In this document: positions 1 to 31,572 of the stretch, one piece after another
Position numbering within the stretch: the stretch's first letter is position 1
How the letters are laid out: each line of letters begins with the position of its first letter
Source: a virus
Virus record (IMG/VR): IMGVR_UViG_3300031758_000346
Span: 1 to 31,572 of that record
Direction: 5' to 3' (one strand)
Length of the DNA: 31,572 bases
Translations under genes and position numbers: made by a program
The notes under the pieces: model-generated
Seen by the model: the letters and a program-made list of their open reading frames with translations, nothing else
Databases searched by the model: none
Told to the model about the DNA's origin: nothing

Positions 1-1025
1 GTTACCGAAGCCGAACTCGCGGTGTAAAAATTCGTACCGTCGCAAATCACCGTGGCTCTTGTACCTTGTACCACTGTCGTCGTAGCACCCAGGCCAGTGC
101 TCAGAGTAAGCGTAAATGAACCCGAAGTCTGATTGTTTACTACGTAAAGATTCACGACCGGGGGGTAAATCACCGTAGCATTACTGGTAAGTGCACCAGT
201 AAAGGTCTGGATGTTGTTTTGCGCTTCGCTTGAATTCAACGTCGACGTACCACCCGGAGCGACGGATTTCACTAAGGCTGTGAAAGCGAAGTTCGCATTT
301 ACCCCATAACCAACCGTAATGTAAGCGCTGCCGGTGCAGACGATGAAGGCGGACTCGCCAGGATTAAAAACCTTAGCCGATGCCCCATCGATAAGTTCGG
401 CACCGGTGGTTGAAATCGTGAAAGTTCCGGTGCCATTGTTTTTAACCAGAACAAACCAATTGTCGCCTAATGTAGCTGCAGCTGGTAATGTGTAACTCCC
501 TGCACCACCGGACCACAATCGCGTTTGCGCACGATCGGTAGTGGCGAAAGTGCTGCCTGAGGACGCAGCCATAACCGGGTGGCTTTGGTTCAGTGTGGTG
601 GTGATCGCCAGGAGTCCCTTTCCGGCGAGTGCTGCTGCATCTGCCCCCGAGGACCCAATCCCAAAAGCAATCACGCCCCAAGTGCCTGCAGCGGTCGAAT
701 TGGTCGTGACGTAAACGTATTGCGCTTCTCCTGCGGCGATCGTAACAATCGTGTCCCCGGCGTTGTCCGCTACTGTAAAAGAACTCGCTCCCAGGTTACG
801 AATAAGCGAGTCCGTGCCGACCGATGTGGCATTCGCGGCAGGCATTCGCAGCGTGAGCCCCGCAGTCGTCGGCAACACCTCCATGATCCTGGAAGCGTAA
901 GTCCCGGTGTTACTGTTAGCCAGTGGCCACTCGAGCGTTGTGTTCGCGGAAAGCGTAAATGACCGGTAGCTTACATCGGTAGGCTGAACAATATCGCCGG
1001 TAAAGGGGGAGACGTAAGTAGGCAT
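1..1025 (-). CDS. Phage tail/fibre-like structural protein, C-terminus cut by window edge
   Basis: The reading frame opens at an ATG at 1025 (MPTYVSPFTGDIVQ) and stays open to base 1, so about 341 residues are present and the end lies outside the window. It starts 1 nt after the upstream gene's stop codon. The composition is rich in Thr, Ser, Ala, Gly and Val with almost no charged runs, as in beta-rich fibre proteins. Segments such as YVYVTTNSTAAGTWGV, DNWFVLVKNNGTGTFTI and ATVICDGTNFYTAS resemble the shaft and linker repeats common in phage tail proteins. I infer a virion tail or fibre component; the exact role is unknown. Confidence 0.7.
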   Translation of the reverse strand, partial: MPTYVSPFTGDIVQPTDVSYRSFTLSANTTLEWPLANSNTGTYASRIMEVLPTTAGLTLRMPAANATSVGTDSLIRNLGASSFTVADNAGDTIVTIAAGEAQYVYVTTNSTAAGTWGVIAFGIGSSGADAAALAGKGLLAITTTLNQSHPVMAASSGSTFATTDRAQTRLWSGGAGSYTLPAAATLGDNWFVLVKNNGTGTFTISTTGAELIDGASAKVFNPGESAFIVCTGSAYITVGYGVNANFAFTALVKSVAPGGTSTLNSSEAQNNIQTFTGALTSNATVIYPPVVNLYVVNNQTSGSFTLTLSTGLGATTTVVQGTRATVICDGTNFYTASSASV

Positions 1026-1026
1026 A

Positions 1027-1656
1027 TCATGTGTCCACGGCTACGGCCTGACGATCGGCGATGCGAAGTTTATCTTCGGTCTTAAGCTCGGCTACGTACT
1101 TGTCGTACATCGACTGCCAAGTCGGAATCCGAGGATCATTCTTCAGGAACGGCATCGCTTGCAAAAGCGAACCGTAAAGCATAGCCTGTGGTGCGTACTC
1201 GGTGAACCAGTTCGTTTGATTTGTCGAATCCAGCGGCACCGGGCGCTCGTAGTACAGCACTTCGAAGGAGTAAGCTGCAGCCGGAGTAGGCCCTAAAAAC
1301 CAATGCGTATAATCGTAATCCGCGTAGTAAAGCGGCACTCCGGTCTCGGTCGGGTCCGGCCAGTAATTACGAATGTATTCGTAGCGGCGCTCAAGCACCG
1401 GTCGACGTTCTCCGGCGACAGTGATATTTAAAGAAACCGTTTTGCGCCAGCGGGCGGGTTTAGCCACCACCGGGTCGCTTGCGGTGAGGGTTGAGGTGTC
1501 AACTGTTAAGTTACCGAGGAATTTAATCTCCGCCGCCAGGATCTGCTCGGCAAGCATGATGAACGTAGGGATCTTGTCGATCGTGGCCGTATCTGTGCGC
1601 TCCAGATAGGATTGAACGTCCGCAGCAAGGCTCGTGTAAGTCATCGTTACTGCCAT
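1027..1656 (-). CDS. Head-tail adaptor-like protein (SU10/phiEco32 gp6-like)
   Basis: 209 residues. The N-terminal part is helical and contains the run IDKIPTFIMLAEQILAAEIK (about residues 26-45); a beta-rich middle (PARWRKTVSLNI, RRYEYIRNYWPDP) is followed by a helical C-terminus. This layout matches small adaptor proteins of SU10/phiEco32-type podoviruses, which sit between portal and tail. An AGGA motif lies about 8 nt upstream of the ATG at 1656. It lies downstream of the lysis genes, far from the main head block, so it could be a second connector or a tail-associated relative. Assignment is from remembered family pattern only. Confidence 0.6.
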   Translation of the reverse strand: MAVTMTYTSLAADVQSYLERTDTATIDKIPTFIMLAEQILAAEIKFLGNLTVDTSTLTASDPVVAKPARWRKTVSLNITVAGERRPVLERRYEYIRNYWPDPTETGVPLYYADYDYTHWFLGPTPAAAYSFEVLYYERPVPLDSTNQTNWFTEYAPQAMLYGSLLQAMPFLKNDPRIPTWQSMYDKYVAELKTEDKLRIADRQAVAVDT

Positions 1657-1660
1657 GATT

Positions 1661-2122
1661 TCATCCTATTAGTGCACACTCGGCTTGCCTACGGATCACC
1701 AGACCTCGCAACACTTTACCACCCCCTCGAGTCCAGAGCATGAGCTGCTCTTTCACGCCTTCCCAGTCCTGAGCGTTGATCTTTCGCTTGAGTGTCGATG
1801 TTTGCAATCGTCCGACACCCAAATTGTAACAGAAATCGACTATAGCGTTCAATTTACCCCAGTCGCGATCTTTTACGGCTACGGCGAGAAGCACCGGGCA
1901 CTGCCTCACCGTTCCGGGTGCATAGGTGTGCAAAAGTTCGTGCATCAACAATTGTTCGGCATACTCACGCGTTATCTGGGGGTCATCCTTAGTAACACGA
2001 TCACCGCTCTGGTAATAGGTGGATCCGTATCCAATCGTCCACACGCCTGCAGGACAGAGGTAAGGCTTCGCGGAAAACCCCTCGAATCTGCGGCAAAGCT
2101 CTGCTGCGAGATCGAGCTTCAC
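1661..2122 (-). CDS. Endolysin, GH24 (T4-type) lysozyme
   Basis: 153 residues, the usual length for phage GH24 lysozymes, which hydrolyse the MurNAc-GlcNAc bond of peptidoglycan. The catalytic region is clear: E14 in RRFEGF, then C23 and T29 in PAGVWTIGYGS. Spacing E-x8-C-x5-T equals the T4 Glu11/Asp20/Thr26 triad, with Cys in place of Asp. Other family marks are FCYNLGVG and the C-terminal LRGLVIRRQAE. There is no obvious signal or SAR segment, so export probably needs the holin next door. Its ATG overlaps the stop of the holin-like gene (ATGA, 2119-2122), implying coupled translation. Confidence 0.92.
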   Translation of the reverse strand: MKLDLAAELCRRFEGFSAKPYLCPAGVWTIGYGSTYYQSGDRVTKDDPQITREYAEQLLMHELLHTYAPGTVRQCPVLLAVAVKDRDWGKLNAIVDFCYNLGVGRLQTSTLKRKINAQDWEGVKEQLMLWTRGGGKVLRGLVIRRQAECALIG

Positions 2123-2616
2123 GCGAGACCTCGAGCTTTCAGAGTGCGGTCAAGGAACCAATAGTTGAACGTACCCGCCACCAATGCGGCGAAATCGGGT
2201 GACATGATCATCTTGAACACTTCCTGCACGGGAAGACCTTCACGCGAGGCGATGATTGCAAACCAGATATGCGAAGCTGACCAGATAGCCAGAATCCAGT
2301 AGGTGACTACCGGCCTGACTGAAGCCGAGAGCGATGCCACCCAGCCACCGGCAGCTTTAGCCATCTCGGTCTGTGAATTGATCGCCGCTTCGAATGCGGA
2401 CATAACACCGGTGTCTATAGCTTTATCGCGCTCAGCTCCAATCTCGGCGAGCTTTTGTGCGCCACGCAACTGCTCAAGTTCGCACTGGCGATTGAACATG
2501 GAGAGTTCGTGTTGCCGCTCGTTTTTGCGGTCCAGGAATTTTAAGACTTCGGGAGCCAGCCGAAATAGACCCCCAAAGATCGTGCCAAAAAGACCACCAC
2601 CAATAATGTCCAGCAT
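2119..2616 (-). CDS. Holin-like membrane protein (3-TM holin type)
   Basis: 165 residues from the ATG at 2616, which overlaps the previous stop (TGATG); a GTG just upstream at 2619 is a less likely start. A glycine-rich hydrophobic N-terminus (DIIGGGLFGTIFGGLF) is followed by a charged, coiled-coil-prone middle (DRKNERQHELSM, ELEQLRGAQKLAEIGAERDK). A long hydrophobic stretch follows SASVRPVVTYW, then a weaker one near the C-terminus (FAALVAGTFNYWFL). This resembles the three-TM holin group (GTA_holin_3TM). Lying just before the lysozyme gene, it is the best candidate for the pore that releases the endolysin. A structural membrane protein remains possible. Confidence 0.65.
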   Translation of the reverse strand: MLDIIGGGLFGTIFGGLFRLAPEVLKFLDRKNERQHELSMFNRQCELEQLRGAQKLAEIGAERDKAIDTGVMSAFEAAINSQTEMAKAAGGWVASLSASVRPVVTYWILAIWSASHIWFAIIASREGLPVQEVFKMIMSPDFAALVAGTFNYWFLDRTLKARGLA

Positions 2617-2885
2617 CACCGCTTCCCCATCTTCTCGCGCTCTTCAAGCAGGCGGACCTTAACTTGCAATTCATTGATGTGTTGCATCAATTGCTCTTTT
2701 AGGACAGCACGTTTCTCGGCACTTATGGGAGAGTCAGTCGGCACACCTTCCTTAGTAATTAAGGCAGGCATTGCGCCTTCGATCTTCGTTAAGCGTGTTG
2801 AAAAGTCCGCGACTTGCCCAAGCAGCCACGCCAGCGAGGCCACGATGACCGGGATAACTGCCTTGAGAACGTCGCTCCAGTTCAT
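2616..2885 (-). CDS. Small membrane-anchored coiled-coil protein of the lysis cassette
   Basis: 89 residues. The ATG at 2885 overlaps the previous stop (ATGA, 2882-2885). There is one N-terminal transmembrane helix (VLKAVIPVIVASLAWLL, about residues 6-22), then a polar region and a C-terminal coiled coil (AEKRAVLKEQLMQHINELQ, VRLLEEREK). One N-terminal TM helix plus a coiled coil is the topology of inner-membrane spanins (Rz), but small holin partners look the same. I see no embedded lipoprotein ORF that would make a Rz/Rz1 pair. The role in lysis is inferred from context. Confidence 0.6.
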   Translation of the reverse strand: MNWSDVLKAVIPVIVASLAWLLGQVADFSTRLTKIEGAMPALITKEGVPTDSPISAEKRAVLKEQLMQHINELQVKVRLLEEREKMGKR

Positions 2886-3079
2886 ATACCAAGAAAACGC
2901 TTGACGAACGTTGCGGCGACACCCGGACCGAACAGTACAGCGAGGATGGTGGCGTAAAGCAGCCACTCGATGTGTTTCATTCGAGCCTTACCGTTATCGA
3001 GTGACTCCTCGATATTTTTATAGCGTTGCTCGCAAATCGCTTCGTGCACCGATAAGCGCTTGTCCAGGTCGTCGCTCAT
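2882..3079 (-). CDS. Small coiled-coil plus C-terminal TM protein (XhlA-like)
   Basis: 65 residues. Residues 1-38 are charged and helical (SDDLDKRLSVHEAICEQRY and on), and residues 39-58 form one transmembrane helix (WLLYATILAVLFGPGVAATF) followed by KRF. This is the layout of XhlA-type haemolysin/holin-accessory proteins. It begins 1 nt after the stop of the 53-residue gene and overlaps the next gene by 4 nt, so it belongs to the lysis operon. Function inferred from topology and neighbours. Confidence 0.55.
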   Translation of the reverse strand: MSDDLDKRLSVHEAICEQRYKNIEESLDNGKARMKHIEWLLYATILAVLFGPGVAATFVKRFLGI

Positions 3080-3080
3080 G

Positions 3081-3242
3081 TCAAGCTGCCTCTTGTTCCT
3101 CGGTCGGTGGCACCTGTTGAAGTGTGGGTGGCTTTGCAGACTCTTTCATGCCATCGATGAGTTGGTAAACCTCCTGGTACGGGCGCGTGCCCAGGTAGCC
3201 GATAATCTGATTTGCAAGCTCGATTGGTAAGTTAAGGGTCAT
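3081..3242 (-). CDS. Small hypothetical protein (53 aa)
   Basis: ATG at 3242, 3 nt after the stop of the chaperone module. The product begins MTLNLPIELANQIIGYLGTR, continues with YQEVYQLIDGMKESA, and ends in a Pro/Gln/Glu-rich tail (PPTLQQVPPTEEQEAA). The first half looks like a compact helical domain of the kind seen in short phage proteins beside lysis genes. I do not recognise a function. The tight spacing on both sides supports it as a real gene. Confidence 0.6.
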   Translation of the reverse strand: MTLNLPIELANQIIGYLGTRPYQEVYQLIDGMKESAKPPTLQQVPPTEEQEAA

Positions 3243-3245
3243 ACT

Positions 3246-3392
3246 TTACTCCGGTTGAGTGGGCCACTGGATTTCCAAAGGGAAACCCGCTTGAGAAGGT
3301 ACATCACGCAGGGCTTGGCGGTAAATTGCCCATGCAGCTTGATCGACAGGTGCGTCATACCAAATCCGACTTTTGAAAGCCAAACCGCTCAA
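3246..3392 (-). CDS. Tail-fibre assembly chaperone C-terminal module (in +1 frame to the upstream gene)
   Basis: This frame encodes WYDAPVDQAAWAIYRQ then ALRDVPSQAGFPLEIQWP, ending TQPE. W-x-x-YRQALRD-hP-x-Q-x-x-FP-x-x-hxWP is the hallmark of phage tail-fibre assembly chaperones (Phage_TAC/DUF4376 group). The frame has no ATG: it opens after a TAA with TTG at 3392 and lies +1 relative to the 82-residue gene, overlapping it by 38 nt. Either it initiates at TTG, or it is the C-terminal half of one protein joined by a +1 frameshift, or it is a decayed remnant. The competing ATG at 3358 gives an unrelated short peptide that I reject. Confidence 0.55.
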   Translation of the reverse strand: MSGLAFKSRIWYDAPVDQAAWAIYRQALRDVPSQAGFPLEIQWPTQPE

Positions 3393-3603
3393 TTATGCTG
3401 AGGTCTTCAACATCCTGCCAAACAGGCTCTATTGCTTCACCTTTGTATCCAGGCTGACCGTAGCCATCTGGATACACGGCAACGTTTTGTTTACGGGTCA
3501 TGCTGCCGCGAAGAAAGTCCATAAATTGCGCATGTTCAGGCGTACCCTGAATAGCGTCTAAGTCTTCGCGTGTGTTAATGATGGTTCTGGATAGCAATGC
3601 CAT
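3355..3603 (-). CDS. Tail-associated protein, likely N-terminal part of fibre assembly chaperone
   Basis: 82 residues from an ATG at 3603 with GGAG 7 nt upstream; it overlaps the end of the RT gene by 29 nt. The product begins MALLSRTIINTREDLDAIQG, contains a Gly/Tyr/Pro stretch (VYPDGYGQPGYKG), and ends VEDLSIIERFGFQKSDLV. I recall proteins of this kind next to fibre genes in phages of Gram-negative hosts but cannot name a tested function. The chaperone-type motif follows immediately in the +1 frame, so the two may make one product. Confidence 0.65.
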   Translation of the reverse strand: MALLSRTIINTREDLDAIQGTPEHAQFMDFLRGSMTRKQNVAVYPDGYGQPGYKGEAIEPVWQDVEDLSIIERFGFQKSDLV

Positions 3604-4570
3604 GTTTATTCTCCAACCAATTAAAAAGATGATGGGTGTCTGCCCAACATGCGTGGCCAGACCAAGAAGCAAGAAACTGTTTTAGGGACGTTTGGTCGTC
3701 GTGGCGAACAAATTTGGCGACTTTTCTCTTAGCTCTTACGACTGAGTCGCGGCGCAAAAGTTTATGCGTTTTCCAGATTCGAAAGCCAAGGAAGTTAATA
3801 CCTTTCGCTGTTGACGACACTTGCCATTTGCTAATGCTTAAGCGCAGCGCTGTATTGGAAAACTTTTTGATACCGGCAAAGGTCTCACGCAGCGATGCAA
3901 CACTATGTCCAAGCACAATAATATCGTCCATGTAGCGCGCCCAGTGTCGTATACCTAAATCGAAGTGTATGTAACGATCCACTGCGTTGCCATACACGTT
4001 GGCAAAAAGCTGACTGGTAAGACTTCCGATAGGAATGCCGCGACCCTCCACTGGAATAATTTCTCTCAGTATCAAAAGCGTTTTAGCGCAGGCAATTTTA
4101 CGGTCAATCATCTGATGCAACACCGCATGGTCAACTGAAGGGAAAAACTTCGCAAAGTCTGTTTTTAAGAAATAAGGCGCGTTTGTTTTACGTAGCGCGG
4201 ATTGAACGTGACGGACGCCCGCGTGGGTTCCTAGACCTACTCGACAAGCAAACGTTTGAGGTAGTAGCGCTCGTTCAAAGATTGGGCCAACGATATTGCA
4301 CAAAGCGTGTTGAACGAGACGGTCCTTGAAATCCAAGGCGGAAATCAAACGTGCTTTAGGCTCATAGACTGTGAACTCTCGGTAGGGGCCAATTCTATAA
4401 CCACCATCCAGCAATTCTTGTTGCACAAGCAGCAGATTAGCCTCGGCGTACTCTTTGAATTCAAGATAACCGAACGTCATGCGTTTGTTGCGCGAAGTCT
4501 TCTCCAAAGCTATGCGAAGATTTTCGATGTTTGCTATTTGACCAATAAGGTTCTTGTGCGTTCTAGCCAT
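3575..4570 (-). CDS. brt: Diversity-generating retroelement reverse transcriptase
   Basis: 331 residues from the ATG at 4570 (MARTHKNLIGQI). It reverse-transcribes the TR RNA with adenine-specific errors and so supplies the mutagenic cDNA that replaces VR. Visible motifs: KTDFAKFFPS with catalytic D138; IGSLTSQ (181-187), the DGR-type motif 4; and the active-site YMDD (213-216). A thumb-like, basic C-terminal region follows (GINFLGFRIW, RAKRKVAKFVRH). There is no maturase or endonuclease domain, as expected for DGR enzymes. From memory it aligns end to end with the Bordetella phage BPP-1 RT (about 328 aa), which fixes this start. The frame stays open upstream through TR and avd, but that extension is not protein-like. 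Confidence 0.97.
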   Translation of the reverse strand: MARTHKNLIGQIANIENLRIALEKTSRNKRMTFGYLEFKEYAEANLLLVQQELLDGGYRIGPYREFTVYEPKARLISALDFKDRLVQHALCNIVGPIFERALLPQTFACRVGLGTHAGVRHVQSALRKTNAPYFLKTDFAKFFPSVDHAVLHQMIDRKIACAKTLLILREIIPVEGRGIPIGSLTSQLFANVYGNAVDRYIHFDLGIRHWARYMDDIIVLGHSVASLRETFAGIKKFSNTALRLSISKWQVSSTAKGINFLGFRIWKTHKLLRRDSVVRAKRKVAKFVRHDDQTSLKQFLASWSGHACWADTHHLFNWLENKHGIAIQNHH

Positions 4571-4838
4571 AAGAATGCTGGCCGCGCCGTTCAATTGCTT
4601 ACTAGGCGCTATGCCAGACCGCTGAGTGTATTTCCCGAAGGAGGACAAAACCGGCTGACCACATGTTAAATGACCGGCTTGCAAAGCCTTAGCGATTGCA
4701 AAGCGATAAACGAATGTCGTCACAGACGCCGCGCGCCCCGATGTTGTTGTTCGAGTTCGTGGGAGAGTTGTTCCAGTTCGAGCTTCGTGATCCGGAGTTC
4801 GACCCGTTGTTCCAGTTGCCCTCAAAGATCGCGGCGTT
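4571..4838 (-). ncRNA. DGR template RNA (TR plus spacer to RT)
   Basis: The 120 nt TR is followed by about 148 nt of non-coding spacer before the RT start codon. In BPP-1 the RNA covering TR and the downstream spacer is the functional template, and the spacer is needed for cDNA priming. The same layout is seen here. RNA ends are inferred, as I see no promoter or terminator that defines them. Confidence 0.6.
4719..4838 (-). repeat. DGR template repeat (TR)
   Basis: 120 nt matching VR (5262-5381) at a constant offset of 543 without gaps. The coding strand has 33 adenines, mostly in AAC codons; 16 of them differ in VR and none of the 87 other bases do. TR starts at the last two bases of the avd stop codon. 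Its end carries the 14 nt all-G/C block (4727-4740) followed by GTCTGTGAC, the counterpart of IMH* in BPP-1. Homology stops at 4719. Confidence 0.97.
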
Positions 4839-5214
4839 AATGCCCGGTCTGCCCCTGCTTTTGCCTTTTCTTGATCCAACTGCCCAACATTGCACCAACT
4901 TCCGCGACGAGTATTTGTGCTGTCTGAAGTTGATGTGGTGTAAGACATTTGATCGAGACAAGGAATCGCATCCAAAACCGCAGTTGCGCCAACCCTGCGT
5001 CTGCGGCGTAAATTTTTGAGATCTGATTGCTTTTTCCGGCCTGAAAAAACAGATCGGGTTGACTTAGCAAGCAGTGGAGAAACATGTCGCGAGCGACGCC
5101 GTGCTTGCGCGGTATAGACTGCGCAATCGGATACAAATAGCTGATCACGCGTTCGTACTTCTCGCTGATAGCCATTTGGTCGTAGCATTGCGTTGTCTCT
5201 CCTATAGGGTTCAT
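4837..5214 (-). CDS. avd: DGR accessory variability determinant (Avd)
   Basis: 125 residues. Avd forms a basic pentameric four-helix-bundle barrel that binds the RT and template RNA and is needed for mutagenic homing. The motifs ISYLYPIAQSIPRKHG, AGKSNQISKIYAADAGLA, RFWMRFL and VGAMLGSWIKK match what I remember of the BPP-1 Avd (128 aa). The N-terminal MNPIGETTQCYDQM aligns with the start of that protein, so I choose the ATG at 5214 over the in-frame ATG at 5175 or TTG at 5217. No strong Shine-Dalgarno precedes it. It sits between the VR hairpin and TR, as in BPP-1, and its stop codon touches TR. Confidence 0.95.
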   Translation of the reverse strand: MNPIGETTQCYDQMAISEKYERVISYLYPIAQSIPRKHGVARDMFLHCLLSQPDLFFQAGKSNQISKIYAADAGLAQLRFWMRFLVSIKCLTPHQLQTAQILVAEVGAMLGSWIKKRQKQGQTGH

Positions 5215-5225
5215 CAAGTCTTGAT

Positions 5226-5243
5226 GGCGCCCTTTCGGGCGCC
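5226..5243 (-). promoter_or_regulatory. DGR target-site hairpin/cruciform with GAAA loop
   Basis: Perfect 7 bp inverted repeat (GGCGCCC/GGGCGCC) with a 4 nt loop reading GAAA on the coding strand, beginning directly after the stop codon of the mtd-like gene and 18 bp from the end of VR. In BPP-1 a hairpin/cruciform with a short GC stem and a GRNA tetraloop just downstream of VR raises homing efficiency. The position and loop class match. There is no U-tract, so a terminator role is unlikely. Confidence 0.85.
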
Positions 5244-6374
5244 TTAATCAAGAATCAGGTGGTCACAGACGCCGCGCGCCCCGAAGCTGCCGCTCGAGTA
5301 CGTGGGAGAGTTGTTCCAGGCCGAGCTTCGCGATCCGGAGTCCGACCCGTGGTACCAGGCGCCCCCAAAGAACGCGGCGTTTTCCATTTGATACGTTGAG
5401 CCTCGGCCTCCGGTATTAGCAGTCCATGCCGCGCCCGCTGCGCCGCCGCCAAAATTAGCACCCCACACCCAAAGGTTTCCAGTAGCTAACATGACACCCC
5501 ACTTGGATGTGTAGGCGTTGCGCAAAATGGTTGATCCTGGATCTGTGCCGCCAGAGCTGGCTTCGGTCGTGCCATAAGCAAGTGCTGCGAACTCATCGTA
5601 AGCAGGGGACCTCTTACCCCAAGATCGTAATACTTCGTTAGCTTCCCACCAGTTCATCGAACCGTAAGCGCTTGAGCCGTTGCCACCGAACTTTGTCGGG
5701 ATTTTGGGCGGTGACGATCCGTCTGCAATGGTCACGTTATAGGCTGATGTGCCGTTGGTAAGGTGGTCAACGCCGAGCAAATAGATATCTGCCCAAAACG
5801 AGTCAGCAATCAGTGTCATACCGCGAGGGTCTGAACACGCAGGTCTAAACTTAAGATCCCAGAACGAGTATTCATTGATGGCCGGTGTAGTGTCACCGCC
5901 CGATGTGCCACTTGCATTGCCTCCTGGCGCATAGTGGAATCCACCGATGCGACGCCAGTTTCCCGCGCCCGGTGCAGATGAATAATTGCTGGTCGCTTGA
6001 ATGGTTGCGTCGTCTTTGACCCAGATAGCGTAGTTTGTACCGGCGGTAAGCGCAGGCATCGTAATCGAGGTGGCGCTGGCAAACGTTACAGTTGTGCCTC
6101 CAACCTCCACACGCGTCCCTGCTTTAATTTGGGCCGTGCCTGCACCTGTTTTGGTAAACGCAACAGTGCTTGGATCTGCTTTGTAAAACAGGCCGTAGGA
6201 GGGTGATGCGACGGTACCGAACGATAGATTTCCAGAGCCATCGGTAATTATGGCTTGACCTACACTGCCATCAACACCTGGGAGTGTAAATGTCGTGCTT
6301 GACGCAGTGTTTGCGCTTTGGATAGTGGTCGTACCGGCGCCACTCGCATTGCCTTGAATCTTAAGATTACTCAT
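5244..6374 (-). CDS. mtd: DGR target protein, Mtd-like receptor-binding tail protein
   Basis: 376 residues from an ATG at 6374 with AAGGA 6 nt upstream. Mtd is the trimeric tail-fibre tip protein of BPP-1 that binds the host receptor through a C-type-lectin fold whose surface is diversified. From about residue 60 onward the sequence follows what I remember of BPP-1 Mtd (381 aa): ITMPALTAGTNYAIWV, GGFHYAPGGNA, FWADIYLLGVDHL, TSKWGV, TANTGGRGS, and the end GARGVCDHLILD. VR covers residues 332-371. The first ~55 residues differ from BPP-1 and look like a fibre-linker module (STTFTLPGVDGSVGQAIITD). Receptor binding is inferred from the family; the receptor is unknown. Confidence 0.96.
   Translation of the reverse strand: MSNLKIQGNASGAGTTTIQSANTASSTTFTLPGVDGSVGQAIITDGSGNLSFGTVASPSYGLFYKADPSTVAFTKTGAGTAQIKAGTRVEVGGTTVTFASATSITMPALTAGTNYAIWVKDDATIQATSNYSSAPGAGNWRRIGGFHYAPGGNASGTSGGDTTPAINEYSFWDLKFRPACSDPRGMTLIADSFWADIYLLGVDHLTNGTSAYNVTIADGSSPPKIPTKFGGNGSSAYGSMNWWEANEVLRSWGKRSPAYDEFAALAYGTTEASSGGTDPGSTILRNAYTSKWGVMLATGNLWVWGANFGGGAAGAAWTANTGGRGSTYQMENAAFFGGAWYHGSDSGSRSSAWNNSPTYSSGSFGARGVCDHLILD
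5262..5381 (-). repeat. DGR variable repeat (VR) with IMH at its end
   Basis: 120 nt at the 3' end of the mtd-like gene. Relative to TR, 13 codons are altered and 12 amino acids differ. Examples are TR AAC codons turned into GCC, TAC, CAC, GAC, AGC and GGC, and ATC into TTC. All 16 substitutions fall on TR adenines. The end is an invariant 14 nt G/C-only block (5270-5283) followed by GTCTGTGAC, matching the IMH element that marks where cDNA integration starts. Confidence 0.97.
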
Positions 6375-6383
6375 AAAATTTCC

Positions 6384-7187
6384 TTAACCAAAAATTAACC
6401 AACGCTGATCGCTGCCAATTGTCACAGACACGCCCGTATTAACTGTGACAGGTCCAACACTTGAACCGTTATAACTGGAAGTGATTGTATAGTTTGAAGA
6501 TATAGTTTGTTGATTCTCTGCTATAACACCACCACCAGAAGCCCATGACAAGGTGCCAGAACCATCTGTAGACAAGAACTGGCCGCTTGTGCCGTCGGCG
6601 CTTGGCAGGGTCCAAGTCACATTGGATGAGATGGTTGATGGTGCCTGGAATGCCACCCAGTTACTGGAATCAGAATCGCCAAACCTTAGATCGCCTTGAG
6701 CGTTGATCGTGAGGTTTGAGCCATCCGTAACAAGGTTCGTAGCGCCAGCAAATGATCCGGCGTTGTTGTACTGGACTTGCGTGGTGGCGCCCCCGGGAGC
6801 CGAAGTGACGCTAATATTTCCCGACCCCAAGATACTGATGCTATTGATAGTCTTGAAATCAGTGCCAGAGACGGCAGCAGCTACTGCGGTACCGTTTCCG
6901 ACAAGCACCCCAGTGACTGAGGTTGAGATCGTGATCGCTGGGGTCGAGGTCGCAGTAGCCTGGGCGACGGTTCCGGCAAATCCGTTGGCCGACGCTACAG
7001 ACACCGAAAGCTTGTCGGTGAGCAGCCTAACCGTCCCGGCGTTGTCCTTGTAATACAGCTTCCCATCAGTGTAGTTTAGTGCGAGTTCAGCGCCATTAGC
7101 GGAAGAGGTAAGGTTCGCCGCTGCTGGAACTGCAGATGCGGTACTGCTACCGTAAAGAAGTATTGGGGTGTAACCTGTTTGTGACAT
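6384..7187 (-). CDS. Tail fibre protein
   Basis: 267 residues; its ATG at 7187 overlaps the upstream stop (TAATG). The N-terminus (TPILLYGSSTASAVP, NGAELALNYTDGKLYYKD) is a familiar phage-fibre opening. The middle has typical fibre repeats (VSVASANGFAGTV, GVLVGNGTAVAA), followed by TWTLPSADGTSGQFLSTDG, a motif also found near the N-terminus of the Mtd-like protein. The C-terminus ends in short beta repeats (SSNYTITSSYNGSSVGPVTV). It lies 9 nt before the mtd-like gene. I infer a shaft or collar element to which the variable tip attaches. Confidence 0.8.
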   Translation of the reverse strand: MSQTGYTPILLYGSSTASAVPAAANLTSSANGAELALNYTDGKLYYKDNAGTVRLLTDKLSVSVASANGFAGTVAQATATSTPAITISTSVTGVLVGNGTAVAAAVSGTDFKTINSISILGSGNISVTSAPGGATTQVQYNNAGSFAGATNLVTDGSNLTINAQGDLRFGDSDSSNWVAFQAPSTISSNVTWTLPSADGTSGQFLSTDGSGTLSWASGGGVIAENQQTISSNYTITSSYNGSSVGPVTVNTGVSVTIGSDQRWLIFG

Positions 7188-10100
7188 TAAAATGCCCCTC
7201 CGGCGATGCCAGCCGTCATTTTGCCAGTTGATGGATTCGCTGTCAAGCCGGACGATACCTGCGCGGCCTGATTACCACTGGTGGCTGCGACCAGCGTGAA
7301 ATAGTAGTTAGCATTCGTAGTATTCGCAGCGGTGCCAATGTTCGTAGCATTAGTGGCCGTTGTAGCAGTCGTAGCCGTAGCGGCGTTACCACCGATAGAA
7401 AGACTCGCAGCAGTCCCAGTCAATCCCGTTCCGGGTCCGGTGAATTGCGTGGAAGCGGTGATCGTAGTTCCAGTGACAGCTGCAGCAGTCGTCGCGCCAA
7501 TCGTGGTACCATTGATCGAACCACCAGTGATTGCGACGCTATTTGCATTCTGAGTGGCCATCGTACCGAGGCCAGTAATATCGGAACTGGGAATAGTAGC
7601 TGATGCAGTGAAAGCTGAAGTGCCGTTGCCCTTAATGTACCCGGTTAAAGTCGTCGCTCCAGATCCGCCATTTGCCACCGGTAGCGCAACCCCGGACAAT
7701 GTGACCGCCAAGGTACCACTAGTTGTTATCGGGGTCCCCGTGACAGATAAAAAGGCTGGGACCGTCATCGCCACCGAAGTCACCGTGCCACCTGCAGCCG
7801 GGGTAGCCGAAACCGTGATACCGCCTGCGGTGTTTGAAATGGTGACGTTAGTTCCTGCGGTGAGTGTGCTCAGCGTGTAACCAGTGCCATTACCGATTAA
7901 AAGCTGTCCATTGGTGGGAGTCGCCGTGACGCCGGTTCCGCCATAACCGATCCCGATCGTTGAACCATTCCAGGTACCCGCAGCAAGAGTGCCAACGCCG
8001 GTAATACCAGTGTAAGAACCAGACAGACGGGCAGTAGGCAAAGTGCCAGAAGTGATATTAGCAGCGTTTGTAGTATCCGTAGTAGCCGATGCAGCCAAGC
8101 CGGAGACTGCTGCGGCAGCGATTGCGATCGAAGTGTTCGTAACGGATGTAACGCGTCCATAGGTGTCCACCGCGAAAACAGGTACTTGGGAGGCTGACCC
8201 GTAAGTCGCGGCTGTCACCCCGCTTGTGCCAAGCGAAATAGTTTTTGCCGCCGACCCGTCAAAGGTAGTCCCGCTGTTTAGAACCAACCCGGTCCCGGCA
8301 GTCAGCGCCGCTGTAGTAGTAGCTGTAACCGTCGTTGATCCGCCCAGGCTTACCGAATTACCGTTGATGGTGATCGAGCTGTTAGTAAGCATCGAGTTAC
8401 CAAAGGTACCCGAAGTGACCTGAGAGGCTGCGATCGCGATACTTGCGTCTGCGGCGAGCGTCAATTGACCTTGTGCGTTAACGGTAAAAGTCGGAACCTG
8501 CGAAGCGGACCCATAGGCTGCAGCCGTCACGCCGGTATTGGTGATCGAGAATTGCGTACCGGAAAGGGTTAGACCCGTGCCTGCGCTGTAAATCTGTGCT
8601 GAGGACACCTGAACGAACGTTATCGCCGTCGTTCCAAAGGTGATCGTACCTGAGGTATTGCAGACGTAAGTCTCGCCAGCTCCAGTAAGGCCCGAAGTAA
8701 CAAAAAATGCGTCGCCCTCACCTAGAGCTGTTGGGCTTTTCAAGCCGTAACTATTCGCGTCGGTGGCTCGAGTCAGAACCCATGCGACCGACCCGCTGCC
8801 GACCGTAGTTACCGTGTAAACACCATTTTGAGCCGGTGCGGCTTGATTATATACTAAAATACGATCATTCAGCGAAGCTACCACTCCGTCGGGCGTGAAA
8901 GCCGTCAGAGCACCCGCGTTTGTTAAAGTGGCCCCGACACCTGCAGCCCCGTTGTTATAAGTCGCAGTTAGGGGGTTAGGCGCTTCGTATTTTACCGGTG
9001 TGTGGTAAGTGATGCCTTGTGCCGCGATCGTGTCGACGTAGGACTTGTTTGCAATATCAGTCGGGTTTGTAGGCGTTGTGCTAATCGTGCCTGATGTGGT
9101 CGTAACTGAAGTGAATGTACCAGCCGCAGCGGTGGACGCACCGATAGTCGTGCCATTGATCGACCCTCCGGTGATTGTAACGCTGCTGGCGTTTTGCGTA
9201 GACATTGTCCCCAGGCCGGACACCTGAGTATTCGTAATCGCGATATTTGTATCGGCAAGTGCAGTTAACTGACCCTGCGCGTTAACCGTAGCGGTCAGGG
9301 TTTTGGAGGCCGCGCCATAGGAAGCAGCCGTTACGCCTGTGTTTGATATTGCGATCGTTACTGGTGTCGAGCCGTCGTAGCTTGTTCCACTCAATCCCGT
9401 GCCAATTGTTAATGCATTAGGGTTAGCTGCAGTGATAGTACCTGATGCACCCAGTGCGACCGTTATGCCGTTGTAAGTGACTGAACTATTGGCGAGTTGA
9501 GCGTTGGAGATTGTCCCGGATAGGTCTGAAGTCGGAATTGTCGCGGAGGCCGTAAAAGCGGAAGAACCGTTCCCGACCACATATCCAGTTAGTGACGATG
9601 CACCCGTACCGCCATTCCCGACGTTTAATATGCCGGACAGAACGATATTCCCGCCCGTAGGCGCAGCGGGTAGGAACCCGGTGGTTCCAGCACTGAATGT
9701 AACTACGCCGCCTGTGAGTGAAAACTGCTGCCAGGAGCTGGACGTGTAACCCTCAAAAGCATTAAGTGTCGAATTGTATCGAAACTGCCCGTCGATACCA
9801 CCTGGACGTTGAGCCGAGGACCCTGACGGAACCAATACCGCACCAGTGCCCGGTAGCGTCGGATTATCGGAGATCGCAATTGTCGGATTTCCGGCTACCG
9901 CATTGCCATTTGTGACGTTTATCTGACCCGCAGTTCCCGCGATCAACCGCAATCCGGTGGTTGTACCGGCATTGACGTAGGGGATTCCGGATCCTCCGAG
10001 GTTCGCGAAGGCTGCAGCCAGCCCGGAAAGCGAGAGCGTCGGATTCGCACCGGTACCATCGGCGTTCGCTACCGAAAGACCGACTCCAGAAGTCGCGATC

Positions 10101-10432
10101 TGCCTTGCCACCACGGTGCTGGCCGAATTCTTAACGATGATACCCGAACCTGCAGCCTCGAGAGAACCTGATGCACCGTTAAGCGAAATCCGAAGGAAAG
10201 AGGTAGGACCACCATTCGTCAGCCCCAGACCAGTATTTACGGCCAAATAACGGCTGTTCGATAACGAAAGCTCCTGATTCATAGTCAGGAACGTCTGCGT
10301 CTGACTCGGAGTCGCAGCGATCGCGCCCGTAGTCGTCTGAACGGTCTGTCCGTTCTGTACAACCGGGACTATTTCCGAACCTGTGATCGCACCCGCTGGC
10401 GGGAGCTGATTAATGGGGATTTGTGCGGCCAT
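7187..10432 (-). CDS. Large repetitive tail fibre protein
   Basis: 1081 residues, dominated by Gly, Thr, Ser, Ala and Asn. The N-terminus (INQLPPAGAITGSEIVPVVQ) is probably the virion-attachment segment. Long imperfect repeats follow, such as GVTAASYGAASKTLTATVNA, GVTAAAYGSASQVPTFTVNA and GVTAATYGSASQVPVFAVDT, and paired copies of SLTGYVVGNGSSAFTASATI / TLTGYIKGNGTSAFTASATI with GGSINGTTIGA. Around residues 480-620 is a separate tail-repeat domain (NDRILVYNQAAPAQNGVYTV). Such proteins form long trimeric beta-structured fibres. Overlapping stop and start codons (7187-7189) couple it to the next fibre gene. Confidence 0.85.
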   Translation of the reverse strand: MAAQIPINQLPPAGAITGSEIVPVVQNGQTVQTTTGAIAATPSQTQTFLTMNQELSLSNSRYLAVNTGLGLTNGGPTSFLRISLNGASGSLEAAGSGIIVKNSASTVVARQIATSGVGLSVANADGTGANPTLSLSGLAAAFANLGGSGIPYVNAGTTTGLRLIAGTAGQINVTNGNAVAGNPTIAISDNPTLPGTGAVLVPSGSSAQRPGGIDGQFRYNSTLNAFEGYTSSSWQQFSLTGGVVTFSAGTTGFLPAAPTGGNIVLSGILNVGNGGTGASSLTGYVVGNGSSAFTASATIPTSDLSGTISNAQLANSSVTYNGITVALGASGTITAANPNALTIGTGLSGTSYDGSTPVTIAISNTGVTAASYGAASKTLTATVNAQGQLTALADTNIAITNTQVSGLGTMSTQNASSVTITGGSINGTTIGASTAAAGTFTSVTTTSGTISTTPTNPTDIANKSYVDTIAAQGITYHTPVKYEAPNPLTATYNNGAAGVGATLTNAGALTAFTPDGVVASLNDRILVYNQAAPAQNGVYTVTTVGSGSVAWVLTRATDANSYGLKSPTALGEGDAFFVTSGLTGAGETYVCNTSGTITFGTTAITFVQVSSAQIYSAGTGLTLSGTQFSITNTGVTAAAYGSASQVPTFTVNAQGQLTLAADASIAIAASQVTSGTFGNSMLTNSSITINGNSVSLGGSTTVTATTTAALTAGTGLVLNSGTTFDGSAAKTISLGTSGVTAATYGSASQVPVFAVDTYGRVTSVTNTSIAIAAAAVSGLAASATTDTTNAANITSGTLPTARLSGSYTGITGVGTLAAGTWNGSTIGIGYGGTGVTATPTNGQLLIGNGTGYTLSTLTAGTNVTISNTAGGITVSATPAAGGTVTSVAMTVPAFLSVTGTPITTSGTLAVTLSGVALPVANGGSGATTLTGYIKGNGTSAFTASATIPSSDITGLGTMATQNANSVAITGGSINGTTIGATTAAAVTGTTITASTQFTGPGTGLTGTAASLSIGGNAATATTATTATNATNIGTAANTTNANYYFTLVAATSGNQAAQVSSGLTANPSTGKMTAGIAGGAF

Positions 10433-10433
10433 A

Positions 10434-10775
10434 TCAGGTGCTCGGAGTCAAGGGGTTGATATTTCCGTTATTGCCCGGGGTGTTGTTGTTCTGCGTCGAA
10501 GAAATCTGCAGATTATTCCCCGTGCTCGTAACCAAGTACTCGTTGTCGTCCGCCACCGAGACGTCCGGGCGAGGAAAGCGTAAATTAATACGCTCGGTCT
10601 TTCTGGCCGGTAGTCTGTACGGGTCGAATTGATCCGCGCACCCCTGGTCACACACACGAAGTCCTGGGAAATTCGGATCCTTGCGCATCACCGAGTAATA
10701 GCGCTTCATCTTGCAGCGATCGCAGATCGCAATTGCAAGCGAGGCGTTTCCGGTGGTGTCGAGAAAGATCGGCAT
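10434..10775 (-). CDS. Small zinc-site virion-associated protein
   Basis: 113 residues; the ATG overlaps the stop of the connector gene (TAATG at 10773-10777). C18 and C21 in AICDRCKMKRYYSVM and C42 and C46 in LRVCDQGCADQFDP make a CxxC/CxxxC set suited to one zinc ion. The second half is polar and Asn/Thr-rich (NNNTPGNNGNINPLTPST), probably flexible. Proteins of this pattern occur between connector and fibre genes in several podoviruses, by my recollection. No function is established. Confidence 0.7.
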   Translation of the reverse strand: MPIFLDTTGNASLAIAICDRCKMKRYYSVMRKDPNFPGLRVCDQGCADQFDPYRLPARKTERINLRFPRPDVSVADDNEYLVTSTGNNLQISSTQNNNTPGNNGNINPLTPST

Positions 10776-11851
10776 TATCGAGTGTACACAGCAATGTTAG
10801 GAGCCCAGTAAATCGGGGACTTATCGCGCTCTTCCTGTTCGGCTTCATTGAAATATTGATCGGCGAGTTCTTTTAAGTACTTTGCACGATCTACGGCTAC
10901 TGCGGGAAGTGAGAGCGCCATGTGTTGCGCGAGCATATACTGGATTGCCAGACACCAGCGATCGGGAATTTCGAGGGTATTGGAGAGTTTGCCTACGTCT
11001 TGAACGAGTCGCGAGTACCAGACGGTCATTTGGATGAAAGCATCACTCGGCGTCGGCCACAAATAGAGCGTAGGCTTCGGGATCGTGCGATCGAACCAAT
11101 ACTGGTAGGGCTGGTTCGCCGTGAAGTTCTTGTTTGGCAAGTTTGTATAGTCGTCGCGGTTCAGGCGGGCCATCTGAATCTCTCGGCTATTATTACCCAG
11201 GTAGAACTCTCGGAGTGCAAGCGTGGTACCTCCGGAGGCCCGGACGCGGTATCCGGTAACATCCTGCCCAGGATCAATATCGGTCCATAGCCATTCATTA
11301 TCGGTCACGGTCACGGTGCCAAGGTCGTGGAGCGTGTTCCAGGTCACCCCAAGATCGTTCGAGTATTCGAGAGTCAACGTCCAGACCGCGTCACCGCCAC
11401 CGGAGACGTAAGGTAGAAGACCGATTGAGCCTATGTATTCGGGATTTCCCGAACCGTATTGGATCGAAATATTACCATTTGGTGACGACTGCTGGCAATA
11501 AGTGCTGGTATCACTATCGAAAGCAAAAGCCACGGTACCACCGGCAGACGAAGCGTACGTACCCGAGGGGCGATTCATCGTGCGATAAAGCACATTTAGC
11601 GCGTCATTCGAACCCAGCGGTAACTCGTATTGGTACTGGTCGGGTTTAAGACCAATTACCAGCTTGTCGATTGCCCAATACTGAATACCTTTGTTGATCA
11701 GCGCAGACAGCAGAAAAGTGAGATTCTGCTTTGCGGATCTGGTCTGTTCGTTGGTAAGCTCTTCCGCGAGTTTACCGCACTTGCGAGCACCCTCGTCTAT
11801 GAACTCTTGAACCGTTACTATTGTGGTGCCGACTGTACCCGAAGTCGTCAT
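10775..11851 (-). CDS. Head-tail connector/tail protein with inserted beta-sandwich domain
   Basis: 358 residues; AAGGA lies 5 nt before the ATG at 11851. The N-terminal ~90 residues are helical (TVQEFIDEGARKCGKLAEEL, FLLSALINKGIQYWAIDKL) and the C-terminal third is again connector-like (WPTPSDAFIQMTVWYSRL, IPDRWCLAIQYMLAQ). Between them, about residues 100-225, is a beta-rich segment (VAFAFDSDTSTYCQQ, WTLTLEYSNDLGVTWNTL, VTGYRVRASGGTTLALREFY) with the look of a discoidin/galactose-binding-like sandwich. The outer parts fit tail-tube or adaptor proteins placed between head and fibre. The insertion may face outward and bind glycans; that is inference. Confidence 0.7.
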   Translation of the reverse strand: MTTSGTVGTTIVTVQEFIDEGARKCGKLAEELTNEQTRSAKQNLTFLLSALINKGIQYWAIDKLVIGLKPDQYQYELPLGSNDALNVLYRTMNRPSGTYASSAGGTVAFAFDSDTSTYCQQSSPNGNISIQYGSGNPEYIGSIGLLPYVSGGGDAVWTLTLEYSNDLGVTWNTLHDLGTVTVTDNEWLWTDIDPGQDVTGYRVRASGGTTLALREFYLGNNSREIQMARLNRDDYTNLPNKNFTANQPYQYWFDRTIPKPTLYLWPTPSDAFIQMTVWYSRLVQDVGKLSNTLEIPDRWCLAIQYMLAQHMALSLPAVAVDRAKYLKELADQYFNEAEQEERDKSPIYWAPNIAVYTR

Positions 11852-11860
11852 GAAAATCCT

Positions 11861-12268
11861 TTACCATCCGGGGCATTTCCACCTGCGGAGACTTGCCTTG
11901 GCTCGTGGCGCATCGCCCGACGCGTTCTTCACGACACCCGACATTCTAGCACAGAAACTATCCTTTCGTGAACCCCCCTGTGGCTGGGGAGCTTTTAGGT
12001 TCGATCCGGTTTCCCGGTTGTATTTGGCTCTTCCTTTGGCCGTGAGGCCTGCGCCCTCAGATGTCGCAAGCTTTTCACCACGTCCGACAGCAAGTGCAAC
12101 ACCGCCCTTAGCTTTTCTTTCAGGTAGCTTCGCATAAGACTTGCCCTTTACGTTGCTGGAGGTATACTCGGAAGCTACCGAAGACGAAATTCCGACCTTC
12201 TTCGCGAATGCGGGGTTGTGTTCCGCCGCTTTCATTAGCCGAAATTGGGCCTTGGACTTCGCTGGCAT
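11861..12268 (-). CDS. DUF3008/DUF6321-type small basic phage protein
   Basis: 135 residues, strongly basic. The N-terminal part (MPAKSKAQFRLMKAAEHNP then KSYAKLPER) matches the DUF3008-type opening. The C-terminal part (AGLTAKGRAKYNRETGSNLK then SRKDSFCARMSGV) matches the DUF6321 family found with phage structural genes. AGGTGG lies about 6 nt upstream of the ATG. Nucleic-acid binding or packing inside the virion is plausible from charge, but the function is unknown. Confidence 0.8.
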   Translation of the reverse strand: MPAKSKAQFRLMKAAEHNPAFAKKVGISSSVASEYTSSNVKGKSYAKLPERKAKGGVALAVGRGEKLATSEGAGLTAKGRAKYNRETGSNLKAPQPQGGSRKDSFCARMSGVVKNASGDAPRAKASLRRWKCPGW

Positions 12269-12853
12269 TTAAGCCACCTGACTCATGGTAGCGATGACGG
12301 AAGGGATCGCGGGGTAAGCAGGCGATAAACTAGCCGGGAGTTGCTCCATAGTCAGAGTCGCAACCGTCGGAAGCCAAACGATTTCTACGTACTGCGCCGC
12401 AGTAAGCGAAAGAAATATATTCCAGGCTGCGACCCCGTATCCAAAAATGCTCGCCGATTTTCTAGCCGGAATCGTTACTTGAGTGCCCGAGTTAGCAAGA
12501 TCCGCTCCATTCACACGAAACCAGATCGTGACATCCTCTTGAGTATTTTCGACGTTTTTAAACTGAGCGCTGAATTGTAGATTATAAATCCCGGTTTTCG
12601 GCACAGTGATCCGGCTATTACTAACCACCGTAACACCGTCTGAAACGTCGACCGAATTATAAGTCATGACCGTTCCGGCGCTAATGCTACCGGTCTGGTC
12701 AAGGTTACTGCTAAAAGCGCCGTAAGAAGCGTCGTAGGCTCTGAGGGTGTCGAGTGTAGCCTTTACGTTTGCGCCGCTCTGAACCATAGGGATAAGTTCC
12801 GCGCCCGTCAGGGTAGCGGCTGTCGGCATCGCGGAGATTTTCTGATCAGCCAT
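12269..12853 (-). CDS. Virion protein with C1q/TNF-like beta domain
   Basis: 194 residues. The N-terminal ~40 residues (ISAMPTAATLTGAELIPMVQ) resemble the N-terminus of the large fibre protein, suggesting a common docking segment. The remainder fits the C1q/TNF-like jelly-roll seen in phage appendage proteins: VPKTGIYNLQFSAQFKNV, DVTIWFRVNGADLANS, VTIPARKSASIFGYG, AAWNIFLSLTAAQYVEIVW. Such domains trimerise at the ends of fibres or decorate capsids. Its stop abuts the next gene and its start overlaps the previous stop, so it belongs to the structural operon. Confidence 0.72.
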   Translation of the reverse strand: MADQKISAMPTAATLTGAELIPMVQSGANVKATLDTLRAYDASYGAFSSNLDQTGSISAGTVMTYNSVDVSDGVTVVSNSRITVPKTGIYNLQFSAQFKNVENTQEDVTIWFRVNGADLANSGTQVTIPARKSASIFGYGVAAWNIFLSLTAAQYVEIVWLPTVATLTMEQLPASLSPAYPAIPSVIATMSQVA

Positions 12854-13092
12854 TACGAGGCCTCCAATACGATCTTGCTGTTATCTTCCTGAAGGACATA
12901 ACCTGGGGTTGCCTCATCAAGAATGTAAAAGGTGGTTATTGGTGCCGCACCATACAGATCAACCACGCCGTTATCGCCAACGTCCAGGCCCCAATCAGTA
13001 CCACCGATAACATTTTGCGCTCCAACGCCACGGGCGAATCCATCGGACGTATTTGCCTGATTAGCTACGCCGGAATATCCGACGATTCCCAT
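12853..13092 (-). CDS. Small structural-operon protein, unknown
   Basis: 79 residues, overlapping its neighbours on both sides by single bases (stop/start overlaps). It is Gly- and Asp-rich (MGIVGYSGVANQANTSDGFA, TDWGLDVGDNGVVDLYG) and ends in YVLQEDNSKIVLEAS, a short beta-like tail. It is not recognised beyond its position among virion genes. Tight coupling and similar composition support a real gene. Confidence 0.6.
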   Translation of the reverse strand: MGIVGYSGVANQANTSDGFARGVGAQNVIGGTDWGLDVGDNGVVDLYGAAPITTFYILDEATPGYVLQEDNSKIVLEAS

Positions 13093-13394
13093 CAGATACC
13101 TGCCTGAATCAGCTTCAGGGTCGCGGTACCTGAACCGGAATTTACCAACACTTTAATACCAGTAACGGGAAAAGCATAATTTCCGTTAGCATTCGCCGCT
13201 TGCGAAGCTACCGTGGGATGCGAAAACCACGTTGAAAACCCCGTCGCAGGGTCATCGAAAGTATGCTGTACGGTGTAATTTACCGTCCCGGTCACTATGA
13301 CCCCGAATCCTACGTTGAAGGGGCTAATATTCGTGTTCATCACCAGAGAATCGCTCGATCCGACTCCGGTTTTCGATACTGTTTGAACCTTCAC
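13092..13394 (-). CDS. Small virion protein, unknown
   Basis: 100 residues starting at a GTG at 13394 with GGGGA about 5 nt upstream. It is beta-rich with alternating hydrophobic residues (FNVGFGVIVTGTVNYTVQHT, STWFSHPTV, NYAFPVTGIKVLVNSGSG, ATLKLIQAG). This pattern resembles small capsid or tail decoration proteins. A strong hairpin lies just upstream of the start (13414-13429). No specific family recognised. Confidence 0.62.
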   Translation of the reverse strand: MKVQTVSKTGVGSSDSLVMNTNISPFNVGFGVIVTGTVNYTVQHTFDDPATGFSTWFSHPTVASQAANANGNYAFPVTGIKVLVNSGSGTATLKLIQAGI

Positions 13395-13405
13395 GTCGTT
13401 CCCCA

Positions 13406-13436
13406 GTAGTAGCGGGGGCCGAAGCCCCCTACTATT
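13406..13436 (-). terminator. Stable intercistronic hairpin with UUCG loop
   Basis: On the transcribed strand the core is GGGGGC-UUCG-GCCCCC (13414-13429), extended by TAGTA/TACTA arms across a 2 nt bulge. C(UUCG)G is an unusually stable tetraloop. No U-run follows, so it is more likely an attenuation, processing or mRNA-stability element than a full intrinsic terminator. It separates the basic Gly/Lys-rich gene from the next virion gene. Confidence 0.55.
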
Positions 13437-14181
13437 AACAAGCTACCTTACCACCCTTCTTGAATGTCCCGGAAAGCTGGGAAATCGCGACGGGTTTAGA
13501 AGGAGCCTTTTTCGGCATTGCTACGGGTCGGCCCGAATCAACTACGCCCCCCGTAGCAAAATGCTTTTTTGTGGCACCACCTTTCTTGTAGCCACCAGCA
13601 TTGCCCATCTTGACGTCGCCAGTCGGAGCCGAATTATGGTCGGGCTTAGCCTCCACCACCTTCGTCGTCTTCTTGGCCATCGTCTTGATGATGCCGCCAT
13701 TCTTGAACCCGCCTTGACCGTCCACCACGCCACCGGTCGCGTACTCACCCGGTTTCGTCGACTTGGCGACACCGCCCGTCCTCAATCCCTTGTGCGCTTT
13801 CGAGGCAGGTTTACCGGCATGCTCTTTGAGTGCTTCCAATGCGCCACCCTTCTTGCGCATCATCGGACGACCCATCGGCATTGCGGGAGCGGGAGCGGGT
13901 CCAACACGAGGAACCGATGCCGCCGCCGGAGTCGGAGCTTTCGCCATACGGCGAGTAGCCATTGCTCTTGCTGCAGCAGGGTTACCGATTGGGGTGGTCG
14001 GAGGGGGAGAACCCGCTAAAGCGCCCATCGCGCCACCGATCGCTTTTCCCATAGGTTTATGACCCATCTCGCCGCCCTCTTTCATGAGTCGCTTGTGAGA
14101 GGCAGATCCGCCGCTCTTGAGCTTCAACATGACCGAGGGCTCGGTAGTCATCATTTTGACCATTGGTTTAAATTGGCCCAT
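13435..14181 (-). CDS. Basic low-complexity virion-block protein
   Basis: 248 residues, very rich in Lys, Gly, Ala, Pro and Met. It has repeated K-x-GG and TGGV motifs (MRKKGGALEAL, GLRTGGVAKS, YATGGVVDGQGG, FKNGGIIK, YKKGGATKKHFATGGVVDSG, TFKKGGKVAC). The charge and lack of hydrophobic core segments suggest an unstructured, perhaps DNA-associated or internal virion protein. AAGGGGG lies 4 nt before the ATG. Similar KKGG-repeat proteins occur in phage head-gene clusters, but I know of no tested role. Confidence 0.68.
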   Translation of the reverse strand: MGQFKPMVKMMTTEPSVMLKLKSGGSASHKRLMKEGGEMGHKPMGKAIGGAMGALAGSPPPTTPIGNPAAARAMATRRMAKAPTPAAASVPRVGPAPAPAMPMGRPMMRKKGGALEALKEHAGKPASKAHKGLRTGGVAKSTKPGEYATGGVVDGQGGFKNGGIIKTMAKKTTKVVEAKPDHNSAPTGDVKMGNAGGYKKGGATKKHFATGGVVDSGRPVAMPKKAPSKPVAISQLSGTFKKGGKVAC

Positions 14182-14190
14182 GATGCCCCC

Positions 14191-14583
14191 TTACGTTGGC
14201 GATCTGTAAACGATCGTTACACGAGCCGCGCCAGCAGATGCAGCGGTACCGGTTTGGCTGAAGGTCACAGTCGCGTAATCAACGTCGCTGTTTCCTACAT
14301 CCGCCCAAGCACTGTACACCCCGGTCGTAGCCACCGATGCGCGACCAGCCGTGCCAACCGAAGTCGCAGCGACATAAGCCGCAGCGGATCCAGTCTTTCC
14401 GACCGTCACGGTGTTGGTCGTTCCTGCGTTGAATGCCGTGGTCACATCAATATTAATATCGACGATCTGAGCATTTTTAGGCAGGGTGCCAATCATCACC
14501 GCCGAAGTATCGGTATAGGCAATGGTCGCCGTGATCGCGGAAAGCATACCCGCGATATTGGTTACTTCATTATCGTACGCCAT
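14191..14583 (-). CDS. Small virion protein downstream of the capsid gene
   Basis: 130 residues; AGGAGA is 5 nt before the ATG. It is beta-rich and Ala/Thr/Val-rich throughout (LSAITATIAYTDTSAVMIGT, KNAQIVDINIDVTTAFNAG, TNTVTVGKTGSAAAYVAATS, YATVTFSQTGTAAS, ARVTIVYRSPT). The compact all-beta character and position just after the major capsid gene suggest a head decoration or stabilisation protein. That is inference only. Confidence 0.65.
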   Translation of the reverse strand: MAYDNEVTNIAGMLSAITATIAYTDTSAVMIGTLPKNAQIVDINIDVTTAFNAGTTNTVTVGKTGSAAAYVAATSVGTAGRASVATTGVYSAWADVGNSDVDYATVTFSQTGTAASAGAARVTIVYRSPT

Positions 14584-14601
14584 TTGACTCTCCTAGTTGG
14601 A

Positions 14602-14621
14602 GCAGGGGCTCGCGCCCCCGC
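14602..14621 (-). terminator. Hairpin downstream of the major capsid gene
   Basis: On the transcribed strand GCGGGGGC-GCGA-GCCCCTGC forms eight pairs, one of them G-U, closed by a GNRA-type loop. It begins 4 nt after the capsid stop codon and ends before the next ribosome binding site. There is no U-tract. Hairpins here often reduce read-through or protect the abundant capsid message; which applies is not decidable from sequence. Confidence 0.5.
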
Positions 14622-14624
14622 AAT

Positions 14625-15539
14625 TTAGACGCCAGGAGTGCCGTACATTGCCCGAGGATCGGTGAAGCCGACGTCGTAACGCTCGGTCGCCTTGTAGCGC
14701 ATCGAGTCAGTTTCGAAGTCACCTTCCATCGTCTTCTCAAGCGCACGACGCATCATGAGCTTCATGCCTTCAGGAGCATCAGTCTGCACCCACCAAGCCG
14801 TTGCCGAGGTAAGACGCGAAAGAACTGCGGCACCTTCGTCGAGCAAGCCAATCGACTTGACCGGGTTGATGTCGTTGTTCGCGGTACCTGCACGGAGCAC
14901 GGACTTTAGCAACACTTCGGCCTGGAAGACGTTACCGGGTGCGACCACCAACTGGCGGGGCACGAGGCGGATCTTCTTGCCGTTGTTGTCCACTGCCTGA
15001 CGGACCTGAATGAGCATCTGCTCAAGCGAGGTCTGCGAAAGGTTCGCAGCGGTGGAGAGCTGGTTGCTAAAGGAGCCGTTAACAATGGGGTGTGCAGTGT
15101 TAATCAATGACACACCGTCGCCACCGGGGTAGGAGCTGTTGAAGGCGCGGTTCAACACGTTCGCCGACAGCGTCTCTTTGGTCTCGATGAGAGACTGTGC
15201 GAGGTGCTTGGCGTAAACCTGACCGATCCGGATGTGGTCGCCGTCTTCCACGAGCACTTTGGTCAACGCAAAGGCCAAGCCATAAACGTTGTACACGTAG
15301 CGCTTGAGGAAGAGCACACCACCCTGCTGATAGGTCACTGGAGTACCATCAGGCAGTTGAGGTGCTGCGCCAAATCCGTACAGGACTGGCTCTTCGTGGT
15401 AATTACGAGGAATGCCTTGCTCCTCGCGGAAGACTCTCGACCACTCGTCCTTGCGTTGCTCGTAAATACCGTCAAAGCATTCGTTAAGGATAGGCTCGAC
15501 TATCGACCGAAAGTCGGTACTGCGCATCGGGGCTGCCAT
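14625..15539 (-). CDS. Major capsid protein (HK97-fold expected)
   Basis: 304 residues, normal for a phage major capsid protein. The ATG at 15539 has a strong AAGGAGG 8 nt upstream, fitting high expression. Recognisable parts are the N-terminal FRSIVEPILNECFDGIYEQR, then GQVYAKHLAQSLIETKE and LSANVLNRAF (spine-helix region), the NTAHPIVNGSFSNQ loop, and the C-terminal RLVPRQLVVAPGNVFQAEVL followed by WWVQTDAPEGMKLMMRRALE. The LVV-P-x-x-x-x-x-A-x-x-LL pattern is typical of Mu gpT-like and related HK97-fold capsid proteins. The order scaffold, accessory protein, capsid, hairpin supports the call. Confidence 0.85.
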   Translation of the reverse strand: MAAPMRSTDFRSIVEPILNECFDGIYEQRKDEWSRVFREEQGIPRNYHEEPVLYGFGAAPQLPDGTPVTYQQGGVLFLKRYVYNVYGLAFALTKVLVEDGDHIRIGQVYAKHLAQSLIETKETLSANVLNRAFNSSYPGGDGVSLINTAHPIVNGSFSNQLSTAANLSQTSLEQMLIQVRQAVDNNGKKIRLVPRQLVVAPGNVFQAEVLLKSVLRAGTANNDINPVKSIGLLDEGAAVLSRLTSATAWWVQTDAPEGMKLMMRRALEKTMEGDFETDSMRYKATERYDVGFTDPRAMYGTPGV

Positions 15540-15552
15540 TTCTTAGCCCTCC

Positions 15553-16152
15553 TTAGATAGCGTTAGAAGCGGCAACGTACTGGCTCTTCGAAATCTGAGC
15601 GCGTACGATGACGAAATTGTCACCCCAGGCATTGTCCGGGTACGGGGCGATGTCGATAATGCGCATTTGAGCGTTATTACCGGAACCGGCCAGTGTGTTG
15701 GACAGGGTAGCCTGCGAGAGACCCGTGGTGGTGGAACCCGCCGTAGTATTGCTCAGGTTCGCCTCGTCGCCGATCGAAGTCTGGGCAAGAGTGCCGTCCG
15801 ACTGGATCTCGTACACGATGTTGGGGTCCTGATAATAATAGGCGACTACCGAGCCGACCTGGAACGACTCACTGGCTGGCCAGTAATTCGAAACCCGGCG
15901 ACGACCGGTAGCGTCGGTCCACTCAACACCGGCGAAAGCGCCCAGGAAGGCGTCACCAGCGGCAGCGACCACGATGTAACCACCAGTGTCCATCTTCACG
16001 GGCTGACCCTTGAGAATGGTGGTGGCATAACCTAAAGAAACGTTTCCGGAAGTGGAAACGGCTTGAATACCGTTGGCAAGCGCGGCAGCTCTGTCCAGAC
16101 CCGAAGGGTGAAATGCTGGACGCAAGCCAAACGGAGCAGATGTAGCAGACAT
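15553..16152 (-). CDS. Probable capsid cement/head accessory protein
   Basis: 199 residues; AGGAGA 5 nt before the ATG. The product begins MSATSAPFGLRPAFHPSGLD and contains beta-strand-rich segments (YATTILKGQPVKMDTGGYIV, FLGAFAGVEWTDATGRRRVS, FQVGSVVAYYYQDPNIVYEI) plus a Ser/Thr-rich linker. FGLRP near the start and the VEW-x-DA-G segment recur in proteins placed next to capsid genes in podoviruses. In BPP-1 a cement protein gene sits beside the capsid gene, so that role is plausible here. The precise function is not shown. Confidence 0.68.
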   Translation of the reverse strand: MSATSAPFGLRPAFHPSGLDRAAALANGIQAVSTSGNVSLGYATTILKGQPVKMDTGGYIVVAAAGDAFLGAFAGVEWTDATGRRRVSNYWPASESFQVGSVVAYYYQDPNIVYEIQSDGTLAQTSIGDEANLSNTTAGSTTTGLSQATLSNTLAGSGNNAQMRIIDIAPYPDNAWGDNFVIVRAQISKSQYVAASNAI

Positions 16153-16177
16153 CGATATCTCCTAAGAATAGAATCCG

Positions 16178-16714
16178 TCAGTTAAAAACTGGCACGGGGC
16201 GTTCTTCATCCATAGAAGCGATACCATCGCCTTCGAGCATACCGAGAGACCTACCGCGCGAATCTCGACCCAACTGCTGCTCGGCCTGAACGCGGATTTT
16301 GTCCGCTTCGTCCTGGGGAGCGTAGTGGTGAAATTCTTCCATGATCCCTTGGTAAATGTCTTCGGGGATCTTGTACAGTAGCATTTCGTTACAAGCGATA
16401 AACCCTTCATGTTCCCCTGCTTTTACTCGGTAATTCTCAAAGCCAGGAACTTCCTCGGGTTTTACCGGCGTGTAACCCATCCTCAATCGCTTGTGGATTG
16501 GATCGTAGCCGTTGGTGGAGGATAGCCAACACAGATGAAATCCCGGAATTCCGGGTGGTTTGGGGAGGGATTCTTGAATCCACTCGTCTCTGAACATCCT
16601 ACGACGTTCGCGGCTGCTTGCCAAGCTCTCGTCAGCTGACTGTCTTCCGTCCTGCACTGCGCGGGACTCACGGCCACCTGCCGAAAGATTCTTTTTGAGT
16701 CGTTCGTCTCTCAT
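16178..16714 (-). CDS. Head-block protein, unknown
   Basis: 178 residues from the ATG at 16714, 1 nt after the scaffold stop, with AAGGA about 9 nt upstream; a longer start at 16747 would overlap the scaffold gene and is less likely. The N-terminal third is charged and helical (RDERLKKNLSAGGRESRAVQ). The middle has GIPGFHLCWLSSTN, RLRMGYTPVKPEEVPGFENY and FIACNEMLLYKIPEDIYQGI. This resembles small proteins found between scaffold and capsid genes in large-portal podoviruses, with no known role. Confidence 0.72.
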   Translation of the reverse strand: MRDERLKKNLSAGGRESRAVQDGRQSADESLASSRERRRMFRDEWIQESLPKPPGIPGFHLCWLSSTNGYDPIHKRLRMGYTPVKPEEVPGFENYRVKAGEHEGFIACNEMLLYKIPEDIYQGIMEEFHHYAPQDEADKIRVQAEQQLGRDSRGRSLGMLEGDGIASMDEERPVPVFN

Positions 16715-16715
16715 T

Positions 16716-17720
16716 TCAGTTATTCCTTGTTCCGTGCATGCGGTCATATTCCATGTACTTTTGGATCATTTTCTTGCGTTCGGCGAGATTGTCCCACCTA
16801 CCCGCTTCTTTGATCGCTAATACTCGCTCTGGCGACAAATGGAACCCTGCATTGCTATCGTTGCGATTGCCGTGTGCTGATTCTCTACCTGAGCCAGTAA
16901 CCACCGAACGAGGTCTCCGATTGGATGACGAACGGTCATCGTTGGACGAATTGTACCTGTGAGGCAGGTATTTTGTCAATCTATTATCCAGCTCCTCCCA
17001 GTAATCGGGGGTCTTCGGATCCCAGCCTTCTTTCGTCAGCTGCTCGTCGATCTTGGTGGTGATCTGCGAGTCCATATCCCGCCCGTTGGGGTCGTACCAG
17101 TCGTTGCGAGCCATCCAATTGGAGGCGTGCTTTTTCAGGGTAGGATCCGGAGCCTGGGGAACGTTCGAAGTAGGACCCGATTCGACGGCTTTACGCTTGA
17201 GTGCCTCCAGTGCTTCCGCCTGACGCCTCGCTTCGTACCACGCTTCTTGGGCTTCGGCTAGACTTGCACCATCCGCCTGTTCGGTCGCCTCTTTGATCTT
17301 CATCTTGGCGTACGTCATCCGCACCTGCGAGTCCTCGATCGCCTTGTCGAGTCGTGCAAGATCGGACCCCGCCGTTTTGCGCTCCAAGATCGCCAGCCTT
17401 TCGGCCATCCGTTCATTCTCGCGGCGCAGCGAATTGATGACGTGGCTCGACTCCTCGATTTTCGCTTTGGTCAAACGCTTTTTCAGGTGCCGCTCTTCAC
17501 GCCTTGCCGCCCGGATTGCCTCGCGCTCGGGATCCACCTCTTCGCCGTCATCGTCGGCGTCGGTGTTCGAATTGGCGTTCGCCCGCTCGAACCCGTTCTG
17601 GACACCGATCTGCTCCATCTTCTGCTCGGTGTTTATCTCCTCGGGCGTCACCATCTCGACGATGGCTGAACCGTCCGGGGCTTCGGAGACCTGCATCTCC
17701 GCCTTTTCGGTCGCATTCAT
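16716..17720 (-). CDS. Scaffolding-like protein
   Basis: 334 residues. An acidic N-terminus (NANSNTDADDDGEEVDPERE) is followed by a long coiled coil (HLKKRLTKAKIEE, INSLRRENERMAERLAILER, EAWYEARRQAEALEALKRKA; about residues 70-190). The tail is basic and Ser/Asn-rich, ending in a helix (LAERKKMIQKYMEYDRMHG). Highly charged coiled coils next to the capsid gene are typical of internal scaffolds. The ATGA overlap with the co-chaperonin gene (17717-17720) implies coupled synthesis. Family not matched to a named domain; the call rests on composition and position. Confidence 0.75.
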   Translation of the reverse strand: MNATEKAEMQVSEAPDGSAIVEMVTPEEINTEQKMEQIGVQNGFERANANSNTDADDDGEEVDPEREAIRAARREERHLKKRLTKAKIEESSHVINSLRRENERMAERLAILERKTAGSDLARLDKAIEDSQVRMTYAKMKIKEATEQADGASLAEAQEAWYEARRQAEALEALKRKAVESGPTSNVPQAPDPTLKKHASNWMARNDWYDPNGRDMDSQITTKIDEQLTKEGWDPKTPDYWEELDNRLTKYLPHRYNSSNDDRSSSNRRPRSVVTGSGRESAHGNRNDSNAGFHLSPERVLAIKEAGRWDNLAERKKMIQKYMEYDRMHGTRNN

Positions 17721-18148
17721 AGGAAGGCCTTCACTTTCAACGGATCACCCGTCACTTTAGAGATCACCTCGTGGTCATTGAAGATCGAGAACAGTGCGGT
17801 TTCACCCAGCTTCGGATCGCCGTACACGACCTCCCACCTGTCGCCGCCCCACTTCGGCATGCGAACGTAATCGCCCACCTCCACCCAATTGCCCTCCGGC
17901 CAGGGTTCGAGTGTGTCTCGCTTTTTGAATGCCAGCGGTCCAATCGCTATCACCTTCGCGACTTGATTGTTCCACTTTTCCGTTTCTTTCGTTTCTTCCA
18001 CGATTAGTAGACCTGCAGCGGTCGCGGTTTTGCGGGTTTGACGCCACTGAACCAAAATGCGGCCACCTACGGGTACAGCACCGGGGTCGACAGCAGGAAA
18101 TGCTTCCCGCAAAGCGGCTTCATTCGAAGCCTCCGGTTTATCAGTCAT
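17717..18148 (-). CDS. GroES-like co-chaperonin
   Basis: 143 residues, longer than host GroES (about 97). The GroES barrel pattern is visible: PVGGRILVQW (26-35), the mobile-loop region with TATAAGLLIVEE (41-52), QVAKVIAIGP (62-71), and WVEVGDYVRMPKWGG (88-102), then a C-terminal strand (ALFSIFNDHEVIS). Phage GroES-like proteins, for example T4 Gp31, cap host GroEL so that the capsid protein folds. It sits between the portal and scaffold genes, which fits a head-assembly role. The loop tip differs from the usual GGI-hydrophobic form (AAGLLIV here). Overlaps: 8 nt upstream, 4 nt downstream. Confidence 0.82.
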   Translation of the reverse strand: MTDKPEASNEAALREAFPAVDPGAVPVGGRILVQWRQTRKTATAAGLLIVEETKETEKWNNQVAKVIAIGPLAFKKRDTLEPWPEGNWVEVGDYVRMPKWGGDRWEVVYGDPKLGETALFSIFNDHEVISKVTGDPLKVKAFL

Positions 18149-18326
18149 CGGAATCCTCTTCCATCAATAGATTGTTTAAAATATCCAGAGCTTTGTCAAG
18201 CCCTTGATTTTGGCCAACTAGGCGTTGGTAGGCCTCAAAGGTCGCAGGGGATCCTGCGGCCATTGCATCGCGCAAGCGTTGCTGCTCGTACTTCAGAGCC
18301 TCGACGAAGTCCGAGACGTAACGCAT
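18141..18326 (-). CDS. Small helical protein (61 aa), unknown
   Basis: 61 residues, predicted almost all helix (VSDFVEALKYEQQRLRDAMA, FEAYQRLVGQNQGLDKALDI) with an acidic end (MEEDSDD). The start lies 1 nt from the stop of the 55-residue gene and its end overlaps the co-chaperonin gene by 8 nt. Short helical proteins after the portal gene are common in this type of head cluster; I know of no assigned role. Confidence 0.7.
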   Translation of the reverse strand: MRYVSDFVEALKYEQQRLRDAMAAGSPATFEAYQRLVGQNQGLDKALDILNNLLMEEDSDD

Positions 18327-18327
18327 G

Positions 18328-18495
18328 CTATTTCTTTTTCATCGAGGACAATGCGCCGCCCGACTTCTTGGCGGGTGCTTCGGTGCTCCCCTTCGACTGC
18401 AGGGACGAGCCGTCGAGCTTTTCGCCCATCGCGATCCGCTTGTGGTAAGGAACATTTACCTTCGATGCGTTGATTTCGTACGTGGTGTTAGCCAT
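18328..18495 (-). CDS. Small basic protein (55 aa), unknown
   Basis: ATG at 18495, overlapping the portal stop by 8 nt, and stop TAG at 18328-18330. The product starts MANTTYEINASKVNVPYHKR and ends in a Lys/Ser/Gly-rich tail (PAKKSGGALSSMKKK). The overlap pattern is the same as at several other junctions here, which supports a real gene even though it is short. Function unknown. Confidence 0.6.
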   Translation of the reverse strand: MANTTYEINASKVNVPYHKRIAMGEKLDGSSLQSKGSTEAPAKKSGGALSSMKKK

Positions 18496-20992
18496 TCATG
18501 CCTCCTAGTGCACGTTGTGCGCTGTCTTGCGCGGTGATTGCAGTTTCGAGCTGCTCGGATTGCAGCCTTTGCGCGTCGTGCGTAAGTTCTGCGGTCTTGA
18601 TTCGCTCTTCGGTCAGGTTATCGCTGGCGTTGAGCGCAATGTCGATTTGCTGTTGGCGATTCTTGGCCAACGCCTCGAGCTTGATCTTCTCGGCGTCGAG
18701 CGCGAGTCGCGCCTTGTCGTTCTCGGCACGGCGTTGCGTTTCGGCCATTGAGGTCTCGAGGATCACTTGGTCACCGCCGTCCATCGGGGGCTTGGGCTTG
18801 AGCTGCATTAGCACCTGCTGAATCTGCTGGATCACCGGCATGACCTTCGCGAAAGCGTCTTTCGAGTCCATCATCACGTGTTGCGAGGCGAGTGCGTACA
18901 GCTTATCCACCTCTCCGGTGATTCCAGCGACGTCGTAGTCCTCGGGCTTCTTGCTGAGCGCTTTCTCGACATAACCGTTCATGTGGCCCAGGTACCAAAG
19001 GATCACGTGCTGCTTTATGTGTTCCACCAGCATCGGCATGAAAGTCGGGGCGATCATTGGGTTCGCGCCCAGCATCGGGTTCATCGCGAAATCGAGGTGT
19101 GCTTGGATATGCGCGAGATGATTTTGGTGTGGATAGGCGAATGCTGCGCGACCGATCGACATCGCACCATTCTCCTCCGCAGCGTTTATCTCCATCGGTT
19201 CGGCCACAGCGGGCATGATTTCGGTGATGTTCGGCACCTTCATCTGCTTGAGCACCCGGTGCACAACCGCACGGCGATCGAAAAGGTCCGGATTCTTGTC
19301 CATCAGCGCCAGCACGGCTTGATTCTGTGCCATCCGCTGCGTTTCGGAGAATATATGCGGATCCGACACCGGGATCACGTCCGAGTTCCTGTTGAAGTCC
19401 TCGCGCTTCACTTCGAGTTCCGCCGGAACGTCGTGCATGATCATTTCGTCGAGGTACCAACGGTTGATGCGCTGCAGCACCATCAGCACCCGCTTTTGCG
19501 ACTCGTGCAACCGGGCGTGAATCGCGCTAAATACCGCCGCGCCCTGCTCGATCAGCGCCTGGGTCGTACCGACCGGAGCAGTGGAGGCGATATCGGCGAT
19601 CTTCTCTTCGCTCGTGGTCACCACGCCTTTCGCGGCTTCGGTCAGCCACCCCATCAGCTTGAACAGCACTTCGGACGGCGGGTTGAAAGGCATCGGCATT
19701 GCAATCTTGCGAATGTCGTCCACCCCCGGTGCACCCTCGATCTCGGTGATTTGGGTCACGTCGACGTTCTGGCTTTGGCCCGAAATCTTCGCCCCTTTGA
19801 GCTTGAGCATCGTCGCCGCGTTATTGATGTGCGCCGTGTCCAGCAGCGCCCGGAGTGCCCCAGTAAGTGCAGCCGACATGCCGCCGATCAAATGTGGAAA
19901 CCCGATCGCCAGTGCTCCACGCCAAGGGATGAATTTGAACTCGATGATCCAGTCGAGCTTCGTGCGCGTCTCGTCCCCTTCTTCCCAATTTCGGTACCAG
20001 CCGACCACATCGGAGGTCTGCTCGTCGATCATCAAAATATAAGGGGCGATTTCGCCGTCGCATAGCGTATCCCACTCGCAAGACATGTTCACCATCACGT
20101 GGTACACACGCCGCAGCCCGTCCTCGTCATCGGTCCAAGTCTTGCCCTCGACCTTCTGGTTCGCCTTTTCGGGCTCGGTAAGCTCGGGCTCCTCGGCGAC
20201 CCTAGTGACCGAAATGTCACGGTAAAGTCCCGCCTCGATCCGCTCGTTGAACATCTGCTCGGTGATGTCCTGCATCTCGGCGCAGCGGTTCGCGGTGTAG
20301 AAGCTCCCCGCCGCGTAAGGGATGATCAGATTGTCGATCGGGACAAATTCGGCGCAGGGGCGTTTTTTCTGCGGATCGTACCACAGCTTCAGGAACTGCG
20401 AACCCCCGAGTGGGAGCTGGGTGAGCATTTGCTCCTGCTCATCCCGGAATTCGACGATCTGGTTCGTCAGCTGCCAGTTCATGAAATCGCGCTTGCGCTC
20501 GGCCCGATTCTTTTGCTCGTCGGTCACATCCCCCACCACATTCGTCCGTACGGGACCGTCTGGCGGGAAAAGCTCTTTGATCGCCCTGGATTCGAAATCG
20601 ACGCAGGCCTCGGCCATCACCGGGTGCACGACCTTGGATGCACCCTCGAAATTCGCACCACCCGGGGCGTCTTTCCCTAGACCCGTGCGTCGGATCCCCT
20701 CCTCGTACTGCTTGTCGCGCTCTTTCCGGGCTTCTTTATCCGCTTTGATCAGCTGGATCATCTTTAGCGCGAGCTTCGACAACTCCCAGGAGGGAACGGT
20801 CTCGGCCAGATTCTCGTAGAAGTCCGGATCCTCTTGTGGGCCCGCGAATTCACGCATTCGGACGATCGCCGAGCCGTCGGGCTGCTCCTCGATCTCCGCG
20901 AACTCGTCGTCCAGGTCGACCATCAGACCTTCAGTATCCTCCGGCCCGGGGGTCATTGGTGGCTGCTGCTGCGGAAAAGTGCTAGTGGCCAT
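18488..20992 (-). CDS. Portal protein
   Basis: 834 residues, within the range of the large portal proteins of P22-like podoviruses. AAGGA is 6 nt before the ATG. After an acidic N-terminus comes WELSKLALKMIQLIKADKEA, the conserved-looking GANFEGASKVVHPVMAEACV (around residue 120), then QLPLGGSQFLKLWYDPQKKR and WIIEFKFIPWRGALAIGFPH. The C-terminal ~100 residues are a long coiled coil (RRAENDKARLALDAEKIKLE, NLTEERIKTAELTHDAQRLQ) suited to a barrel. The portal forms the dodecameric DNA channel at one vertex. It follows terS, terL and one unknown gene, in classic order. Confidence 0.88.
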   Translation of the reverse strand: MATSTFPQQQPPMTPGPEDTEGLMVDLDDEFAEIEEQPDGSAIVRMREFAGPQEDPDFYENLAETVPSWELSKLALKMIQLIKADKEARKERDKQYEEGIRRTGLGKDAPGGANFEGASKVVHPVMAEACVDFESRAIKELFPPDGPVRTNVVGDVTDEQKNRAERKRDFMNWQLTNQIVEFRDEQEQMLTQLPLGGSQFLKLWYDPQKKRPCAEFVPIDNLIIPYAAGSFYTANRCAEMQDITEQMFNERIEAGLYRDISVTRVAEEPELTEPEKANQKVEGKTWTDDEDGLRRVYHVMVNMSCEWDTLCDGEIAPYILMIDEQTSDVVGWYRNWEEGDETRTKLDWIIEFKFIPWRGALAIGFPHLIGGMSAALTGALRALLDTAHINNAATMLKLKGAKISGQSQNVDVTQITEIEGAPGVDDIRKIAMPMPFNPPSEVLFKLMGWLTEAAKGVVTTSEEKIADIASTAPVGTTQALIEQGAAVFSAIHARLHESQKRVLMVLQRINRWYLDEMIMHDVPAELEVKREDFNRNSDVIPVSDPHIFSETQRMAQNQAVLALMDKNPDLFDRRAVVHRVLKQMKVPNITEIMPAVAEPMEINAAEENGAMSIGRAAFAYPHQNHLAHIQAHLDFAMNPMLGANPMIAPTFMPMLVEHIKQHVILWYLGHMNGYVEKALSKKPEDYDVAGITGEVDKLYALASQHVMMDSKDAFAKVMPVIQQIQQVLMQLKPKPPMDGGDQVILETSMAETQRRAENDKARLALDAEKIKLEALAKNRQQQIDIALNASDNLTEERIKTAELTHDAQRLQSEQLETAITAQDSAQRALGGMNG

Positions 20993-21001
20993 ATTGGGTC
21001 C

Positions 21002-22237
21002 TTAGTCTTCCAGATTCGACATTTTGATATCGCGAGCCACCGATTTTAACTCATTGTACTTTTCCGGGTCTATGGCTCGTATGTCGCGCATCGTACGACG
21101 AAGTCCCATTGGGGATTCCTGGTAGGGCGACACCAATTGCCCGAAGATTTTCATTAACGGTGCATCACCCACATCCTCGGCGTATTCATACGGATCGCGC
21201 ATAATTCCGGGCAGGTAATACAAATCACCGGCTATCGCCTCAGGATCTTCTTTTGGCATCGCACTTTGCACGAAACGAATGACCTCGTCTTCGTCCATAC
21301 CCATTTTCAACGCCTGCGCCACCAGACCACCAATTGACGGGGTGGGGACGGGCTTCATCACAGTCTTGGCCACCTCGGACGCCACATCCCTCACGGGTTG
21401 CATAGCCACCGAGGGCAGCACCCGTTGCGCGGTTTGGGCAAGTGCGCCCTGCAAAACCTGACGCCTGGACATCGGCGTTTGCGCGACCTTCTCGACCACT
21501 TTCTCCACCGAACCCGAGAGGGGATCGACCATGGTCTTCTCGGTCTGGAAGCGCTCCATGTCTTTGGCCGGTACCGGAAGCTTCGACTCCCTAGGACCGC
21601 CCAGATCCGGCAACCGCATGAACCCTCGCCTCGACAGGTCCGGCGTCTTCACACCTTTGGTGAGCAACTCGTCCGCCATCTGCTGTACGGTCTTTCCCTT
21701 AACACCACCACCCCCGGAGAAGGAATCGAGCGAATCCGTGTAAATCATTCGTCCGCCGTCGGCCATGTCCGGCGTGGTGTGCTCGATCATACCACCCTCG
21801 GCGTACCTGCGGAATCGCCCTTCGGGGATGGTCGCCTCGTGCCGCGCGGCGGGAGGGGCGGGGGGCTTGGCACGTGGACCGGTCATCCGGGCCTGTTGCG
21901 CTTCGTCCTGCAGCCCTTGCTTGATTAACCCCTGCAGCATCAGGTCGGCGTGCTGTCCGTACTGCTTGCGGAGATCGCCCACGAACTGCTCGTACCGGAG
22001 TCGATTTACGAAATCCCGCATTTCGGGAGTCTGTACGGTTTCACGTGGAGCAGCGACTGGGGGGCGCATCGCCCGGAGCTTGTCCAACTCCTCGGCCTCG
22101 TTTTCGTTCAAGCTCGGTGCGTACAGCGCGGCGGTGATCCCGGCTGTGGGCTTGAACCCCGCGAGCGGTCCGGCCAGGGTGAGCACATCCTCGGGGTTGA
22201 GGTAATCGCCGATCGTTTTCAGTAGATCATTGGGCAT
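21002..22237 (-). CDS. Unknown protein between terL and portal (411 aa)
   Basis: 411 residues; AGGGTG about 7 nt before the ATG, overlapping the end of terL by 11 nt. Parts: an N-terminal IGDYLNPEDVLTLAGPLAGF, a helical region (RDFVNRLRYEQFVGDLRKQY), a Pro/Ala-rich linker, a Gly-rich stretch (YAEGGMIEHTTPDMADGGRM), and a helical C-terminal third. The region near residue 255 (MSRRQVLQGALAQTAQ) happens to look like a twin-arginine motif but is internal. Its place suggests a virion or assembly role, perhaps an ejected or internal head protein. Not recognised. Confidence 0.75.
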   Translation of the reverse strand: MPNDLLKTIGDYLNPEDVLTLAGPLAGFKPTAGITAALYAPSLNENEAEELDKLRAMRPPVAAPRETVQTPEMRDFVNRLRYEQFVGDLRKQYGQHADLMLQGLIKQGLQDEAQQARMTGPRAKPPAPPAARHEATIPEGRFRRYAEGGMIEHTTPDMADGGRMIYTDSLDSFSGGGGVKGKTVQQMADELLTKGVKTPDLSRRGFMRLPDLGGPRESKLPVPAKDMERFQTEKTMVDPLSGSVEKVVEKVAQTPMSRRQVLQGALAQTAQRVLPSVAMQPVRDVASEVAKTVMKPVPTPSIGGLVAQALKMGMDEDEVIRFVQSAMPKEDPEAIAGDLYYLPGIMRDPYEYAEDVGDAPLMKIFGQLVSPYQESPMGLRRTMRDIRAIDPEKYNELKSVARDIKMSNLED

Positions 22238-23669
22238 AAGGATTCACCCTGCGTGGTCGTTCGTCGTCGTAGTAATCCGGCGCGACTTCGGCCGGGTCGA
22301 TGCGTAAAAAGTCCATGTCCTTGAGCAGCCGCAGCACCTGCGTGGTCGTGTCGGTCAGGTCGTCGCGCTCGGCCTCGGGGAAAGAGCAGATCTGGGACAC
22401 GAGCTTTTCCGCCCAGTCACGCGGCTGGCCCCGGTGCACGACCGATTCGGGGATGTAGACGCGACCGCAAGCGATGATATTTGCCACGATGTGCAGCCGT
22501 TGGACCTTGTCGGCTCGCCCCGGATTGTAGCCACGGCACGGCACCCCGGCGTAGCGCAGGTCCTGGAGGATCGAAATGCCCGAGGCTTTCTCCTCGACGA
22601 GCACCAAGTCGGTCTTTTTGCCCGGTTCGCCGTACACGGACTCTTTGTACTCGTTGATCACCCGTGGGCGTAACTCGGGGTAGGCGAGAAATTCCTCCCA
22701 GCAGTCGATCAGCATCACGCAAAGAGGTGAATCCTCACTCGGCCTGAACACTCCCCAGACGGAACATGCGGTTGGGTCGTTGATAGTCTTTTCGGTGTAA
22801 GCACAATCGTAGGACTGCACAATGTACATAAAATCGGGGAATGGCCGATCGGAGTCCCAAAGCTTGAACCACTCGCGTTTGACGATTCCGTAATCTTCCG
22901 GGTCGATGACCTCGGCGTAAAGCTCTTGCCGTCCGAGTCGAGTGCCCTCGTACTGGGCGATGATTTCATCACGGAATGTAGGTGCAAGGTTTCCGAAATT
23001 CTCATGCGTGGTCCCTGAGGTGACGAAGACGCGCGGGTTTTCGAGCAGCTCCCGCACGATGGGGATCGGTTTAGGCGTGGTGGTGACGACACCGCGTGGA
23101 CGTTGGCCGAGACGAAGCCCGAACATAAGGTTCGACCACATTTCTTTGGCGTTGCGGAATTTCGCCAACTCGTCGACCCAAAACAGGTCGTGCTGTGGAC
23201 CACGCAGGGTCTCGGGGTCGTTGTCCGAGTAGATCGTCGCGATCGCCCCGTTGGGCCACTCGAGTCGGCGCTTGGACGGCACCCAATTCGGACGGTTTGA
23301 GGGGTGCGAAATGGCCAGGAGCCCGGATTCGCCCTCGATCATCACGTCCCGGGCGTCCCCCGCGTCTTCGGCGATCAGCGCAACGCGTGAAGCAAGCTTT
23401 CGTTCCACGTGAAACCGCACGAATTCACCACCACACCGAGTCTTCCCCCACCCACGACCGGCAAGAATGAGCCAAATCGTCCAATCCTCACCGGGTGGGA
23501 CCATCTGGTTGGGTCGAGCCCAGGTCGGCCAGTCGTAGTAAAGCTCCACCACCTCTTGATCGCTCATCTCGGACACAAAATCCGAGAAATTGTGCGGATC
23601 AATCGGGGCTTTCTTCGCCTTGTATCTTCGACTTGGCGACCGCCTGTAATCGCTGGGCAAGTCGATCAC
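22227..23669 (-). CDS. terL: Terminase large subunit
   Basis: 480 residues. It is the ATPase/nuclease motor that cuts and pumps DNA into the procapsid. Walker A is LAGRGWGKT (69-77) and Walker B is LFWVDE (162-167, with D166 and E167). A TTTPKP segment (197-202) is the expected coupling motif. The nuclease domain begins at VQSYDCAYTE (D288), with VEEKASG and the later DLTDTTTQ acidic positions. The start is a GTG at 23669 with GAGGGA 5 nt upstream, so the gene overlaps terS by 71 nt; an ATG at 23567 is the alternative but lacks a good ribosome site. The RGWGKT form is typical of Terminase_6-type proteins. Confidence 0.95.
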   Translation of the reverse strand: MIDLPSDYRRSPSRRYKAKKAPIDPHNFSDFVSEMSDQEVVELYYDWPTWARPNQMVPPGEDWTIWLILAGRGWGKTRCGGEFVRFHVERKLASRVALIAEDAGDARDVMIEGESGLLAISHPSNRPNWVPSKRRLEWPNGAIATIYSDNDPETLRGPQHDLFWVDELAKFRNAKEMWSNLMFGLRLGQRPRGVVTTTPKPIPIVRELLENPRVFVTSGTTHENFGNLAPTFRDEIIAQYEGTRLGRQELYAEVIDPEDYGIVKREWFKLWDSDRPFPDFMYIVQSYDCAYTEKTINDPTACSVWGVFRPSEDSPLCVMLIDCWEEFLAYPELRPRVINEYKESVYGEPGKKTDLVLVEEKASGISILQDLRYAGVPCRGYNPGRADKVQRLHIVANIIACGRVYIPESVVHRGQPRDWAEKLVSQICSFPEAERDDLTDTTTQVLRLLKDMDFLRIDPAEVAPDYYDDERPRRVNPYAQ

Positions 23670-24294
23670 GGAGTCCCTCGATGTTAACGTTCGTGTTAAG
23701 TTGGCCCGATACCGCGACGTTCACGTCTTTGGCTCGGAATTTCGCGTCGTACCCCATTAAGGTAAACTGCAGCAGGGAATCGGAATACTTTTTGATCGTT
23801 TCGCCCGTCTTGAGACCCTGGTGTACCAAGGGCTCGTCGACTCCGACCACCGAGCGTCGGTAGGCCTCGGCTTTCATGGTGTCGACCATTTCGAGTTGGA
23901 TGTCCTCCATCAGACGATCGAAGGTCGGATGTTCCGCCCTCCACGTGGACATCGCACCACGGCTAACTTCAGCGGACGTGTACGCGTGTCTTAAAGAGAA
24001 CTTCTCGTTCGCGGGTCCGTCCCTGAACTCGGCCAAGATTTGCAGCATACGGTAGGCTTTGGTACGCTCATAGCGGCGCAGTCGTCCAACACCCTCAACA
24101 CCCGGGACGCAGAATTTAAGCGATTCCGGGTCGTCTTCGACCCCGCGCTCCTTAAAACGAACACGATCCTGCTTCACCATGTCGTAAAGCATTGCGTACG
24201 TGATCCCCGCGCGGCGTCCGTACTCGCGCAGTGTTTCTTCGCCCACCGCGTCGACGTCCACCACCGGTAAAGGCTCTATTTTCACTCCAGCCAT
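23599..24294 (-). CDS. terS: Terminase small subunit
   Basis: 231 residues. The N-terminal part has a helix-turn-helix-like stretch (LREYGRRAGITYAMLYDMVK) and a second one in the middle (SLRHAYTSAEVSRGAMSTWR), followed by a long helical oligomerisation region (MEDIQLEMVDTMKAEAYRRS) and a C-terminal tail. This layout, directly before terL, is that of a DNA-recognition small terminase, which binds the packaging site and hands DNA to TerL. The ATG at 24294 lacks a strong Shine-Dalgarno. The repeat array just upstream is a candidate for its binding site. Confidence 0.8.
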   Translation of the reverse strand: MAGVKIEPLPVVDVDAVGEETLREYGRRAGITYAMLYDMVKQDRVRFKERGVEDDPESLKFCVPGVEGVGRLRRYERTKAYRMLQILAEFRDGPANEKFSLRHAYTSAEVSRGAMSTWRAEHPTFDRLMEDIQLEMVDTMKAEAYRRSVVGVDEPLVHQGLKTGETIKKYSDSLLQFTLMGYDAKFRAKDVNVAVSGQLNTNVNIEGLRDRLAQRLQAVAKSKIQGEESPD

Positions 24295-24322
24295 GACGCG
24301 AAGTGTACCATAAACGCAACAT

Positions 24323-24714
24323 GTTCCACAACTGTTCCACCAAATGTTTCAAATTTGCCTTTTGTGCGCTTACGTACGATACCGAGGTGCAGCCCTATGT
24401 GGTGAGTGACGATACCTTGTCGTCTGGAAGTCTGCAGGTGTAGTACGGGTGTGGTCATATCCGTTCCATCGTTCCATCATAATGGAACAGCAATGGAACA
24501 GCCCCACTTGTCCAAAGGCCCCGTCCCTCGGGGCTTCTCTTGATGTGTCCTCTTCTGTTCCACCGTTCCACCTCATATCCCCCCATATTCAGGTTTTCGA
24601 ACACGAGATATATACGGGTATATGCATGGAACAATGGAACAATTGCCGCTTTGGTCCGTCGTACGGGGCTTCTGACCGTTCCATCTGTGTTCCATCATGA
24701 TGGAACAATGGAAC
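24323..24714. repeat. Paired TGGAAC/GTTCCA iteron array in the gene-free gap
   Basis: The stretch 24295-24808 has no supported gene. It holds 14 exact TGGAAC hexamers (either strand), starting at 24323, 24334, 24463, 24471, 24483, 24494, 24557, 24565, 24627, 24635, 24678, 24689, 24701 and 24709. They form seven pairs with starts 8 or 11 bp apart; two sets of pairs face each other as larger inverted repeats (24463-24499 and 24678-24714). An AT-rich palindrome (24610-24623) lies near the middle. About 0.2 hexamers would be expected by chance. It could be a packaging site, replication origin or multi-operator region; its place next to terS favours packaging. Confidence 0.85.
24518..24534. terminator. 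GC hairpin in the gap, possible terminator
   Basis: GCCCCG/CGGGGC with a 5 nt loop lies between iteron pairs. The minus-strand side is followed by CTTTGG and the plus-strand side by TTCTCTT, neither a convincing U-tract. It could end leftward transcription from the nuclease gene before terS. Weak call. Confidence 0.35.
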
Positions 24715-24808
24715 ACGCTCGGCTGCTGCCAAGCTCGGCACGAGACGGGTCTCGGCCAGTGTAGCGAGGGTGCCACACACCGCCCAAGGGTGGACGGATC
24801 CGCGAATC

Positions 24809-25270
24809 TTACCACGGCTGGTGCAGCGTGTCAATTAGCCGTCGCGTTTGTGTTTCACGTGAAGTCTTTTGGTCCACGCACAGCCCCCGGACGCGAAGCT
24901 TGTGCAGCGTCTCCTCGTGTGGCACCTGCATTTCGACCAGTCGTGCCGCCTCATGCCCGGGGATGAGGTAGAATTCCTGGCGTTCGAGCACCTGCAGCCC
25001 CAGGAAGCACCAAGCCCCGTGCCGGTGTGCGGACACCGCCCAATTGCGCTGCCCGGAGGTCCACTTCGGGAGCCGGAGAGGGGTGCCGGGGCGCTTGGGC
25101 AGGTCGGTGAGGACCTTGAGTTCGATCCAGCCCGAGACCGCGCGGAGCTTGTACAGCGCGAACCACACGTCCGGGGTGTCACGGCCGACCTCGTTTTCGA
25201 CTCGTTGCGCGAACCAGTGACCCCCGAGGCGCAGGTCGAGCCAGCCCCAGAGGTTCTTTTCCGCGCTCAC
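24809..25270 (-). CDS. PD-(D/E)XK nuclease, VRR-NUC-like
   Basis: 153 residues from a GTG at 25270 that overlaps the upstream stop (GTGA); an in-frame ATG at 25300 is the alternative start. The nuclease core is visible: acidic residues in RVENEVG (E25, E27), TPDVWFALY with D34, then SGWIELKVL with E50 and K52, and SGQRNWAVSAHRHG, the conserved Q-x-x-W helix of VRR-NUC-type enzymes. Such proteins cut branched or damaged DNA; in phages they may process recombination or packaging intermediates. It is the last gene before the iteron gap. Substrate not deducible. Confidence 0.75.
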   Translation of the reverse strand: MSAEKNLWGWLDLRLGGHWFAQRVENEVGRDTPDVWFALYKLRAVSGWIELKVLTDLPKRPGTPLRLPKWTSGQRNWAVSAHRHGAWCFLGLQVLERQEFYLIPGHEAARLVEMQVPHEETLHKLRVRGLCVDQKTSRETQTRRLIDTLHQPW

Positions 25271-25452
25271 AGCTGTGCCTTCATTCCGGCCAACCGCCAT
25301 AACCGTTTCACCTGCGTTTCGGTGACTGCCCACCCGTCGAGCCTGAGCATCGAGGCGATTTTGCGGTACCCGCAAGTGGGGTAACGCTCCGCTTTGGCTT
25401 TCATTTCCTGGGTGACCCACACTTGGTCCATTGCACTTAATCGTTTCGCCAT
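25267..25452 (-). CDS. Stand-alone IS3-type HTH protein
   Basis: 61 residues; AGAGGA 7 nt before the ATG. Residues 25-55 (PTCGYRKIASMLRLDGWAV then TQVKRLWRLAGMK) match the HTH_21-like segment of IS3-family transposase OrfB (GYRRI-x5-L...V-x3-RV-x-RLWR-x2-G-K). There is no catalytic DDE domain, no terminal inverted repeats and no truncated partner around it. It therefore looks like a domain co-opted as a small DNA-binding protein rather than an insertion element. Coupled to the nuclease gene by a GTGA overlap. Confidence 0.7.
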   Translation of the reverse strand: MAKRLSAMDQVWVTQEMKAKAERYPTCGYRKIASMLRLDGWAVTETQVKRLWRLAGMKAQL

Positions 25453-25491
25453 TTCACTGTCCTCTATCAGTGGTTTAAAGGGTAAATAACG

Positions 25492-26052
25492 TCAGCCTTT
25501 CGACGAACGGCGGAGCGCGTTCACGACTCGCATCGTAGCCACCCCAGCATTTGGTGCCCCCTCGATGAGCGCCGCGTAGTCGATGCCGTACTGGGCGCAG
25601 AGCCTTGAACGGGCGTCGGGGCACTTCCCGGCCTCACGGAGCGCATCGGAGGCCCAGTCCGGTACATTAGCCTTAACCCGGGGCTTCGAATGCAACGGAA
25701 GTACCTCCGGAGGGCTCGGCGGGGCCATCTCTGTCGGAGCGACCTCGGGCTTCGTGTGCATCACCGCCTCGAACCCCCGGAAGGAGGTACCACGCGAGAC
25801 GATCTTCCCACCCCGGATTTCGGTGCCGTCCCAGGCACGGTACGTTTTCGCTTCACCGTCCAATCGGCGAATCTTCGCCCACCACGGGACGTAGAAGGGG
25901 TCCCCGACTCCTCGGGGGGCGTGTTCGTCGATGGCAAGTTCAAAGCTCATTGAGTCCTCCACAAGTGCTCGAGTAGGTGGTGCGGCGGGTTCCCCGATCG
26001 CGCGGTGGGTGCCGTCGGGTCGATCGCCGAAGGGAAAGGGCCAATTATCCAT
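25492..26052 (-). CDS. Hypothetical protein, early block
   Basis: 186 residues if started at the ATG at 26052, which overlaps the previous stop by 8 nt as at other junctions here. An internal ATG at 25950 has a much stronger GGAGGA 5 nt upstream and would give 152 residues (MSFELAIDEHAPRGVG). The shared part contains VGDPFYVPWWAKIRRLDGEA, TYRAWDGTEIRGGKIVSR, a Pro-rich linker, and a helical C-terminus (APNAGVATMRVVNALRRSSK). I do not recognise a family. Both starts may be used. Confidence 0.65.
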   Translation of the reverse strand: MDNWPFPFGDRPDGTHRAIGEPAAPPTRALVEDSMSFELAIDEHAPRGVGDPFYVPWWAKIRRLDGEAKTYRAWDGTEIRGGKIVSRGTSFRGFEAVMHTKPEVAPTEMAPPSPPEVLPLHSKPRVKANVPDWASDALREAGKCPDARSRLCAQYGIDYAALIEGAPNAGVATMRVVNALRRSSKG

Positions 26053-26290
26053 GGAGGTTCGCCTCGATCCAGGCCTCGAGCGCTCGGAAAAGCTCCCAAC
26101 GGTCGAAGGGCTCTTCGCCCACCGTCCTGAATTCGGCGTCGATGTCCTGCCCCGAGATCGAGCAGTCGAACTGGAAGACTCGACCCTGGTGCAGCATTTC
26201 ACCGGCTAACCGCCCCTTCGCGAGGCGGATCCGGGTGTTCGGGGTTTCGGTGGCCATAATGCTAGTAGGGAAAATCGGTGTGGTGGTCAT
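26045..26290 (-). CDS. Small hypothetical protein (81 aa)
   Basis: ATG at 26290 sharing a base with the previous stop (TGATG), with AAGGAG 4 nt upstream. It begins MTTTPIFPTSIMATETPNTR and then reads IRLAKGRLAGEMLHQGRVFQ, FDCSISGQDIDAEFRTVGEE and WELFRALEAWIEANLHG. The length and Trp/Glu-rich end are typical of short phage early proteins. No function recognised. Confidence 0.65.
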   Translation of the reverse strand: MTTTPIFPTSIMATETPNTRIRLAKGRLAGEMLHQGRVFQFDCSISGQDIDAEFRTVGEEPFDRWELFRALEAWIEANLHG

Positions 26291-26799
26291 CATGCTCCTT
26301 TGAGGTAGCGGCGCAGCATGTTGCCGAGGTTCATGCGCTGCATGCCGACGTTGAGGTGAGCGAACCGGGAGACCAAATCGGCACGGGAGAGTCCCATCTG
26401 GCTCGCGACGAAAGTGTACACTTGCTCGAGTGTCTCGCACTTGCGAAGCTCAACCGCCACGAAATCGCCCTTGTCCATCGAGCGGACGACTTGGCCGTTC
26501 ACGGTCTTGCTGTAATTCTGGTAAAACTGCAGGTAGAGCGAATCCACCACGCCGTTCTTGCGCTGGTCGAGGGGGAGCTTTTCGCGAGCAGCAGCAGTCT
26601 TCGGTGCACGGACTTCCTCGGCCAGGACCGGGGGCTTGACTGGGGTCTCGACGATCATGTGCAAAGCGGAGTTGCGGACCTTGTACTCGCGACCGTTGCC
26701 GACATCGGCCACGGTGGTCCAGCCGCCTTTGACGGCGAGGATCTTTACGAGGTCGTCGGTGGGGATTACACGAGCGGTGGTGATGGTGGCTTGGTTCAT
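26290..26799 (-). CDS. Hypothetical protein led by a sigma70 promoter
   Basis: 169 residues from the ATG at 26799 (AGAGGA 6 nt upstream), about 50 nt downstream of a consensus promoter. The N-terminus (ARVIPTDDLVKILAVKGGWT) could bind a partner; the middle has KLPLDQRKNGVVDSLYLQFY, and the C-terminus is helical (AELRK-like VELRKCETLEQVYTFVASQM, LVSRFAHLNVGMQRMNLGNM). It is the first gene of the last early operon, so it is probably well expressed. Not recognised. Confidence 0.7.
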   Translation of the reverse strand: MNQATITTARVIPTDDLVKILAVKGGWTTVADVGNGREYKVRNSALHMIVETPVKPPVLAEEVRAPKTAAAREKLPLDQRKNGVVDSLYLQFYQNYSKTVNGQVVRSMDKGDFVAVELRKCETLEQVYTFVASQMGLSRADLVSRFAHLNVGMQRMNLGNMLRRYLKGA

Positions 26800-26850
26800 T
26801 GCGTTTTCCTCTATCGGTTTGGGTGGGGTGTTTGCTACTAACGAACCTCT

Positions 26851-26879
26851 ATTATAACACCGGTGCGATACTTTGTCAA
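26851..26879 (-). promoter_or_regulatory. Consensus sigma70 promoter P1
   Basis: -35 TTGACA (26874-26879) and -10 TATAAT (26851-26856), both perfect, 17 bp apart. The palindrome CACCGGTG lies in the spacer (26858-26865). It reads toward the 169-residue gene. Sequence from the spacer through the first transcribed bases (GGTGTTATAATAGAGGTTC) is identical to promoter P2. Confidence 0.9.
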
Positions 26880-26948
26880 GCCGGAAACGGGTTTCGAACC
26901 TACCGCTCGTCGGATCGGATGAACGGTAACATTTGATTATTTCACCGC

Positions 26949-27170
26949 TCATATCTTACCTCTTTCTCGTATGGCGGTGGCGCACCAAGTTGCCAGTACA
27001 TCCTTGCCTTCGTATTCGGTGTCTATGTCTTCACACACCTTCGCACACGCCTCACGCTCGGCAGCAGCAACAAGGGCAGCAAAACGTGTTACAGAACCTA
27101 ATGGCTTTTCGTCAGGCCCGTAAGCCAATCCAGCCTCCCGCGCCATGCGGATGATTTCGTCGCGATTCAT
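26949..27170 (-). CDS. Small conserved phage protein (73 aa)
   Basis: 73 residues beginning MNRDEIIRMAREAGLAYGPD and continuing VTRFAALVAAAEREACAKVC, EDIDTEYEG and TAIRERGKI. This short protein pattern (MAREAGL... FA-LVAAAEREACAKVCE) is widespread in phages and prophages, mostly of beta- and gammaproteobacteria as I recall, without known function. Its ATG overlaps the previous stop (ATGA, 27167-27170). Confidence 0.8.
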   Translation of the reverse strand: MNRDEIIRMAREAGLAYGPDEKPLGSVTRFAALVAAAEREACAKVCEDIDTEYEGKDVLATWCATAIRERGKI

Positions 27171-27385
27171 TCCTTCGCTTTCATAATATCTTTTTTCCCA
27201 TAGATGATGATGCTTTTCATTTCAGGTGTGATCTTTGGCAGCGGAGCCCAGGCCAACGCCCAGTCGGCCCAGGTCCCGATCACGCACACGCCACTCGGGT
27301 TCAGAAGCAACATTCTCACGCCCATCGGGGGAGGGTGCTCCTGCGGTGACCGCCATGTGGCTTCACCGGCGATGTAGCTCTTCAC
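27167..27385 (-). CDS. DUF551-like small protein
   Basis: 72 residues from a GTG at 27385 overlapping the upstream stop (GTGA); a TTG at 27424 gives a longer but less likely form. The core WRSPQEHPPPMGVRMLLLN then GTWADWALAWAPLPKI fits the DUF551 pattern (short W..P..PP-G..VL-L...G-W.......W-PLP). The end is Lys-rich (YGKKDIMKAKE). Function unknown, common in phage accessory regions. Confidence 0.7.
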   Translation of the reverse strand: MKSYIAGEATWRSPQEHPPPMGVRMLLLNPSGVCVIGTWADWALAWAPLPKITPEMKSIIIYGKKDIMKAKE

Positions 27386-27756
27386 ACCCGGGACTCGGCG
27401 GAAACGTACCAGCGTTTCACACAATCGTTGGTCGAGTACACTTCGACCTCCTCCAACCCGAGCCAGTCGGCGAGGATTTTGGTCAGTACCGCGTTGGTCT
27501 TGAAGGGCAGCGGCAAAATCGCCCCGGTGAGCATTTCGTACACCTGCGAATGGGTCGAAGATTCACATTCGTAGGAGGCGATCGTGTGAATCGCTTCATC
27601 GCGTGTGTACCGGGTCTTTTCGGGTTCGGACGGGGGTTCAGGCTCCGGGGTGGGCTCGGGCTCCTCGAACACCTTCTTCGGGTCGAGCGGGTGAAAGACG
27701 TCCGCTTCATGCTCGTCGATCTCGGGGGTGGTAAGTTTACCTTTTTTGCGTACCAT
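27382..27756 (-). CDS. Hypothetical protein with Pro/Glu-rich linker
   Basis: 124 residues from the ATG at 27756 (AGAGGA about 10 nt upstream). A basic N-terminus (MVRKKGKLTTPEIDEH) and an acidic repeat (EEPEPTPEPEPPSEPEKTR, about residues 31-49) precede a globular C-terminal part (YTRDEAIHTIASYECESST, ILPLPFKTNAVLTKILADWL, CVKRWYVSAESRV). The linker suggests two functional ends. Expression must pass the leader hairpins upstream. Not recognised. Confidence 0.68.
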   Translation of the reverse strand: MVRKKGKLTTPEIDEHEADVFHPLDPKKVFEEPEPTPEPEPPSEPEKTRYTRDEAIHTIASYECESSTHSQVYEMLTGAILPLPFKTNAVLTKILADWLGLEEVEVYSTNDCVKRWYVSAESRV

Positions 27757-27781
27757 GGGTGAAAAGTCCTCTATTTGTGTG

Positions 27782-27813
27782 TAAAAAATGGGGGGCCCAT
27801 TGCGTGACCCCCC
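27782..27813 (-). terminator. Intrinsic terminator in the leader of the 124-aa gene
   Basis: On the transcribed strand GGGGGG is followed by a 12 nt loop, CCCCCC and then ATTTTTT. The G6/C6 stem with an immediate six-T run is a classic intrinsic terminator. It lies 26 nt before the next start codon and about 55 nt after promoter P3, so it either ends a short RNA or acts as an attenuator. Confidence 0.7.
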
Positions 27814-27866
27814 GAAACGTCGAAAACCCAATCAACAGGAGAAGCGGACCGAGGAGAGGTCCGCAC
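27784..27866 (-). ncRNA. Candidate short leader RNA (~83 nt)
   Basis: Transcription from P3 would begin near 27866 with a 7 bp hairpin (GCGGACC/GGTCCGC, 27844-27864) and reach the terminator at 27782-27813. The result is a compact RNA with a stem at each end and no reading frame worth calling. Either a small RNA or a termination-controlled leader; the start and end are inferred. Confidence 0.45.
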
Positions 27867-27871
27867 TCGAC

Positions 27872-27899
27872 ATTATACCAGAGCGAGAGCCGCAGTCAA
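27872..27899 (-). promoter_or_regulatory. Sigma70 promoter P3 (extended -10)
   Basis: -35 TTGACT (27894-27899), spacer of 16 bp, -10 TATAAT (27872-27877) preceded by TGG, giving the extended -10 form TGnTATAAT. It overlaps the last codons and stop of the DUF932-type gene and fires into the leader with two hairpins. Confidence 0.75.
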
Positions 27900-28847
27900 T
27901 GCATTGCGTTTCATCCGGGCACCGGCACCGAACCAAGCGGACTGCAGCCGGGTATCTGCGCTCGTGGCTTTACGCTCATGATCCGTGAACCGGGTGATCG
28001 CGTTCACCAACCCCCAGGCTGTACCCTGCGCGGTGCGGGTGTTCTGGCCAATGCCGTTCAGGTAGATCGAAGTCACGAGTTCGAGCATCGGGCGATGCGC
28101 GTCGAGGTCGACCTCTTCCTGGTCGGGGTAGAGCACGTCGAGGAAATACTTGGTCGCCTCGGCTTTGGACACCGTACGCTTCGAAAGCTCGACTGCGTCT
28201 TTCTTGAACCGCTCCCAGGTCCCGCCGATCAGCCCGAGGTCAGCCTTGACGCGTTCGGCGTTGAACTTCGTCGAATGCGGAATGCGGATCTGCCCTGCGG
28301 TGTCTTGCAGCGCGGCGTTGAGCGTGTTCTGGCACACGGTCCGCACCGTGGTAAACTGGGCGACATTCGAAAGCGTCCCGTCGCAGGAGGTCGCGACCTG
28401 GACGTAGGGGCGGACTTCGTCCCCGCCGCCGACGTCGAACGAATCGTCGATCCGAGCCAGCGCCCAATAGGTAGCACCACCGCGCAGCATCCCGGCGGTT
28501 TCCATCTTAAACCCGCCGATATCGATCAGGTTCCGGAAGAACTCCATAACGTCGCGCGGCTGGGTGATGTTGTAATTCGAGGACATGACCGAGAGCGGTT
28601 TGCCGGTGTCCGAGCGGTAAAGCGCCCAACGGTTAGGGACCGTGTTCACGCAGACGGGGTGATTCTCCTCGTCGCGCACCTCGTACTGGATCGCGCCCTT
28701 CTTGACTTCCCAGTTAAACCCCGCTTGCTCGATCCAGGTGTCGAGCGTCGCGTTCGCGTCCAGTTCCTGCCCGAGTCCGTGCCAGGGGGTGCGACCGACG
28801 TAGGCCATGTTCGCGCGACCATTTGAAAAATCGAGTTCGTGTGCCAT
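27873..28847 (-). CDS. DUF932/TIGR03299 phage/plasmid-like protein
   Basis: 324 residues; AGAGGA upstream of the ATG. The opening MAHELDF then NMAYVGRTPWHGLGQELD is the signature of the TIGR03299 (DUF932) family, which is common on phages and plasmids. Later blocks agree: SNYNITQPRDVMEFFRNLID, YVQVATSCDGTLSNVAQFTT, TVRTVCQNTLNAAL and LYPDQEEVDLD. The family is abundant in mobile elements but its biochemistry is unsettled, with roles near DNA metabolism suggested. It is led by promoter P2 and ends within promoter P3. Confidence 0.9.
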   Translation of the reverse strand: MAHELDFSNGRANMAYVGRTPWHGLGQELDANATLDTWIEQAGFNWEVKKGAIQYEVRDEENHPVCVNTVPNRWALYRSDTGKPLSVMSSNYNITQPRDVMEFFRNLIDIGGFKMETAGMLRGGATYWALARIDDSFDVGGGDEVRPYVQVATSCDGTLSNVAQFTTVRTVCQNTLNAALQDTAGQIRIPHSTKFNAERVKADLGLIGGTWERFKKDAVELSKRTVSKAEATKYFLDVLYPDQEEVDLDAHRPMLELVTSIYLNGIGQNTRTAQGTAWGLVNAITRFTDHERKATSADTRLQSAWFGAGARMKRNALTAALALV

Positions 28848-28881
28848 TTCTACTGTCCTCTATTGTGATTGATGAACCTCT

Positions 28882-28910
28882 ATTATAACACCAGTGGGAC
28901 AATTCGTCAA
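28882..28910 (-). promoter_or_regulatory. Sigma70 promoter P2
   Basis: -35 TTGACG (28905-28910), 17 bp spacer, -10 TATAAT (28882-28887). The segment GGTGTTATAATAGAGGTTC is identical to P1. A 15 bp element (28921-28935) upstream of the -35 recurs upstream of P1 with one change (26900-26914). Drives the DUF932-type gene. Confidence 0.85.
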
Positions 28911-28938
28911 TGGGCTAAAGCTACCGTTCGTCGGACGA

Positions 28939-29076
28939 TCAATACTTGTAAGGCTCGAGAAAAATCAGCGCCAGGATCACGGCCGTCGTGGTGAAAAAAT
29001 CGCCGGTGCTCACTCCGGTGCAAATACCGCAACCGAGGAGGGCGCATAACCGAAACCACATATCGAATTCACGCAT
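28939..29076 (-). CDS. Small hydrophobic protein (45 aa)
   Basis: ATG at 29076, overlapping the previous stop by 8 nt as at other junctions here. The sequence MREFDMWFRLCALLGCGICT is followed by a second hydrophobic stretch (FFTTTAVILALIFLEPYKY), so one or two membrane helices are likely. The Shine-Dalgarno is weak. The overlap and composition support translation; function unknown. Confidence 0.45.
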   Translation of the reverse strand: MREFDMWFRLCALLGCGICTGVSTGDFFTTTAVILALIFLEPYKY

Positions 29077-29308
29077 GACTATTCAGCTTGTTAAAAGATG
29101 TTCCGCACTTACCACACCACCACCACGTCCAGCCGAGCCCGTTGTCGTGGAACTTCCCCTGGGTGTGACCCTCTTTCTCGCAGTCTTCGACCAATCGCTT
29201 TCTCGCCGGATAGTACACGGTTCGATCGTACTCGTCCATAAGCTCCTTCATCTTGTCGTGCCGTGCTTTGTCGATCTCGTGTCTACGCGTCCAAATGCTT
29301 TTATCCAT
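29069..29308 (-). CDS. Small zinc-ribbon-like protein (79 aa)
   Basis: ATG at 29308 with AAGGA 8 nt upstream, overlapping the previous stop by 8 nt. After a charged helix (RRHEIDKARHDKMKELMDEY) come C43, H48, C65 and C68 (EDCEKEGHTQG and WWWCGKCGTSF), a plausible zinc site. Short proteins of this kind are frequent in phage accessory regions; partner and function are unknown. Confidence 0.7.
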   Translation of the reverse strand: MDKSIWTRRHEIDKARHDKMKELMDEYDRTVYYPARKRLVEDCEKEGHTQGKFHDNGLGWTWWWCGKCGTSFNKLNSHA

Positions 29309-29567
29309 GATTGCGTTCCTTAAGCTTGACTTCGACGTCTCGGGCAAATCGGTACATTTTCCGATCTTCCTCGTACCCGCTCATATCGTGTATCTCCGCA
29401 TCCGTCAGCCCCCGCCATTCACGTTCAGGCTTCCCCAATTCCTGAGCCGCGAACGACATGGCTTGTCCGAGTTTTTTCACCAGCACCTGCTCAATCAAAG
29501 GAACTATGGACGCTTGTAACCACTCCCGGATCGCTTGATCCTGCTTAGGTGTCGTCTCGTAGGTCAT
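29301..29567 (-). CDS. GLTD-module protein (88 aa)
   Basis: 88 residues from the ATG at 29567, preceded by GGAGAAGAACAC. The N-terminal half is helical (REWLQASIVPLIEQVLVKKL). Then comes REWRGLTDAEIHDMSG and a C-terminal RFARDVEVKLKERNHG. The EWxGLTDxEI motif and LKE(K/R)N tail recur in four genes here. The AAGGA inside the codons for the tail is the ribosome site of the next gene. Confidence 0.75.
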   Translation of the reverse strand: MTYETTPKQDQAIREWLQASIVPLIEQVLVKKLGQAMSFAAQELGKPEREWRGLTDAEIHDMSGYEEDRKMYRFARDVEVKLKERNHG

Positions 29568-29580
29568 GTGTTCTTCTCCT

Positions 29581-29814
29581 TTATACTTCAATTCCGAAGT
29601 GTTTCTTCAAATCTGCGATAGGATGTCCACCATCAAAGTTTACCATCCTAATGGCATAGGGGCTTACAATGTCAATACATTCCCTGACAATCAACAGGGC
29701 GAACTTTTCTTTGTTGAACTTGTAATACACCAGTTCTTTTTGATTATACGAGTCCCAAGTTGTATAATCGTGTTCAGTGGCCTGTTCGGCAAGTTCTCGA
29801 ATTCGTTCGTTCAT
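29581..29814 (-). CDS. Conserved small phage protein (77 aa)
   Basis: 77 residues: MNERIRELAEQATEH, then FALLIVRECIDIVSP and ADLKKHFGIEV. The pattern MNERIRELAEQA...FA-LIVREC...HFG(I/V)E is a very common phage/prophage small protein in my recollection, with no established role. It starts within the previous stop (ATGA overlap, 29811-29814), preceded by GGGGGAG. Confidence 0.82.
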   Translation of the reverse strand: MNERIRELAEQATEHDYTTWDSYNQKELVYYKFNKEKFALLIVRECIDIVSPYAIRMVNFDGGHPIADLKKHFGIEV

Positions 29815-30020
29815 TTCTCCCCCGCTCTTAGCATAGCGTCTGCAATTTTGTATGCGTTGCGTGAAATATCCCCTTCATGGCTGTATTTCTGCGTCAGTGC
29901 TTGCATCGCCTTAGCCGCAAAGTAATCGCGCAGGGTCATGCCGACATTGTGCCCACTTGGACTGATACCGTTTACATATTGCGTTGTCGGAAACGCTGGC
30001 CCGCCTGTATCTCTGCTCAT
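29811..30020 (-). CDS. GGPAFP/RDYFAAKAMQ small phage protein (69 aa)
   Basis: 69 residues: DTGGPAFPT, then HNVGMTLRDYFAAKAMQALT and RNAYKIADAMLRAGEK. GGPAFP...GM(S/T)LRDYFAAKAMQ...AY-IADAML is a widespread phage accessory family with unknown function. Its ATG lies in an ATGA overlap with the previous gene, after an AGGAGAAGAACAC leader. Confidence 0.88.
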   Translation of the reverse strand: MSRDTGGPAFPTTQYVNGISPSGHNVGMTLRDYFAAKAMQALTQKYSHEGDISRNAYKIADAMLRAGEK

Positions 30021-30205
30021 GTGTTCTTCTCCTTTAGCTTGGCTTGAATGGATTCAATTTTTGTTTCATACCAACTTGTTTCTTGTCCGCGCTTTGCCCA
30101 GCCGTACTGCGTTATTAGCACTGGCGATGCGTATGCAGGTTGATTGACTATTTTCGAACGTTGTACTTGGTAGTTACCTTCAAGGTCTTCGCTCATATCA
30201 CCCAT
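30017..30205 (-). CDS. Small LKEKN-tail protein (62 aa)
   Basis: 62 residues from the ATG at 30205 (AGGAG 7 nt upstream, 8 nt overlap with the previous gene); an ATG at 30196 is possible. It contains YQVQRSKIVNQPAYASPVLI and QYGWAKRGQETSWYETKIES, ending IQAKLKEKNT. The tail is shared with neighbouring genes, while the rest is different, so this looks like a recombined module. Confidence 0.65.
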   Translation of the reverse strand: MGDMSEDLEGNYQVQRSKIVNQPAYASPVLITQYGWAKRGQETSWYETKIESIQAKLKEKNT

Positions 30206-31040
30206 TGTTTTTCTCCTTGAGTTGTAACTGCGCCCATTCAACGCCATCACGCCAAGCACCAGCATTCTTCATTGCGTAGTTAGTGCGTAGCAAACCTTGG
30301 TCAATCTCCTCATCCGTCAGCCCAACCCATTGCTTTGGTGGTGCGGCGTAAAGGGGCACTGTGTGGTGCAGGTCAGGACATGTCCGCACTTTCATGTCAA
30401 AGTTTTTCAGGTCGAATGAATTGGCCCACGCCACCGGCTCTTTCTCATGCTTTGGTGGCGCGGTGTAGCGTTTTTTCTCACCTTCCACTACTGCAATCGC
30501 ATCAGACAGTCTAATAAGCGCATCCCCTGAATCTTGTTCTGTGATGCCATCTGTATCAAATAGCCCTTGCAAATCGTCGATGATTGCGTCTGCCCACGCC
30601 ACTGGCTCTTTCTCATGCTTTGGTGCGTACACCAGCAAGTGCTGCCAAACGCGTGGATCAACAGTGTCAGCCTCAGACCCCAACCGATCAACGCAGTCCA
30701 TCAATTCATCGGTCAATGAACGTGCTTGGGGGCGGGTGTCGTCGGCATCGACTTCCTTCGGTAGCGGTTCAAAATGGTCAGCCACCTGCTGGTTCGTGTA
30801 CTGACCGACATGCCCATCAGGAAATTTCACATACTGACGATCCGTTCCGCTAATGTGGATGACGCAGTACTCTTCCGTCTCTAGGCACAAGAGCCTGTCA
30901 CCTCGGCGGTATTTAGGTTTCTCCAGTGCTTGGCGCAAGGCCGTTGTAACCCTTTCTAGCCGCTCGTAGTCATCCTTGTTTGACATGTACGGCACATCCT
31001 CCAACGCCTCAAGCGCCAGCTTCATAGCTTCACGGCTCAT
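30198..31040 (-). CDS. Modular phage protein with GLTD motif and internal repeat (280 aa)
   Basis: 280 residues. The N-terminus MSREAMKLALEALEDVP and TALRQALEKPKYRRGDRLLC is a common phage opening. The middle is SH3-like in look (CVIHISGTDRQYVKFPDGHV). Two copies of PKHEKEPVAWA (encoded by the 34 nt repeats at 30424 and 30592) precede the C-terminal QWVGLTDEEIDQ module and LQLKEKNNG tail. It appears to be assembled from repeated modules. ATGA overlap with the previous gene; function unknown. Confidence 0.78.
   Translation of the reverse strand: MSREAMKLALEALEDVPYMSNKDDYERLERVTTALRQALEKPKYRRGDRLLCLETEEYCVIHISGTDRQYVKFPDGHVGQYTNQQVADHFEPLPKEVDADDTRPQARSLTDELMDCVDRLGSEADTVDPRVWQHLLVYAPKHEKEPVAWADAIIDDLQGLFDTDGITEQDSGDALIRLSDAIAVVEGEKKRYTAPPKHEKEPVAWANSFDLKNFDMKVRTCPDLHHTVPLYAAPPKQWVGLTDEEIDQGLLRTNYAMKNAGAWRDGVEWAQLQLKEKNNG
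30424..30457. repeat. 34 bp direct repeat, copy 1
   Basis: Matches 30592-30625 with one mismatch (CCACCGG versus CCACTGG). Both copies lie in the same reading frame and encode the PKHEKEPVAWA segment of the 280-residue protein. The intervening 134 bp could be lost by recombination between the copies. Confidence 0.9.
30592..30625. repeat. 34 bp direct repeat, copy 2
   Basis: Second copy of the repeat at 30424-30457, offset 168 bp, which is 56 codons, so the frame is kept. It suggests a recent in-frame duplication in the 280-residue gene. Confidence 0.9.
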
Positions 31041-31342
31041 GTGTTCTTCTCCTTAAGTCTTTCTTCGATCTCCTCGGCGAAGGCCCAGATGTCGAAGTCC
31101 GGTCGTCGCGCGGCGAAATAGCACTCGTCGATGTCGCGGTCGGTCAGCCCTACCCACTCGCGTTGTTTGTGGAATCCGGCGCTGTTCAGGATCTGCTCGA
31201 GACCGGGACCGAAGATCTTGGTGGGCTGCTCGTGAATAGCCTTTTCAACGCTTGATTGCATCTGGCGCTGCATACCATCGATAAATCCGCGCTCGTAATC
31301 CGGTCCATCTGCCGGTGTCTTCGCATTCTTGTTCTCACTCAT
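31037..31342 (-). CDS. GLTD-module protein (101 aa)
   Basis: 101 residues from the ATG at 31342 with GGGAGAAGAACAC upstream and ATGA overlaps at both ends. An N-terminal part (GPDYERGFIDGMQRQMQSSV) is followed by FHKQREWVGLTDRDIDECYF and IWAFAEEIEERLKEKNT. It shares the EWVGLTD motif and the LKEKNT tail with its neighbours. Role unknown. Confidence 0.75.
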   Translation of the reverse strand: MSENKNAKTPADGPDYERGFIDGMQRQMQSSVEKAIHEQPTKIFGPGLEQILNSAGFHKQREWVGLTDRDIDECYFAARRPDFDIWAFAEEIEERLKEKNT

Positions 31343-31572
31343 GTGTTCTTCTCCCGCAGCTTCGCTTCGAGAGATTCCGCAAAATCTAATACGTTCTGAT
31401 GTTCGTAACAAATGTGAAACTCCACAGCACTGCCTCTCGCTTTATTGCATTTCCAGATTTCATCTGCGGTCAGACCAACCCATTCACGCTTTGTCTCCAG
31501 TGCTTGGCGCAGGGCGGTGATGGCTTCGTATGCCTTACCTCTTGGATCATCGGTACTGTTGTGGGCAATAGG
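31339..31572 (-). CDS. GLTD-module protein, N-terminus cut by window edge
   Basis: The frame is open from 31572 down to the stop at 31339-31341 (about 77 residues). It contains AYEAITALRQALETKREWVG, LTADEIW and a C-terminal SLEAKLREKNT. It combines the ALRQALE segment seen in the 280-residue protein with the EWVGLT module and the shared tail, pointing to module shuffling. The start codon is outside the window. Confidence 0.75.
   Translation of the reverse strand, partial: PIAHNSTDDPRGKAYEAITALRQALETKREWVGLTADEIWKCNKARGSAVEFHICYEHQNVLDFAESLEAKLREKNT

Follow-up and report, generated by a model that had tools for sequence, protein, structure and literature searches.

A BPP-1-type diversity-generating retroelement with an Mtd-like target in an uncultured tailed phage

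Organization of the locus

The window considered here is the whole of a 31,572-nucleotide stretch of viral DNA (IMG/VR record IMGVR_UViG_3300031758_000346). Its minus strand carries a diversity-generating retroelement (DGR) arranged in the order of Bordetella phage BPP-1, with the Mtd-type target gene followed by VR, a hairpin with a GAAA loop, avd, TR, and RT. The features of the locus are the following:

5244-6374, minus strand: target gene for an Mtd-type receptor-binding protein of 376 aa, from homology searches
5262-5381, minus strand: VR, the 3' end of the target gene, from TR/VR comparison
5270-5283, minus strand: (GC)14 element of the IMH, from sequence comparison with the BPP-1 VR
5226-5243, minus strand: hairpin after VR, with a GC stem of 7 bp and a GAAA loop, abutting the target stop codon
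4837-5214, minus strand: avd (125 aa), ATG at 5214, from phmmer, Pfam, and NCBIfam
4719-4838, minus strand: TR, from ungapped TR/VR comparison
4577-4704, minus strand: TR-RT spacer RNA, from a match to Rfam RF03022
3575-4570, minus strand: RT (331 aa), from identity to BPP-1 Brt and motifs
3355-3603, minus strand: bbp4-like gene (82 aa), from identity to BPP-1 Bbp4

The RT gene is assigned to 3575-4570 because its first ATG is found at 4570. A first-pass annotation of the window had described a complete BPP-1-type DGR spanning 3575-6374. The gene order that it gave is borne out and all the expected parts are found, namely RT, Avd, Mtd, adenine-only TR/VR variation, (GC)14/IMH, a GRNA hairpin, and a Phage_DGR spacer. 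Hence, the identification as a DGR stands, but the extent has to be revised, since a fourth cassette gene common with BPP-1, at 3355-3603, had been missed.

This bbp4-like gene overlaps the end of RT by 29 nt and its product is 62% identical to BPP-1 Bbp4. Of 108 RT loci, the window and BPP-1 among them, 92 have such a gene beside the end of RT. This makes bbp4 a fourth conserved gene and a likely partner of Mtd. The 82-aa protein of the window has no Pfam match. Among eight longer or related versions, two contain DUF4376 (E 5e-18 and 8e-23), one has a sub-threshold match to Phage_tail_APC, one gives a chance-like match only, and four are without Pfam match. A fold search with a Bbp4 model (mean pLDDT 84, pTM 0.57) returned no match with E <1 in BFVD or PDB, so the idea that the product is possibly a tail-fibre helper of Mtd draws on gene order and on the domains of longer homologs. 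No paper on Bbp4 in Bordetella was found within the open-licence PMC literature, where such an absence carries little weight.

Proteins and spacer RNA of the cassette

Homology searches gave clear matches for all three main proteins. RT is 64.2% identical to BPP-1 Brt over 330 aa and matches 8ub7_A in phmmer (E 1e-140); the IGSLTSQ and YMDD motifs already pointed out are present, at residues 182 and 214 of the translated frame. Avd is indeed full length, with 125 aa from the ATG at 5214, and it matches BPP-1 Bbp7/Avd (4dwl, phmmer E 2e-56), Pfam bAvd (E 2e-30), and NCBIfam DivGenRetAVD, for which it exceeds the cut-off. The target matches Mtd structures (phmmer E 1e-112 to 2e-115), Pfam mtd_2nd (E 5e-20), and a PHROG tail protein (E 4e-119). 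Clear likeness to Mtd is limited to about residues 63-376, where identity to the BPP-1 protein is 60.6%; the N-terminal ~60 aa, over which the phmmer alignment is poor, correspond to a different tail-fibre module. By homology to the solved Mtd structures, the target is predicted to have a C-type lectin fold.

The spacer RNA scores 104.5 bits against Rfam RF03022 Phage_DGR (gathering 50), which it matches over its full length (1-127/127), and no difference was seen. It carries a conserved GGTCAGCC block with an adenine at the position of the BPP-1 priming adenine, number 56 in that phage. This adenine is kept in 82/82 aligned spacers, across which the fold is conserved and covarying.

TR/VR variation, IMH, and hairpin

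Aligned without gaps, TR and VR show 9 A>G, 4 A>T, and 3 A>C changes. These 16 substitutions fall at 16 of the 33 TR adenines and at none of the 87 other bases, as the first-pass annotation had reported; if changes were placed at random over the 120 sites, the probability that all 16 would hit adenines is 3.8e-11. The VR positions that face TR adenines include 5285, 5287, 5290, 5291, and 5372. Thirteen of the 40 VR codons are changed, 12 of them non-synonymously. TR and VR share the (GC)14, with CGGGGCGCGCGGCG present in both, and divergence begins after TCTGTGAC, giving the differing 3' segment that distinguishes IMH from IMH*. The (GC)14 element and the next 21 bp (5249-5269 in the window) read identically in the BPP-1 VR.

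The hairpin at 5226-5243, GGCGCCC-GAAA-GGGCGCC, conforms to the rule of a 7-10 bp GC stem with a GRNA loop given for DGR post-VR hairpins in PMC3240598. The same scan applied to 90 BPP-1-like cassettes, detected in IMG/VR and GTDB genomes for comparison, found a GRNA loop in 69 and no hairpin in 13. The stem has 7 bp in the window vs. 8 bp in BPP-1, with a GAAA loop in both.

One may ask whether TR and VR could be an ordinary diverged duplication next to a group II-intron-like or defence RT, the adenine bias having arisen by chance. RT does score against group II intron and Drt/retron models, but all these scores are far under the cut-offs. Chance is opposed by the adenine-only pattern itself (p ~4e-11), and Avd, Mtd, and a DGR spacer RNA adjoin RT; the joint presence of Avd, TR/VR, IMH, and spacer RNA already refutes such a duplication, whose probability we regard as negligible.

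Evidence for recent activity

The same phage is represented by a second record, which is interrupted precisely within VR, with ends at 5283 and 5356. Each end lies 2 bases from a TR-adenine site (5285 and 5354), and 5283 is also the edge of the (GC)14 element. Outside VR, this record matches the window save for 21 substitutions, none of them in TR, which is identical. The break could be an assembly end caused by the repeat; yet the equally repeated TR was assembled through.

Relatives carrying the same type of cassette allow direct comparison of VRs. L029 and L073 are identical over the 1161 bp from TR to RT, and their VRs disagree at 13 of 29 TR-adenine sites and at 0 of 91 others; for L143 and L147 the counts are 15/25 and 0/92. 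When the 90 cassettes are pooled, 1243 of 2369 TR adenines are changed vs. 104 of 8159 other bases. Only 36 of the 90 show adenine changes alone, and adenine bias is slight in L153 (6/11). Among 26 near-identical cassette pairs, 23 have VRs with 0-3 differences away from adenines; the remaining three pairs (L020/L023, L020/L024, and L036/L042, 92.7-94.4% identical) have 4, 6, and 11 such differences. VRs are identical in six of the 26 pairs, so that diversification is not visible every time.

To the first-pass annotation the element looked recently active. In relatives with near-identical TR and RT, the VR differences fall mainly at TR-adenine sites. Together with the VR-located break in the second record, the VR-VR comparisons support recent activity well, though indirectly; they likewise lend indirect backing to mutagenic retrohoming in the window phage, where we infer that diversification is ongoing. 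The cassette might instead be intact in sequence while diversification has ended, as a fossil of recent activity whose VR was fixed by selection. The loss of the machinery at related Mtd loci and the identical VRs of some near-identical relatives would fit this idea, but no defect is seen in RT, Avd, IMH, hairpin, or spacer RNA, and the second assembly breaks in VR with TR unbroken. Such a fossil appears improbable to us.

Mtd loci without DGR

In 18 Mtd loci, which fall into 13 distinct groups, bbp4 comes immediately downstream of mtd and there is no DGR; L083, the nearest Mtd relative of the window, is one of them. Scars of avd, RT, or hairpin remain in several of these loci, which indicates repeated DGR loss and suggests that phages repeatedly lose the DGR, freezing the tail tip. 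On balance, we consider it probable that the DGR is a removable insert between mtd and bbp4, repeatedly lost through deletions that begin at the mtd stop/hairpin/avd/TR and reach the RT 3' end, with freezing of a formerly hypervariable tip; Mtd plus Bbp4 would be the unit that moves among unrelated backbones, whether or not the DGR goes with it, and the window and L083 would represent a pair with and without the element. Mtd proteins without a DGR are in themselves already known. Synechococcus phages S-CBS1 and S-CBS3 and Marinomonas phage P12026 have annotated Mtd-like genes, and in S-CBS3 and P12026 the 3 kb on either side of the gene contain no annotated RT. In titles and the beginnings of abstracts of the open-licence PMC literature, nothing on point was found on DGR loss or deletion, an absence of little weight.

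Several candidate observations were set aside. L136 and L141 do not represent one species: their alignment begins at the target start, and they are thus different phages with a common mtd-bbp4 block, which slightly lowers the probability that we give to the removable-insert reading. Apparent target insertions of ~600 bp in tblastn (L141, L143, L144, L147, L120, and L092) were rejected on account of normal target ORF lengths. In all of these but L120, TR, which encodes the same peptide, lies 520-550 bp downstream of VR, so that the insertions are merged matches; the cause in L120 is untraced. Repeats D2-D8 and both inverted repeats are weak, chance-like matches.

Proposed mechanism and significance

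Bordetella phage BPP-1 uses its DGR to rewrite its tail tip and reach new hosts. The window very probably holds a complete DGR of this type, in an uncultured tailed phage, that rewrites an Mtd-like tip and thereby the surface bound. Anatomy and the adenine-only record are read from the sequence itself, and the biochemical steps are proposed by analogy with BPP-1, whose cassette has reportedly been assayed with a reporter in a laboratory E. coli strain (PMC12875486). The RT-Avd complex would read the avd-TR-spacer transcript, priming from the spacer RNA, and the error-prone RT would insert random bases across from the adenines of TR. VR would then be replaced by the cDNA at the (GC)14/IMH site, aided by the downstream hairpin. 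The C-type-lectin tip of the target protein could thus have as many as 12 AAC codons and a few more rewritten, which may change the surface that the phage can bind.

Loci with and without a DGR offer natural pairs of related receptor-binding proteins, hypervariable or frozen, and with such pairs one could test what hypermutation of the tail tip costs a phage and what it brings.

Comparison with known systems

The BPP-1 DGR (NC_005357; mtd-VR-avd-TR-brt) has the same gene order as the window, with identities of 64% for RT, 69% for Avd, 61% for Mtd residues 63-376, and 62% for Bbp4, and an alignable spacer. In contrast, the Mtd N-terminal module and the TR sequence differ, and the backbones are unrelated: 30 of 34 tested window ORFs are without match at E 1e-4, whereas the four cassette genes match. 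The structural genes are collinear with those of Caudoviricetes sp. ctpbd312 (MW202545.1, Manatee Spring), an unrelated phage matched in the same order by 14 of the 34 ORFs (MCP 91%, portal 60%, and tail adaptor 62% identity). RT, Avd, and target of the window find no match in ctpbd312, which has a neuraminidase-like tailspike gene, annotated as endo-N-acetylneuraminidase, where the window holds a gene at 6384-7187 and the DGR cassette.

The cassettes from IMG/VR and GTDB have the same order and similar spacing, with adenine-biased TR/VR differences in most; RT identity to the window is, for example, 71% in L014 and L003 and 70% in L156, which comes from an Akkermansiaceae MAG. Their target N-termini are very diverse, with first-ATG target lengths of 270 to 1155 aa, and most have no further gene in common with the window inside the fetched flanks. 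BPP-1-type DGRs are common and well described, and since 90 such cassettes were detected, the window element adds a further natural case to a known system; it is set in a backbone unrelated to that of BPP-1, and its parts are close enough to those of BPP-1 for direct comparison.

Organization of the DGR cassette and its TR/VR record

The sequence of the cassette region was inspected, and TR and VR were compared by script. The first-pass annotation had described a complete BPP-1-type diversity-generating retroelement (DGR) that looked intact and recently active, and the order that it gave, target gene with VR, hairpin, avd, TR and RT, is the one read directly from the minus-strand coordinates. 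The elements, with the fourth gene shared with BPP-1, are as follows.

6374-5244, minus strand: Mtd-type target gene
5381-5262, minus strand: VR
5243-5226, minus strand: hairpin (7-bp GC stem, GAAA loop)
5214-4837, minus strand: avd
4838-4719, minus strand: TR
between TR and RT, minus strand: spacer
4570-3575, minus strand: RT
3603-3355, minus strand: Bbp4 homolog (82 aa), sharing 29 nt with the end of RT

The ungapped alignment of TR with VR spans 120 nt, and the two differ at 16 positions (nine A>G, four A>T, three A>C), all of which are TR adenines (n = 33), with no change at the 87 other bases, exactly as first counted; the probability of an adenine-only pattern, if the 16 changes were randomly placed, is 3.8e-11. 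At the codon level, 13 of 40 are changed in VR, 12 of the 13 non-synonymously.

VR variation in related cassettes and the VR break in a second record

The same bias is found in related loci fetched from databases. In 90 pooled cassettes, a set that includes near-copies, the window, BPP-1 and some distant DGRs, 1243 of 2369 TR adenines are changed vs. 104 of 8159 other bases, and 36 cassettes have adenine changes alone. When cassettes at least 90% identical are paired, VRs differ in 20 of 26 pairs. For example, the differences fall at 13 of 29 TR-adenine sites and 0 of 91 others in L029/L073, at 15 of 25 and 0 of 92 in L143/L147, and at 19 of 28 and 3 of 93 in L023/L024. VR differences falling at non-adenine sites in close relatives had been named beforehand as a refuting finding; 23 of the 26 close pairs have 0-3 of them, and the remaining three have 4, 6, and 11, which answers that condition family-wide. 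The survey of Roux et al. counts 31,007 metagenomic DGRs and ranks viral ones as the most active (PMC8144416); an intact, active phage DGR is therefore expected.

A second IMG/VR record of the same phage, G001 (58,834 bases), shares 26,217 identical bases with the window to one side of VR; to the other, 5,283 bases show 21 substitutions, none in TR. The ends of G001 fall at window position 5283, where the (GC)14 element has its edge, and at 5356; both lie two bases away from a TR-adenine site (5285 and 5354, respectively). The 72 bases that it lacks contain 12 of the 16 VR sites that are changed. TR, bearing the same repeat as VR, was assembled intact. Such a break is the expected assembler outcome for mixed VR variants, but an indirect sign of recent activity. 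When IMG/VR was scanned for the exact pattern, with any base allowed at TR adenines, no further VR of this species emerged; the sole record returned was G001, with its TR only. Separately, 20 of the 21 substitutions crowd into 88 bases (2257-2344) of one ORF (2119-2619), 19 of these 20 at third codon positions (hand count), suggesting a local recombination tract.

Mtd loci without a DGR

Among related loci, 29 target copies are not followed by RT and avd, and bbp4 is close in 18 of them (L083, L090, L091, L099, L101, L105, L106, L109-L112, L118, L121, L125, L139, L142, L150, L155), where it follows mtd within 0-91 nt with neither avd nor RT between. No RT match was obtained in the 21 contigs searched (these 18 plus L127, L128, and L129). 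Many of these contigs are 5-16 kb fragments, and because only five of the 18 exceed 27 kb (up to 55.1 kb), RT may lie elsewhere in the genome for the shorter ones.

Several junctions retain pieces of a cassette. At L139, the hairpin and avd start are joined to the RT end; RT 3'-end bases are kept at L109-L112, L125 (by eye) and L142, and the hairpin at L150 and L155. All these loci carry scars of a lost DGR. Since the junctions of L083, L090, L091, L099/L101, L105/L106, L118, and L121 are clean, these loci may reflect gain instead of loss. At L136 and L145, only an RT C-terminal remnant is left. L145 is a decayed DGR, with the Avd N-terminus (residues 2-51) abutting RT residues 228-324 (6293-6745). 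Compared with L141, L136 (7380-7460) lacks 1099 bp reaching from TR into RT. The two cannot be aligned upstream of the target start and are therefore different phages; apart from the deletion, their mtd-bbp4 blocks are nearly alike. From the target start to TR, the substitutions comprise 19 within the first ~70 bases, 17 in VR, of which 16 fall on TR-adenine sites, and one elsewhere. L136 is thus either a chimeric contig or a phage that recently lost its DGR after exchanging the block. Besides these cases, L134 (4963-6930) has two tandem Mtd-type targets before one avd-TR-RT, and L109, L110, and L112 each have three, without RT.

On a target tree built without VR by a quick method (97 rows, near-copies included), 14 changes between the states with and without DGR are needed, at least nine of them forced by starred branches, vs. 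18.2 on average with shuffled labels. The row nearest to the window is L083, which has no DGR (support 94, not starred). VRs are identical (0/125) in eight near-identical pairs without DGR, whereas among 18 close pairs classed as with DGR, two of which involve the DGR-deleted L136, they differ at 12-22 sites in 11, at 3 in two and at 0 in five. This contrast is only suggestive, because the DGR-less pairs are near-identical outside VR too (0-1/825).

The 18 loci having mtd then bbp4 show that bbp4 travels with mtd rather than with RT. Where RT is present, with enough downstream sequence (108 loci; four further are too short), a bbp4 homolog adjoins its end in 92, including the window, G001, and BPP-1 (match offset -112 to +125 nt), and two of the 16 negative loci, L050 and L140, have a similar N-terminus by eye. 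For the window homolog, no Pfam family was found, the NCBIfam scan gave nothing above cut-off, and the PHROG match is weak (E 0.01); a fold search with the short form gave no match. In a scan of eight longer or related versions, DUF4376 was detected in two, and a tail-assembly chaperone domain, below threshold, in one. The product is possibly a tail-fibre helper of Mtd. Two points are worth passing on: this idea, and that the DGR between mtd and bbp4 appears to have been lost repeatedly.

Relationships with BPP-1 and other phages

The window RT matches that of the solved BPP-1 complex (8ub7_A, E 1e-140), Avd matches Bbp7/Avd (4dwl, E 2e-56), and for the target, six solved Mtd sequences match, with E from 1e-112 to 2e-115; identities to BPP-1 are 64% for RT, 69% for Avd, and 61% for the Mtd part (residues 63-376). 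The VR end, CGGGGCGCGCGGCG followed by TCTGTGACCACCTGATTCTTG, is the same in both phages. The TR-RT spacer belongs to Rfam RF03022 (Phage_DGR; 104.5 bits, gathering 50). Spacers were aligned from 82 of the 90 cassettes, selected at an RT identity of 50% or more (near-copies, window, and BPP-1 included), and the adenine of GGTCAGCC is kept in 82/82; the corresponding priming adenine of BPP-1 is number 56. The consensus fold has 25 pairs, with 1432 of 1471 cells paired (59 non-redundant rows), and reaches -27.2 kcal/mol, whereas 100 column shuffles averaged -0.3 and went no lower than -3.0. Priming of cDNA synthesis by an internal spacer adenine is described in PMC12875486, and the window hairpin conforms to the rule for phage DGRs published in PMC3240598. 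Every testable feature of membership is present, and the window element probably works like the BPP-1 DGR.

A deposited T7 genome (L166, LR745707.1) is also matched, because its gp17 tail fibre is annotated as fused to BPP-1 Mtd.

Outside the cassette, the relationships are different. When 34 minus-strand ORFs of the window were compared with BPP-1 (E 1e-4), only the target, Avd, RT, and the Bbp4-bearing ORF matched. Collinear matches to phage MW202545 (Manatee Spring) were obtained for 14 of these ORFs, which all lie within 3-23669, with identities of 91% for the MCP, 60% for the portal, and 62% for the tail adaptor. In MW202545, a gene annotated as endo-N-acetylneuraminidase stands where the window has its DGR. 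The first ~78 residues of this neuraminidase-like protein (31773-32006) resemble the N-terminal ~71 aa of window gene 7187-6384 (minus strand; 60%), beyond which the window tail gene differs from the MW202545 tailspike, a tailspike swap point beside the DGR. Hence, with a backbone unrelated to BPP-1 and a neuraminidase-like gene at the corresponding place in MW202545, the window carries a BPP-1-type receptor module in an unrelated backbone, beside a tailspike position.
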